IMG/VR virus record: IMGVR_UViG_3300049919_000150
Span: 1 to 45,171 of that record
DNA length: 45,171 nucleotides
Strand: one strand, 5' to 3'
From: a virus
Below, piece after piece: positions 1 through 45,171 of the stretch. Below the pieces are notes generated by a model. It did not search any database, had not been told where the DNA came from, and worked only from the letters and a program-made list of their open reading frames with translations. The position numbers were made by a program, and so were the translations under genes. Position 1 is the stretch's first letter. Every line of letters begins with the position of its first letter.

Positions 1-1
1 T

Positions 2-217
2 CAGACAGGTCGGGTTGTTCACATTGAGTTTTGGGATAAATTAAAAGCAACAGAGTTATTGGGTAAATTTGAAGGTGTGTTTAAAGACACTGTGAAGCAT
101 GAGCATGGAATAGATGGAAATTTAGCTGCGGTATTATTAGCGAACGCGGAGGCTCGTGCGATTGAAGCCAGTCGTCCGGTTGTGCCGCAGGTGTTGATTG
201 GAAGGGAAGTTATATGA
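2..217 (+). CDS. Terminase small subunit, C-terminal part (cut by window edge)
   Basis: An open frame enters from the left edge and ends with TGA at 215-217; 71 residues are visible. The stretch FWDKLKATELLGKFEGVF (about residues 10-27 of the visible part) matches the conserved C-terminal signature of Terminase_2-type small subunits, where a W/H-D-K-L-x-A-L-E-L-L-G-K motif follows the DNA-binding part. The family recognises the phage packaging site and loads the large terminase. The location just before sigma, phosphoesterase and TerL genes supports this. The N-terminal helix-turn-helix would lie outside the window. Its stop overlaps the next ATG (ATGA), so translation is probably coupled. 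Confidence 0.8.
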   Translation, partial: QTGRVVHIEFWDKLKATELLGKFEGVFKDTVKHEHGIDGNLAAVLLANAEARAIEASRPVVPQVLIGREVI

Positions 218-381
218 TTGTTTTACGGTGTAGGTTTGATGATGCGTTTTTCATGAGTGTTGTCGATGTTGTGAAGGCTAAGGGGTTTCGTGCAGCGGAG
301 AAGTCGTTGCTCGATGCTGGGTATAAAGATTCGGTTGTGAAAGCACTGCTCCGGCGTGTGATGAAGCGTAACGCATGGTAA
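214..381 (+). CDS. Small hypothetical protein (55 aa) in packaging operon
   Basis: The frame runs from ATG 214, inside an ATGA overlap with the small terminase, to TAA 379-381, which itself overlaps the ATG of the sigma-like gene at 375. The protein is short, basic and probably helical, with a C-terminal half rich in Lys/Arg and Leu (VKALLRRVMKR). I do not recognise a family. Overlaps at both ends and the same G-rich composition as the flanking genes support real coding. A DNA-binding or terminase accessory role would be a guess from position only. Confidence 0.6.
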   Translation: MIVLRCRFDDAFFMSVVDVVKAKGFRAAEKSLLDAGYKDSVVKALLRRVMKRNAW

Positions 382-824
382 ATGAAATAATGAAGTACCG
401 TGATCAGATGATCAGATCGCTCCGGCGGTATGGTCGGGATCAGTCGTGGTGTGAGGATATGTTTAACGATGCGATCGTGAAAGCGATGGAGTATAAGTTA
501 CCTGTGATGTCCGTTAAGACTTGGTTTCGGCGGGTGATGCACAACGGAGCGATTAATAATTTACGGCGTGATCGGTATGAAGAACTGTTGCCGAATATGT
601 CAGTCGTAGATCCGAGGTTATCGTTTGATTTGGAAGGATTTGAAACGATACTGACACAGCATCTGAAGGGTCAGCAGTTACGAGTCGTGTGGATGGTAAT
701 GATTGAATGTATGACGATGGTCGAAATATCACAGCAGACCGGATGGAATTACGATACAGTGAAAGCGAATTATCGGCATGGGTGGTTGAAGGTCCGTGGA
801 ATATTAAGGGAGTGGTATGTATGA
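375..824 (+). CDS. Sigma-70-family (ECF-like) RNA polymerase sigma factor
   Basis: The 149-residue protein has the two-block layout of a minimal group 4 (ECF) sigma factor. Residues about 20-66 look like region 2, with an acidic CEDMFNDAIVKAM helix, then VKTWFRRVMHNGAINNLRR, the W-x-x-x-x-x-N-x-x-I/N-x-L-R-R core-binding and -10 recognition pattern. Residues about 98-147 look like region 4: a predicted helix-turn-helix around EISQQTGWNYDTVKANYRHG followed by a basic LKVRGILREW helix. ECF proteins direct host RNA polymerase to specific promoters, so this one could switch on late genes. It starts inside the preceding gene and its stop overlaps the phosphoesterase ATG. An alternative is a sigma-like DNA-binding protein that acts in packaging or as a transcription regulator without true sigma activity. 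Confidence 0.7.
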   Translation: MVNEIMKYRDQMIRSLRRYGRDQSWCEDMFNDAIVKAMEYKLPVMSVKTWFRRVMHNGAINNLRRDRYEELLPNMSVVDPRLSFDLEGFETILTQHLKGQQLRVVWMVMIECMTMVEISQQTGWNYDTVKANYRHGWLKVRGILREWYV

Positions 825-1351
825 TTATATATAATGATTTGCATTGGTTTAACAAGGTCGGAATGAATGATGTCAGTGTTGATGATGCTGATTTATTATT
901 GGGCGACATTATTGATATGGCAAATGTGAGTAAAGATCAGAAAGAGCAAGCGCGTGAATTATATTTCAGATTACGAGCGAAGCATCTGAGTAAGTATGTC
1001 GAGGGAAATCATGAACGTGTCGGAGTTATTGTTCGTTGGTATGAAGAAGACGGATATATATTTGCCCACGGTGATTTAGAATCTGATCCTGACCGATGGG
1101 TTAAGTATCGTGATAAACCGTGGGGTGCTGGATGGTTTAAGCGGAATATATTATCACGATTGATCAGTGAGTTTGAAAGTATTATTGATCGTAAACCGAA
1201 GTTGCAGTTTTTAGATAATGCCGCAGCGTTAGCGAAGTTACAGAAGTGTCATACCTACGTTTGCGGTCACTTTCATCCCAAGGAAAGAATCACGATGATG
1301 CACGATGGGATTCGGATTATAATTTTACCGAGGGGTAGAAATGTCATATAG
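821..1351 (+). CDS. Calcineurin-like metallophosphoesterase
   Basis: The 176-residue protein has the metallophosphoesterase motifs in order: NDLHWF (D-x-H, residues about 5-7), LLLGDIID (GD), VEGNHERVG (GNHE), a YIFAHGD block and YVCGHFHPK (GHxH-like). Together these bind a dinuclear metal centre that hydrolyses phosphomonoesters or diesters. Phage relatives such as the lambda phosphatase have similar size. I chose ATG 821, which overlaps the sigma-like stop (ATGA), rather than an upstream ATG at 707 that would lie deep inside that gene. The substrate is unknown. Its place between sigma and large terminase suggests co-expression with packaging, possibly for DNA-end or nucleotide processing. 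Confidence 0.85.
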   Translation: MIIYNDLHWFNKVGMNDVSVDDADLLLGDIIDMANVSKDQKEQARELYFRLRAKHLSKYVEGNHERVGVIVRWYEEDGYIFAHGDLESDPDRWVKYRDKPWGAGWFKRNILSRLISEFESIIDRKPKLQFLDNAAALAKLQKCHTYVCGHFHPKERITMMHDGIRIIILPRGRNVI

Positions 1352-2876
1352 CGATGATGAAATTCGAGCGTTCGGTCAGCTATTAGATAAATACCGATTC
1401 GATTTAACGAAGTTGGTTTATATTATTTTTCCGTTTGGTGAAGTCGGTCACGACATGGAAGCGATGAAGCCGTACTCATGGCAGATGATTGAGTGGAAGC
1501 GCATGAGTGTTCACCTGATGAATCCACTGACACGATATCTGCCGTATAAGTTATGTGTATCGTCTGGTAACGGAGCAGCGAAGACTGCGTTCGGTGCAAT
1601 GACGTATTTGATGTTGATGTACACGCAGCAGGTGCGGGGTCGTATTACAGCGAATACTGAACCGCAGATGAAGTCTGTTGTTTGGCCGGAGTATGATATC
1701 TGGTGTGGACGTGCACGGTATTTCGATTTTTTCTTTGAGAAGTTTGGGACGAGTATTAAGTCGCGTGATGTGAAGCACTCAGAGACATGGCGGTTGGATG
1801 CGGTGACGTGGAGTGAAACGGCTCCGGCTGCGATGTCAGGATTACATAATAAAGGGAAAGCGATCCTGTTGATATTTGAAGAAGCTGCGGGTATTCCGTC
1901 AGTGATCTGGAAGTATGCCAATGGTGCGATGACTGACGTTGATACGATTAAGATATGGCTGGCGTTTGCGAACTCGGATGATCCTGAATCACAGTTTGAA
2001 CAGAACATGAATAATACGGACTGGCGCAGTCTGCGAATTGATACACGTTCACTGGAACACGTCTCGAAGGAATTTGTCGCAGAACTGTTGAAAGAATGTA
2101 ATGGAAATGAAGATGCAGATGATTTTAGGGTGCGTGTGCGTGGGATGCCGCGAAAGTCCAGTGCTGACAGTATTATAAGTTTTGCACGAGTGCGCGATGC
2201 CTTGGACCGGACGATTGATCGCGATTCACTGCGTGAATTACCAGTGATTCTGACATGCGATCCGGCATGGACGGGTGGTGATGAGACGTGTATTTGGGTG
2301 CATCAGGGACCGTGGTCGAAGCTGTTAGAGAAATATAAATTAAATAAAGCGATGGGTGAAACGCACATCCTGACATACTCGCTGATGTGCAGGTACGAAA
2401 AAGATTATAAAGTGGATGCAGTATTTATAGATCAGGCGGAGGGTACAGCGATTTACACGATGGCTCACGCGCAGGGTAAATATAATTGGGAGCTGGTGAG
2501 TTTTTCTTCGAGTCCTAATGATGCGCCGGATTTCGCACAGTCGCAGTATCAGAATATCAGAGCACAGATGTATTACGAGGCCGAGAAACACTTGGCACAT
2601 GGTGCGATTATCGAAGTTGATTTACCTGAATGGCGGGACCACGTTGAGAAACAGTTGTGCTGGACCAAGGGAATCAGAAATCGGACGACACTGAAGAAAC
2701 AGGCCGAGGCCAAGGAAGAATTAAAGAAGCGTGTTGGGCAGTCGCCGGACGTTGCCGATGGATTTGTTCTGCGGTTTGCTAGACCAGTGCTTGATCGTTT
2801 GCCGGAGAATACGACCGAAGCGATGCGTGAAGTGTTTGAAAGTGGCGATAATGAAGAATATAGTCCGTATTCTTAG
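1341..2876 (+). CDS. Terminase large subunit (ATPase/nuclease)
   Basis: The 511-residue protein carries an N-terminal packaging ATPase with a Walker A-like SGNGAAKT at residues 75-82 and a Walker B AILLIFEEA at 174-182. The C-terminal RNase H-like nuclease has acidic residues at D307 (LTCDPAW), D364 (VFIDQ) and the SPDVADGF block around 470-474. The enzyme pumps DNA into the procapsid through the portal and cuts concatemers. Its ATG lies inside the end of the phosphoesterase gene, preceded by a GAGGGG ribosome-binding site. Length fits podovirus and siphovirus large terminases. Base composition is clearly more GC-rich and G-rich than that of the genes that follow. Confidence 0.93.
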   Translation: MSYSDDEIRAFGQLLDKYRFDLTKLVYIIFPFGEVGHDMEAMKPYSWQMIEWKRMSVHLMNPLTRYLPYKLCVSSGNGAAKTAFGAMTYLMLMYTQQVRGRITANTEPQMKSVVWPEYDIWCGRARYFDFFFEKFGTSIKSRDVKHSETWRLDAVTWSETAPAAMSGLHNKGKAILLIFEEAAGIPSVIWKYANGAMTDVDTIKIWLAFANSDDPESQFEQNMNNTDWRSLRIDTRSLEHVSKEFVAELLKECNGNEDADDFRVRVRGMPRKSSADSIISFARVRDALDRTIDRDSLRELPVILTCDPAWTGGDETCIWVHQGPWSKLLEKYKLNKAMGETHILTYSLMCRYEKDYKVDAVFIDQAEGTAIYTMAHAQGKYNWELVSFSSSPNDAPDFAQSQYQNIRAQMYYEAEKHLAHGAIIEVDLPEWRDHVEKQLCWTKGIRNRTTLKKQAEAKEELKKRVGQSPDVADGFVLRFARPVLDRLPENTTEAMREVFESGDNEEYSPYS

Positions 2877-2926
2877 TTGACAACAGAGTTACATGGTGCA
2901 GAAATGTATTATGAGGTGGGAAAACT

Positions 2927-3259
2927 ATGGCATGGTTTGAAGAAACTTTTGGTGGAGACTTGGCTCGTTCAGTCGATCGTGGATTTTTCAGCGAAGGTAT
3001 TGAAGGGTTTTTAGATCCGCTGGGTTTGGTTAAAGCTGGAAATGATTACATGAATCCTGATAATTCTAAAGAAATTGCAGCACAACAGGCGGCACTTCAG
3101 AATCAGTTATTGACAGCAGCGAACCAAGTGAACTTAAAAGACATGCAATCCTCACAGGCGGCTTCACAGGCGTACACACAGAAGGCTCCGACTAATTCTC
3201 CGAATTTTTTAATGAACGCCAATAGCCGATCACAATCGAACGATTTTCTGGGGTTATAA
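2927..3259 (+). CDS. Hypothetical virion-associated protein (110 aa)
   Basis: This frame sits between large terminase and portal, starts after a GAGGTGG ribosome-binding site and ends in a TAATG overlap with the portal start. The N-terminal 45 residues contain Phe/Gly-rich segments, and the remainder is rich in Ala, Gln, Asn and Ser with likely helical or coiled-coil character (EIAAQQAALQNQLLTAANQV). No family is recognised. Podoviruses often encode a small head protein here. The 50-base gap before it has no coding and contains a TTGACA box directly after the TerL stop. Confidence 0.7.
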   Translation: MAWFEETFGGDLARSVDRGFFSEGIEGFLDPLGLVKAGNDYMNPDNSKEIAAQQAALQNQLLTAANQVNLKDMQSSQAASQAYTQKAPTNSPNFLMNANSRSQSNDFLGL

Positions 3260-4977
3260 TGCAAAAATATAGTATTAAAGATTGCGAAAATTTACGGACT
3301 CTTTGTAAAGATGATTTTCGCAGAATTGAAGAAGACTGGTGTGAAGCGGCGATGTGGATGGAACCAGTCGGCGCAAAGATGTTGATTACAAAAGATTACG
3401 ACAAAAGACGTAAGAATCATCACATTGTCGATCTGACTCATGTGATTGCACACCGATCATTCGTGGCCGGCTTCATGGAAGGTAATACCTCGACAACTCG
3501 TGCATGGTTCAAACATGCACATCCAGATCCAGATTTAAATACTTTTAAGCCAGTGCAATCTTGGATTGATAGATTTAATCGCAGGTCCCTTGAAGTGGCA
3601 TCAAGCTCAAATTTATATTACGCACTTTCACAAGCGTATGGTTCTTATGGAACTGTGAACACTGCTTGTTTATACATTAACGAATTACCGCGTGGTCCAC
3701 ATTTTACGAACCTTGAGTCAGGAACATTCTATTTGATGAATGACGGTTTAGGTATTGCGAATGTTTTGATTCGTCACTTCCCATTGACTGTAAAAGCTGT
3801 TGTTGAAACGTATGGTAAAAAAGTAAACGGAAAATATGATTGGTCAAACTTCTGTGAGTACACTCGAAAACTTTACGAAGATGGAATGTACAATCATGAA
3901 CTCTCAATTGTTGAAGTTGTAAAACCGAATGATCTTTTTAATAACGATCTACCTGAAGCTGGAACGAATCGTAAATGGATTTCGTTAACTTATGAGCTTC
4001 AGAATGATTCCGAATCTGGTACAGAAAAAGGATACAATTATACTACGAATAAAGAAGACGATAATCGTTTCTTGAAAATATCTCACAGTTTGCGAAAACC
4101 TTTTATTGCATTTAGAACTCAGACATCTGGGAATTTCGCATACGGATTGACTGGACCAACGACCAGTTCTTTAGGTGCGATTAAATCTTTAAATAAAAAA
4201 GCAATTAGTAAAGATGTGGCAATTGATTTAATGTTGCGTCCACCAATGCAGGGTCCGGCTTCACTTAAGAAGTCGTATCTGAATAATAATCCGAACGGTT
4301 ATACGAGTTTGGATCAGCATGGATTTATGAATGGTGGAGCAAAACCGTTGTTCCAAATGAATCCAGCAATCATGACTTTAGATGCAGACATTATGGATCT
4401 GCGCCGCATGGTTGATAAAATGTTTTATTCTGATTTCATGTTATATTTATCTCAGAATCCAAAGACGCGAACTGCGGCTGAAGTAAATGCTATTTTATCT
4501 GAGCAGCAGTTGGTTATTGGACCGATGCTTCAATCGCTTGATCACACATTAAATAATCCACTAGTTGATTATTTAGGTGACTATGTGATGTTTGAAGATC
4601 CGTATTTGGGACCTCCGCCAGAAGAATTGGCTGGAGAATCTTTAAAGACAGTGTTCATTTCTGTATTCGCGCAAGCGCAAAGATCGGCAGACTTACCTTC
4701 GATTGATCGGTATATGAACATGATCATGGGTGCGGCTCAGATAAATCCGGCGATGTTGGATAAAGCCAACATGGACAGGTACGCTGATCTTTACGAAGAT
4801 CGTTTGTATTTACCTGAAGGTCTGAATAGACCTCAAGATGAAGTGGACGCTCGTCGTGAAAAGAACGCAGCAGACATGAAACGTCAACAGGCTTTGACTG
4901 AGCAGATTCCGGCAATGGCTGGAGCGCAGAAGGACATGGCTCAGGCGAATCAAATCCAAGCTCAGGTGGGTCAGTAA
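3259..4977 (+). CDS. Portal protein (podoviral head-to-tail connector)
   Basis: The 572-residue protein matches the podoviral head-tail connector family (T7 gp8-like) in length and signature. Diagnostic stretches are RRIEEDWCEAAMWMEP near the N-terminus, HVIAHRSFVAGFMEG with the T-x-x-R-x-W-F motif (TSTTRAWFKH), LSQAYGSYGT, and the C-terminal NPKTRTAAEVNAILSEQQ and LVDYLGDYVMF blocks. The dodecameric portal forms the DNA channel at one capsid vertex, docks the terminase and nucleates capsid assembly. Gln/Ala-rich C-terminal residues may form the barrel. Both ends overlap neighbouring genes by one base, suggesting strict translational coupling. Confidence 0.92.
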   Translation: MQKYSIKDCENLRTLCKDDFRRIEEDWCEAAMWMEPVGAKMLITKDYDKRRKNHHIVDLTHVIAHRSFVAGFMEGNTSTTRAWFKHAHPDPDLNTFKPVQSWIDRFNRRSLEVASSSNLYYALSQAYGSYGTVNTACLYINELPRGPHFTNLESGTFYLMNDGLGIANVLIRHFPLTVKAVVETYGKKVNGKYDWSNFCEYTRKLYEDGMYNHELSIVEVVKPNDLFNNDLPEAGTNRKWISLTYELQNDSESGTEKGYNYTTNKEDDNRFLKISHSLRKPFIAFRTQTSGNFAYGLTGPTTSSLGAIKSLNKKAISKDVAIDLMLRPPMQGPASLKKSYLNNNPNGYTSLDQHGFMNGGAKPLFQMNPAIMTLDADIMDLRRMVDKMFYSDFMLYLSQNPKTRTAAEVNAILSEQQLVIGPMLQSLDHTLNNPLVDYLGDYVMFEDPYLGPPPEELAGESLKTVFISVFAQAQRSADLPSIDRYMNMIMGAAQINPAMLDKANMDRYADLYEDRLYLPEGLNRPQDEVDARREKNAADMKRQQALTEQIPAMAGAQKDMAQANQIQAQVGQ

Positions 4978-5315
4978 TGACACACGAACAAATCATGCAG
5001 AAAGAGCGCGAGGAGCGTTTAGAATACGATAACAATCAGCTTGCAATCCAGACGGTCATGGCAAGGCCGGACGGTAAGAAGTTAATTAAATATTTACTTA
5101 AGAGTTTGGACTTTGGTGGTTTTCCACCAACCGGACTTCAAGGGAATGATTTGATTGAGTATGTTGCATTTCTTCGAGCTGGTAATTCAATTTATAAAAT
5201 GATTTTAGAAGCGGCCCCTGAACTTACAGGACAACTTATAACCGACATGGAAAAGGAAAGACAAAATGCTGAAAAGAAATTATATGCTGATGGATCAAAC
5301 AACGGAGAACAATAG
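4977..5315 (+). CDS. Bbp19-like conserved phage protein
   Basis: The 112-residue protein has the pattern of the Bbp19-like family: a segment with PDGKKLIKYLLKS, then FTG-like GLQGNDLIEYVAFLRAGNSIYKMIL, then a short acidic helix. In BPP-1 and related podoviruses this gene lies between the portal and the scaffold, which is exactly the order here. The function is unknown; a role in head assembly or maturation is inferred from position. The ATG overlaps the portal stop, and the last 50 bases overlap the scaffold gene in another frame. Confidence 0.7.
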   Translation: MTHEQIMQKEREERLEYDNNQLAIQTVMARPDGKKLIKYLLKSLDFGGFPPTGLQGNDLIEYVAFLRAGNSIYKMILEAAPELTGQLITDMEKERQNAEKKLYADGSNNGEQ

Positions 5316-6048
5316 TGGCGGAGGCGGTGCTGCTCCGGCGACATCGACGACTATTCCGGCGACTCAAACGGAAGGGATTTCTGATAGTGCATCACTCGAT
5401 CAAATGTACAAAACGCCTGTTGAAGAAAAAGTCGAACCAGAAAAACAACCGACACAAGAAGGAAAGCCGGACGAAGTCTCAGCTTCTGGATATGGAAAAC
5501 CAGTCGAAGAAGCCAAACTTCCAGTCGATGCGAAAGTCACGCCCGAAGTAGTTGTTCCACCTGCTGATGCAGAGCCTAAAGTCGAGTTTAATTCTGAAGG
5601 ATTAAATGATGATGGGAAAAAAGTTGTTGAGGCTTTTGCGAAAACTCACAAGCTGACAAAAGAAGTCACTCAGGCTTTTGCAGATCAATTGAAACTTCAG
5701 GTTAAAAGTATTGCTGATATTCAGACAGCTCAAGCTCAAGCGGCGGCAGATAATAAAAAAGCTGTACAGGCCGGATGGGAAGATGAACTGAAAAATGATA
5801 AAGACTTTGGTGGTGAAAACTTTAAAGCAAACATCAAACGTGTCGACACAGTTCTTGAAAAGTTATTTCCGCATACTAAAAACTTATTGACAACTAATAA
5901 GAGTATGCTGCCTCCTAGTATTATGAAAGATTTTTTAACTGTTCATAAACTCATGCTTAGTGGAGAAAGTAACATTGTTAATGGTCAAAACGGATCTGTT
6001 GATTCTAATGATACAGGTGCATTTTTAAATTCATTTTATAAAGATTAA
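5266..6048 (+). CDS. Capsid scaffolding protein
   Basis: The 260-residue protein is acidic and of low complexity in its first 110 residues (Pro, Glu, Lys, Val rich, with a GGGGAAPATSTTIPATQT run). It then becomes helical with AGWEDELKNDKDFGGENF, a W-x-x-E-L-x-x-D-x-x-F/Y-G-G motif common in T7 gp9-like scaffolds, and ends in a helix-rich C-terminal domain. It should guide capsid assembly and leave before packaging. ATG 5266 follows an AAGGA site at good spacing; ATG 5284 and 5290 are possible alternatives with weaker sites. Position just before the major capsid gene fits. Confidence 0.85.
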   Translation: MLKRNYMLMDQTTENNSGGGGAAPATSTTIPATQTEGISDSASLDQMYKTPVEEKVEPEKQPTQEGKPDEVSASGYGKPVEEAKLPVDAKVTPEVVVPPADAEPKVEFNSEGLNDDGKKVVEAFAKTHKLTKEVTQAFADQLKLQVKSIADIQTAQAQAAADNKKAVQAGWEDELKNDKDFGGENFKANIKRVDTVLEKLFPHTKNLLTTNKSMLPPSIMKDFLTVHKLMLSGESNIVNGQNGSVDSNDTGAFLNSFYKD

Positions 6049-6068
6049 TTCGCCAATTTTATAACTAT

Positions 6069-6074
6069 AGGAGG
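6069..6074 (+). promoter_or_regulatory. Consensus ribosome-binding site of major capsid gene
   Basis: AGGAGG, fully complementary to the 16S rRNA tail, lies five bases before the capsid ATG at 6080. It is one of the strongest sites in the window and sits in a rare non-coding gap (6049-6079). This fits a gene whose product is needed in hundreds of copies. Confidence 0.85.
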
Positions 6075-6079
6075 TTTAA

Positions 6080-7084
6080 ATGGGTGTAAAGGGAATCGGT
6101 TTTGTAACATTGTTAGATGTTGCTAAACGAGGAGACAAAGTCGCGGAAGTCTTGATGCTTGAGAACTCAATGCTGAAAGATATTCCATATACAGAAATGA
6201 ATGAAGGGACAATTCATAAAGAATCAATCCGTTCATATTTGCCGAAACCAGTTTACCGTAAGGCCAACCAAGGTCTTAAGGCGCAAAAAACTGGAACAGA
6301 GGAGCGTACTTTTTCTGCTGCTCACTTTGAATCACGTTCGCAAATTGAGAAATCAGTTGCTGAGCGCGGTGGAAAAGAGAACATCAAAAAGAACCGTTGG
6401 AACCAAGCTATGGGTCACATCCAAGCAATGGCCAATGAACATGCTTCTTTGATGATTTACGGATCGCCAACAGGTGGTGGTGATAAAACTCATGGCTTCA
6501 TGGATGTTTATCACACTGTGAATCCTTCAGTGAATACTTCACGTCAATTAGTTGATGCTGGTGGTGCTGGTGTTGACAATATGTCAATCCTATTAATCAA
6601 CTGGGGTCCTGAAAAGATTTTCGGTATTTATCCAAAAGGTACTCAAGTTGGTTTGAAACGTACTGATTACTCAGAAGGTAAATTAGTTCAGTTACAATTA
6701 CCTGATGCTGATGGAAACTCATCTACATATTACGGCTACGATGAAATTTTTGAATTAGACCACGGTTTAGTTGTAAAAGATTTCCGTCAAGGTGTCCGTA
6801 TTTGTAATATCGACGTGTCTGAGTTAACTGGTGGTACAATTTTAGCAGCAGCTTTAATTGACTTGATGATTACAGCAATTTACAAACTTGATAAAATGGA
6901 AGGCGCAGTGTTCTACATGAACAGAATCGCTCACGCTATTTTACACAAACAAGTTCGTAAAGACGTGATCAACGGTGGTGGCTTGACGTTTATGAATTTC
7001 GAGGGCGAGCAAGTAATGTCATTCAATGGCTTACCAATCCGTATCGCAGATTCACTTTTAACTACTGAAGCACGAGTAGTATAA
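6080..7084 (+). CDS. Major capsid protein (BPP-1 Bbp17 type)
   Basis: The 334-residue protein follows the scaffold and precedes the cement protein, as in BPP-1. It has the expected features of this HK97-fold group: an N-terminal arm with VAEVLMLENSMLKDIPYTEMNEGT, then SYLPKPVYRKANQG, a central ASLMIYGSPTGGGDKTHGF region, LLINWGPEKIFGIYPKGTQVG, and the C-terminal FMNFEGEQVMSFNGLPIRIAD. I recognise this pattern from capsid proteins of BPP-1/Bcep22-like podoviruses. It assembles the icosahedral head on the scaffold. The start is fixed by a consensus ribosome-binding site. Confidence 0.9.
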   Translation: MGVKGIGFVTLLDVAKRGDKVAEVLMLENSMLKDIPYTEMNEGTIHKESIRSYLPKPVYRKANQGLKAQKTGTEERTFSAAHFESRSQIEKSVAERGGKENIKKNRWNQAMGHIQAMANEHASLMIYGSPTGGGDKTHGFMDVYHTVNPSVNTSRQLVDAGGAGVDNMSILLINWGPEKIFGIYPKGTQVGLKRTDYSEGKLVQLQLPDADGNSSTYYGYDEIFELDHGLVVKDFRQGVRICNIDVSELTGGTILAAALIDLMITAIYKLDKMEGAVFYMNRIAHAILHKQVRKDVINGGGLTFMNFEGEQVMSFNGLPIRIADSLLTTEARVV

Positions 7085-7106
7085 TCTAACTGAAAGGAGA
7101 TTAAAT

Positions 7107-7526
7107 ATGTTTCACGATATTCAAAATACAATGCAAGAAAAAACAACTTTAGCTGGCGTAAGCACTGATGTGTATGACACTGGTAAAGTTGGAGGTTCTG
7201 ATTTATCAATTGGTGAATTGATCGCTGGATTAACAGTCCCGACTGAAATCACTGGTGCTGGAACACTTATTGTCGAGATTATCCAATCAACGACAAGTGC
7301 AATGGCATTACCGGATATTTTGGCAACTCGAACAGTGACGTTGGCGTTAACAGATGTTGATAAATTAATATCTTTACCGTTACCACAGGAATCAATTACG
7401 AAGCAATTTTTAGCACTTCGCTTTTCTGGAACAGCAGTTCTAAAAGGTAATGCTTATTTTGTTCCGGAGAAGGAAATCCCTGCTGGTTCAACTAAGCATT
7501 TCGATAAAGTTTACCCATCATTATAA
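7107..7526 (+). CDS. Bbp16-like capsid cement protein
   Basis: The 139-residue protein follows the major capsid gene after an AAAGGAGA ribosome-binding site. It is rich in Thr, Val, Leu and Gly with beta-strand pattern: LIVEIIQSTTSAMALPD, TRTVTLALTDVDKLISLPLP and FLALRFSGTAVLKGNAYFVP. These match the Bbp16 family of BPP-1, a jelly-roll protein that trimerises on the outside of the capsid and stabilises it. Length and gene order agree with that family. Confidence 0.8.
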   Translation: MFHDIQNTMQEKTTLAGVSTDVYDTGKVGGSDLSIGELIAGLTVPTEITGAGTLIVEIIQSTTSAMALPDILATRTVTLALTDVDKLISLPLPQESITKQFLALRFSGTAVLKGNAYFVPEKEIPAGSTKHFDKVYPSL

Positions 7527-7538
7527 TCGGAGAATTGA

Positions 7539-7781
7539 ATGTTAAAGCCTAATTTTTTTAATAAAGGAACTCCTGCAGCCCCAAAAGCTGCAGGACAAAA
7601 GTCGAAGCAACTTGTACATGTTGAGGCGACTAAAACTGGATGGTATGATAATAGGAGAATTGAAGAAGGTGATAAACTTCACGTTCCTGAAGATTGTATT
7701 TCCAAAGTTTGGATGGAAGTAATTGAAAAATTACCGGAACCTGAACTACCTTTAGATTTAGAAGATACTGAAATCGTTTAA
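7539..7781 (+). CDS. Small conserved phage protein (80 aa)
   Basis: The N-terminal 25 residues are a basic, Pro/Ala/Lys-rich linker. The core LVHVEATKTGWYDNRRIEEGDKLHVPED resembles a small beta domain often found next to phage capsid genes (V-x-A-T-x-x-G-x-Y-x-x-R-R-x-x-G-D-x-F-x-V). The tail is acidic. It follows the cement gene with a GGAGA site and may be a minor head component. Function is not established. Codons 12-19 encode a perfect inverted repeat (see the hairpin at 7572). Confidence 0.6.
   Translation: MLKPNFFNKGTPAAPKAAGQKSKQLVHVEATKTGWYDNRRIEEGDKLHVPEDCISKVWMEVIEKLPEPELPLDLEDTEIV
7572..7594 (+). other. Strong intragenic RNA hairpin
   Basis: Arms 7572-7579 (CCTGCAGC) and 7587-7594 (GCTGCAGG) are a perfect 8-bp inverted repeat with a seven-base loop (CCCAAAA). 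It lies inside the coding sequence, about 45 bases after the end of the cement gene. No U-tract follows, so it is not a standard terminator. It may stabilise the upstream capsid mRNA or be a processing site, or it may be chance in a Pro/Ala-rich stretch. Confidence 0.6.
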
Positions 7782-7796
7782 TGATCGGAGAATCAA

Positions 7797-8411
7797 ATGT
7801 TCGACAAAACAAAAATATTCAATTTAGCTTTGGCGGCGTTGTTTCTTCAGAAGCGAATTTCAAATGCTGAAACAGACACATCAACCGAGACGTTAAGTCT
7901 CGGTGTTGTTTGGGATACAGCACTCCAATCTGCTTTGCAGGAAATGGATTTGGATTCGACTTCACAATCATTTGCACTCGAACTTATTAGCACTGATCCG
8001 AATGAATTGTGGCTTTACGCCTACAAGTATCCGGCAGACGCTGTATTGATTCGACGTATTGTTTCATCAATGGTCACGGATGATTCATTAGATCGAATTA
8101 ATTTTAAAACCCAGTTACTCAATGGTCAAAAAGTTATCATGACAAATCAGCAAGAGGCGTTCGTTGAATATATTTCAAAGGATACACCGATTGATACATT
8201 GTCTGCAGAAGCAGTTTATTTCATTGCTTTGCGATTAGCTAAACTTGCGGCCCCACTTGTTGTTGGGACCAATTCTAAAAATGTTATTTCAAATTTAAAC
8301 GAATCATACACAATGGCCCTTCTTGACGCTCAACGAAAAGATAGCATGGAAACTCATGTGTATCAACCGGAGTGGGCAAGATCGGAGTTTGCGAAAGCGA
8401 GATTATCATAA
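7797..8411 (+). CDS. Head-tail adaptor (tail tubular protein A-like)
   Basis: The 204-residue protein has the signature of podoviral gp11-like adaptors. It shows LWLYAYKYPADAVLIRRIVS (W-x-Y-x-Y-P-x-D-x-x-x-x-R-x-I), a G-x-x-V-I-x-T segment (LLNGQKVIMTNQQEAFVEYI), then ALRLAKLAAPLVVG and a helix with Y-x-x-A-L-L-D-A-x-x-x-D near the end. In podoviruses this protein forms a dodecameric ring under the portal and joins the nozzle. It starts after a GGAGA site, and its stop overlaps the next ATG (TAATG). Confidence 0.8.
   Translation: MFDKTKIFNLALAALFLQKRISNAETDTSTETLSLGVVWDTALQSALQEMDLDSTSQSFALELISTDPNELWLYAYKYPADAVLIRRIVSSMVTDDSLDRINFKTQLLNGQKVIMTNQQEAFVEYISKDTPIDTLSAEAVYFIALRLAKLAAPLVVGTNSKNVISNLNESYTMALLDAQRKDSMETHVYQPEWARSEFAKARLS
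7884..7904 (+). other. Second strong intragenic RNA hairpin
   Basis: Arms 7884-7891 (ACCGAGAC) and 7897-7904 (GTCTCGGT) form a perfect 8-bp stem with a five-base loop, followed by the T-rich GTTGTTT. It lies 88 bases into the adaptor gene. The short loop and T-rich 3' side resemble a weak terminator or mRNA-processing hairpin. Transcription must continue through it to express the tail genes. Confidence 0.6.
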
Positions 8412-11074
8412 TGAGTTTTTTAAAAAAAACGAGCTTTGCATCTGGTGAAATTGATCCATCACTTCACGATCTTACAGATGTTAAATCATACTATAGTGGT
8501 CTGAAAACTGCGCGAAATGTTACAATCGGAAAGACCGGAAGAATTTTAAATACTGCCGGAACTTGGTACTACGACGACACTGCATCGAACGATAAAGGGA
8601 TCAGAGTTTATGTCCCTGAGATTGCAAACACTTCAGCAATTTCAACTCCACACTTTTTTGAGTTTGGAGAAGGTTATGTCAAAGTTAATTTATTAAGTGA
8701 AATTAAAGATCAAAATTATCGAAGACCAATTGCAGTCCCTATTATTTCACAGGTTGGAAGTTTTTATAATGCAGATGATTTATTAAATTTAAGATTTGCA
8801 ACGATTAAACGTGATGATGGAGTCTTCTGGACCTATGTCGCATGTAAGGGTAAAAGGCTTGAAGCATTTACTTTTAATGGTTCAACTTTAATTCGTGATT
8901 CTAAAAATGGAATCTTCGGAGTACCTGTTGATTATCCACAGGTTGCTTATATCGCTCATCCTCCGATACCTGTAATCCCTTATGTTTTTCCTGCAGACGT
9001 TTATATTAAACACAATGTACCTAGTGCCGGATTAGGTGGAATGACAACTCGATTCGGACATGATGTTCAATATGGTGTGACTCTATTAACTGATGACGGT
9101 CAAGAATCTCCAATCTATCAGATTTTTAATTATATATCTTCTGACAATGTGTTGACGTCATCTATAAAGTTACCGACAGGTACAGAGTTAACAGGGTTTT
9201 ATATTGAACAAATTGGATCAGTGATATCAAAGTATTCATCTAAGGTTATTCAATTTAATATTTATCGAAGACCTATTTATCAAGCAGGAGTTACATCAGA
9301 CGGTAAAGGTTTCTCTTGGGGTCTAATCGGGCAAAGTTCTATTTCTGGATCACTAGGTGTATCGAACAACACAGCATTAAAAATCGGTTTCACAGATTTT
9401 GGTCAAGTCGCAGATTATTCAAATCCTCCACCTGAACAATCTGTTGATGTAAATAAGTTTGTTGTTGAAGTTGGTGCACCTACACCGACCGCAGTAAATC
9501 GCTTTTACACAAACATTGAAAATGTAATTGCATACCAAGGAAGACTTATGATGATTGCTGAGAATTATATTCTGGCAAGTAAAGTAAATCATCCGAACTA
9601 TTTTTTACGAGATTTTCCAATTACTGAAACAACAAGTTTTACATTACAAGTTGGAACATCTGGTAAAATCTTTCATGCAATTGAATCCAATGGTCTGATT
9701 GTTTTTACAAGTGAAGGAATATTTTATGGAGGATTTGATTCTCCAGTTTCATCTGTAAATCCAATTGTACCGAAACGTGGTAAATTAATTATTGATGAAA
9801 CTGTAAAACCGATCAATACACCTTATGGTGTATTTTTTATCGACCGCGCAACTAATTCAATTAAAACTTTAGATTATAGTAATGACGCAAAAGCTATGAG
9901 TGCAGAGGACGTATCGCTATTCAGTGATCACTTATTTTATTTACGAAAAGTAATGAACTGGGTTTTCAAGGAAGGTAATGACCCTCACTTAGAGGTCGTC
10001 ATGGATGACGGCGCAGTTCTCCATTTGTCTTATAATAAATCTGAAAAGATCATGGCATGGACTCGTCATGACACTCTGGGAACCTACGAAGATGTTGAAA
10101 CATATTTCGACACATCGACAGGGCAATCACATTCGATTTATATTTTAAAGCGTGGAAGTCTTTCACGTCAGATTGAAATTTCAAGTCGTAGGATTCTAAA
10201 AGACCTGTTCACACGCAGATCCTTTTCACATGCTACAGTCAGGTATGAAAATGATTATCTTTCACCGGAGACTGACATTAGTTTAGCACTGACGACAACT
10301 TCGTGGTCAGATCCATTGATTTGGCCTTCAGCATTTGTCGGAGCTTATCACACTGCTCGTGTTGGTAAAACTTTTATTGCGTACACCGCAGATCGAAAAG
10401 AGCGAGTTTATTTAAAACTTCTGTCTGTCGTATCTGGTACATCGGCGACATTCATGCCAGATCGAGAATTACCTTTAACATTGCGATCATTAAGTGTGCC
10501 GAGAATGTTTCACATTATTGAATGTCATACTCAAGTCACAGGTCTTGTTCACCTTGAAGGTAAAAAGGTTTCAGTGGTATCAGACGGTGATGTTTTAAGT
10601 TCGCCAAATAACGACCACGTTGAAACGCAACCTGCTCAGGTTCTTACAGTTGCGGCTGGTGGTATATTAACTTTACCAGAACCAAAGGGTGAAACGATTG
10701 TCGGACTCCCATATATTTCTGATATTCAGACACTTGAAATTGACAATAAAAATGGTTCAGATTTAGTGAACACTAAACTTAATAATAAGATTTTTGTTAA
10801 TTATTCTCGGACTCGCGGGGGTTATGTCAGTGGTAAATTTCCACCGCATATTGATAATGAAAATATTGTTGAACTGGATGTCGTCAAAGGTATGGAAAAT
10901 GCAGATGCTTGGAATCGTTTTGATTCCATTAACTTTCCACTATCAGATAAAACAGTGCGTAGACATTACTCAATTTACAGTGATTATCAAGCAAATGGTT
11001 CGATTGCGATCAGACAGGTTGACCCACTTCCGTTAGAGGTTGTATCAATTGTACTGGATATTGTCGGAGGTTAA
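8411..11074 (+). CDS. Tail nozzle protein (tail tubular protein B-like)
   Basis: The 887-residue protein begins MSFLKKTSFASGEIDPSL, followed by YYSGLKTARNVTIGKTGRILNTAGT. This is the hallmark start (SF-x-x-G-E-x-x-P-x-L ... G-x-x-x-x-x-N-x-x-x-x-x-x-G-G/R-x-x-x-R/x-G-T) of the large podoviral tail nozzle family. Length is close to T7 gp12 and its relatives. The rest is predicted beta-rich with no enzyme motif. It forms the tail tip tube that holds fibres and lets DNA out. I chose ATG 8411, overlapping the adaptor stop, instead of the in-frame ATG at 8372. Confidence 0.8.
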   Translation: MSFLKKTSFASGEIDPSLHDLTDVKSYYSGLKTARNVTIGKTGRILNTAGTWYYDDTASNDKGIRVYVPEIANTSAISTPHFFEFGEGYVKVNLLSEIKDQNYRRPIAVPIISQVGSFYNADDLLNLRFATIKRDDGVFWTYVACKGKRLEAFTFNGSTLIRDSKNGIFGVPVDYPQVAYIAHPPIPVIPYVFPADVYIKHNVPSAGLGGMTTRFGHDVQYGVTLLTDDGQESPIYQIFNYISSDNVLTSSIKLPTGTELTGFYIEQIGSVISKYSSKVIQFNIYRRPIYQAGVTSDGKGFSWGLIGQSSISGSLGVSNNTALKIGFTDFGQVADYSNPPPEQSVDVNKFVVEVGAPTPTAVNRFYTNIENVIAYQGRLMMIAENYILASKVNHPNYFLRDFPITETTSFTLQVGTSGKIFHAIESNGLIVFTSEGIFYGGFDSPVSSVNPIVPKRGKLIIDETVKPINTPYGVFFIDRATNSIKTLDYSNDAKAMSAEDVSLFSDHLFYLRKVMNWVFKEGNDPHLEVVMDDGAVLHLSYNKSEKIMAWTRHDTLGTYEDVETYFDTSTGQSHSIYILKRGSLSRQIEISSRRILKDLFTRRSFSHATVRYENDYLSPETDISLALTTTSWSDPLIWPSAFVGAYHTARVGKTFIAYTADRKERVYLKLLSVVSGTSATFMPDRELPLTLRSLSVPRMFHIIECHTQVTGLVHLEGKKVSVVSDGDVLSSPNNDHVETQPAQVLTVAAGGILTLPEPKGETIVGLPYISDIQTLEIDNKNGSDLVNTKLNNKIFVNYSRTRGGYVSGKFPPHIDNENIVELDVVKGMENADAWNRFDSINFPLSDKTVRRHYSIYSDYQANGSIAIRQVDPLPLEVVSIVLDIVGG

Positions 11075-11503
11075 GTGGACATTATAAAACTGGACTTTTC
11101 GAGCTGGACCAAAGTTGAAATTACAAATTTTATTTTAGGGTATGAAGTGGAGCTGTTAAAAGTTCCGCAAGTTTCCATTCCTGTAAAACATTATCATGCG
11201 CATAACGTGTACGCTCGCGAGGTTGAAATTCCAAAAGACAACGTAGTGACAGGTTCACTTTTTAATCATACTCACATTAACATTCTGAGTAAGGGTGAAA
11301 TGTCAATACTTTCGATTGATGGTGGAGTGGTTCGAGTTAAAGCTCCCTTCACTGTTGTATCCCCCGCCGGAGTCAAAAGACTGGCTGTGACTCACGAGGA
11401 TTGCACATGGACAACGATCTTTGGAACTTCGGAGAAAGACGTTGATAAGATCATGAATACATATACAGTTAAATCTGTGGAGGATTTAGTATGTCTGGAA
11501 TAA
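11075..11503 (+). CDS. Cupin-like phage structural protein
   Basis: The 142-residue protein starts with GTG directly after the nozzle stop, with GGAGG four bases upstream. Residues about 43-117 have a double-stranded beta-helix pattern: VYAREVEIPKDNVVTGSLFN, HTHINILSKGEMSILSIDGG, VRVKAPFTVVSPAGVKRLAVTH, then EDCTWTTIFGTSEKDVDKI. This is a common phage cupin-fold protein of the tail region. Histidines at HTHIN and TH could bind metal, but enzymatic activity is not known. It may decorate the tail. Confidence 0.7.
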   Translation: MDIIKLDFSSWTKVEITNFILGYEVELLKVPQVSIPVKHYHAHNVYAREVEIPKDNVVTGSLFNHTHINILSKGEMSILSIDGGVVRVKAPFTVVSPAGVKRLAVTHEDCTWTTIFGTSEKDVDKIMNTYTVKSVEDLVCLE

Positions 11504-12030
11504 TTGCAGCCGTTGGGATTGGTGCAGCCGTTTCGGTTGGAACTGCGTACATGCAGTCAGAGCGACTTAAAGCTGATGCTAAATTTCAAGAACAAATTGC
11601 TAAAATAAATGCTCAACGTGCAGAAGTCGATGGTGCTGAAGCATATCGTCAAGGTATTGGAAGTCAGACAAATGCGATCGGTGACATTGAAAAAATTAAA
11701 GCACAACAGGAAGCTGCGATTGCATCGAGTGGTGTAAACACTGGCAGTGCGATTGGTGATTTAGTAAGTGAATCTAATTTAAATGCTTCGATGAATTTAT
11801 TAGACATGGAACAACAGGCATTTAACAAACGACTTGGATTTCAACGTGAAGCCCAAGGTATTCGCGAGCAGTCTGTTGTTAATCAAAAAACTGCTCAGAC
11901 TCAAGCTGATAGTACGATGTTGTCTGGGTATGCTTCTGCAATTCAAGGTGGGTTAAGTTTATATAAACCGAAAGCTGATAAGCTGAGTCCGAAAAAAGAT
12001 CCGACTTCAGGTTATTGGAATCCAAAGTAA
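11491..12030 (+). CDS. Internal virion (ejection) protein, gp14-like
   Basis: The 179-residue protein starts with a short Gly/Ala/Val-rich hydrophobic helix (IIAAVGIGAAVSVGTAYM). A long Ala/Gln-rich helical body follows (AKFQEQIAKINAQRAEVDGAE, IKAQQEAAIASSGVNTGSAIGD). The pattern matches T7 gp14-like ejection proteins, which leave the virion first and insert in the outer membrane to start the DNA channel. It begins inside the end of the cupin-like gene and is followed by two larger ejection-protein genes, as in T7. Confidence 0.8.
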   Translation: MSGIIAAVGIGAAVSVGTAYMQSERLKADAKFQEQIAKINAQRAEVDGAEAYRQGIGSQTNAIGDIEKIKAQQEAAIASSGVNTGSAIGDLVSESNLNASMNLLDMEQQAFNKRLGFQREAQGIREQSVVNQKTAQTQADSTMLSGYASAIQGGLSLYKPKADKLSPKKDPTSGYWNPK

Positions 12031-12039
12031 GGACTGACA

Positions 12040-13767
12040 ATGCCGATTACTATTCCACAAATTAAAAGAACGAATCCGGTTGGTCAAGAATCAATCGGTC
12101 GAATCACGACAAACTATTCTGCACTCCAAGAAGCGCAGTCTAAACCCTTGGAAATTATTAGTAAGACAGTTTCTAAGGTTGCTGATAATTATGTTGAGCA
12201 AAAACAGAAAGCTCAAGAGAGTTACGATAAGTTAAAATCTAAAGAATTTAAAAACCTAGCAAGTCTCGAAATGGAAGAACAGGTTGCTAAGTTTAAAAAC
12301 CTCCCAGCAGGAGCAGACCCGACTCAGCATCAAAAAGACCTTGAAAAATCAATGATTGAAATTACTCAAAAATATAGATCAATGGACGGACTCAACAATG
12401 GTATTAGAGTTAATTTAGAATCTGACTTAAGTGATTTAAATGTTTCATATGGTCGTGAAATCATTGTTACAAACGCGCACAAAGGTCAGCAGTGGAAGCA
12501 GAGTGTTTTGAATACCACTTCTTCAAACTTACAATCTGAAATGAACAACACAGTATTACTAACTGACTTTACTAATCCTGCATCAGTTGATCAAGCAAAG
12601 AGGAAGTTGGATGAATTTACTGCGCTATACTCTGACCCAGCAAACATCGAAACAATGGGTGATAAAAGTAAAATATTGGACAAGCGCGGTAAAGCTGTCG
12701 ATCAAACAGTTCAGTCACTTTTAGCAATTAGAAACATTAAAGGTGCAGAGGCATGGCTTCAGTTGGCGGGATCAGATATTTCTTCTGAAATTAAAACAAC
12801 AACTTACAAGAAAATTGAAGACGCAAAAAATGAAGTTTTCATTGCGTCAAGTGCTCTTAATCTTTTAAATAAAAATCAAAGTGAAGCAAATAAAGAAATT
12901 CAAAAATATAAAAAAACAAACCCTGTGGTCGGCGACAGAATTGAGCAAGCCTACTTTAACAATCTTAGTCAAAGGTCTACCATTAGAAACAATGACATAC
13001 AATCTTCGCTAAACTTAATGACAATAAAAATGACAGAAATGCGAAATAATGGAACCCTTCCTGTAGACCAAGAGGCTGCAAGAAAAGATCCAGCGATCGC
13101 TCAAATCCTTGCTAATGTTAAAGATTCCAATGGCGTAATTGATGAAAAAAAAATCCAATCGGCACTAAGAACTGCAGGTGTTGGATTTGACGTTAGCCAA
13201 ATGACTCCAGAAACACGCAACGAATTAAACGCCGCAGTTCGTACAGGTGATATAAGTGACCCTGTCAAATATAATCAAGATAAAATAAAAGACTTAATGT
13301 CAAGACTTCCAGTAAATGAGCAAAAAAAATTACTAGACACAATTGAAAAGCAAAAAAATGGTGACCTTTCTTCCGCTTATCAAAACCAAATATTAGATGG
13401 AGTTAAAGCTTCAATTCAGGCAAGTCGCTACCAAGGTAAAAACCCTCAAGAGTTCAATGCTCTTTGGAACTCAGAGTTTGAACCTCAACTTAAAATACTG
13501 ATAAATCAGACTGTAAAAAATAAACAAATGAACCCTGAAGAAATTTATAAACTTCAGAAAGAGTTTACATTACAGGCCGAACAGACATTTGGTTCAAGAT
13601 TGAAAAACATTAAAGTCAAAGGTAAAAGTGAAAGATCTAGTATTTTTAGATCGAGTCAAAACCAATCCTACGCCTCACCATCGCAGTTTAGTCCTGCAAA
13701 CGCTGATGTGTTAAAAGGAAAATCACTAAAAGAAATGTTAGAAGCTACAAAACCAAAAGGACAATAA
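12040..13767 (+). CDS. Internal virion (ejection) protein, gp15-like
   Basis: The 575-residue protein is Lys/Gln/Asn-rich and predicted almost fully helical, with repeated heptad-like segments (YVEQKQKAQESYDKLKSKEF, RNGT-type turns, KDLMSRLPVNEQKKLLDTIE). No enzyme motif is visible. Position between the gp14-like and giant gp16-like proteins, and length, suggest the middle ejection protein that forms the periplasmic tunnel with its neighbour. The assignment rests on order and composition rather than a sequence signature. Confidence 0.65.
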   Translation: MPITIPQIKRTNPVGQESIGRITTNYSALQEAQSKPLEIISKTVSKVADNYVEQKQKAQESYDKLKSKEFKNLASLEMEEQVAKFKNLPAGADPTQHQKDLEKSMIEITQKYRSMDGLNNGIRVNLESDLSDLNVSYGREIIVTNAHKGQQWKQSVLNTTSSNLQSEMNNTVLLTDFTNPASVDQAKRKLDEFTALYSDPANIETMGDKSKILDKRGKAVDQTVQSLLAIRNIKGAEAWLQLAGSDISSEIKTTTYKKIEDAKNEVFIASSALNLLNKNQSEANKEIQKYKKTNPVVGDRIEQAYFNNLSQRSTIRNNDIQSSLNLMTIKMTEMRNNGTLPVDQEAARKDPAIAQILANVKDSNGVIDEKKIQSALRTAGVGFDVSQMTPETRNELNAAVRTGDISDPVKYNQDKIKDLMSRLPVNEQKKLLDTIEKQKNGDLSSAYQNQILDGVKASIQASRYQGKNPQEFNALWNSEFEPQLKILINQTVKNKQMNPEEIYKLQKEFTLQAEQTFGSRLKNIKVKGKSERSSIFRSSQNQSYASPSQFSPANADVLKGKSLKEMLEATKPKGQ

Positions 13768-13769
13768 TT

Positions 13770-16700
13770 ATGATGTTTTCTACAGATGAAAATGAAGTCG
13801 ATAAGACAAAAGCTATTGAGTCAAAAGACATTGCATTATCGACAGGATCTGATGAGTCTGAAATTTATAACAATTACGAATACGCTAAGACAGTAAATAA
13901 ACCTGAACCAGTTCGTCTTACTCCAATTGTTCAAGACTATTCAGATCGTTCCCCTCAAAATGCTGCTGCAATAAAAGATGATCACAAAAGTCTTAGCATA
14001 TTAGAACGTATTGGAGGGTCACTTAAAAGTTTTAATCGCTCAGACGAAAACAGAGATTTGAATGAAGAATATTTAGCCTCACTTCTCGATAAAACTCACC
14101 CAAACATAAGTTCAGTATTATTTGACAAGCGCGATGTGACACAAAGACTTCAGTACATTCATGAAAAAGAAAACGAAATGAGTCAGATCCCCGATTATGC
14201 ACAAGGTAGTTTGACTCTTGAAGGGGTGAGCGCGTTATCAGGAATGGCAGGCGATTTAGTTGATACTGCGAGTGAAAATTACGGAAAGATTGCGGTAGGT
14301 GGAGTCGTAGGGCTTGGGTTATCAGCTATCCCTGCTACGGCAGTTAATGCTATCCCTATTGTCGGACAAGTCGCATCGGCTGCAATCGCAGGTTCAGGAT
14401 TTTTAAGTGGTACAGCTTTAACTTATCACTCAATCAACGCTTTAAACATGGCAAAGACTTCGGCTGGAGCAGTCGTACGAAGTGCAATGATTGATAAAAA
14501 TCCTGCGTTTGTAGGAATGGCAGATGAAGATTTAGCAAATTTAAGCCTTGGTGTTGGTGCGATTGCTGGAGGGTTAGAATTTGCTTTAACTAAAGGATAT
14601 TCCGCTGCAAAAAAGCTGGGTCAAATAGTATCCGGTAAAACTGCAAAAACAGCACAACAAATGGTTTTTGATAAAATGGTTACAAATCTTTTAGATAATC
14701 CGACTTTAGCTGACAAATTAATTAAAGTCGGTAGAAACGTAGGACAAGGATCACTGATTAATTCAGTTCAAGATTTTGCTTCCTTTTACGCTGAAGAAGG
14801 AGCGAAAGATGGTAACTTCTTTGTTACAGATTACACTCCTGATCAATGGGTTAGACTTTTAGATCGACAGATTGTCGGAGTTGGAACATCTGTTGCAGCG
14901 TCTGGAATTGCTTACACTTACGGTTACGGGAAGCAATCTATATCTAACAAAATTGATAATAAGCGAAGTATTATTCAACGAGCTAAAGACGCAATTGTTC
15001 CACCGACTACAATAAAAGACCCAACAATAGTTCAAGCCGAAATCTTACTTAGTGAAAAACATACGCAAGATCATAGTCAACTACTATCACTTAAAGATAG
15101 TATTTTAGCGCATAATGAAGTTGAAAGTAAATTGACAATTAAAGACAGTGCTGTGATCGGTGAAATTAAAAACCATACTATCCCAATGCAAAACGTGTTT
15201 ATCAATCCTGTAGATATAGAACACATGAGTGATCGTCAAAAAGCCCAGCTTGAGAAATCTCTTGGAATCACTCTTGGTGATGACGTAGTTCAAATTCCAC
15301 TTAAACAAGCGGTAGATATTTCTAAAACTAATCCTGAACTTTTAGATCATATTGTCGCAGACGTAAGTCAAAACTCACTAACTGCGACAAAAGAGTTAGT
15401 AAATAGAGTCGAAGCCAAACGATCAAAACTTGAGATTTTAAAAAATAATTTAAAAAACAGTGTGGACCCAAAAGAAATAATAGCAATTCAAAAAAATATA
15501 ACTGAAATTGAAAAGTTGTCAGATTATTCATACGACACTCGTGAAGAATATAAAAATAGACCAATGGTCGATTCAATGTATGAACACAACCTCGATCCTA
15601 AAGTCATGGCTGACATGGAGTCTGCTCGAAATAAAAGTATTCAGGAAGCTACTGATGCTATAAATGAAGAATCTCGAAAAACTATCAAGACTGAAATGAA
15701 TGTAATGAACGAACATTGGGATGTTAAATCTGAATTAGATTTAAAAGATAATGATTCACGAATTGCAACATCTGTTAAATTTACAGATTCAAATTATAAA
15801 CCAACAGGTGAAGTTGCTCAGGCTTTGAAAATTGCTTACCCTGAGAAAAACTTATCAGAACTAAAAGATGCACATCATGGGGTAAAAGAATCTTCACCGC
15901 TTGCTATTGACCCACGAACCTTACCTGAAGACTTACAACATTTAGCTCAAGATAAGCGACTTAAAAAACATGGAGTATTTAAAAAAGGTGGTTTCAATTT
16001 CAATGGTTACGATGAAGTTGCAAAAGCACTTGGTCATTCTGATGCTCAATCAATGTTGGAACATTTAACATACTCTGATACCAAACAAGAGTTATTAAAT
16101 AAAATGTTTGAGAAGAATCAGTCTGATGCGTATGATGTTGCAGTTAAAAACTATTCACCAAATGAACAGACTTATGTTAATAAATTAAAAGAAGCGGGTA
16201 ACTTAGCTTTAAAAGAGTTCAAACATCGAATGGAAAATAAACCCACGGGGGTTTTAAAACAAATTTCACAACTTGGTAAAAACATATACCCAAGTGATAA
16301 TAAAAAATCATTATCTTTTTATGTGGACGAAGTAATTCAAGGAACAAAATATTCAGATTTACGGCCTGAAGTTTTTAGAAAAAATAATGAAAGTCATGGT
16401 CGAAAAGCTGCTGAACAATTATCGAAAGGTAATATTTTAGAGTCTACCAGTCACAAATATAGACAAGCATTTAATATTTTGTCTGAAGTTGAATCGTTCA
16501 TTCAAAAGAAGTCTATTGATGGTAAACTGAAGTACATTAAAAAAAACATATTATCTTCTGATGGTATGCAGATACTAGATAAAGCTGGACCTAAATATAT
16601 TGACATTGTTAACGAAATTAAAGACATAATTGATTTTAACCCAAAGAAAAATAATATTAACGCTCAACAACTTTTAGATTCAATCCAGTCTATGATTGGT

Positions 16701-19688
16701 AGACACGAGCAAGTAGATATTAACATTGATATTGTAAAAGATATAAAATTAAATGTTAGAGATTTGACAGTCGAACAAGTTCACAGTCTTGCAGACTTGA
16801 CTCGCTCAATTTTTGAAAACGCAAAAAATAAAAACAAAATATCAACAGACAAAGCAAACGATAAGACTACTCAAACGATTGATAATGTGCGAAGTGAAAT
16901 GACTTCAGAGTTGACAAAAAAACCTGGGTATGATTCGACAAGATATGATGATGCAGATATAGATAATGGGTGGCTTTCTAATCTTTGGACCAATAGTGTT
17001 CAAGAAAGTTTAGGTAAAGCATCAGCTCATTTTAACAGATTTTCATTTATTGCTGAAAAGCTTGGACCAACATTTAACAAGCTAATAGTCGATCCGTTGT
17101 TTAAATCTGAAAATCACTCCGCGTTTGTGAGAAAACAATTTAAACAAAAACTTGCAGAAAAACTTATTGCAATTTTACCAGACTATCGAAAGTTAGAACG
17201 TAACATTGTAGTTATTTCTGAGTTAGCTAAAATTAACAATGAGTCAGGTAAACAGCTTTTTAAAGACGGTAAAGTTACTGAAGCTCAACTATTATCTATT
17301 GGTTTAAATTCAATGAATGAAAACAACAGACAATGGCTTCGTCAAACTCTTGGAAAAAGTGATGTTGAAATTACTAAAATTCTAGAAACACATTTGACAG
17401 ACAAACACTTTGAAGCAATTGCCGAAATTGGTAAATTTTTTGCCGAAGAACTAAATCCTTACCGTAAGGAGCAACTTAGAAAAAATAATAGAAATATAGC
17501 ACCTGATAAAAAATTAGAAGGTAGTGTAAAGTTTAATGGAAAAGAATACAGTGAAATGTATTACCCTGTGATGACTAATGAAATGTTAATGAGTTCTGCA
17601 GAATTAATGTCAAACTCAATTGATGTAGGTAAAATGATGCGAGGTGATTATTCAAACGTAAATAGTCCGTTTACTGATACAACTTTTAATACTCACAATA
17701 TTGAAGCAACTGGTGCTAGTAAATTTAGAAATCTAAGTTTTGATTTAGACATCATAGGTAGAACAATCGACTCAACTGTTCACGATAGTGTCATGTACCA
17801 ACCAACATCGGATGCGTTGAAGGTTTTAAGTGATCCTGAAATTCAGAAGCACATTGTAAACACTGTAGGTATGAACAATTACCAGTTTGCTTTACTTGAG
17901 CCAATTGGGAGGCTTGTTAAAAATCAAACTTCTGATTCACACAAGGGCGCATTAAACACAATGTTAAAATATTTATATGGATCATCATCAGCTCACTTTT
18001 TGGGGTATAACAAAAACACACTGTTAAACCAAATGGGATCAGTACCTTTAATGGCTACTAACTTAATTCAAGGTGGTGATAATGGTATTAAATATTTTAC
18101 TAACAGTTTAGCTAGGCACACCTTAGACCCTTTAGAAATGTACCGAACAATCAATGAGATTGTAAAAAGTGGTGACCCAGAATTTGTTAACAAATTTGAA
18201 AAAGAAATAGATTTAATTCCAAGTAAAATGAGAGAACTGTCAAATCTCCCTGAGAACATGACACTTGAACAATACAATAATGCTTTTCAAGAAACCATGA
18301 ATACTGTTGTCGGTACAGGACTGACAGGATTAAGACACGTTTCGCTTTGGTTGAACACTGTCCACTTCGATGCTGCATACCAACAGGCCATCAATGGAGA
18401 CGCTCATGGAGTTAAAGGTGGCGATTCCAACGCTGCACTTGAGTATGCCAATAAACAAAATCGAATGACGCTTGAAACAGAGTCAATTTTAGATCGTCCA
18501 AGTTATAGATATGAACCATTAGCTATGTTAATTGGAGGGTTCATGCTTAACCAAGGTAATTTAATTTATAACAATGTCGTTCACAGAGGTGTTGATAAAG
18601 CATTTGATTATCAGGCTAACATTACGAAAAAAGAATTTTTACAGGGCGTAAGCACGGCTCTTGCTGCGACAATGGCTGGGTCAGCATTGACGATGACATT
18701 GAAACAAGTTCTCTCTGAACAAGAAGACATAAGCGTTGATGAGTTCATAATTGAGTCAGGACTTAAAGATACTTTTGGGGCAAATCAGTTAATTAGAGAT
18801 TATAAAAACTACGACAGACGAGACACTAGATCGTCGAACGTAATCGTACAAATGGGTCAGCTTGGTTCCAACATAATAAAAGGTCTTACTAAAAACATAA
18901 AAGAAGACGCAGATTTTACAGACAAACAAGCAGAGGATTATTCTCGACTTATTGGAATGATGACTGGAGCTATTCCGGCCAAGGGGGTCAAACTTTTTAC
19001 AGGAACCGTCTTGGATTTGGTAGAACTTCTTGCTGACGCACCTAATGAGTTCCAATCAGACGACCCAGTAGTTCAAAACATAAACGCTGAAGTCACTAAA
19101 TATAATGAAACTGAAACAGATCCTAGAAAGAAAAGAATTAACAATCATGTTATCAATTTAACTTCATCAAAAACTTTAAGAGATAATTCTACTGGAAATT
19201 TTATCACAGTGCGTGACTCTGAACTACCAGTTGAAATTACATCGGAAGATAATGCTGCAATCAAAGTAGGGACTGAAGTTATCAAGCAATATCGCAAGAA
19301 CTTCGACCATACTAATACAATGATGGATCAATCTGCGTGGTCAAAGATTGTATTAAATTATCCAGAGCTGCACCTTCCTGAAGATATAAAAAAGTCGTCA
19401 GAGGGTGATCAATATAAGGCTGCTTGGAAGTATTATGGTGAGATAGCTGGTAAATTAAAGACCGCACACTTGGACGTAAGTCTTGATAATATGTACGCTG
19501 CGCAAATTTTCGGTGATAATTTTACAGCATTTGAAGACTTAAAAGGTACAGATCAGGTTGGGAATTTGACAAAGGGTACAGAGTTTGAAGGAACATCTAT
19601 GACTAAGGATGAACTTTTAACCGCAATCCAATCTAATCTTGGTAAATTAGTAGAACCTTCAGTGAATATAATAACGAGTGAAAAATAA
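13770..19688 (+). CDS. Giant internal virion/ejection protein (1972 aa)
   Basis: This is the largest gene in the window. Its place after the gp14- and gp15-like genes and before the fibres is that of T7 gp16, but it is about 1.4 times as long. Residues 172-218 are a long Gly/Ala/Val hydrophobic stretch that could insert in the inner membrane, and a second lies near 1627-1645. Residues about 710-785 (LPEDLQHLAQDKRLKKHG, then VAKALGHSDAQSMLEHLTY) resemble a helical domain recurrent in large polyvalent phage virion proteins. No lytic transglycosylase motif is apparent at the N-terminus, unlike T7 gp16. The C-terminal third is helical. Two ATGs stand in tandem at the start. Confidence 0.75.
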   Translation: MMFSTDENEVDKTKAIESKDIALSTGSDESEIYNNYEYAKTVNKPEPVRLTPIVQDYSDRSPQNAAAIKDDHKSLSILERIGGSLKSFNRSDENRDLNEEYLASLLDKTHPNISSVLFDKRDVTQRLQYIHEKENEMSQIPDYAQGSLTLEGVSALSGMAGDLVDTASENYGKIAVGGVVGLGLSAIPATAVNAIPIVGQVASAAIAGSGFLSGTALTYHSINALNMAKTSAGAVVRSAMIDKNPAFVGMADEDLANLSLGVGAIAGGLEFALTKGYSAAKKLGQIVSGKTAKTAQQMVFDKMVTNLLDNPTLADKLIKVGRNVGQGSLINSVQDFASFYAEEGAKDGNFFVTDYTPDQWVRLLDRQIVGVGTSVAASGIAYTYGYGKQSISNKIDNKRSIIQRAKDAIVPPTTIKDPTIVQAEILLSEKHTQDHSQLLSLKDSILAHNEVESKLTIKDSAVIGEIKNHTIPMQNVFINPVDIEHMSDRQKAQLEKSLGITLGDDVVQIPLKQAVDISKTNPELLDHIVADVSQNSLTATKELVNRVEAKRSKLEILKNNLKNSVDPKEIIAIQKNITEIEKLSDYSYDTREEYKNRPMVDSMYEHNLDPKVMADMESARNKSIQEATDAINEESRKTIKTEMNVMNEHWDVKSELDLKDNDSRIATSVKFTDSNYKPTGEVAQALKIAYPEKNLSELKDAHHGVKESSPLAIDPRTLPEDLQHLAQDKRLKKHGVFKKGGFNFNGYDEVAKALGHSDAQSMLEHLTYSDTKQELLNKMFEKNQSDAYDVAVKNYSPNEQTYVNKLKEAGNLALKEFKHRMENKPTGVLKQISQLGKNIYPSDNKKSLSFYVDEVIQGTKYSDLRPEVFRKNNESHGRKAAEQLSKGNILESTSHKYRQAFNILSEVESFIQKKSIDGKLKYIKKNILSSDGMQILDKAGPKYIDIVNEIKDIIDFNPKKNNINAQQLLDSIQSMIGRHEQVDINIDIVKDIKLNVRDLTVEQVHSLADLTRSIFENAKNKNKISTDKANDKTTQTIDNVRSEMTSELTKKPGYDSTRYDDADIDNGWLSNLWTNSVQESLGKASAHFNRFSFIAEKLGPTFNKLIVDPLFKSENHSAFVRKQFKQKLAEKLIAILPDYRKLERNIVVISELAKINNESGKQLFKDGKVTEAQLLSIGLNSMNENNRQWLRQTLGKSDVEITKILETHLTDKHFEAIAEIGKFFAEELNPYRKEQLRKNNRNIAPDKKLEGSVKFNGKEYSEMYYPVMTNEMLMSSAELMSNSIDVGKMMRGDYSNVNSPFTDTTFNTHNIEATGASKFRNLSFDLDIIGRTIDSTVHDSVMYQPTSDALKVLSDPEIQKHIVNTVGMNNYQFALLEPIGRLVKNQTSDSHKGALNTMLKYLYGSSSAHFLGYNKNTLLNQMGSVPLMATNLIQGGDNGIKYFTNSLARHTLDPLEMYRTINEIVKSGDPEFVNKFEKEIDLIPSKMRELSNLPENMTLEQYNNAFQETMNTVVGTGLTGLRHVSLWLNTVHFDAAYQQAINGDAHGVKGGDSNAALEYANKQNRMTLETESILDRPSYRYEPLAMLIGGFMLNQGNLIYNNVVHRGVDKAFDYQANITKKEFLQGVSTALAATMAGSALTMTLKQVLSEQEDISVDEFIIESGLKDTFGANQLIRDYKNYDRRDTRSSNVIVQMGQLGSNIIKGLTKNIKEDADFTDKQAEDYSRLIGMMTGAIPAKGVKLFTGTVLDLVELLADAPNEFQSDDPVVQNINAEVTKYNETETDPRKKRINNHVINLTSSKTLRDNSTGNFITVRDSELPVEITSEDNAAIKVGTEVIKQYRKNFDHTNTMMDQSAWSKIVLNYPELHLPEDIKKSSEGDQYKAAWKYYGEIAGKLKTAHLDVSLDNMYAAQIFGDNFTAFEDLKGTDQVGNLTKGTEFEGTSMTKDELLTAIQSNLGKLVEPSVNIITSEK

Positions 19689-19725
19689 GTTTGACTAAAC
19701 CCAGACAATACTCAAGGATTTAAAC

Positions 19726-21039
19726 ATGATCAATAATTACACCGACTTTGTAAGTTATTTAGGGAATGGAACGCAATCAATTTACACGTTTCCATTTCGG
19801 ATTACAAAGACCGAACAGATCCTCGTTATGGTTTTCGACACGCTTTTAAACACACTGATTTTTTCTGAAAAGGGAAATGTTGGTGTAAATATATCGGCTG
19901 TTAATTTTGAACCATTGACAGGGACTGGATCAATTACATTACCTGCGAATCTTCCTATTAATCAAAAGTTAATTATAAAACTTTCGATGGAAGAAGCGAA
20001 ACAGGAATCTCAATTTCGCGAACAATCAGATTATAAATTACGAAATATTGAATCAGCTTTAGATGCAGTAATTTTAAATGTTCAGCGGTTGTTTGAAAAA
20101 TCTAAGCGCAGCTTTGGGTTTGACGATAAAGCCAGCTATACAGTCGGATTGAATACTCAGATTCCATTATTGCCAATACCGAATGGTATTCCGATCATGG
20201 ATAATACAGGCACGAACATGACGATGATTGATTCTGCGACTTTGATTGCAGCTTCAGGTGCTGGAGTTCCTGCAGGTGGTTTGGATGAACAAGTTCTGGG
20301 TAACACAGCAGGTACAGCTGTCTGGAAAGATTATGCGTACAGCGGATTCTCAGCACGTTTCGGATCACTGTTTAATTCGACAAGTCTTAATGACACTTTA
20401 ACTAAAATTTTAAACATTACATACGCACCTCCCACGATTTCATTATCTGGGACTGGTGCTACACTTCGTGAAAAGGGAACAGTCGTTCCATCAGTCACAC
20501 TGACTGCAAATTACAACGATGTTTCAAACCCAATTGTTGCACCATTAACAATGCAGCGAAATGGTTTGGATATTTACACAAACGCTGCAGTAATTGCGAC
20601 AGGTGGATCAGACGCTCTTGTGTACTCAACTCCGTTTTCAGACACCACGTCATTTACTGCCAAGGTAGGTGATGGTACGACTTTGGTTACGAGTAACACT
20701 GTTACATACCCTTTCGTGTATCCATATTACTACGGTGCAGGTGTAGCGGCTTTGACAAATGTTGGTATCGCAGCATTGATTAAACAAATCATCACTCAGA
20801 CCAATACTGCTCCAAGAAATTTTACAGCAGCGAATGGTAACAAATTATATTTCTCATACCCAACAGCTTACCCAGCTTTGACATCAATTTTGGATGTCAG
20901 TAATTTTGAGACAATTACAGACTGGACAGCTCGGACAGTTATTATAACAGGGTTAGATGCGACAGCGCAGAGTTACAGAGTTTATGAATTTAACAATCCG
21001 GTAATCGCAGGAAGCTACGATTATACATTTAAAATTTAA
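19726..21039 (+). CDS. Tail fibre protein with T7 gp17-like N-terminal anchor
   Basis: Residues 1-120 (NGTQSIYTFPFRITKTEQI, then LPANLPINQKLIIKLSMEEAKQ, then SDYKLRNIESALDAVILNVQRL) match the N-terminal anchor that attaches T7-type fibres to the nozzle. A linker and a middle block follow (FSARFGSLFNSTSLNDTLTKIL, then GATLREKGT), then a C-terminal domain from about residue 333 (PYYYGAGVAALT to YEFNNPVIAGSYDYTFKI). Middle and C-terminal modules recur in the genes at 21052 and, more divergently, 22670. The protein should be the primary receptor-binding fibre or the base on which the other fibre proteins assemble. A 37-base gap with a TTGACT box precedes it. Confidence 0.82.
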   Translation: MINNYTDFVSYLGNGTQSIYTFPFRITKTEQILVMVFDTLLNTLIFSEKGNVGVNISAVNFEPLTGTGSITLPANLPINQKLIIKLSMEEAKQESQFREQSDYKLRNIESALDAVILNVQRLFEKSKRSFGFDDKASYTVGLNTQIPLLPIPNGIPIMDNTGTNMTMIDSATLIAASGAGVPAGGLDEQVLGNTAGTAVWKDYAYSGFSARFGSLFNSTSLNDTLTKILNITYAPPTISLSGTGATLREKGTVVPSVTLTANYNDVSNPIVAPLTMQRNGLDIYTNAAVIATGGSDALVYSTPFSDTTSFTAKVGDGTTLVTSNTVTYPFVYPYYYGAGVAALTNVGIAALIKQIITQTNTAPRNFTAANGNKLYFSYPTAYPALTSILDVSNFETITDWTARTVIITGLDATAQSYRVYEFNNPVIAGSYDYTFKI

Positions 21040-21051
21040 CAGGAGGTTTTT

Positions 21052-21999
21052 ATGGGTATTCCATTAGGTTCGAGTTTTACAGTCAACGTAGGTCTTCCAC
21101 TTGATGATCGTTTAGTTGTTTTAGATTTAACAGCGCGTGATGCGATCTTGGCCGGACGACGATATGAAGGTATGCAAGTTTATGTTAAATCTGACACGAA
21201 CACTTACACCCTTAAAGGTGGTTTATTAAACGCATCTTGGGCTGTAGCAAGTGGTGGCGGTGGAGCTTCTTTTACTGGAAGCACAGGATACTCGACACGA
21301 TTTAATGAAGCGATTGATGCTTCGACATTACAATTAGCTGTCGATAATATTTTAAAATTCGGGTATGTACCTCCGGCAATTTCGGCAAGTGGTGCAGGTT
21401 CTGGTACACTTCGCGAGCGCGGTGATACGCAACCAAGTGCTGCACTTTCTGCAACGACAACTAAAACATCACGCGACATTCAACGTGTGGAGTTCTTCCG
21501 TGGAGCCACTTCAATATTTGTAAGTGATCCAGTTGCAGCTCCAACAGGTGGATTAGTCAACTACACAGACAATACTCCATTCAGCAACAATGTTACATAC
21601 ACGGCACAGGTCACAGATATTGTCGGAGTTCCAGCGGCAACGACTGTGACAAGTAACTCTGTGAATTATAACTTTGTTTATCCATATTACTTTGGCGCAG
21701 GTGCGGTTGGTTTAACTCCAGCGGCAGTGAGCGCATTGACGAAACAGATTATTAATTCAACTACAAATGCGAACAGATCATTTACTGCGACAAGCGGTCA
21801 GGTTTATTACTTCGCATATCCAGCAGCGTACCCAGCATTGACTTCAATCTTGGATGCGAATGGTTTTGAAGTTATAACTGATTGGACTGCTACGACAGGA
21901 AACATTGTTGGTCTTGATACGACTTCACAGTCGTACAGAATTTATGAGTTCAACAATCCTGTAGTGGCCGGAACAACATCGTTCACATTTAAGCAATAG
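21052..21999 (+). CDS. Modular tail appendage protein A
   Basis: The 315-residue protein starts after a perfect AGGAGG (21041-21046). Its N-terminal module of about 70 residues (GIPLGSSFTVN, LDDRLVVLDLTARDAILAG, RRYEGMQVYV, YTLKGG) recurs at 22010 and 23621. A Gly-rich hinge leads to a middle block with TLRERGD and a C-terminal domain (PYYFGAGAVGLT to YEFNNPVVAGTTSFTFKQ) that is a clear paralogue of the fibre at 19726. It is probably a secondary fibre or fibre tip subunit. Enzymatic residues are not visible. Confidence 0.7.
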   Translation: MGIPLGSSFTVNVGLPLDDRLVVLDLTARDAILAGRRYEGMQVYVKSDTNTYTLKGGLLNASWAVASGGGGASFTGSTGYSTRFNEAIDASTLQLAVDNILKFGYVPPAISASGAGSGTLRERGDTQPSAALSATTTKTSRDIQRVEFFRGATSIFVSDPVAAPTGGLVNYTDNTPFSNNVTYTAQVTDIVGVPAATTVTSNSVNYNFVYPYYFGAGAVGLTPAAVSALTKQIINSTTNANRSFTATSGQVYYFAYPAAYPALTSILDANGFEVITDWTATTGNIVGLDTTSQSYRIYEFNNPVVAGTTSFTFKQ

Positions 22000-22009
22000 G
22001 AAGTAGACA

Positions 22010-22660
22010 ATGGGAATACCTTTAAGTTCGAGTTTCACAGTTAATGCAGCATTACCACTCGATGATCGGGTTGTAACTGCTACGCTTTTCACTCGTGATG
22101 CGATCTTAGCGGGTCGAAGATTCCAAGGTATGCAGGTTCACTGTTTGGCTGATTCTAAAAATTATCAGCTTCAGGGTGGTATTGCGAACGTGAACTGGAC
22201 TGAAGTCGGGACAGGTTCCGGCGGTGGTTCAGGGATTCAGATTACGATAAATTCTTTTGTTGGTGATGCGATACAGACAGTATTTACTCTCACGATTGCG
22301 CCATTGTCGAACTGGGTTGATGTATTTATATCTGGAGTTTATCAGCATAAATCGACATATTCGATTGCTGGTACGACTTTGACATTTACAACACCTCCAC
22401 CGGATTTAACAGACATTGAAGTGAATATGAAGGTCCCAACAATTTACACAGCGTTGGTTTTACATACTTATGTTGGTGATGGACTTCAGACAGTGTTTAC
22501 ATTATTGGTTGCACCAACAAACGCGAATTTTACAAGTGTTTATATTTCAGGTGCATACCAGAATAAAAATTCATACACTGTTTCAGGGACCACTTTGACT
22601 TTCTCAGTGGCTCCACCAAGTACGTTAGATATTGAAGTAATGGTTATTAAAAATTTATAG
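22010..22660 (+). CDS. Modular tail appendage protein B with two internal repeats
   Basis: The 216-residue protein has the same N-terminal module as its neighbour (GIPLSSSFTVNAALPLDDR, TRDAILAGRRFQGMQV). The middle and C-terminal domains are replaced by two tandem copies of a roughly 70-residue beta repeat. The repeats share VGDAIQTVFTLTIAP / VGDGLQTVFTLLVAP, then ISGVYQHKSTYSIAGTTLTF / ISGAYQNKNSYTVSGTTLTF and a closing IEV. This repeat is common in phage fibres as a structural spacer. The gene is probably a fibre shaft or adaptor. Confidence 0.65.
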   Translation: MGIPLSSSFTVNAALPLDDRVVTATLFTRDAILAGRRFQGMQVHCLADSKNYQLQGGIANVNWTEVGTGSGGGSGIQITINSFVGDAIQTVFTLTIAPLSNWVDVFISGVYQHKSTYSIAGTTLTFTTPPPDLTDIEVNMKVPTIYTALVLHTYVGDGLQTVFTLLVAPTNANFTSVYISGAYQNKNSYTVSGTTLTFSVAPPSTLDIEVMVIKNL

Positions 22661-22669
22661 GGGTGATAT

Positions 22670-23611
22670 ATGGCTTTAACAAAAATTCCTGATGTAATGT
22701 TGGTTAGCGGTGGAGGCGGAGGCGGCGGTGGAGTCACCTACACTCCTCTAAATAAACAATGGTCTGTCAGATTCCAAGAGAAGATCACAGCGACAACTTT
22801 AGATGATTTTGCTACTGCGATGACGAACCCTTCGTATGAAGAAGACACTATCAGCACTGGAATAAATTGTGTGACTTCTGGACCACAGCTAGTCGTAGTG
22901 ACTTCTACTGGTGAAAGAAACTTAATTTTTGAAAGAACTGCTTCAATTATTGCGACTGGCATGGATTTCAATTTAGAAATGTATCCAAAAATCAAAAGTA
23001 ATTTTTTAACTAATGTAAATTTAAACTCACTGTATATTGGGTCAGCTCCAGCTGTTTTACAAACTGATGTGGGTGTAGCAGCAGGTGATATTGATACAAT
23101 TTATTACCCTTTGTTTAACGTACCTGCAACACCTACAGGAAGTTCGCCAAATCCGAATACTGTGTACATAGATTTCGTGGACAGCTCTGCTAACCCATCA
23201 TATGTCCCAGAGTGGACATTTATTAATTCAAATCCACCATCTGGTGCTGGATCATTTACAAATATGTATTTTAAATATCCAACATTCTTAGGTTGCGCAC
23301 CAGTCGCAACAGCTCCAATTTATACGACATTTGCTCAGAAGAAATTTACATTAGATAGTTATCGTCACACTGATGCTGAACTGTTTGATTTCACTTGCAC
23401 GAATGAGGGTGACAGAGCATTTATTTTGTTAAGCCCTTTCGATGGAGTAATTACTTCAATTAACGATGCAAATGGGTTTAATATATTTAGTGACTGGACT
23501 GTTTCATTTTTAAATATTACTTGTGATGATGGTGAAGTAATTCAATATCGAAAGTATATTTATAATAATCCTTTACCAGTCGGAACTGTTTCATTTACTA
23601 TAAAATCATAG
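22670..23611 (+). CDS. Modular tail appendage protein C
   Basis: The 313-residue protein has a short N-terminus with a run of eight glycines (a flexible hinge). A block follows that resembles the middle module of the 19726 and 21052 proteins (WSVRFQEKITATTLDDFATAM, then GERNLIFERTA). The C-terminus (VITSINDANGFNIFSDWTVS to YIYNNPLPVGTVSFTIKS) is a divergent copy of their C-terminal domain. It lacks the shared N-terminal attachment module. A GGGG site precedes ATG 22670. It is likely another fibre subunit or receptor-binding variant. Confidence 0.65.
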   Translation: MALTKIPDVMLVSGGGGGGGGVTYTPLNKQWSVRFQEKITATTLDDFATAMTNPSYEEDTISTGINCVTSGPQLVVVTSTGERNLIFERTASIIATGMDFNLEMYPKIKSNFLTNVNLNSLYIGSAPAVLQTDVGVAAGDIDTIYYPLFNVPATPTGSSPNPNTVYIDFVDSSANPSYVPEWTFINSNPPSGAGSFTNMYFKYPTFLGCAPVATAPIYTTFAQKKFTLDSYRHTDAELFDFTCTNEGDRAFILLSPFDGVITSINDANGFNIFSDWTVSFLNITCDDGEVIQYRKYIYNNPLPVGTVSFTIKS

Positions 23612-23620
23612 GAGAATATC

Positions 23621-24343
23621 ATGGGTATTAAAACACACTCTGGGTTCGAGATTCTAACACCGACCCCTTTGGATTTAAGAGTTCAGACTGCAACAACGAT
23701 CACTCGTGATGCGATTCCTGCAATCAAACGATATGAAGGTATGCAAGTATATGTTATTGCTGACACTAAGACTTACGTCCTTAAGGGTGGGGTTTTAAAT
23801 GCTAACTGGGTTGAACTTGGAGCTGCGGGTGGCGGTGGTGGAGCATTGTATGATTTCTGCTGCACACAAGGTCCTTTGGACTTAGGTACAACAATACCAA
23901 GTGACAATGTCGGTGCTGTTGTAAACATGTTTCAAGATGTTCAATGGAATATTGGAAGTATTTACAACACGACAACAGGTCGTATAACTTTACCTGTTGA
24001 TGGTATATTAAGTTTAAATTTAGTAAGTTTATTTCCCCCTGCTACATGGGGGTCAGGTGCTATTACTGGATTTGCAATATGGAAAACAAATTTCTTTGGT
24101 GGTGTTGGTGCAACTCTTGAAAAAATTGCAGGAAGAAATATTCGCGATGCAATCATAAATACTCGAATGTACGTTGATGCAACAAATGTGAAAGTAAAAG
24201 GTTTGGCTGGAGATGTATTCATTCCTGCAGTTTTTCAAAACTCAGGCGCATCATTAGTTTTAGGTGGTTCAACACCTTCAGGTACGACAGGTACGACAAA
24301 TAACGCTAACTCGTACATTCAGGGAAGTCTGGTTCCAACTTAA
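23621..24343 (+). CDS. Modular tail appendage protein D
   Basis: Residues 1-75 repeat the N-terminal module (LDLRVQTATTITRDAI, KRYEGMQVYVIADTKTYVLK, GGVLNANWVELG). A Gly hinge follows, then a different C-terminal domain of about 160 residues, with WNIGSIYNTTTGRITLPVDG and a Gly/Ser/Thr-rich end. The latter resembles small C1q/TNF-like or jelly-roll fibre tips by strand pattern only. It begins after a GGAG site. Swapping of tip domains behind one shared module is the likely reason for the family. Confidence 0.65.
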   Translation: MGIKTHSGFEILTPTPLDLRVQTATTITRDAIPAIKRYEGMQVYVIADTKTYVLKGGVLNANWVELGAAGGGGGALYDFCCTQGPLDLGTTIPSDNVGAVVNMFQDVQWNIGSIYNTTTGRITLPVDGILSLNLVSLFPPATWGSGAITGFAIWKTNFFGGVGATLEKIAGRNIRDAIINTRMYVDATNVKVKGLAGDVFIPAVFQNSGASLVLGGSTPSGTTGTTNNANSYIQGSLVPT

Positions 24344-24344
24344 C

Positions 24345-24551
24345 ATGAACAAAATAACTGAAAGCACCTTTGTACCAATTAGTCTCTTGATCACAATCAT
24401 TGGTGCTACAGTTTATGTAAGTTTTGCAATGGCAAAGCTTGATAATGTTTTAGCGAATGATTTGAAACAGGATCAGAAAATTGAAGGACAGTTTAGTTTA
24501 TTGTTGGACATTCGTGACCGACTTATTAGGTTGGAAGAAAAGAGAAGATAA
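24345..24551 (+). CDS. Small membrane protein, possible holin
   Basis: ATG 24345 is one base after the previous stop; a longer frame from 24264 would run inside the fibre gene and is not favoured. The 68-residue protein has one transmembrane helix (FVPISLLITIIGATVYVSFAMA, about residues 9-29) and a C-terminal charged coiled-coil (LKQDQKIEGQFSLLLDIRDRLIRLEEKRR region). Single-span phage proteins of this size between tail and lysis genes are often holins or holin regulators. Topology alone cannot prove it. Confidence 0.5.
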   Translation: MNKITESTFVPISLLITIIGATVYVSFAMAKLDNVLANDLKQDQKIEGQFSLLLDIRDRLIRLEEKRR

Positions 24552-25120
24552 TGTCAATGGATGGATTAAAACTTTGGTCACAATTACGAACGATAAATGT
24601 TTCTGAATATCCACAAGGTAAACAGAATGTAACATCAACTGTTCAAGGTTTAAAAAATGGAATGGATGTTTACGTTTTAAATTCTTCAGCGGGTGGTATA
24701 GGACAAACTGAAATCGTAAGTGGTCTTTCAGGTCCAGTCGATGTAAGTAACATCGGTGGAATAAATTCACTTGCAGTTCGGATCACTGATTTAGTTTTAA
24801 GTCATCTTTCTGATTCAATTGGAATTGGCGCGAATGGTGTGATCGTAAGTGATGCAGCACCATTCCCAGTAAAATTAATCCCAGCACCTTCGACTGTGAC
24901 TTTAAATGCAACGTCAACTGTAAAGACTGCGAATTATACTGAACCTGCAAATGCTCTAAATATTACAATCATTTGTGATTCAGGATCATGCAGTTTAAGT
25001 GGTGGTCGAGTTTTAACATCAGGTGAGTCAATGACATTTAGCGCACCAAATGGTTATCAACTTTCAGCATTTGCTGTGACTTTTATTTCAGGACAATTTA
25101 CGATTAACGTAGTGAGGTAA
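24551..25120 (+). CDS. Putative structural/surface protein (189 aa)
   Basis: The start overlaps the previous stop (TAATG); a second ATG is six bases on. The protein is Ser/Thr/Gly/Val-rich with beta-strand pattern. The N-terminus is SMDGLKLWSQLRTINVSEYP. The segment ISDAAPFPVKLIPAP-like (VSDAAPFPVKLIPAP) is of a kind seen in phage tail accessory proteins, and a C-terminal CDSGSCSLSGG contains a cysteine pair. I recognise no defined family. It is translationally linked to the secreted-type protein downstream. Confidence 0.5.
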   Translation: MSMDGLKLWSQLRTINVSEYPQGKQNVTSTVQGLKNGMDVYVLNSSAGGIGQTEIVSGLSGPVDVSNIGGINSLAVRITDLVLSHLSDSIGIGANGVIVSDAAPFPVKLIPAPSTVTLNATSTVKTANYTEPANALNITIICDSGSCSLSGGRVLTSGESMTFSAPNGYQLSAFAVTFISGQFTINVVR

Positions 25121-25122
25121 CT

Positions 25123-26877
25123 ATGAAATATATTTTATGTTTTTTATTTTCAACAATTGCATTTGCTCAATACCAAAATAATTCAGTTAAGATTATATCT
25201 GGAACTTTGGATTCAATTACGAATCCGATTGTTGTCACAATGCCAGCACCTCCGGTGGGTGGTTCGACTTCAGTATTGCAGACTGCAGCAAATGCTTCAC
25301 TTGCAAGTATGGATGCAACGCTCGCTCTAATTAAAGCCAAAACGGATAACTTGGATGTTTTATTATCAACACGAACGAAACCTGCGGATGCGCAGAATGT
25401 AACACAATCGGGAGTTTGGAATGTTGGTCTTTCAACTGGTTCTAACGTCATTGGCTCTATTTCTAATACTGGTTTTGGAATTACTGGAACACTTCCGGCT
25501 TTTGCTGCTACCCCGACATTTAATATTGGGACTGGTGCTTTTGTTGATCGCACAACTGCTGCTGCTCCATATTCCAATCGACTCAGTGATGGAACATCTT
25601 TCTACGATGCACGATCTATTCGGGCACTGACTTCTGCTGACCAAGTAACGATTGCCAATGCGTCCATTCCTGTCACTGGCACATTCTTCCAAGCTACGCA
25701 ACCTGTGAGTGCAGTATCTTTACCGCTTCCAACTGGGGCCGCAACGTCTGCACTTCAGACGACTGGTAACACTTCACTTGGAACAATAGCTACCAACACA
25801 ACAGGTCTTGCGACAGAAGCTACTGTTACAACCTTATTAAAACCAGCTTCAACACTTGCGGCGGTAACAACGGTTGGAACAATTACAAATCCTGTTACTG
25901 TCAACGCTGGAACAAACTTAAACACAAGCTCATTAAATTTAGAATCAACACAGTCAGCACTAAGTGCGAAAGTGCCAACTGGATTAACTGTGACATCTGG
26001 TAGATTGCAAGTCGAGCTTCCTGCGGGTGGTGGCGGTTTGACAGATACAGAATTAAGAGCAACTCCAGTACCTGTTTCTTTTACAGCTACGAATTTCGAT
26101 ATTAGAGATTTACTTTTCGCAACTGATAAAGTTGATGTGACGGGATCTTCAGTTTCAATAACTGGAACACCTGCTGTCAGTTTGGCATCCACAACTATTT
26201 CAAATTTCCCAGCGACTCAAGCAATTTCTGCTGCAGCTTTACCGCTTCCATCTGGTGCTGCAACATCTGCTTTACAATCAACACAAGATGCTTCAATAAA
26301 TACTTTACTTAAACCTGCATCAACACTTGCAGCGGTGACGACTGTAGGGGCTGTTACACAAATCACAAATGCTTTACCGACCGGAACAAATTCAATCGGA
26401 CAAGTTACGGCAAACATTGGAACAACAGGCGGTCTTGCGCTTGAAACAACTCAGGTCGCAGCGAGTAATAAAATACCATCTGTGTTATCGAATGATCGAA
26501 TGAAAGTTGAAAGTTTTCCATTACCAAATGATTTAGGTGTGACCGCTGTAGGTGCAGCGGCGGCGGCAGTAACTTTAACATTACCTGCATCTGCTGGAAA
26601 CTTTCATTACATAGATTCGATAGAGATCACTCTTTATTCAACAGCCGCAAGAACTGGTGTTGCTGCGCCAATAACTTGCACGACTACGAACTTAAGTGGA
26701 AACCCTGCCTACACATGGGCGACTGCCGGAGCAATTGGAACTGAAAATACCAAGCAGTTACACAGTGCGAATCGTCCGATTAAATCATCAGTAGCAAATA
26801 CTGCAACAACTTTCGTATGTCCGGCTGTCACAGGTGGTCTGTGGCGCATGAACTTGCGATATTCAGTGGGATTATAA
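25123..26877 (+). CDS. Repeat-rich surface/virion protein with signal peptide
   Basis: The 584-residue protein begins with a clear Sec signal peptide (MKYILCFLFSTIAFA, probable cut after residue 15). The rest is Ala/Thr/Ser/Val-rich and repetitive. A module PLPTGAATSALQTTGNTSLG ... LLKPASTLAAVTTVGTITNP near residues 205-265 recurs at about 372-425. Such repeats are frequent in phage tail-associated proteins. A C-terminal domain (VTLTLPASAGNFHYIDSIEI to LWRMNLRYSVGL) looks like a compact beta domain with two cysteine pairs. The signal peptide would send it to the periplasm or surface, which is odd for a virion part. Confidence 0.6.
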   Translation: MKYILCFLFSTIAFAQYQNNSVKIISGTLDSITNPIVVTMPAPPVGGSTSVLQTAANASLASMDATLALIKAKTDNLDVLLSTRTKPADAQNVTQSGVWNVGLSTGSNVIGSISNTGFGITGTLPAFAATPTFNIGTGAFVDRTTAAAPYSNRLSDGTSFYDARSIRALTSADQVTIANASIPVTGTFFQATQPVSAVSLPLPTGAATSALQTTGNTSLGTIATNTTGLATEATVTTLLKPASTLAAVTTVGTITNPVTVNAGTNLNTSSLNLESTQSALSAKVPTGLTVTSGRLQVELPAGGGGLTDTELRATPVPVSFTATNFDIRDLLFATDKVDVTGSSVSITGTPAVSLASTTISNFPATQAISAAALPLPSGAATSALQSTQDASINTLLKPASTLAAVTTVGAVTQITNALPTGTNSIGQVTANIGTTGGLALETTQVAASNKIPSVLSNDRMKVESFPLPNDLGVTAVGAAAAAVTLTLPASAGNFHYIDSIEITLYSTAARTGVAAPITCTTTNLSGNPAYTWATAGAIGTENTKQLHSANRPIKSSVANTATTFVCPAVTGGLWRMNLRYSVGL

Positions 26878-26879
26878 CA

Positions 26880-27029
26880 ATGGCAATATACAACATTCAT
26901 GAAAAGCAAGCGTTAAAAAAAGCAACTGACACTCTGGTTAAAGAGAAGAAAGCAAACAATTTGCTTTACTTAGTTGCCGGATTGATTTTAACTAATTTTA
27001 CAACAATAGCCTATATCTGGCTTAAATAA
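26880..27029 (+). CDS. Tiny membrane protein (49 aa)
   Basis: ATG 26880 comes two bases after the previous stop. The first 25 residues are basic and cytoplasmic in character (HEKQALKKATDTLVKEKKA). The last 23 are one transmembrane helix (LLYLVAGLILTNFTTIAYIW). This could be a pinholin-type or lysis-accessory protein, together with its neighbours. No family is recognised. Confidence 0.5.
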   Translation: MAIYNIHEKQALKKATDTLVKEKKANNLLYLVAGLILTNFTTIAYIWLK

Positions 27030-27043
27030 CCGAGGAGAATCTT

Positions 27044-27277
27044 ATGATGGAAAAACCATTCGACATTAAACAATTGACAGCAGACCTTGCAGCGCAGGGT
27101 TTACCAATGGTTGAAGCAGCAGCAGAAAAAGCTGTTGAGACAATCTTAAACTGGGTTGAGGCTTCTGCTTTAATTCACCCGAACGTATTTGTAAAAGCTG
27201 CAGTTCCTTTAGCAGTCGCTACGATCAAACCGATTGTTGCCGATGCGTTAAATAAAATTGACGGTCAAGTAGGTTAA
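27044..27277 (+). CDS. Small helical protein (77 aa)
   Basis: The gene follows a CGAGGAGA site. The protein is Ala/Val-rich, with amphipathic helices (MVEAAAEKAVETILNWVEAS, FVKAAVPLAVATIKPIVADA) that could be membrane-associated but are not clear transmembrane segments. No family is recognised. It sits in a run of membrane-type genes before the lipoprotein and hydrolase and may belong to the lysis set. Confidence 0.5.
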   Translation: MMEKPFDIKQLTADLAAQGLPMVEAAAEKAVETILNWVEASALIHPNVFVKAAVPLAVATIKPIVADALNKIDGQVG

Positions 27278-27282
27278 TTCAT

Positions 27283-27564
27283 ATGGACTTAACTATAACA
27301 ACTAAAGAATTATTTAATACTTTTATTGCATTAGTTAAGTCCTACGCCTTAAAGACAGTCATGGGATTGTCCGGCTTCAGACTTTGGGTTGCGAAATTAA
27401 TCATTAATCAGGCAATCAATCTTTTAAAAAAAATTGCGGTACTCGCTGAACAAGATGTACTGACACGAGAGAGGTTAGCAAAATATGCCGAAATTATTAC
27501 AAACCCTACTACGACACCTGAAGAACGTAGGAAAGCTGACAACGATTTTCTTTCTGGTAAGTAG
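27283..27564 (+). CDS. Small hydrophobic/amphipathic protein (93 aa)
   Basis: The protein has two hydrophobic helices at about residues 10-28 (LFNTFIALVKSYALKTVMG) and 32-55 (FRLWVAKLIINQAINLLKKIA), then a charged helix (TRERLAKYAEIITNPTTTPE). The last 80 bases overlap out of frame with the lipoprotein gene. This layout recalls inner/outer spanin pairs, but a clean N-terminal membrane anchor is lacking. Function is unknown. Confidence 0.5.
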   Translation: MDLTITTKELFNTFIALVKSYALKTVMGLSGFRLWVAKLIINQAINLLKKIAVLAEQDVLTRERLAKYAEIITNPTTTPEERRKADNDFLSGK

Positions 27565-27808
27565 TTGTTCAAAAGTAGGAATCGTCTTACACTCTTACGA
27601 TGTTAAAGAAAAATCTTTCAACCGATATAAAATTACAGCGATTGATGAAGTGAAATGTGAATTGGTTTTAAAAGACCTTCCACCTATCGCGGCGGATGAC
27701 CCATCACTTGACGGTGCAGTGCTTGTGACAAAGGAACATTTCGCAAGACTTCAAACTGATGCAAAAACAGAATGTGAAAATGCAAAACCTAAAACATCTA
27801 ATCCTTAA
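27485..27808 (+). CDS. Lipoprotein, possible outer-membrane spanin
   Basis: The 107-residue protein begins with basic residues and a hydrophobic stretch ending in a lipobox (LTTIFFLVSSC, lipidated Cys about residue 28). The mature part is about 80 residues of mixed charge with Pro and Lys near the end. The ATG lies inside the preceding gene behind GAGAGG, as o-spanin genes often overlap their partner. The mature domain has no known signature. It could be an o-spanin, or a conversion lipoprotein expressed late. Confidence 0.5.
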   Translation: MPKLLQTLLRHLKNVGKLTTIFFLVSSCSKVGIVLHSYDVKEKSFNRYKITAIDEVKCELVLKDLPPIAADDPSLDGAVLVTKEHFARLQTDAKTECENAKPKTSNP

Positions 27809-28376
27809 ATTATTTACTCCAATTCAAAAATGGATTCAACGACTCGGTTATATTGAATCCGAATTTACTGTTCAAATAATTCGGGATATTTCTTATAAAA
27901 TTAAAGCTGGAGACGTACTGTTAAGTTACGAATCTGGACGATATACTTCTGCATTTATTAAAGGTGAATGGGATCATGCTGCGATTGTTGACGATGAATT
28001 ATTTGTTATCGAAGCTGTTGGTGATAAAATTGTGAAGGGTAAAAATATCGGTGGAGTTCGACGTGTCGAGCTTCAAGAATGGTTATGGAAGAAGAACCAT
28101 GTTGTCGTGTTGAGACACTATGATTTTTACACAAGACTTCAAGCTGCAATAAAATCTAAAACATTTATTGGTCGAAGTTATGATTATCAATTTAAACACG
28201 GTGAAGAAACTCTTTATTGTTCGGAACTGGTCCACAGTTCTTACAAACATTTTGATAAATTATTTATGATTGATATTTCTGATGATAAAGAAATTCTTCC
28301 AATTGATTATTTGAAAGAACCTTCACTACGCGAATACTACAACTCTCGAAAAGATTTATTAACTTTTAATAGTTAA
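27780..28376 (+). CDS. YiiX/YebB-like permuted NlpC/P60 hydrolase
   Basis: The protein (198 residues from ATG 27780; ATG 27759 is an in-frame alternative) carries the permuted papain-fold pattern. AGDVLLSYESGRYTSAFIKG leads to a catalytic His block WDHAAIV (H66), then E78 in VIEAVGD, and the Cys block YDYQFKHGEETLYCSELVHS (C147). YiiX/YebB-like members cleave amide or ester bonds in cell-wall or lipid substrates. An N-terminal amphipathic helix (LKHLILKLFTPIQKWIQRLG) may bind membrane. It is the last late gene and overlaps the opposite-strand gene end by 18 bases. Confidence 0.75.
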   Translation: MQNLKHLILKLFTPIQKWIQRLGYIESEFTVQIIRDISYKIKAGDVLLSYESGRYTSAFIKGEWDHAAIVDDELFVIEAVGDKIVKGKNIGGVRRVELQEWLWKKNHVVVLRHYDFYTRLQAAIKSKTFIGRSYDYQFKHGEETLYCSELVHSSYKHFDKLFMIDISDDKEILPIDYLKEPSLREYYNSRKDLLTFNS

Positions 28377-28613
28377 ATGAACTGTCTTTCCAGTGGGACC
28401 TTTAGTCCCTTCGATCAACAGTTTTAAACCCAGCCTGTAAGTTTGGGATTTTGCAATCATTCGTCTGATCGCAGACCCTACTACCGTCGATGGGTTCGCT
28501 GGGGTTTTCGAGTCCAAGTAAAGATGGTCTGCAATCTGTTTCAGTGTTGCTGACTTGTTCGTCTTTAAAAATTCTAAAATTATGTTTTCGTTTGTACTTA
28601 ATTGTCTGACCAT
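28359..28613 (-). CDS. Winged-helix DNA-binding protein
   Basis: The 84-residue protein is a small winged helix: LSTNENIILEFLKTNKSATL, KQIADHLYL (recognition region), then a long helix (VVGSAIRRMIAKSQTYRL) and a two-strand wing with GPTGKTVHLTI. It has its own GAGG site and an in-frame TAA directly before the ATG, so it is not a frameshift extension. Almost the whole gene overlaps the 134-residue frame on the same strand in another frame. It may be a repressor or regulator of the early-late switch; the target is unknown. Confidence 0.7.
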   Translation of the reverse strand: MVRQLSTNENIILEFLKTNKSATLKQIADHLYLDSKTPANPSTVVGSAIRRMIAKSQTYRLGLKLLIEGTKGPTGKTVHLTIKS

Positions 28614-28806
28614 TTAAAAGCCTCTCAGTATTGTGTAAATTTCTAATATGACGAATCACCTTAACACCTTCATTTCGCATAATCAAGTCGGCAGGTGAAG
28701 CCTTTAAACAGGATGTGACAGTATTCATCCACTGGTACGTTCGGAGCGCAGAGTACCCTTTTTTATTCAGGTACTCTAATATTTCATTATGAATCACTGA
28801 GTTCAT
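28402..28806 (-). CDS. Hypothetical protein (134 aa) overprinted by winged-helix gene
   Basis: The ATG overlaps the DNA polymerase stop (ATGA), so translation is probably coupled. Residues 1-66 look like a real folded domain (IHNEILEYLNKKGYSALRTY, LKASPADLIMRNEGVKVIRH), perhaps a second winged helix. Residues 67-134 lie over the winged-helix gene in another frame and are of low protein-like quality (Asn, Pro, Asp-rich). Either two genes truly share DNA, or an old or sequencing indel has split a longer protein. Confidence 0.5.
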   Translation of the reverse strand: MNSVIHNEILEYLNKKGYSALRTYQWMNTVTSCLKASPADLIMRNEGVKVIRHIRNLHNTERLLNGQTIKYKRKHNFRIFKDEQVSNTETDCRPSLLGLENPSEPIDGSRVCDQTNDCKIPNLQAGFKTVDRRD

Positions 28807-30737
28807 ATTAAAAGCTTTTCAACTTCTGAAATGTAATAATTATAGTCAAGTGAGTCCCAATGAAAATCTTTCACATGATTACACTGCCTGACCAGTTTAC
28901 CAGATTCAATTCCAGTTTTAATTTGAAACTCATATTTCTTTTTATTTTTACTGTGGATTCTTTCATCCCAAGTTTGCGGTGGGAGTGATTTTAAAATTGA
29001 ATTATACATTTCATCACTGAGTCCATTCTTCCGTTTAAATTCTCCAGCAGCACCCTTGGGTTTCGCAATCTTAAACATCGGTTGACCTGACGTTGAGACA
29101 TAATACCTGACAGTTTTAGAACAGACTTGATCACCAATATAAAGCTGCGCACCCTTCGGAGTTTTATATCGAAGCATAAAATCGAAAGGATCTGTGATAA
29201 GTCTTACAGCAAACTCAGGGTTAATATCATTGAGTAACACAAAGCGAACTGCTTTCTGTACAACCATAGATGAGAAATCTTTATTCCAAACACCATCGTA
29301 ATCCTTGTCAGTTTCAGGGAACCAGTACGCACCTTTCGCTTTTACTTTTTGAGTGCGTGTCACAGCGATATAATTATTCACATCACGAATCAGCATCTTA
29401 GAGTAAAATGCTTCTTCAAGTTCAAGACCTGTCATCAACTGCCAGCTCTCTTTGTAAATATTAATCCATTCAATCGCTGACTTATGAGCATAAACAGTCA
29501 CACCATCCGTGTTGACCTGAATCGGCTTCACGTTTGGAATTGAAAATAATAATTCACATAACTGAAGGATTTGAAGCTGACCATTGATTGTAATCTTCAA
29601 CATATATGAAGGATCATAAAGTGGTGAATATGGATTGTTACTATTTCCATACGCACCATTTAGTGCGAGTTTGTACATGGCATTTAAAGCTGTACCCTTT
29701 GCGTGTTCAAATCTTTTCTTTTTAAGTGATTCGTATTTTTCAACAAATGATTCCCCAAGGTGCATTGGGTAAAACTTATTTACAATACCGAGACTTGGAT
29801 AAAGTGAGGCAACATCCAGATCAATAATTTGCCAGTCATCGCTGGATTCAAACTTCTGGTTTTCGACTGACCCATGAATACCGCCGATACCAAAGTCAAA
29901 AGTAAAGCCTTTGATTTCTTTAGTCAGTTTTATATTGTCGTCACCATACGAAGTCCACGTCTGCTGCTCGAACCACTCACGGACTGATTGATATTCCTGA
30001 TCATGAAACTGAATTTTCGGTAAAATAATTCGACCAAGATTCACACATGTAATGATTGTTTGATTCGGAGTTCTGTTATCAGACTTGTAACACTTATCAC
30101 GACCAATCTCTTTAATCAGAAACTCAGTACCAATCTTTACGTCAGAGAAATTTAAAACATCCCCACGGATCATTTTGGCATCAACAATATCTTTACGCAT
30201 TTTAATTAAGTGTGTGCATTTATCTAAAAACTTTTTAGTTTCAGCAACGTCATGAATATTATATTGAATCAGAATATCTTTTTCACGATCTGTCAGATCA
30301 CGAACTTCAAATGGAAGATCCTCAACACTTTCAGATCGCATTGCACATTGCAGTGCTTTCAAAGAAGTCGCACGATTTTTATTATCGAAGTGATTTATTT
30401 TTAATAAGTCGATTTGTTTTAATTTGCGATCACTTTCCCAGATAGGCTGAAGTGCGTCGCGATTTGTAAAGATTAAGTTAGTGAGGTCAGTAACAGATTG
30501 ATTAGTAAATGTCTCAGAATTAAGTAACAAGGTATGAAGAAAGTGATAGTCAAAACCAATGTTATTGTAACCCACAAAATAATGTTTTTCATAATACTCC
30601 AAAAATTTAATAAGTTCATGCTTCTGATTTTTACGATCAGACATTTCATAAATAAACCATTGATCTAATTCGCAATCATACCCGCAGAATGTGAAGATAT
30701 TTGGGTAAGTTTCTAAATCATACACCATAAATTTCAT
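28803..30737 (-). CDS. Family B DNA polymerase with 3'-5' exonuclease
   Basis: The 644-residue protein has exonuclease motifs DLE (D7, E9), VGYNNIGFDYHF (55-66) and YNIHD (159-163). Polymerase motif A is DLDVASLYPS (catalytic D308), motif B KLALNGAYG (356-364) and motif C VNTDG (408-412, catalytic D411). A KAKGAYWF block follows. It is shorter than T4-type enzymes, and protein-priming TPR insertions are not evident. It replicates phage DNA, probably with the PrimPol-ATPase and SSB encoded upstream. Motif C has Asn in place of the usual first Asp of DTD, while the essential second Asp is kept. An AGGAC site precedes the ATG. Confidence 0.88.
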   Translation of the reverse strand: MKFMVYDLETYPNIFTFCGYDCELDQWFIYEMSDRKNQKHELIKFLEYYEKHYFVGYNNIGFDYHFLHTLLLNSETFTNQSVTDLTNLIFTNRDALQPIWESDRKLKQIDLLKINHFDNKNRATSLKALQCAMRSESVEDLPFEVRDLTDREKDILIQYNIHDVAETKKFLDKCTHLIKMRKDIVDAKMIRGDVLNFSDVKIGTEFLIKEIGRDKCYKSDNRTPNQTIITCVNLGRIILPKIQFHDQEYQSVREWFEQQTWTSYGDDNIKLTKEIKGFTFDFGIGGIHGSVENQKFESSDDWQIIDLDVASLYPSLGIVNKFYPMHLGESFVEKYESLKKKRFEHAKGTALNAMYKLALNGAYGNSNNPYSPLYDPSYMLKITINGQLQILQLCELLFSIPNVKPIQVNTDGVTVYAHKSAIEWINIYKESWQLMTGLELEEAFYSKMLIRDVNNYIAVTRTQKVKAKGAYWFPETDKDYDGVWNKDFSSMVVQKAVRFVLLNDINPEFAVRLITDPFDFMLRYKTPKGAQLYIGDQVCSKTVRYYVSTSGQPMFKIAKPKGAAGEFKRKNGLSDEMYNSILKSLPPQTWDERIHSKNKKKYEFQIKTGIESGKLVRQCNHVKDFHWDSLDYNYYISEVEKLLI

Positions 30738-30751
30738 ATAACGTCCTAACT

Positions 30752-30777
30752 AAAAAGCCGAATTGGATTAGCTCGGC
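30752..30777 (-). terminator. Intrinsic terminator before DNA polymerase gene
   Basis: On the minus strand GCCGA (30773-30777) pairs with TCGGC (30757-30761) across an 11-base loop, followed at once by a run of five T. The stem is short, so the terminator is probably leaky. It lies between the 108-residue gene and DNA polymerase, both on the minus strand, so polymerase expression would need read-through or another promoter. Confidence 0.6.
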
Positions 30778-30822
30778 AAACACTATTGGCGCGGAAACAT
30801 CAATAACCGCATCCGAAATTAA

Positions 30823-31149
30823 TTAAAAGGGAGGAGCTTGAATTTCAGAAACTGGTTCAGTAGCTGCTGGTTTTTTCTTGCGTGAAATCCAGATGTGACC
30901 TGATTCTTCATCGAACTTAATTCCATAGTCATCGTGTGAAAAATCTTCTGGCAATGTTCCAAGAGCTGTGCACTTATCAGCTAAAGAATTGAAATATTCT
31001 TTTACTTTAACAGCAGCTTGTTCGTGAACAACTTCAATTTCAGCGTGAAGTTTAGTTACAGTTTCTTGAAATCCTGCCATCTGACTCATATATAAATCAT
31101 GAGCTGCTTTGATTTCTTCGTTCTTATTTATGTCTGCTACAAATCGCAT
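30823..31149 (-). CDS. Hypothetical protein (108 aa) with SSB-like C-terminal tip
   Basis: The protein starts after an AAGGA site. Residues 8-65 are helical with coiled-coil character (MAGFQETVTKLHAEIEVVHE, AAVKVKEYFNSLADKC). A short strand region follows (DYGIKFDEESGHIWISRKKK), then a Pro/acidic tail ending APPF. The tail resembles the C-terminal hook of bacterial SSB (DDDIPF-like), which recruits replication proteins. It lies between the SSB-like gene and DNA polymerase, so a replication accessory role is plausible but unproven. Confidence 0.55.
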   Translation of the reverse strand: MRFVADINKNEEIKAAHDLYMSQMAGFQETVTKLHAEIEVVHEQAAVKVKEYFNSLADKCTALGTLPEDFSHDDYGIKFDEESGHIWISRKKKPAATEPVSEIQAPPF

Positions 31150-31163
31150 TTCTTTTCCTTTGG

Positions 31164-31190
31164 TTAAAACCCCGAACTTAATCGGGGGTT
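31164..31190 (-). terminator. Intrinsic terminator after SSB-like gene
   Basis: On the minus strand CCCCGA (31182-31187) pairs with TCGGGG (31170-31175) across a six-base loop and is followed by TTTT. It starts 10 bases after the stop of the SSB-like gene. The GC-rich stem and U-tract make this a convincing rho-independent terminator. Confidence 0.8.
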
Positions 31191-31196
31191 GTTAAA

Positions 31197-32024
31197 TTAT
31201 CGTTGACCGAATGGGAATCCACTGACTGCTGTTGGTTGTGGAGCCTGCTGCTGCATCGAAGGTTGTGGTGGAAGACCCACTTGACCCTGTGGTTGATGCT
31301 GTGGAGCCTGTTGCTGCATCGGAGCCTGTTGATACTGCTGATGCTGTGGAGGCAACACATTCCAATTCTGTGGAACTTGCTGCTGCTGAGGCGGAGCCTG
31401 AAAACTCATTTGTGCCGGAGGTATTTGATATCCAGCAGGCATCTGTGGTGCAGAAGTACCAAACATCGAATCAACACTCGGTCTAGAAATAATAGCATTA
31501 CCTACCTGTTGCATACGAACACCCATTGGGTTCAAATATAAACCTGCTTTACCGCGACCAATAGCCGGATGACCTGCTACATTCAAAGTGACTTCAACAT
31601 AATCGCCCGACTTAAAACCCGACTGAACTACCATATTATTCGTACCATCATGGATAGCATAAGCTGGTGCTATTCGCGTTTTGCAAGCAAAAACATTATG
31701 AAGCGCATAACCCTCTCGCGTATTGAAAGGTAAACCTTTACTATCAAAACCATCACCATCTTGAACTTTCCATGCAAAGTCTTTTGGATAATTACCTGAT
31801 GGAAATATTTTTCGAGCTTCTGCTTCACACAATGTTAAAATCTCACCACAATGAGTTTTTGGTATTGCTAAACCAAATCCAAACTCAATTTTTGGAGACC
31901 CATCTTGATTGAATTGTAAAGCACCTGTATTCATGTCTTTTATTTGCTGACCTTTAAAAAGATCCCCAACTGTCCAAACAATGCGACCATACACTACAAT
32001 ACCTGTTTGTTTTTTGTCTTCCAT
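31197..32024 (-). CDS. Single-stranded DNA-binding protein (DUF2815-like) with Gln/Pro-rich tail
   Basis: Residues 1-180 have the features of a phage OB-fold ssDNA-binding protein of the DUF2815 type: TGIVVYGRIVWTVGDLFKG, FGFGLAIPKTHCGE and the signature SGDYVEVTLNVAGHPAIGRG followed by KAGLYLNPMGVRMQQVGNAI. Residues about 182-275 are a disordered tail made mostly of Gln, Pro, Met and Ala with clustered Gln runs. The protein should coat ssDNA at forks. It is first downstream of the Cas4/RecB-like nuclease gene, two bases away, with AGGAG at its start. The tail is unusual and may drive self-association. Confidence 0.8.
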   Translation of the reverse strand: MEDKKQTGIVVYGRIVWTVGDLFKGQQIKDMNTGALQFNQDGSPKIEFGFGLAIPKTHCGEILTLCEAEARKIFPSGNYPKDFAWKVQDGDGFDSKGLPFNTREGYALHNVFACKTRIAPAYAIHDGTNNMVVQSGFKSGDYVEVTLNVAGHPAIGRGKAGLYLNPMGVRMQQVGNAIISRPSVDSMFGTSAPQMPAGYQIPPAQMSFQAPPQQQQVPQNWNVLPPQHQQYQQAPMQQQAPQHQPQGQVGLPPQPSMQQQAPQPTAVSGFPFGQR

Positions 32025-32025
32025 T

Positions 32026-33141
32026 TTATTTATCTCCTGTTTCTGTTAGTTTTTTAGGTGCTTCTTTTCCAAACATTGCATCGGCATATTTAGAAGCATC
32101 CATTTGTTTTAAATTAAATCCTTTTTGTTCTTTGTAACTTAATGAATCAATAACTCCCTGATCAAACTTTTTCTTTTCAGCTTGAGCAGGTGACATCATT
32201 GAAACATCTGATAAATCAAATCCAGCCATTGTTTTAACTGAATCAATTGTCAGACCCGCAATCCATTTGCGATTTGTGAAATTAGGTTCAAGACCAAACC
32301 CTGAAATAATTTTACCTGACTTGATACGAGTCTTCGCAAGTTCAGACAAGGCTTCGTGTTTGATCTTGAACACATCCTTAATACGATCGTACATTTTCAA
32401 CATATATGATAACCCCTCATCATCAATTGAATCCTGCACGTTCACATCAATCACAACATCAATCGCATTAAAATATGCTCTGTTCATCGCTGGACACTCT
32501 TGACCTAATGCCGGACAGTATCTGCAATGTTCTGAAGTCACAAATTTAGTTTGACCAAGTTCATATGCTTTTACAATTTCAGTAAGTTGATTGTAATATG
32601 CGGTCATCTGATCTTGAGTCAAGACAACATCACGAACCATTCCAGCAAAGTGATGTGCTCTTGGTTGAATCACACGAAGAATAATCTTGTCGTATGATTT
32701 CTGATTACGAATCATGATCCCTAAACCGTAACCAATCAACTGCCAGTTATTATCAACTTCAACTGCACGATGCCCATATTTTATATCCATGACAACTAAC
32801 GTGCGACCTTCGTCTTCTTCCCAATTATAATCCACATGACCTTTAATTGTCGTGTTACTTATTGGGTATTCAACTTCAAGTTCTGCAGTCGCATGACTTG
32901 GGATCATTGGTAATATTTTATATGAAAAATAATCCATGTCTTCATCATACATTGTACCATTTTCATGATACGCACCAACTAATGCCGGAGTCGTGCCCAT
33001 GAATCTTGACTCAAGAAAACTATGAAATGCCGTACCAACCATTGCGTATTCACCATCTGGTTGTTCAGGCGTTTCAAGAGCCATTGAACCATTGCAGACT
33101 GTAAACCTTGGAAGACTACTTCCGCGAATTAAAGTTTTCAT
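32026..33141 (-). CDS. PD-(D/E)XK nuclease, Cas4/RecB-like (DUF2800 type)
   Basis: The 371-residue protein has a GTAFHSFLE helix (H40), GHVDYNWEE (D104), VVMDIKYG (D119, K121) and a following NNWQLIGYGLG helix (Q134). This is the RecB/Cas4 nuclease core. Four cysteines, C16 near the N-terminus and C206, C209, C216 (CRYCPALGQEC), fit the iron-sulphur cluster of Cas4/AddB-type nucleases. DUF2800 proteins occur in phage replication modules next to the DUF2815 SSB, as here. It probably resects DNA ends in recombination. Its ATG overlaps the preceding stop. Confidence 0.8.
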   Translation of the reverse strand: MKTLIRGSSLPRFTVCNGSMALETPEQPDGEYAMVGTAFHSFLESRFMGTTPALVGAYHENGTMYDEDMDYFSYKILPMIPSHATAELEVEYPISNTTIKGHVDYNWEEDEGRTLVVMDIKYGHRAVEVDNNWQLIGYGLGIMIRNQKSYDKIILRVIQPRAHHFAGMVRDVVLTQDQMTAYYNQLTEIVKAYELGQTKFVTSEHCRYCPALGQECPAMNRAYFNAIDVVIDVNVQDSIDDEGLSYMLKMYDRIKDVFKIKHEALSELAKTRIKSGKIISGFGLEPNFTNRKWIAGLTIDSVKTMAGFDLSDVSMMSPAQAEKKKFDQGVIDSLSYKEQKGFNLKQMDASKYADAMFGKEAPKKLTETGDK

Positions 33142-33767
33142 TAGTAATTACTCTTTTTTGTGATCTTACCTTCAGCGATTAAATCATTATAAAGTTTCAT
33201 CACTTTCACTTTATCAGATGCAACTGTGAAAATAAAACTAACTTCTAATTCCTTGGCTTTATTTGAAATCCACTCTTGATTCACAACTTTATCAACCAAC
33301 AACTGATTCATTACTTTTGGAAGATTCGCAATAAACTCAGACTCCGAATAAAAATGTGCAGGTTGTTGTATTGGTGGTGCTGCAGGAATTACCGGAGGCA
33401 TAGGAATATTCACTTGTTCTAATACTGGTAAAATTGGTTCAGCTTCAACAGCTTTTAATTTAGGTTTACGTTTTGCTTTTTCTGGAACGACAGTTAATGC
33501 TTCTTCCACAGTTTTCGGAAAAGCTTCATCATCTACGTCACACTCCAAATTATCAATGGCAGAAATTAGAGCTTCATCTAAATCTTTAACTTCCGGTTTC
33601 GATAGTATCGGAAAGTCAACCAAATCTCTAGCTTCCTGTTTTGCATTGATAGCCTGCTCTAAAGTCTCATACTTTAGTGGTGTAGTGCTGGCAAACATTC
33701 CTGTTAATCCTGCAATATGCTCACGCAATTCATCACCATTCATTGCTGTTATTTTTATTTCGATCAT
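33141..33767 (-). CDS. Hypothetical protein (208 aa), Pro-rich linker
   Basis: This is the first gene after the promoter at 33797-33824, starting after AAGGAC. Residues 1-90 are acidic and helical, 90-140 form a Pro/Val/Ile-rich linker, and 140-208 a helical domain (LPKVMNQLLVDKVVNQEWIS, KVMKLYNDLIAEGKITK). No family is recognised. Co-transcription with nuclease and SSB suggests a recombination or replication accessory protein. Confidence 0.55.
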   Translation of the reverse strand: MIEIKITAMNGDELREHIAGLTGMFASTTPLKYETLEQAINAKQEARDLVDFPILSKPEVKDLDEALISAIDNLECDVDDEAFPKTVEEALTVVPEKAKRKPKLKAVEAEPILPVLEQVNIPMPPVIPAAPPIQQPAHFYSESEFIANLPKVMNQLLVDKVVNQEWISNKAKELEVSFIFTVASDKVKVMKLYNDLIAEGKITKKSNY

Positions 33768-33796
33768 GTCCTTTTTCTCCTTTGTTTTGTTGGACT

Positions 33797-33824
33797 ATAA
33801 TATTCACTTAATCGGTTAAATCAA
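33797..33824 (-). promoter_or_regulatory. Sigma70-like promoter for nuclease/SSB block
   Basis: On the minus strand a -35 box TTGATT (33819-33824) and a -10 box TATTAT (33797-33802) are 16 bases apart. They lie in a 70-base non-coding gap, about 30 bases before the ATG at 33767. The -35 is part of the 13-base motif TTGCTTGATTTAA, also found near 43.22 kb. Confidence 0.6.
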
Positions 33825-33837
33825 GCAAAAAGTTTAA

Positions 33838-35766
33838 TTAAAGTAAAATTATTATTTGCTCACGCTTTGTTGGATCTGGGTTTGATACAAAATCAATCCT
33901 ATTCCCCTTGTAACCCTGCCATTGTAACATTGTTAGCGCATGGTTTGTCCGGTCTTTAGACATATCATATTGAGACTTCATCTGTGCTATGATCAAGGTC
34001 TTGGTCGGAAAATTCTTTTCTTCATTCATTTGTTTAATTAAATTGTAAATAATTTCCACATAGTCATTTTCTTTTTCTTCTTTGGTTCGTACAATACCCT
34101 CAACTGTGTTGAAACAATACCCCTCACGTTTTAAATAATTAGGGTTTTCCATCAGACTACTTCGGTCTGTAAATTTTCCAATAGACATGACCAATCCTGA
34201 TTCAGTTTCAGTCAGTTCATATCCAGATGCCTCTTTAAATTCTTCACGCTTTACACCATATAAAGTTTTCACTACACGCGAATGTGAAGGAAGTGCCGTA
34301 CCGCCACGACCTGAAAACTGACTGGCATCACGATCTTTTGATGATGATTTACCGATATGATTAACCATTTCAACTCCGCAGTTAGTCTTATTTTTAACTT
34401 TCTGCATGAACTTAATCACACCTTTCGCCATATCATTTAGTCCGGCCTCTGCGCCGGAGAAAGAAGAAATCGGATCAAACACAAGTTTATCATAATTAAA
34501 AACATCATGAACTTTAAGTATCCGGTCCAGCGATTTTGGATTCGGATAATACATTCCTGATTTATCTTTGATCGTTAATTCTAATTCAGAATCGACAGTC
34601 ATTTTTATATGACTTAAAACGTGTTCAACTTCGTCAGGTTTTAAAACCATCTGTCGCATGATCTGACCAAGAATCTGCTCCATTTTTTCAATGTCATCTT
34701 CACCAAAACAAAACATCGTCTTTAAATTCGGTTGGACTTTCAATCCAAGAAACCTACGACCCAAAGCACAGTGTATGGCTTCATTCATCAACAGTGTTGA
34801 TTTACCCACACCACCATCAGCAGATAAGATCATAATATCTCGTGTTGACCAGTGCTCGACAAACTGAGGTCTTCGTAACTTATCTGTGGCAAAAATTCTA
34901 TTCGTATCGGTGCTATTAAAAATAAAACCATGACCATCAACCAGTGCGGGTTCGGTAATTATGACATCAGGTTTTATAGGCGGCGCACTGTCAAATAGTA
35001 ATTCGACTTTCGGTCCAGCTTTCATTCCACCATCGAAGCCAGAATTTATCGTAGCATTGGCCTCATACGTTGGTTTTCCACGAAGAAACGCAGAGTTCAT
35101 TAATTTATCGTGAACAATCTTACGATCCAAACTATTTGTCAAAAGTAAAGTCTGTCCGGCCTCAAATGCACATAGATTTAAAACATCATTTGATGAACCT
35201 GCCGGAGCATTTTCAATTCGTTCACACAGTTCATTTAAAATATCGTTCGCAAAATTTAATTCATATTTATAATTCAATTCTGATTTAGGTTTTGCAGATT
35301 CACGTTTTGAACCTTCGATCAACCACTTCGGCGCATCAGCGAAAGGTAAATTATTATCGAAATTGTAAAGTGCAATCCATCCACCTTCACCGCGAGTATC
35401 AACATCACCCGCCACAGTCGATACGGTATTTCCGATATGCACATCACTATCTGGATATTTATAAATGAAATGTTTTCCACCGGAAGGTGTAGTCTGCGAA
35501 AGTGTTGGCGGTAATTCAAGACCTGCATTTTTAATATTTTCAAAACCATTAGAATTTTTAACGTCAATATCAACTGCAACAATATTATTTATTCGACCTG
35601 TGGGGCAACCCCACATTTTAATCTGCGATCCAAATTCTGCAATCCATGCTTGATGTTGAGCTGGATCATTCGATGCACGTTCACGCCATCCTTTTATGAT
35701 TGGGACTTTTTTGGTCTTCCCATCGGTATCAATAAAAGTTGTGGCTGGAAATACTTTAAAGCTCAT
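33838..35766 (-). CDS. PrimPol primase fused to RepA-like AAA/RecA ATPase
   Basis: The 642-residue protein (ATG 35766; an upstream TTG at 35853 is not favoured) has an N-terminal bifunctional primase/polymerase domain. This shows KGWRERAS, AVDIDVKN (D66, D68), TPSGGKHFIYKYP (93-105) and DVDTRGEGGWI (121-131). The C-terminal half is a RepA-like helicase with Walker A ADGGVGKST (316-324), Walker B KLVFDPISS (427-435) and EMVNHIGKS (466-474). The protein should make primers and unwind DNA at the phage origin. Its stop is just before the promoter gap. A hairpin-capable sequence lies in its leader (35820-35850). Confidence 0.88.
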   Translation of the reverse strand: MSFKVFPATTFIDTDGKTKKVPIIKGWRERASNDPAQHQAWIAEFGSQIKMWGCPTGRINNIVAVDIDVKNSNGFENIKNAGLELPPTLSQTTPSGGKHFIYKYPDSDVHIGNTVSTVAGDVDTRGEGGWIALYNFDNNLPFADAPKWLIEGSKRESAKPKSELNYKYELNFANDILNELCERIENAPAGSSNDVLNLCAFEAGQTLLLTNSLDRKIVHDKLMNSAFLRGKPTYEANATINSGFDGGMKAGPKVELLFDSAPPIKPDVIITEPALVDGHGFIFNSTDTNRIFATDKLRRPQFVEHWSTRDIMILSADGGVGKSTLLMNEAIHCALGRRFLGLKVQPNLKTMFCFGEDDIEKMEQILGQIMRQMVLKPDEVEHVLSHIKMTVDSELELTIKDKSGMYYPNPKSLDRILKVHDVFNYDKLVFDPISSFSGAEAGLNDMAKGVIKFMQKVKNKTNCGVEMVNHIGKSSSKDRDASQFSGRGGTALPSHSRVVKTLYGVKREEFKEASGYELTETESGLVMSIGKFTDRSSLMENPNYLKREGYCFNTVEGIVRTKEEKENDYVEIIYNLIKQMNEEKNFPTKTLIIAQMKSQYDMSKDRTNHALTMLQWQGYKGNRIDFVSNPDPTKREQIIILL

Positions 35767-35863
35767 TAGTTTATCGTCCCTTAATTGGTACGTCCCATGT
35801 TTAGAAAAGGTGGACAAAGAAGCCAGCCGGAAGGACGAACCGACTGACCTCAAACTTAAAGAG

Positions 35864-36295
35864 CTACTTTAAGCCTGTCCGAAAATTATTTAAAACTAAC
35901 TGCTTGACACTATCAACTGAATTAATGAATGACGCATAACCACCTTTTTTGATAATTAAATCAATGAAGTTTTTTTGAGCTACTTCCCTTGGTGTACCTG
36001 AATATTCCCAACCAGTTTCTTTAATTTCTAACGCTGTGAAAACTGCAACTGTGTTACCAACCATTTCAGGTGTAATCAGCAACTCTGTTACACCAATGTA
36101 ATCAGATGATTTTCTAATTTCATTTATTTTTTTAGAAGTATTTCCAAGACCGAATCTAACCGGATGTCCGGTAGGATTTTTAAGTGCTCCTGAATTGTTA
36201 CGAAATAATGTAATATTATATTTCGATGCTTCAATTTGAATAAGTTGACCCAGTTCAGTTTCATTTTCTGGATCAATCTGAACTGGGTTTTTCAT
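35864..36295 (-). CDS. VRR-NUC domain nuclease (Holliday-junction resolvase-like)
   Basis: The 143-residue protein has the VRR-NUC layout: LFRNNSGAL (R32, N33), a RFGLGNTSKKINEIRKSSDY block (D65), FTALEIKETG (E90, K92) and a closing AQKNFIDLIIKKGGYASF (Q107). Stand-alone phage VRR-NUC proteins cleave branched DNA and may resolve junctions before packaging. It lies immediately upstream of the PrimPol gene, with about 100 bases of leader between them that hold no other gene. Confidence 0.82.
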   Translation of the reverse strand: MKNPVQIDPENETELGQLIQIEASKYNITLFRNNSGALKNPTGHPVRFGLGNTSKKINEIRKSSDYIGVTELLITPEMVGNTVAVFTALEIKETGWEYSGTPREVAQKNFIDLIIKKGGYASFINSVDSVKQLVLNNFRTGLK

Positions 36296-36297
36296 AA

Positions 36298-36768
36298 TTA
36301 GTTCGGTTGTTTCGCGCCAGTGACTATACCACGCTTATATTGTGGAGTCTTGTTTGATTCTGGATGTGGTTCATAAACAACACCAACTACAGTGTTGTCA
36401 TCTTTGAACTCAACATTTCCAACTGCTCCGTCGATAATAAAATCAACTTTATTTGAACCTGCTGGAACTTGACCTGCTACAATAGGAATGCGTGACCCGT
36501 GAATAATAAAATCACCTTTCAATTTTCCGTCTGCTGCAACCCAAAACTCCCAAGCACCACTTAAAGCATATTGATAACCTTTTGCGTCTGGATAATCTCT
36601 ATCACCCTCAGGCCATGACCCATCACCAAATCGGCCTTGTGATGCCATTGTGATCGGACCACTCCAATGACCAACCCATGACTTAGGTGCAGTCACAACT
36701 GGCGTTTCTGTTTTGTCGAAAAAGCAACCTGTCATTGCTACTGTTATCAGAACTAAAATCCATTTCAT
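36298..36768 (-). CDS. Phage-encoded lipoprotein, candidate superinfection-exclusion factor
   Basis: The 156-residue protein has a lipoprotein signal (MKWILVLITVAMTGC, lipidated Cys 15) after an AGGAG site. The mature part (about 140 residues) is Gly/Trp/Asp-rich with strand pattern (WVGHWSGPITMA, GAWEFWVAADGKLKGDFIIH, VGNVEFKDDNTVVGVVY). It suggests a small beta-barrel-like fold with G-x-W-x-G. It sits in the early replication block, so it is made before lysis genes. Early phage lipoproteins often block receptors (T5 Llp type). This role is inferred. Confidence 0.65.
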   Translation of the reverse strand: MKWILVLITVAMTGCFFDKTETPVVTAPKSWVGHWSGPITMASQGRFGDGSWPEGDRDYPDAKGYQYALSGAWEFWVAADGKLKGDFIIHGSRIPIVAGQVPAGSNKVDFIIDGAVGNVEFKDDNTVVGVVYEPHPESNKTPQYKRGIVTGAKQPN

Positions 36769-36804
36769 AAAAACTCCTGTGTTAAATAACCGTAATTGGT
36801 TAGT

Positions 36805-37107
36805 TTATTTATTTAAAAATTCCTCAAATTTGTTTAGCACGTCCTTAAGTCTTTGTTCTGTATTTCTAAAAACCAAACCACCAGGTCTTCTGTCCGCAGC
36901 GAATTGAATTTCCTCAACCATTTCCAAAAGAAGCGGAGCCAATAAATTTGCGCCCTTGTAATATCCAGCTTCAAATCCCTTTTGTAAAGCGTACATTTCA
37001 GTCATGCCTTGAAATGGAGAAAAAAATTGGTTATTCAACTCATCAATATCATGTGCAGTGTTTGTTTCATCAATCTTACTTTCCAGCCGTTGTTTTGTGG
37101 TGGTCAT
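36805..37107 (-). CDS. Hypothetical early protein (100 aa)
   Basis: A good AGGTGA site precedes ATG 37107. The protein is acidic and helical (MYALQKGFEAGYYKGANLLA, PLLLEMVEEIQFAADRR, EQRLKDVLNKFEEFLNK). No family is recognised. It follows the 52-residue gene by three bases. A weak 5-bp dyad (TAACC/GGTTA) in the gap after it is too short to call a terminator. Confidence 0.6.
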   Translation of the reverse strand: MTTTKQRLESKIDETNTAHDIDELNNQFFSPFQGMTEMYALQKGFEAGYYKGANLLAPLLLEMVEEIQFAADRRPGGLVFRNTEQRLKDVLNKFEEFLNK

Positions 37108-37110
37108 AAA

Positions 37111-37269
37111 TCACCTATATAAATCATTTACAGCTTGCGGAGTGGGCTTTGATAAATCAATTATTTTCAGTCTAATCAATTCGTATGCCTCATCGTAAGT
37201 TGTGGTTTCTGTGTACTCTATATTGCCAGCATCCATTATTTTCTTTTGATTATCTGTCGCAAGGTTCAT
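37111..37269 (-). CDS. Small hypothetical early protein (52 aa)
   Basis: ATG 37269 follows AAAAGGGGTGTGAG, the strong GGGGTG ribosome-binding site type used by several genes on this strand, and the frame ends with TGA at 37111. The protein is mainly helical (MNLATDNQKKIMDAGNIEY, YDEAYELIRLKIIDLSKPTP). It fills an otherwise empty 160-base gap. No family is recognised. Confidence 0.6.
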   Translation of the reverse strand: MNLATDNQKKIMDAGNIEYTETTTYDEAYELIRLKIIDLSKPTPQAVNDLYR

Positions 37270-37270
37270 C

Positions 37271-37531
37271 TCACACCCCTTTTATTAACTGTTTTAATTT
37301 TGAATCTGTTTGGCCTAAAATATTCCCTGTGCTTCTGTAAACTGATTCCATTTTATCACCCCAAATATCGTTTTGACCATAGGCGCATCTACCGATCAAC
37401 TGATTCAAAAAACTCGCTGTATTATTCTGCATTTCTATAATTTCCAAAAGTTGTGAAATTATCTTGGAGTCTTTTTCCATTTTACTTACAACAGACAAGT
37501 AATCATCAGACGTTATTGTACACAGCTTCAA
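37271..37531 (-). CDS. Small hypothetical early protein (86 aa)
   Basis: The protein is helical, with SDDYLSVVSKMEKDSKIISQ and LLEIIEMQNNTASFLNQLIG, and a C-terminal KLKQLIKG. No family is recognised. The next gene's ATG is two bases away, so both are translated from one transcript. The ATG has no strong site, so confidence is moderate. Confidence 0.5.
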   Translation of the reverse strand: MKLCTITSDDYLSVVSKMEKDSKIISQLLEIIEMQNNTASFLNQLIGRCAYGQNDIWGDKMESVYRSTGNILGQTDSKLKQLIKGV

Positions 37532-37551
37532 TTTTAGTTCTGCGAAGTTAA

Positions 37552-38127
37552 TTATTTTGACATCCGATAATATCTAATCATTTCCATTATGATTTTTTTA
37601 TTTAATTTAAACTCATCTTTATCCCAAGACGATGTACAGTTTTCTAATTCAAACTCATTAAGTTCATCAAATGTCAGTTTTCGACAGCCCCAGATAACGT
37701 GGTCATCAAATATCGTTACAAAATATTTAGTGTTAATGATTTGCAATGGTTTGAAATTGAATCCATATATAGAGCTTAGGTTCGCAGAGCTTAGGTTCGC
37801 AGAGCTTAGGTCCGCAGAGCTTAGGTTCGCAGAGCGTAGGTCCGCAGAGCGTAGGTCCGCAGAGCTTAGGTTCGCAGAGCGTAGGTTCGCAGAGCGTAGG
37901 TCCGCATAGCTTAGGTCCGCAGAGCGTAGGTTCGCAGAGCGTAGGTTCGCAGAGCGTAGGTTCGCATAGCGTAGGTTCGCATAGCGTAGGTCCGCATAGC
38001 TTAGGTCCGCAGAGCGTAGGTTCGCAGAGCTTAGGTTTTCGCCATATGCCGCAACAAATCTTGCCCCTTTTGATTGGTCCAATAACCACATGGCGTGTTG
38101 TTCTAGTCTTATTTTTAATTCACTCAT
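37552..38127 (-). CDS. Pentapeptide-repeat protein
   Basis: The 191-residue protein contains 18 uninterrupted pentapeptides of type A(D/N)L(R/S)(S/Y) (residues 31-120). They form a right-handed square beta-helix with Leu pointing inwards. A 30-residue N-terminal helix cap and a 70-residue C-terminal domain (FVTIFDDHVIWGCRKLTFDE, KKIIMEMIRYYRM) flank it. Pentapeptide proteins such as MfpA and Qnr mimic DNA and bind gyrase. A phage copy could protect or inhibit a host DNA enzyme. ATG 38127 overlaps the previous stop (ATGA) and follows GGGGTG. Only 18 repeats (about 4.5 coils) make it short for a gyrase mimic. Confidence 0.88.
   Translation of the reverse strand: MSELKIRLEQHAMWLLDQSKGARFVAAYGENLSSANLRSADLSYADLRYANLRYANLRSANLRSANLRSADLSYADLRSANLRSANLSSADLRSADLRSANLSSADLSSANLSSANLSSIYGFNFKPLQIINTKYFVTIFDDHVIWGCRKLTFDELNEFELENCTSSWDKDEFKLNKKIIMEMIRYYRMSK
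37768..38037 (-). repeat. 18 tandem 15-bp DNA repeats encoding pentapeptides
   Basis: Plus-strand units follow AGCTTAGGTTCGCAG with only a few variable positions (CTT/CGT, TTC/TCC, AG/AT). Identity between units extends to synonymous positions, which points to recent slippage or unequal exchange. Because the period is a multiple of three, other frames on both strands also stay open here; these are shadows. Confidence 0.92.
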
Positions 38128-38393
38128 ACACACCCCAATTTAGTTTTAATTTGTTCGATGGCATCAACATCTTGCATTAAAAATACTTCAATCCATATAT
38201 GATTTGCACAGTGTTTCCCTATGATAGCTCCATTTTGAATTTTTTCGTTAAGAGCTTCTAATAAGTTTTTAAATTTATCGGCTCTACTCACGGCAATTTC
38301 AAGCGCATCAATAAGTGAAAAAAATTCGTCGTGGTCAAGTCCATGATAAACGTATTTGTATTTCAACTCTTTTAACTTATCTTGCAGGTTCAT
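38124..38393 (-). CDS. Hypothetical early protein (89 aa)
   Basis: The protein is helical and acidic (LQDKLKELKYKYVYHG, DEFFSLIDALEIAVSRADKF, VDAIEQIKTKLG). Its stop overlaps the pentapeptide gene start, and its own start overlaps the stop of the gene before it, so it is part of a coupled run. No family is recognised. Confidence 0.6.
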   Translation of the reverse strand: MNLQDKLKELKYKYVYHGLDHDEFFSLIDALEIAVSRADKFKNLLEALNEKIQNGAIIGKHCANHIWIEVFLMQDVDAIEQIKTKLGCV

Positions 38394-38602
38394 TTTAAAC
38401 CCTTGTAAGATTCGTCATTCGTTAAATCAAAGTATCTAAACTTATCTGACTGTCTCAGTATTTTAATTTTACCACCTTTAGCCATTTTATTTAATTTCTT
38501 ATTGATATTTGAGTTTGAAGTTTTGTATTTGTGACGACCAATCCAACCTACAGATTTTATTTGCTGAATGATTTGGTCTTCAGATAACTCATTGTGTTTC
38601 AT
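38390..38602 (-). CDS. Small basic protein (70 aa), possible winged helix
   Basis: The protein is rich in Lys, Ile and Asn (SEDQIIQQIKSVGWIGRHKY, INKKLNKMAKGGKIKILRQS, DKFRYFDLT). The order helix, helix, basic turn, two strands is suggestive of a small winged helix, but the match is weak. It ends with an overlap into the 89-residue gene. Confidence 0.5.
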   Translation of the reverse strand: MKHNELSEDQIIQQIKSVGWIGRHKYKTSNSNINKKLNKMAKGGKIKILRQSDKFRYFDLTNDESYKGLK

Positions 38603-38604
38603 CG

Positions 38605-39024
38605 TTAATCCCCCAGTATTTTCTTCAATGATCTATCTGATTGTGGTTTTACACACCTGTCAGATCCACCTAACATGCGAAGTTTTTCTTTGTGTTCTTT
38701 GTTATATTCTCTCATTTTTTTATGTAAATTTTTATCACGATGTTTAATATCTAATTTCTTAGTTGTTAATATCACTGGGACTCCCTGTAGTTTTAAATAA
38801 TTATCAAATATTGTACGAGCGTTTAAAAATGATTTATTTTCCAACTGTGAAATAGTATGGTCTATCGCCTTATTTCTAGTATCAAAATGAATATTCAAAC
38901 TATGAACATAATTATAAAACCCACCCATAATTGGTTCACAATTAAAATCACAAAACCCTAGTCTTGAGTCTAAAACCCCTTTGTGGTAATAAATTCTTTG
39001 TTTCTTAATTCCTAAAATTTGCAT
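38605..39024 (-). CDS. Hypothetical basic protein (139 aa)
   Basis: This gene lies two bases after the helicase. It encodes a basic protein with an N-terminal strand-rich part (GIKKQRIYYHKGVLDSRLGF, then CDFNCEP with two Cys) and a Lys/His/Arg-rich C-terminal half (KHRDKNLHKKMREYNKEHKE). The C-terminal end looks nucleic-acid binding. A distant HNH or AP2-like DNA-binding relation is possible but not shown. Confidence 0.55.
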   Translation of the reverse strand: MQILGIKKQRIYYHKGVLDSRLGFCDFNCEPIMGGFYNYVHSLNIHFDTRNKAIDHTISQLENKSFLNARTIFDNYLKLQGVPVILTTKKLDIKHRDKNLHKKMREYNKEHKEKLRMLGGSDRCVKPQSDRSLKKILGD

Positions 39025-39026
39025 GG

Positions 39027-40682
39027 TTATTTTAAATCCTCTATTAAATTTTTCATCAATAACGTACCCTGTGAAATTGCCTGTGAAATCGTTAAGTTGT
39101 TTTCAATATAAAACTTCTTATGAATTTCACGATCGCCGATTCCTTTTTCAGATTCCTTACCTGCCCATGTCGCAATAGTCTGTTTCAAAATATCTTGAGT
39201 TTCAATTCTTTCTTGCTGTTTTTTCGCAGCAGACTTGCCAGCGATTACACCAGCCGCAGCACTCACACGCTGCGCAACGCTCGCAGGACTCTCTAGAATC
39301 GTACATGCGTCCATTTCCCTGATTGTATCAGGATCAATCAATACTAAGTCACCATCGACCTGCTCCGGCGGTACACGCCCCCCACCGTCTGGGTTCTTAG
39401 TCACTGTAACTTTTTCACCACAGTACGGACACTTGGTTTCGACGCGATCGAACGCCGCAGCACATGATAAACAGATCCGAACCAATGACTTCGATTTTCT
39501 GCGCTCAGGTCGGGCCAGTGACCATTTTCGATCAAAGTCCGGCAATCCATGCCGCCGAATATTATTCACTTGGTCAATAATCAAAGCATGAGCCTTCAAT
39601 GGTGACACCCGAAGTCCACGACCAACCATCTGTAAAAATTTACCGAGGCTTGCCGTTGGTCTGGCTAACACTACACACTCGACAATTTTTTTATCTGCAC
39701 TGGCTGGAATATCAAAACCCTCATCAAATAAATCAACATTCAATAAAACCTGAATCGTATTATTTTTAAAATCAGACACTCCTTGAAATCGTTCGCGATC
39801 TGTCGATTCACCTGTTAATAATTTCGCAGGTATTCCTTCTTCGTTAAATTTAATTTCCATTTTCTGAGCTGATTCAATATCTGATGCGAAAACTATGGTC
39901 TGCATACCCATTGCAAATTTTTTATAATTATGAATCGTATCACCAACAATCTGCGAATGAGTCGCAGCATATTTCATTTGCTCTTTACTAAAATCAGAAC
40001 TATTTGACTTCACTTCACCTAAATATTGTTCGTAATCTGTCTTTGGTGCTACAATTTTATATGTCGATAAAAAACCATGTTGAATCGCCCAGCGCGGAGT
40101 GACCCCAACAATCATCGAATCAAAAATCCCATCCCATTTTCGACCCAAACCTTTTTTATCAAGTCGTTCTGGAGTCGCAGTCACACCAAGACCTTTAGCA
40201 GTCGGAAACATTTCCAAAGCACGACCCCATTTATTACCCTTGAGCGCATGAGTCGCCTCATCACACACCCATCGTTTTATCTTAATTGCAAGCTCAGGGT
40301 ATCTTTGAGCGCGTGATAATAAAGTATCGACAGACGCAATCACCACATTAGCGTTCATGTGATAAAATTGTTTACCATATTCCTGCCGTTGCATCCCAAT
40401 AATGTTTTTAGCCGTAGCAGACGGTGCAATAATTGAGTGAACTATTCCTTCGCCTGCCAATGTTAAACTGATCTGTGCAAGTAATTCTTTTCGATGAACA
40501 ATAATTATCGTAGGTTCAATATCTTTAAATATCCCAGAAACCGAAAGATCATTTACGACTGAACAAAATGTTACGGTTTTCCCACAACCTGTCGGCAACA
40601 CCAACAAAACATTCTGATTAGTTTCCCACTCTTTATATAAACGATCTTTGATTTCAAGTTGATATGGTCTGAGTTTTTTCAC
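39027..40682 (-). CDS. Superfamily 2 DNA helicase with zinc motif
   Basis: The 551-residue protein, with a GTG start, has motif I LPTGCGKT (29-36), II DEAT (141-144), III TATPERLD (168-175), a GFDIP block (322-326) and VI QMVGRGLR (351-358). It is related to the UvrB/RecG/DEAD-like phage helicases. A four-cysteine zinc knuckle follows (C404, C407, C418, C421: CLSC/CPYC). The C-terminal 120 residues are helical. It should unwind branched or damaged DNA in replication or recombination. The start codon overlaps the stop of the HTH gene (TAGTG). Confidence 0.88.
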   Translation of the reverse strand: MKKLRPYQLEIKDRLYKEWETNQNVLLVLPTGCGKTVTFCSVVNDLSVSGIFKDIEPTIIIVHRKELLAQISLTLAGEGIVHSIIAPSATAKNIIGMQRQEYGKQFYHMNANVVIASVDTLLSRAQRYPELAIKIKRWVCDEATHALKGNKWGRALEMFPTAKGLGVTATPERLDKKGLGRKWDGIFDSMIVGVTPRWAIQHGFLSTYKIVAPKTDYEQYLGEVKSNSSDFSKEQMKYAATHSQIVGDTIHNYKKFAMGMQTIVFASDIESAQKMEIKFNEEGIPAKLLTGESTDRERFQGVSDFKNNTIQVLLNVDLFDEGFDIPASADKKIVECVVLARPTASLGKFLQMVGRGLRVSPLKAHALIIDQVNNIRRHGLPDFDRKWSLARPERRKSKSLVRICLSCAAAFDRVETKCPYCGEKVTVTKNPDGGGRVPPEQVDGDLVLIDPDTIREMDACTILESPASVAQRVSAAAGVIAGKSAAKKQQERIETQDILKQTIATWAGKESEKGIGDREIHKKFYIENNLTISQAISQGTLLMKNLIEDLK

Positions 40683-40888
40683 TAGAAAAACTCATTCATC
40701 AATTCAGGTCGTTTAATGAATAAACGAATCATTTTCGCAACATTCTCCGGCATTTCACGATGTCCACTTATCCAGTAATTTACAGCAGTCGGAGTGACTG
40801 CTAGCAATCGTGCCATATCCGTAATTTTTAAATTACAAAGAGTCATGAGCATTTTAATATCGTCTTGCTTTGTGCTTGCTTGCTGCAT
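40682..40888 (-). CDS. Helix-turn-helix (XRE/YdaS-like) DNA-binding protein
   Basis: ATG 40888 follows AAAGG at good spacing; a start at 40915 is possible. The 68-residue protein has a typical HTH: IKMLMTLCNLKITDMARLLA, then VTPTAVNYWISGHREMPENV, as in Cro/YdaS-like regulators, with AVNYW as recognition helix. It is likely to act as an early repressor or modulator. It overlaps the preceding gene by 35 bases in another frame and the helicase start by one. Confidence 0.75.
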   Translation of the reverse strand: MQQASTKQDDIKMLMTLCNLKITDMARLLAVTPTAVNYWISGHREMPENVAKMIRLFIKRPELMNEFF

Positions 40889-41420
40889 AACGTGCCTTTC
40901 TAATTTTATTATCAATGTTATAAATACTATCCGGCTTGTGCATGATCGCCATTTTAGGTTTTATCCAACAATATTCGACACCATTACCATACGGACGTAA
41001 TTCGATTTCCAAAATACCAGCTTGAACCATGTGCCACAAACATGTTTCATAAACTTTAATCTGATCATGCGGTTCGCCGTTAACAATCGTTGGGCCATCG
41101 AATTTATATTTCACACCAAGACGTGATCGCTGCAAATATAAATCAATAATCGGGAACCATCGACCCTTAGACACAGACAGTGCCAGCAATTCAATTTTTT
41201 TACAGTCCTTTACGAAATACTCCGCCGGAGTACCTTCAAACCAATCTCGTGGATAAAAAGAAGTGTAAATATCATCAAGACAATCTGGATCGCGGATTAT
41301 ATTTTCCACGAACAGTGCAAATATTTTTTCGGTAATGTAATTTGGATTTTCTAATAAAATCGCTTCGTGACCTGTAAAATCAAAAGCGAATCTAAACCAT
41401 TTTTTTAACTCAGGTTTCAT
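40854..41420 (-). CDS. Hypothetical protein (188 aa)
   Basis: The protein has an N-terminal helical region (MKPELKKWFRFAFDFTGHEA, ITEKIFALFVENIIRDPDCL), a central Trp/Tyr-rich part, a strand region (YETCLWHMVQAGILEIELRP, GVEYCWIKPK) that looks like a wing, and a basic C-terminal tail (KARYAASKHKARRY). DNA binding is plausible; no family is recognised. Its ribosome-binding site AAGGGACG lies in a hairpin loop just before the ATG. Confidence 0.6.
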   Translation of the reverse strand: MKPELKKWFRFAFDFTGHEAILLENPNYITEKIFALFVENIIRDPDCLDDIYTSFYPRDWFEGTPAEYFVKDCKKIELLALSVSKGRWFPIIDLYLQRSRLGVKYKFDGPTIVNGEPHDQIKVYETCLWHMVQAGILEIELRPYGNGVEYCWIKPKMAIMHKPDSIYNIDNKIRKARYAASKHKARRY

Positions 41421-41440
41421 TTTCTGCGTCCCTTCAGAAA
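41421..41440 (-). promoter_or_regulatory. Hairpin presenting the ribosome-binding site in its loop
   Basis: TTTCTG and CAGAAA form a 6-bp stem around the loop AAGGGACG on the minus strand, ending directly at the ATG of the 188-residue gene. The AT-rich stem is weak, so it may open easily. It could tune initiation. Confidence 0.45.
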
Positions 41441-41444
41441 TAAA

Positions 41445-42641
41445 TTATTTAATAAATTGAATCAGTCCTATTTCTTGCATCCTAATTAAAATCGCGCCCA
41501 CACTCGGTCTGTCGTGGACATATTTTGAATCCCAAACATGATCGCGTGGATAACCACCTAATTCATTACTCATATTAGTGTATGCCACAACGTACCCCGA
41601 TAAAATACCGTGATTGCGATAACCAAGTCCGTTGTATTTTTCAGCAGCGGCAAGCATACCAGCCAAAGTCCATGCGCTCGCAGGCTTACCGATCATTTTT
41701 TCATGTTCAAAAGCCGCAACCGCTGAATCCTCCCATGAATCCCACGGTCCTTTACCAATCGGTACAATGGTCGTCACTTGATTTAAAGGTTGTCCATTCA
41801 TCAAGTTACCATTGATACGATTTGATGCCTCCATAAAGTGAATAGCCCCAATGAAGTACCAAGGGACCGAAGTCTTGGATTGAACAGTCTCATATCGCTG
41901 TCGTAATGATAGTATCTTTTTAATCACAGTGTCTGTATATGTGATACGATCTGGATTTTTATCCAATTTTATAACTTTTGAAATACGATCCCAGTCCGGT
42001 GATTTGGTATTAATTGGTTCAGGGTTTTTTGTAAACAGCAACCCAACATCTAAATATCCACGGATACCTTTAGTTGTCGATCCACCAATCGCTCGCTGTG
42101 AATACATACACCCTTCGCCGTCCGAAGATCCGGCAGCGTTCGTATTGCACTCGACTGTTTTAAAATTACCAGCAGCATCTGCTGGACCCATACAAACAAG
42201 CGCGTGACCATGAGTTTTATCAGCGTAATTATACATAATACAAATCACACCAAATGCCGGACCTGAAACTCTGTTGCTTTCAGGAGTCTTGAACCACATC
42301 GACTGTGAACTCGCTGTTTTAAAAACTGGAATTTTAATATTCAATTCTTTTTCAGTCTGATCAATCGCATAACTGATCGACGTTGCACAATACGGTGATC
42401 CAAGATCAACACCAATCCACTTATTTATTAAATCAATCCACTTGCTGCGGTTTTTGCCTTCAGTCTCACGTTGACCCACATATGATGTAAAATGTTTCAT
42501 GAATGTTTTTCTGATATGGTCTGGAGTAAACTCATACGATTCGGTAGCCCCTGCACCACTTGACGACCCACCTGTAACTAAAGGTACGTTTTTAAATAGT
42601 TGACCCAAAAAATCTAATATCGCTTTAAAGAATTTTTTCAT
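41445..42641 (-). CDS. Two-domain endolysin: CHAP-like amidase plus muramidase-like domain
   Basis: The 398-residue protein starts with an amphipathic helix (MKKFFKAILDFLGQLFKNVP). Residues 40-205 are CHAP-like: SPYCATSISYAID (C85), THGHALVCMGP (H146) and KTVECNTN (E164, N166). Residues about 255-398 resemble phage glycosidases: WYFIGAIHFMEASNRING (candidate catalytic E271), VAAFEHEK, AAEKYNGLGYRNHG and PRDHVWDSKYVHDRPSVGA. The two cut the peptide and glycan parts of murein. No signal peptide is evident, so a holin would be needed. Its position among early minus-strand genes, not with late membrane genes, is unusual. Confidence 0.8.
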   Translation of the reverse strand: MKKFFKAILDFLGQLFKNVPLVTGGSSSGAGATESYEFTPDHIRKTFMKHFTSYVGQRETEGKNRSKWIDLINKWIGVDLGSPYCATSISYAIDQTEKELNIKIPVFKTASSQSMWFKTPESNRVSGPAFGVICIMYNYADKTHGHALVCMGPADAAGNFKTVECNTNAAGSSDGEGCMYSQRAIGGSTTKGIRGYLDVGLLFTKNPEPINTKSPDWDRISKVIKLDKNPDRITYTDTVIKKILSLRQRYETVQSKTSVPWYFIGAIHFMEASNRINGNLMNGQPLNQVTTIVPIGKGPWDSWEDSAVAAFEHEKMIGKPASAWTLAGMLAAAEKYNGLGYRNHGILSGYVVAYTNMSNELGGYPRDHVWDSKYVHDRPSVGAILIRMQEIGLIQFIK

Positions 42642-42892
42642 TATGTTGCCTTTAGGTAATAGTTTTTAAAATATTTTTCAATTGTGAGTTTCTTATCGAC
42701 ACCGATTGAAACTATAGCCTGTTCGATCATAAGTTCACGAACAAATTTTTCAGCATTGCCAAATTGACGCTCAAGCTCTTTTAATTCGTTACGTTTCGCA
42801 ATGTAATTGTGAACAGCGTCGATCACGTTATTTTGATATTCAACATCGTCTACAAATCTAGTTTGTAATTCTTTGGTTTTAAATATTTCCAT
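42641..42892 (-). CDS. Small hypothetical protein (83 aa)
   Basis: ATG 42892 follows AAAGGA; a longer start at 42955 would run through the terminator loop and is unlikely. The protein is helical (DVEYQNNVIDAVHNYIAKRN, ELKELERQFGNAEKFVRELM) and charged. No family is recognised. Its stop abuts the endolysin ATG by one base. Confidence 0.6.
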   Translation of the reverse strand: MEIFKTKELQTRFVDDVEYQNNVIDAVHNYIAKRNELKELERQFGNAEKFVRELMIEQAIVSIGVDKKLTIEKYFKNYYLKAT

Positions 42893-42935
42893 TTTGTTTT
42901 GTCCTTTAATGATACATACCGTAACATACATCATT

Positions 42936-42962
42936 AAAAAACCGCAGACAAACAACCTGCGG
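42936..42962 (-). terminator. Intrinsic terminator
   Basis: On the minus strand CCGCAG (42957-42962) pairs with CTGCGG (42942-42947) across a nine-base loop, followed by six T. It starts ten bases after the stop of the Lys-rich gene. This is the strongest terminator in the window and separates the small-gene operon from the endolysin operon. Confidence 0.88.
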
Positions 42963-42972
42963 AAAATAAAAA

Positions 42973-43032
42973 TTACTTCATTTTTTTTACTGATTTTTTC
43001 GCAACTTTTTTAGTAGCAGCTTTTTTAGCCAT
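42973..43032 (-). CDS. Nested 19-residue polycationic peptide (in-frame internal start)
   Basis: ATG 43030-43032 lies in frame inside the Lys-rich gene and has AAGGGA at seven bases, a better site than that of many full genes here. The product would be MAKKAATKKVAKKSVKKMK. Tiny Lys/Ala-rich proteins are known in phages. Independent translation is inferred, not shown. Confidence 0.4.
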   Translation of the reverse strand: MAKKAATKKVAKKSVKKMK

Positions 43033-43188
43033 AATTAATCCCTTCTGTTCAACAACTGGAAATAATTCAGCTACAGCGTTTAGATACAATCTAACCACCT
43101 CGCGAAGTTGTCCAGCGTTCAACTGCTTTTTTTCATTTTGATAAAAACCCATGTGCATAACGATCTTGTTTAAATCTGCGCGTTTCAT
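42973..43188 (-). CDS. Small protein with histone-like Lys/Ala tail (71 aa)
   Basis: Residues 1-50 form a helical domain (MKRADLNKIVMHMGFYQNEK, LREVVRLYLNAVAELFPVVE). The last 19 residues (MAKKAATKKVAKKSVKKMK) are a polycationic tail like histone H1 or HU tails, suited to coat DNA. ATG 43188 follows AAGGGGT. An inner ATG at 43032 has its own AGAAGGGA site and would give the tail as a free peptide. A strong terminator follows. Confidence 0.65.
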   Translation of the reverse strand: MKRADLNKIVMHMGFYQNEKKQLNAGQLREVVRLYLNAVAELFPVVEQKGLIMAKKAATKKVAKKSVKKMK

Positions 43189-43209
43189 GTGTTACCCCTT
43201 TTTTATATA

Positions 43210-43238
43210 TTTAAATCAAGCAAGCGGTTTAGTGTCAA
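43210..43238 (-). promoter_or_regulatory. Candidate promoter before Lys-rich gene
   Basis: On the minus strand a perfect TTGACA (43233-43238) is 17 bases from TTTAAA (43210-43215), a 4/6 match to TATAAT. The spacer contains the TTGCTTGATTTAA motif that also forms the -35 region at 33.82 kb. The gap (43189-43234) is otherwise non-coding. Confidence 0.5.
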
Positions 43239-43507
43239 GATAAATTTTGTTGTAATAATTTTTTAATTTCAGGATTAATTTTCTTACTGGCAAAATCGTC
43301 TGTAGTTTTGAGACTCAAAAAACAATCATCACATAAATTGTAAGTTACATATTTATTTCCATAAAAATGCATACTCGCAAGCCTATCTATGAAAAAGACC
43401 CCAGTCATGCGTCCTTTTTTTCTGTCGTGAAATAAACACTTATATTTAGACATAGCATTGAGGTCTGAACCCATTGGTTCATTGTCTAATATTCTAATTT
43501 TACTCAC
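43235..43507 (-). CDS. Small zinc-binding-type protein (90 aa)
   Basis: The start is uncertain: GTG 43507 has GGGG at good spacing, while ATG 43513 and 43540 are in-frame alternatives. A C-x-x-x-H pair (KCLFHDRK) and a later CDDC form a possible zinc ribbon around a strand-rich centre (MTGVFFIDRLASMHFYG). No family is recognised. It overlaps the preceding gene end. Confidence 0.55.
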   Translation of the reverse strand: MSKIRILDNEPMGSDLNAMSKYKCLFHDRKKGRMTGVFFIDRLASMHFYGNKYVTYNLCDDCFLSLKTTDDFASKKINPEIKKLLQQNLS

Positions 43508-43727
43508 GCTCATACCCCAATTCAAACAATTTATTTTCATGCTCTGCGCAGCGGTTACGACTGTCCGTTAGTTTTTTAGACAATGCTCGTAATTCTGCGC
43601 GTATCGTTCTGTTTTGGTCTATATAATACCGGACCTGATCTGCGTATCCTGTCAAATCGGTCAGTAATTTTTCATATTCAAAATCATACAACACTTTAAA
43701 TCCAAGTAACCCTAGCAAATATTTCAT
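43500..43727 (-). CDS. Small coiled-coil protein (75 aa)
   Basis: The protein has a short hydrophobic N-terminus (MKYLLGLLGFKVLYDF), too short for a clear membrane span. A coiled-coil follows (YADQVRYYIDQNRTIRAELR, ALSKKLTDSRNRCAEHENKL). It overlaps the preceding stop (ATGA). An inner-membrane role such as spanin is conceivable only if the N-terminus inserts. Confidence 0.5.
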   Translation of the reverse strand: MKYLLGLLGFKVLYDFEYEKLLTDLTGYADQVRYYIDQNRTIRAELRALSKKLTDSRNRCAEHENKLFELGYERE

Positions 43728-44008
43728 GTAAATAACTCTCCATTCTTTTTATAAATACCTGTACAGAATTGGTCACAATCGGACCATTTCAATTCTTGCT
43801 TTTGTTCAGCGTCCAGTAAAATCCAATACCTTAACATAGCCGTTTCTTTGGCTTGCCCTGTCAACTCATTGAAATAGAATTTTTCGCCGTTTACAATTCG
43901 TGAAATTTCAATTTTTATCCAATCGTTGCACGGTTTTAACTTGTCAACAAACCCTAATATTCTTTGAATCGTTTTATTTTCAGCATCTGTTTTTTTCAAA
44001 AGGGACAC
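43724..44008 (-). CDS. Small hypothetical early protein (94 aa)
   Basis: The protein shows NKTIQRILGFVDKLKPCNDW, IKIEISRIVNGEKFYFNELT and AMLRYWILLDAEQKQELKWS. It is mixed alpha/beta with three cysteines. No family is recognised. Both ends overlap neighbouring genes. Confidence 0.5.
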   Translation of the reverse strand: MSLLKKTDAENKTIQRILGFVDKLKPCNDWIKIEISRIVNGEKFYFNELTGQAKETAMLRYWILLDAEQKQELKWSDCDQFCTGIYKKNGELFT

Positions 44009-44265
44009 TCGTCTGTATTAACTTCAAAAGGAAATTGGTATTTTTCACTGTCTGTATTCATGTTGCAATTTAAAATCATGTCACACTCAAGCTCTCTAAT
44101 TGTCTCGCAGATTTCAGCGATATCCCCAACACTTTTTAAGATATCAGATAAATTATCAAACTGTTTTAAATTCTGATCTATTTTATATGTTTGATCTTTG
44201 AGGCGACAATAAGCACGTCGTATATGAACAATATAACCCTCTCGTAATATTTCATTTTTATCCAT
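43996..44265 (-). CDS. Small early protein (89 aa) with SSB-like C-terminal tip
   Basis: ATG 44265 follows GAGG at six bases. The helical body (RRAYCRLKDQTYKIDQNLKQ, SDILKSVGDIAEICETIREL) is followed by an acidic tail ending NTDECPF. The tip is like that of SSB proteins (acidic residues, Pro-Phe end). It may hook replication proteins. No family is recognised. Confidence 0.55.
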   Translation of the reverse strand: MDKNEILREGYIVHIRRAYCRLKDQTYKIDQNLKQFDNLSDILKSVGDIAEICETIRELECDMILNCNMNTDSEKYQFPFEVNTDECPF

Positions 44266-44425
44266 TTAAAACCTCATCATATTTCGGTTGATTATTTTTC
44301 GCTGCCTGTGATCGGCAGATATCCGCGCATTTCATGAACAGCCGTGCCAGCTCGGTGTAATTCGTCTGGTCTTGCGACCTCATGTGATTCGAGATCACTG
44401 ATAGTATCGTCGTTAGTGTTGTCAT
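44258..44425 (-). CDS. Small early protein (55 aa)
   Basis: ATG 44425 follows AGGAC at eight bases; 44452 is an unlikely earlier start. The product (MTTLTTILSVISNHMRSQDQ, LARLFMKCADICRSQAA) is helical. Its end overlaps the next start. The first 134 bases lie over the 77-residue frame below in a different reading frame. Confidence 0.5.
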   Translation of the reverse strand: MTTLTTILSVISNHMRSQDQTNYTELARLFMKCADICRSQAAKNNQPKYDEVLNG

Positions 44426-44525
44426 AATATTCGTCCTGTATTGGAATACCATTTATGATTAGGCGGTATTCATAAACCTGTCTGTCACTCGAATTTTCGT
44501 AACTTAGATCATTATTTTCACGCAT
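44292..44525 (-). CDS. Small early protein (77 aa), overlapping frame
   Basis: The likely start is ATG 44525, overlapping the preceding stop. Residues 16-38 (YEYRLIINGIPIQDEYYDN) look like a genuine strand-rich phage protein. The later half, over the 55-residue gene, is of lower quality. Its own ribosome-binding site is weak. Confidence 0.45.
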   Translation of the reverse strand: MRENNDLSYENSSDRQVYEYRLIINGIPIQDEYYDNTNDDTISDLESHEVARPDELHRAGTAVHEMRGYLPITGSEK

Positions 44526-44724
44526 GCAAGCAACCCGACATTTTAGCATGATCTAATTCTATTCTATCAGCATATTTTAAACTTTTTTCATGCCTTGAAT
44601 CTTTTAAACATTCTAAATCATATTCACGACCCGATATTGTCAAGCCGTTATTTTCAATCAATCGCTTAATTGTTTTTATATTTAAATGTTTTACGTTATC
44701 AGAAACTAAATTATTCCGTTTCAT
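44518..44724 (-). CDS. Small early protein (68 aa)
   Basis: ATG 44724 has GAGG nine bases upstream; ATG 44730 is closer and less likely. The protein is basic, then acidic (VKHLNIKTIKRLIENNGLTI, YDLECLKDSRHEKSLKYADR). No family is recognised. The start overlaps the end of the preceding gene. Confidence 0.5.
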   Translation of the reverse strand: MKRNNLVSDNVKHLNIKTIKRLIENNGLTISGREYDLECLKDSRHEKSLKYADRIELDHAKMSGCLHA

Positions 44725-44875
44725 TATCATCAGCCTCTATGAAATTTTCAGACTCCATTAAGTCCTGTATTTGGTCTTCAGACATATAATTACAAAACGC
44801 TTGTATCAATATGTCTTTGTTAATTAGACCCTCATCAACCATTTCAATTAATTTAGTGGTATATTTTCGACTCAT
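44711..44875 (-). CDS. Small conserved phage protein (54 aa)
   Basis: ATG 44875 follows AAGGGGTG; the frame ends with TAA at 44711. The pattern YTTKLIEMVDEGLINKDILI, then YMSEDQIQDLMESENF, is one I recognise as recurring in small phage proteins (Y-x-x-K-L-x-E-M-V-D-E-G ... Y-M-S-E-D-x-V-x-D). Function is unknown. Confidence 0.65.
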   Translation of the reverse strand: MSRKYTTKLIEMVDEGLINKDILIQAFCNYMSEDQIQDLMESENFIEADDNETE

Positions 44876-44876
44876 T

Positions 44877-45008
44877 TTAACACCCCTTATTTAAATCTTT
44901 ACATTTTAATTCAGCAGACAACCTGTTTTTAAAACCAAAGTAATATACACATGAAATTTTGTCATAAATTGCTATTTTATTTTTATATAAACATACAGAA
45001 TAAATCAT
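44877..45008 (-). CDS. Tiny hypothetical protein (43 aa)
   Basis: ATG 45008 overlaps the stop of the upstream partial gene and has GAGG eight bases before it. The product (MIYSVCLYKNKIAIYDKISC, VYYFGFKNRLSAELKCKDLN) is Tyr/Lys/Cys-rich. It fills a 130-base interval. Coding status rests on spacing and ribosome-binding site. Confidence 0.5.
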   Translation of the reverse strand: MIYSVCLYKNKIAIYDKISCVYYFGFKNRLSAELKCKDLNKGC

Positions 45009-45171
45009 TTTAAAACCTCTATTCTAAAACCCTGTAAAGCTATTTCATTCACGTCAATCATTCTAAACACGTTGCCCGTTTCGCTATCGTATAAATATTT
45101 CTCGCAACAATTTAAAAATTCAACAAGACCAAAAAAAGCAGACTCTTGATCGTCAAAATATAAAACGTCCG
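45005..45171 (-). CDS. Hypothetical early protein, C-terminal part (cut by window edge)
   Basis: An open frame enters at the right edge and ends with TGA at 45005-45007, overlapping the next ATG. The 54 visible residues (LYFDDQESAFFGLVEFLNCC, EKYLYDSETGNVFRMIDVNE) read like real protein. No family is recognised. Confidence 0.55.
   Translation of the reverse strand, partial: DVLYFDDQESAFFGLVEFLNCCEKYLYDSETGNVFRMIDVNEIALQGFRIEVLK

Follow-up and report, generated by a model that had tools for sequence, protein, structure and literature searches.

The 45,171-bp linear virus record analyzed here (the window) carries the gene of an ECF-type (group IV) sigma factor in its packaging operon, in the order terS-sigma-terL. 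The protein is related to the Bd0743 lineage of sigma factors found in Bdellovibrionota chromosomes, and the window contains one strong copy of the promoter motif that accompanies this lineage. On balance, we favor the interpretation that the phage uses a host-derived accessory sigma factor, made with the late operon, that would redirect host RNA polymerase to Bd0743-type promoters and would not be the sole late switch. ECF sigma factors of phages are already known; new here are the place of the gene, its source lineage, and the paired promoter. In one database, ~13% of phage genomes carry sigma factors (PMC9429907), and ECF-like late sigma factors have been proven in phiEco32-like phages (PMC8948821).

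The initial annotation described the product of 375-824 as an ECF-like sigma factor. Profile searches for Sigma70_r2 and Sigma70_r4 and structure prediction both agree with this description. In Pfam, residues 6-67 of the window sigma factor matched Sigma70_r2 (E = 1.3e-7, 31.7 bits, cut-off 24), and residues 95-135 matched Sigma70_r4_2 (PF08281; E = 3e-4) with 20.8 bits, which is under the cut-off of 25.7. The ortholog at locus L003 of a related phage contig passed both Pfam cut-offs. The window protein was also matched by the sigma factor family PHROG_1740 (8.7e-13) and by the NCBIfam sigma70-ECF model TIGR02937 (1.5e-10, 41.0 bits, cut-off 42.9). When a profile of three phage sequences was searched against the PDB, RpoE (7e-9), SigW (7.6e-9), AlgU, and SigH were matched across both domains. 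Regions 2 and 4 were the only ones matched (no region 1 or 3) in this protein of 149 residues; members of the ECF family have ~150-210. The AlphaFold2 model was all-helical, with a mean pLDDT of 77.6 and a pTM of 0.47, and its best PDB matches were all ECF sigma factors in initiation complexes (E 1.6e-4). Region 4 of the model fitted region 4 of SigR with an rmsd of 1.2 Å. The whole-chain TM-scores were low (about 0.4), which is expected if the domains are differently placed. These matches are well beyond chance, and the product of 375-824(+) is an ECF (group IV) sigma factor. Judged from its sequence, it would bind core RNA polymerase and initiate transcription at specific promoters.

The features of the packaging operon and of the operon behind the predicted promoter are collected in Table 1. 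Only the terminal 71 codons of terS lie within the window, and the part of TerS that they encode is 51-58% identical to the complete TerS of the related contigs G001 and G002. From the terS 3' end, the order continues with the 55-aa ORF, the sigma gene, the phosphoesterase-like gene, and terL, and every neighboring pair overlaps by a few bases, as the term "tight operon" in the initial annotation implied. The placement of the sigma gene between the two terminase genes was right as to order, but the gene touches neither of them: the 55-aa ORF intervenes on the terS side and the phosphoesterase-like gene on the terL side. By comparison of the contigs, the phosphoesterase-like gene is variable cargo of the sigma-terL gap, which holds an HNH gene at L003 and nothing at L004.

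Table 1. Coordinates of the packaging operon, the sigma factor gene, the predicted promoter, and the operon behind it (positions of the window).
Feature	Position	Strand	Evidence or remark
terS (small terminase), 3' end	2..217	+	cut by window edge; PHROG_51 8.4e-5; Terminase_2 0.0096
55-aa ORF	214..381	+	no family (Pfam, PHROG); overlaps terS and sigma gene
ECF-type sigma factor gene	375-824	+	ATG start, 149 aa; profile and structure matches
Sigma region 2	390..575	+	PF04542 match, 33 bits, over cut-off
Region 4.2 helix YDTVKANYRH, codons (predicted -35 recognition)	750..779	+	top conservation vs Bd0743 lineage
Calcineurin-like phosphoesterase-type gene, 176 aa	821..1351	+	motifs DLHW, GDIID, GNHE, GHFH; weak PdeM match 2.7e-5
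terL (large terminase)	1341..2876	+	PHROG_2 9e-24; 64-66% identity to G001/G002
TTGACA box	2877..2882	+	immediately 3' of terL
110-aa gene	2927..3259	+	3' of terL; position common to sigma clade
Phage DNA polymerase, p208 operon	28803..30737	-	PHROG_1252 1.7e-152
Gp2.5-like SSB/annealing protein, p208 operon	31197..32024	-	PHROG_7011 2e-36
Exonuclease, p208 operon	32026..33141	-	PHROG_69 1.5e-43
208-aa gene (p208)	33141..33767	-	first in operon behind predicted promoter
Predicted Bd0743-type ECF promoter TTAACCGATTAAGTGAATATTATAGTCCAA (TTAACC-N18-GTC)	33790..33819	-	matrix score 21.8, training median 21.4

A complete TerS (PF03592), a sigma factor of 157-168 aa, and TerL are encoded at both L003 (in G001, 25.7 kb) and L004 (in G002, 47.9 kb). 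G002 is a practically complete genome, since its two ends fall inside one gene that can be read over the join with few residues missing. Sister phages were collected by TerL and capsid profile searches. The sigma gene was missing from 14 sisters with an intact terS-terL junction, where the junction was either empty or occupied by unrelated small genes, and a PF04542 search detected no sigma factor in the sister contigs that were searched whole, the 48-kb G003 included. In the TerL tree, the sigma carriers lie on one side of a 100/100 branch together with L050, a contig that ends before the sigma position. On this sequence comparison, possession of the sigma factor characterizes a single clade. 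The window and the sigma-less G003 and G007 share most of their late and replication genes. Identity among the phage sigma factors is 27-49%, compared with 64-65% for TerL. Among viral contigs, the sigma profile gave two additional partial matches, both distant (L018 and L019), on contigs without Sigma70_r2.

Several other features were observed in these contigs. The sigma tree pairs the window with G002 (100/99) and the TerL tree pairs G001 with G002, which may reflect recombination or unequal evolutionary rates of the sigma gene. The terS-terL junction of the sigma-less L011, L014, L015, L036, L037, and L044 is a site where the small genes vary from phage to phage (zinc-ribbon, protease-like, phosphatase-like, and others). 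At 19726-24343 of the window, successive fibre-type genes (437, 315, 216, 313, and 240 aa) have related segments, and the same genes occur in G001 and G002, which suggests duplicated receptor-binding modules. T-rich direct repeats of the TTTTTCTAAAAC type, with a spacing near 12 nt, are located upstream of terS (L003:125-167 and L004:6685-6751) and are possibly sites of a separate late regulator; at this position, the sister phage at L008 carries a 37-nt tandem repeat of another kind (456-529). Between the divergent early and late operons, L004:6040-6300 contains many copies of AACATTGTTT/AAACAATGTTT that resemble repressor operators. In L004 (6818-6855), L008, L011, and L015, TTGACA stands ~38 nt before the terS start, and no Shine-Dalgarno sequence is visible there, as if the terS mRNA were leaderless. 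The TTGACA box upstream of terS is retained by most sigma-less sisters, and is thus present with and without the sigma gene. A second box, TTGAC(A/T) just after terL, was found in all four sigma-clade contigs and in none of the sigma-less phages. TTGAC boxes as a signature of the phage sigma factor were rejected, as TTGACA precedes terS in most sigma-less phages and the fibre gene in the sigma-less G007.

The relation of the phage sigma factors to bacterial ones was traced with the three-sequence profile, which was run against 84,980 bacterial and archaeal species genomes. It found 80 loci, nearly all of which are labelled Bdellovibrionota. Bd0743 of Bdellovibrio bacteriovorus is a group IV RpoE-like sigma factor that affects chaperone gene expression (PMC3464611). 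The gene at L105 (B. bacteriovorus kdesi) encodes 206 aa, which is the published length of Bd0743, and the published primer bd0743RTF is present in it with zero mismatches (PMC3464611); the second published bd0743 primer had no match in this gene within three mismatches. Each phage sigma factor alone scored far higher with the Bd0743 lineage than with 13 other ECF sigma factors, five of which are Bdellovibrionota paralogs. In the IQ-TREE phylogeny, the phage sigma factors group together (98/95), and this group falls with the Bd0743-type proteins in one clade (100/99), apart from the other ECF sigma factors, including the Bdellovibrionota paralogs; this tree holds 13 other ECF sigma factors only, some of them on long branches. 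Motifs of the phage sigma factor served to find the Bd0743-lineage genes, which are therefore a biased sample. Region 2 alone was likewise closer to the Bd0743 lineage.

The best-kept stretch is the region 4.2 helix YDTxKANxRH, with the window protein agreeing at 9 of the 12 strongly conserved columns, compared with 18 of 56 before the helix. The "VVQE" of region 2.2 in the Bd0743 lineage is replaced by MFND, VVAD, and VISL in the phage sigma factors. Residues at these positions contribute to core binding in other sigma factors, and core binding by the phage protein could therefore be weak or altered. Bd0743 and its Bdellovibrionota orthologs thus share with the phage proteins the architecture of region 2 and region 4 and the helix, whereas the phage proteins are shorter (149-168 aa by ORF calls, vs ~200 or more), have no C-terminal extension, differ in region 2.2, and are encoded in a phage late operon. 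Taken together, the phage sigma factor appears to belong to the Bd0743 lineage found in Bdellovibrionota chromosomes and looks captured from predatory bacteria of the Bdellovibrio type. Judged from the sigma factor alone, the host group of the phage is probably Bdellovibrionota. No relative of the phage capsid gene was found in 369 Bdellovibrionota genomes, and the bacterial genomes scanned for TerL gave no match. One of the 369 genomes contains a partial match to the phage DNA polymerase (L179, G169:C1:3068775-3069617; 35%, E 1e-41), possibly in a prophage or plasmid.

TTAACC-N17/18-GTC was present upstream of 44 of the 80 bacterial lineage genes, where ~0.2 occurrences per spacing, or ~0.4 in total, were expected. 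Autoregulated ECF promoters usually have this form, and the motif is probably the autoregulated promoter of Bd0743-type genes. The earlier study of Bd0743 found no E. coli RpoE-like consensus upstream of chaperone genes (PMC3464611). A weight matrix was built from the bacterial upstream sites and run on six phage contigs. The predicted promoter at 33790-33819(-), a near-perfect copy of the motif, scored above the median of the training sites (Table 1); in 60 first-order model genomes, scores of at least 18 occurred at 0.03 per genome, and scores of at least 20 never occurred. The site is located in a 70-bp gap, 52 nt before the next start codon; no other TTAACC of the window lies between genes at a distance of 25-110 nt from the start codon that follows. 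No such intergenic TTAACC was found in the sigma-less G003 and G007. In G002, which carries the sigma gene, the predicted promoter is absent at the matching place; a TTAACC half-site with GTC missing lies 61 nt upstream of terS. G001, which covers the late half only, has neither. TTAACC-N18-GTC was not seen before late genes in the contigs scanned, the stretch upstream of the window's terS lying outside the window. Read by eye, the sequence TTGATT-N16-TATTAT, which overlaps the site at 33819, makes a plausible sigma70-type promoter. A string like TTGCTTGATTTAA occurs in two early-strand intergenic gaps of the window (43189-43234 and 33768-33837), and a similar one occurs in G002; it is perhaps an early-promoter element.

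According to the interpretation that we favor, a sigma gene of the Bd0743 lineage would have moved from a Bdellovibrionota chromosome into the terS-terL junction of an ancestor of the podovirus-like clade. Transcription of the late operon from a housekeeping-type (TTGACA) promoter upstream of terS would supply the sigma factor, which would then bind the host core RNA polymerase. The resulting holoenzyme would be sent to promoters with TTAACC at -35 and GTC at -10. Its targets would include at least 33790-33819(-), from which the p208-exonuclease-SSB-DNA polymerase operon would be driven, and possibly the host's own Bd0743 promoters. The sigma factor would in this way act as an accessory regulator that couples late expression with either the replication operon or the host stress programme. 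A wider version, which we regard as possible though doubtful, is that a phage of predatory bacteria captured both the predator's sigma factor and its promoter code. With the sigma gene in the packaging operon and the promoter ahead of the replication operon, mimicry of the host's Bd0743-type promoters would then let late expression act back on genome replication.

The phage protein might instead act mainly on the host, where it would compete with or replace the chromosomal Bd0743-type sigma factor and switch part of the host programme during infection. The region 4.2 helix, as the best-kept part of the protein, would fit such a role, as would the TTAACC-N18-GTC promoter that the host gene has for itself. 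There are known cases of phage sigma factors redirecting host programmes (PMC9429907), and Bd0743 influences the expression of chaperone genes (PMC3464611). We consider a mainly host-directed role unlikely, because copies of the strict motif are few in the six Bdellovibrionota genomes scanned (0-4 each, near the reversed control), a strong copy is located in the window itself, and expression with the late operon would be late for a takeover. Nor do we think it likely that the promoter at 33790-33819 is read by a Bd0743-type sigma factor of the host and not by the phage protein, in which case the two facts would be independent. In favor of this reading, host genes were the source of the motif, many conserved positions of region 2 are not the same in phage and host, and G002 carries a phage sigma factor yet has no site at the matching place. 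Against it, a sigma carrier has the site and the two sigma-less genomes examined do not, and the -35 helix has been kept.

In the initial annotation, the sigma factor was proposed as a possible main late-gene switch. On this reading, host polymerase with the phage sigma factor would transcribe the late operon, and the place of the gene would give positive feedback. The sigma gene does occupy the second or third place of the late operon, and phage 7-11 gp47 and phiEco32 gp36 are precedents for ECF-like sigma factors that drive late genes (PMC8948821). The TTGAC box after terL, confined to the sigma clade, and the TTAACC upstream of terS in G002 point in the same direction. No phage RNA polymerase was recognized in the window, as the annotation had also stated, or in its relatives: PF00940 was absent in 12 contigs (a search without positive control), and the named large proteins have other functions, with a 1972-aa virion protein being without a named function. 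Nevertheless, sister phages, the 48-kb G003 included, have the same late operon without a Sigma70_r2 protein, and most of them keep TTGACA upstream of terS, so late operons of this group of phages do not generally require a phage sigma factor. Moreover, the one strong site precedes replication genes, and TTAACC-N18-GTC was not seen before late genes in the stretches available. The main-switch proposal is thus quite improbable, whereas feedback on late transcription is possible. It is very improbable that the gene is cargo with lost sigma activity or encodes a DNA-binding protein that works in packaging, a role also suggested initially. Other phages have different small genes at the junction, the sigma factor diverges fast relative to TerL, and the core-binding positions vary, but an uninterrupted frame persists in three divergent phages and retains both domains and the helix, which a dead gene would not keep, and the protein matched no packaging-related family.

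Among known systems, 7-11 gp47 and phiEco32 gp36 are, like the sigma factor described here, ECF-like sigma factors of podoviruses that use host RNA polymerase, and gp47 is encoded inside the late cluster (PMC8948821). Unlike the window gene, the gp47 gene is on the strand opposite to terL and ~32 kb away from it, and the gp47 promoter consensus, GTAAtg-(16)-aCTA, differs from the predicted TTAACC-N17/18-GTC. The matches of a tblastn search with the window sigma factor did not include phage 7-11. Xpf of PBSX is also a small group IV sigma factor with region 2 and region 4, and controls a phage-like late programme (PMC10141391). It differs in belonging to the Bacillus lineage. The xpf gene is not known to lie in the terS-terL gap. 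The RinA/Ltr proteins of staphylococcal phages are likewise small late regulators encoded beside packaging genes; they are encoded upstream of terS and are described as transcriptional activators, not sigma factors (PMC13123087), whereas the window gene is downstream of terS and has sigma region 2. In a sample of five other annotated phage ECF genes, none had terminase genes annotated within 4 kb.

Because the bacterial source lineage can be traced and a promoter code and a target are predicted in the same genome, the regulation is directly testable. Bd0743-type sigma factors are thereby given a probable autoregulatory promoter. Few phages of Bdellovibrionota have been sequenced, and the sigma factor offers a probable host group for an otherwise unplaced metagenomic podovirus-like family.
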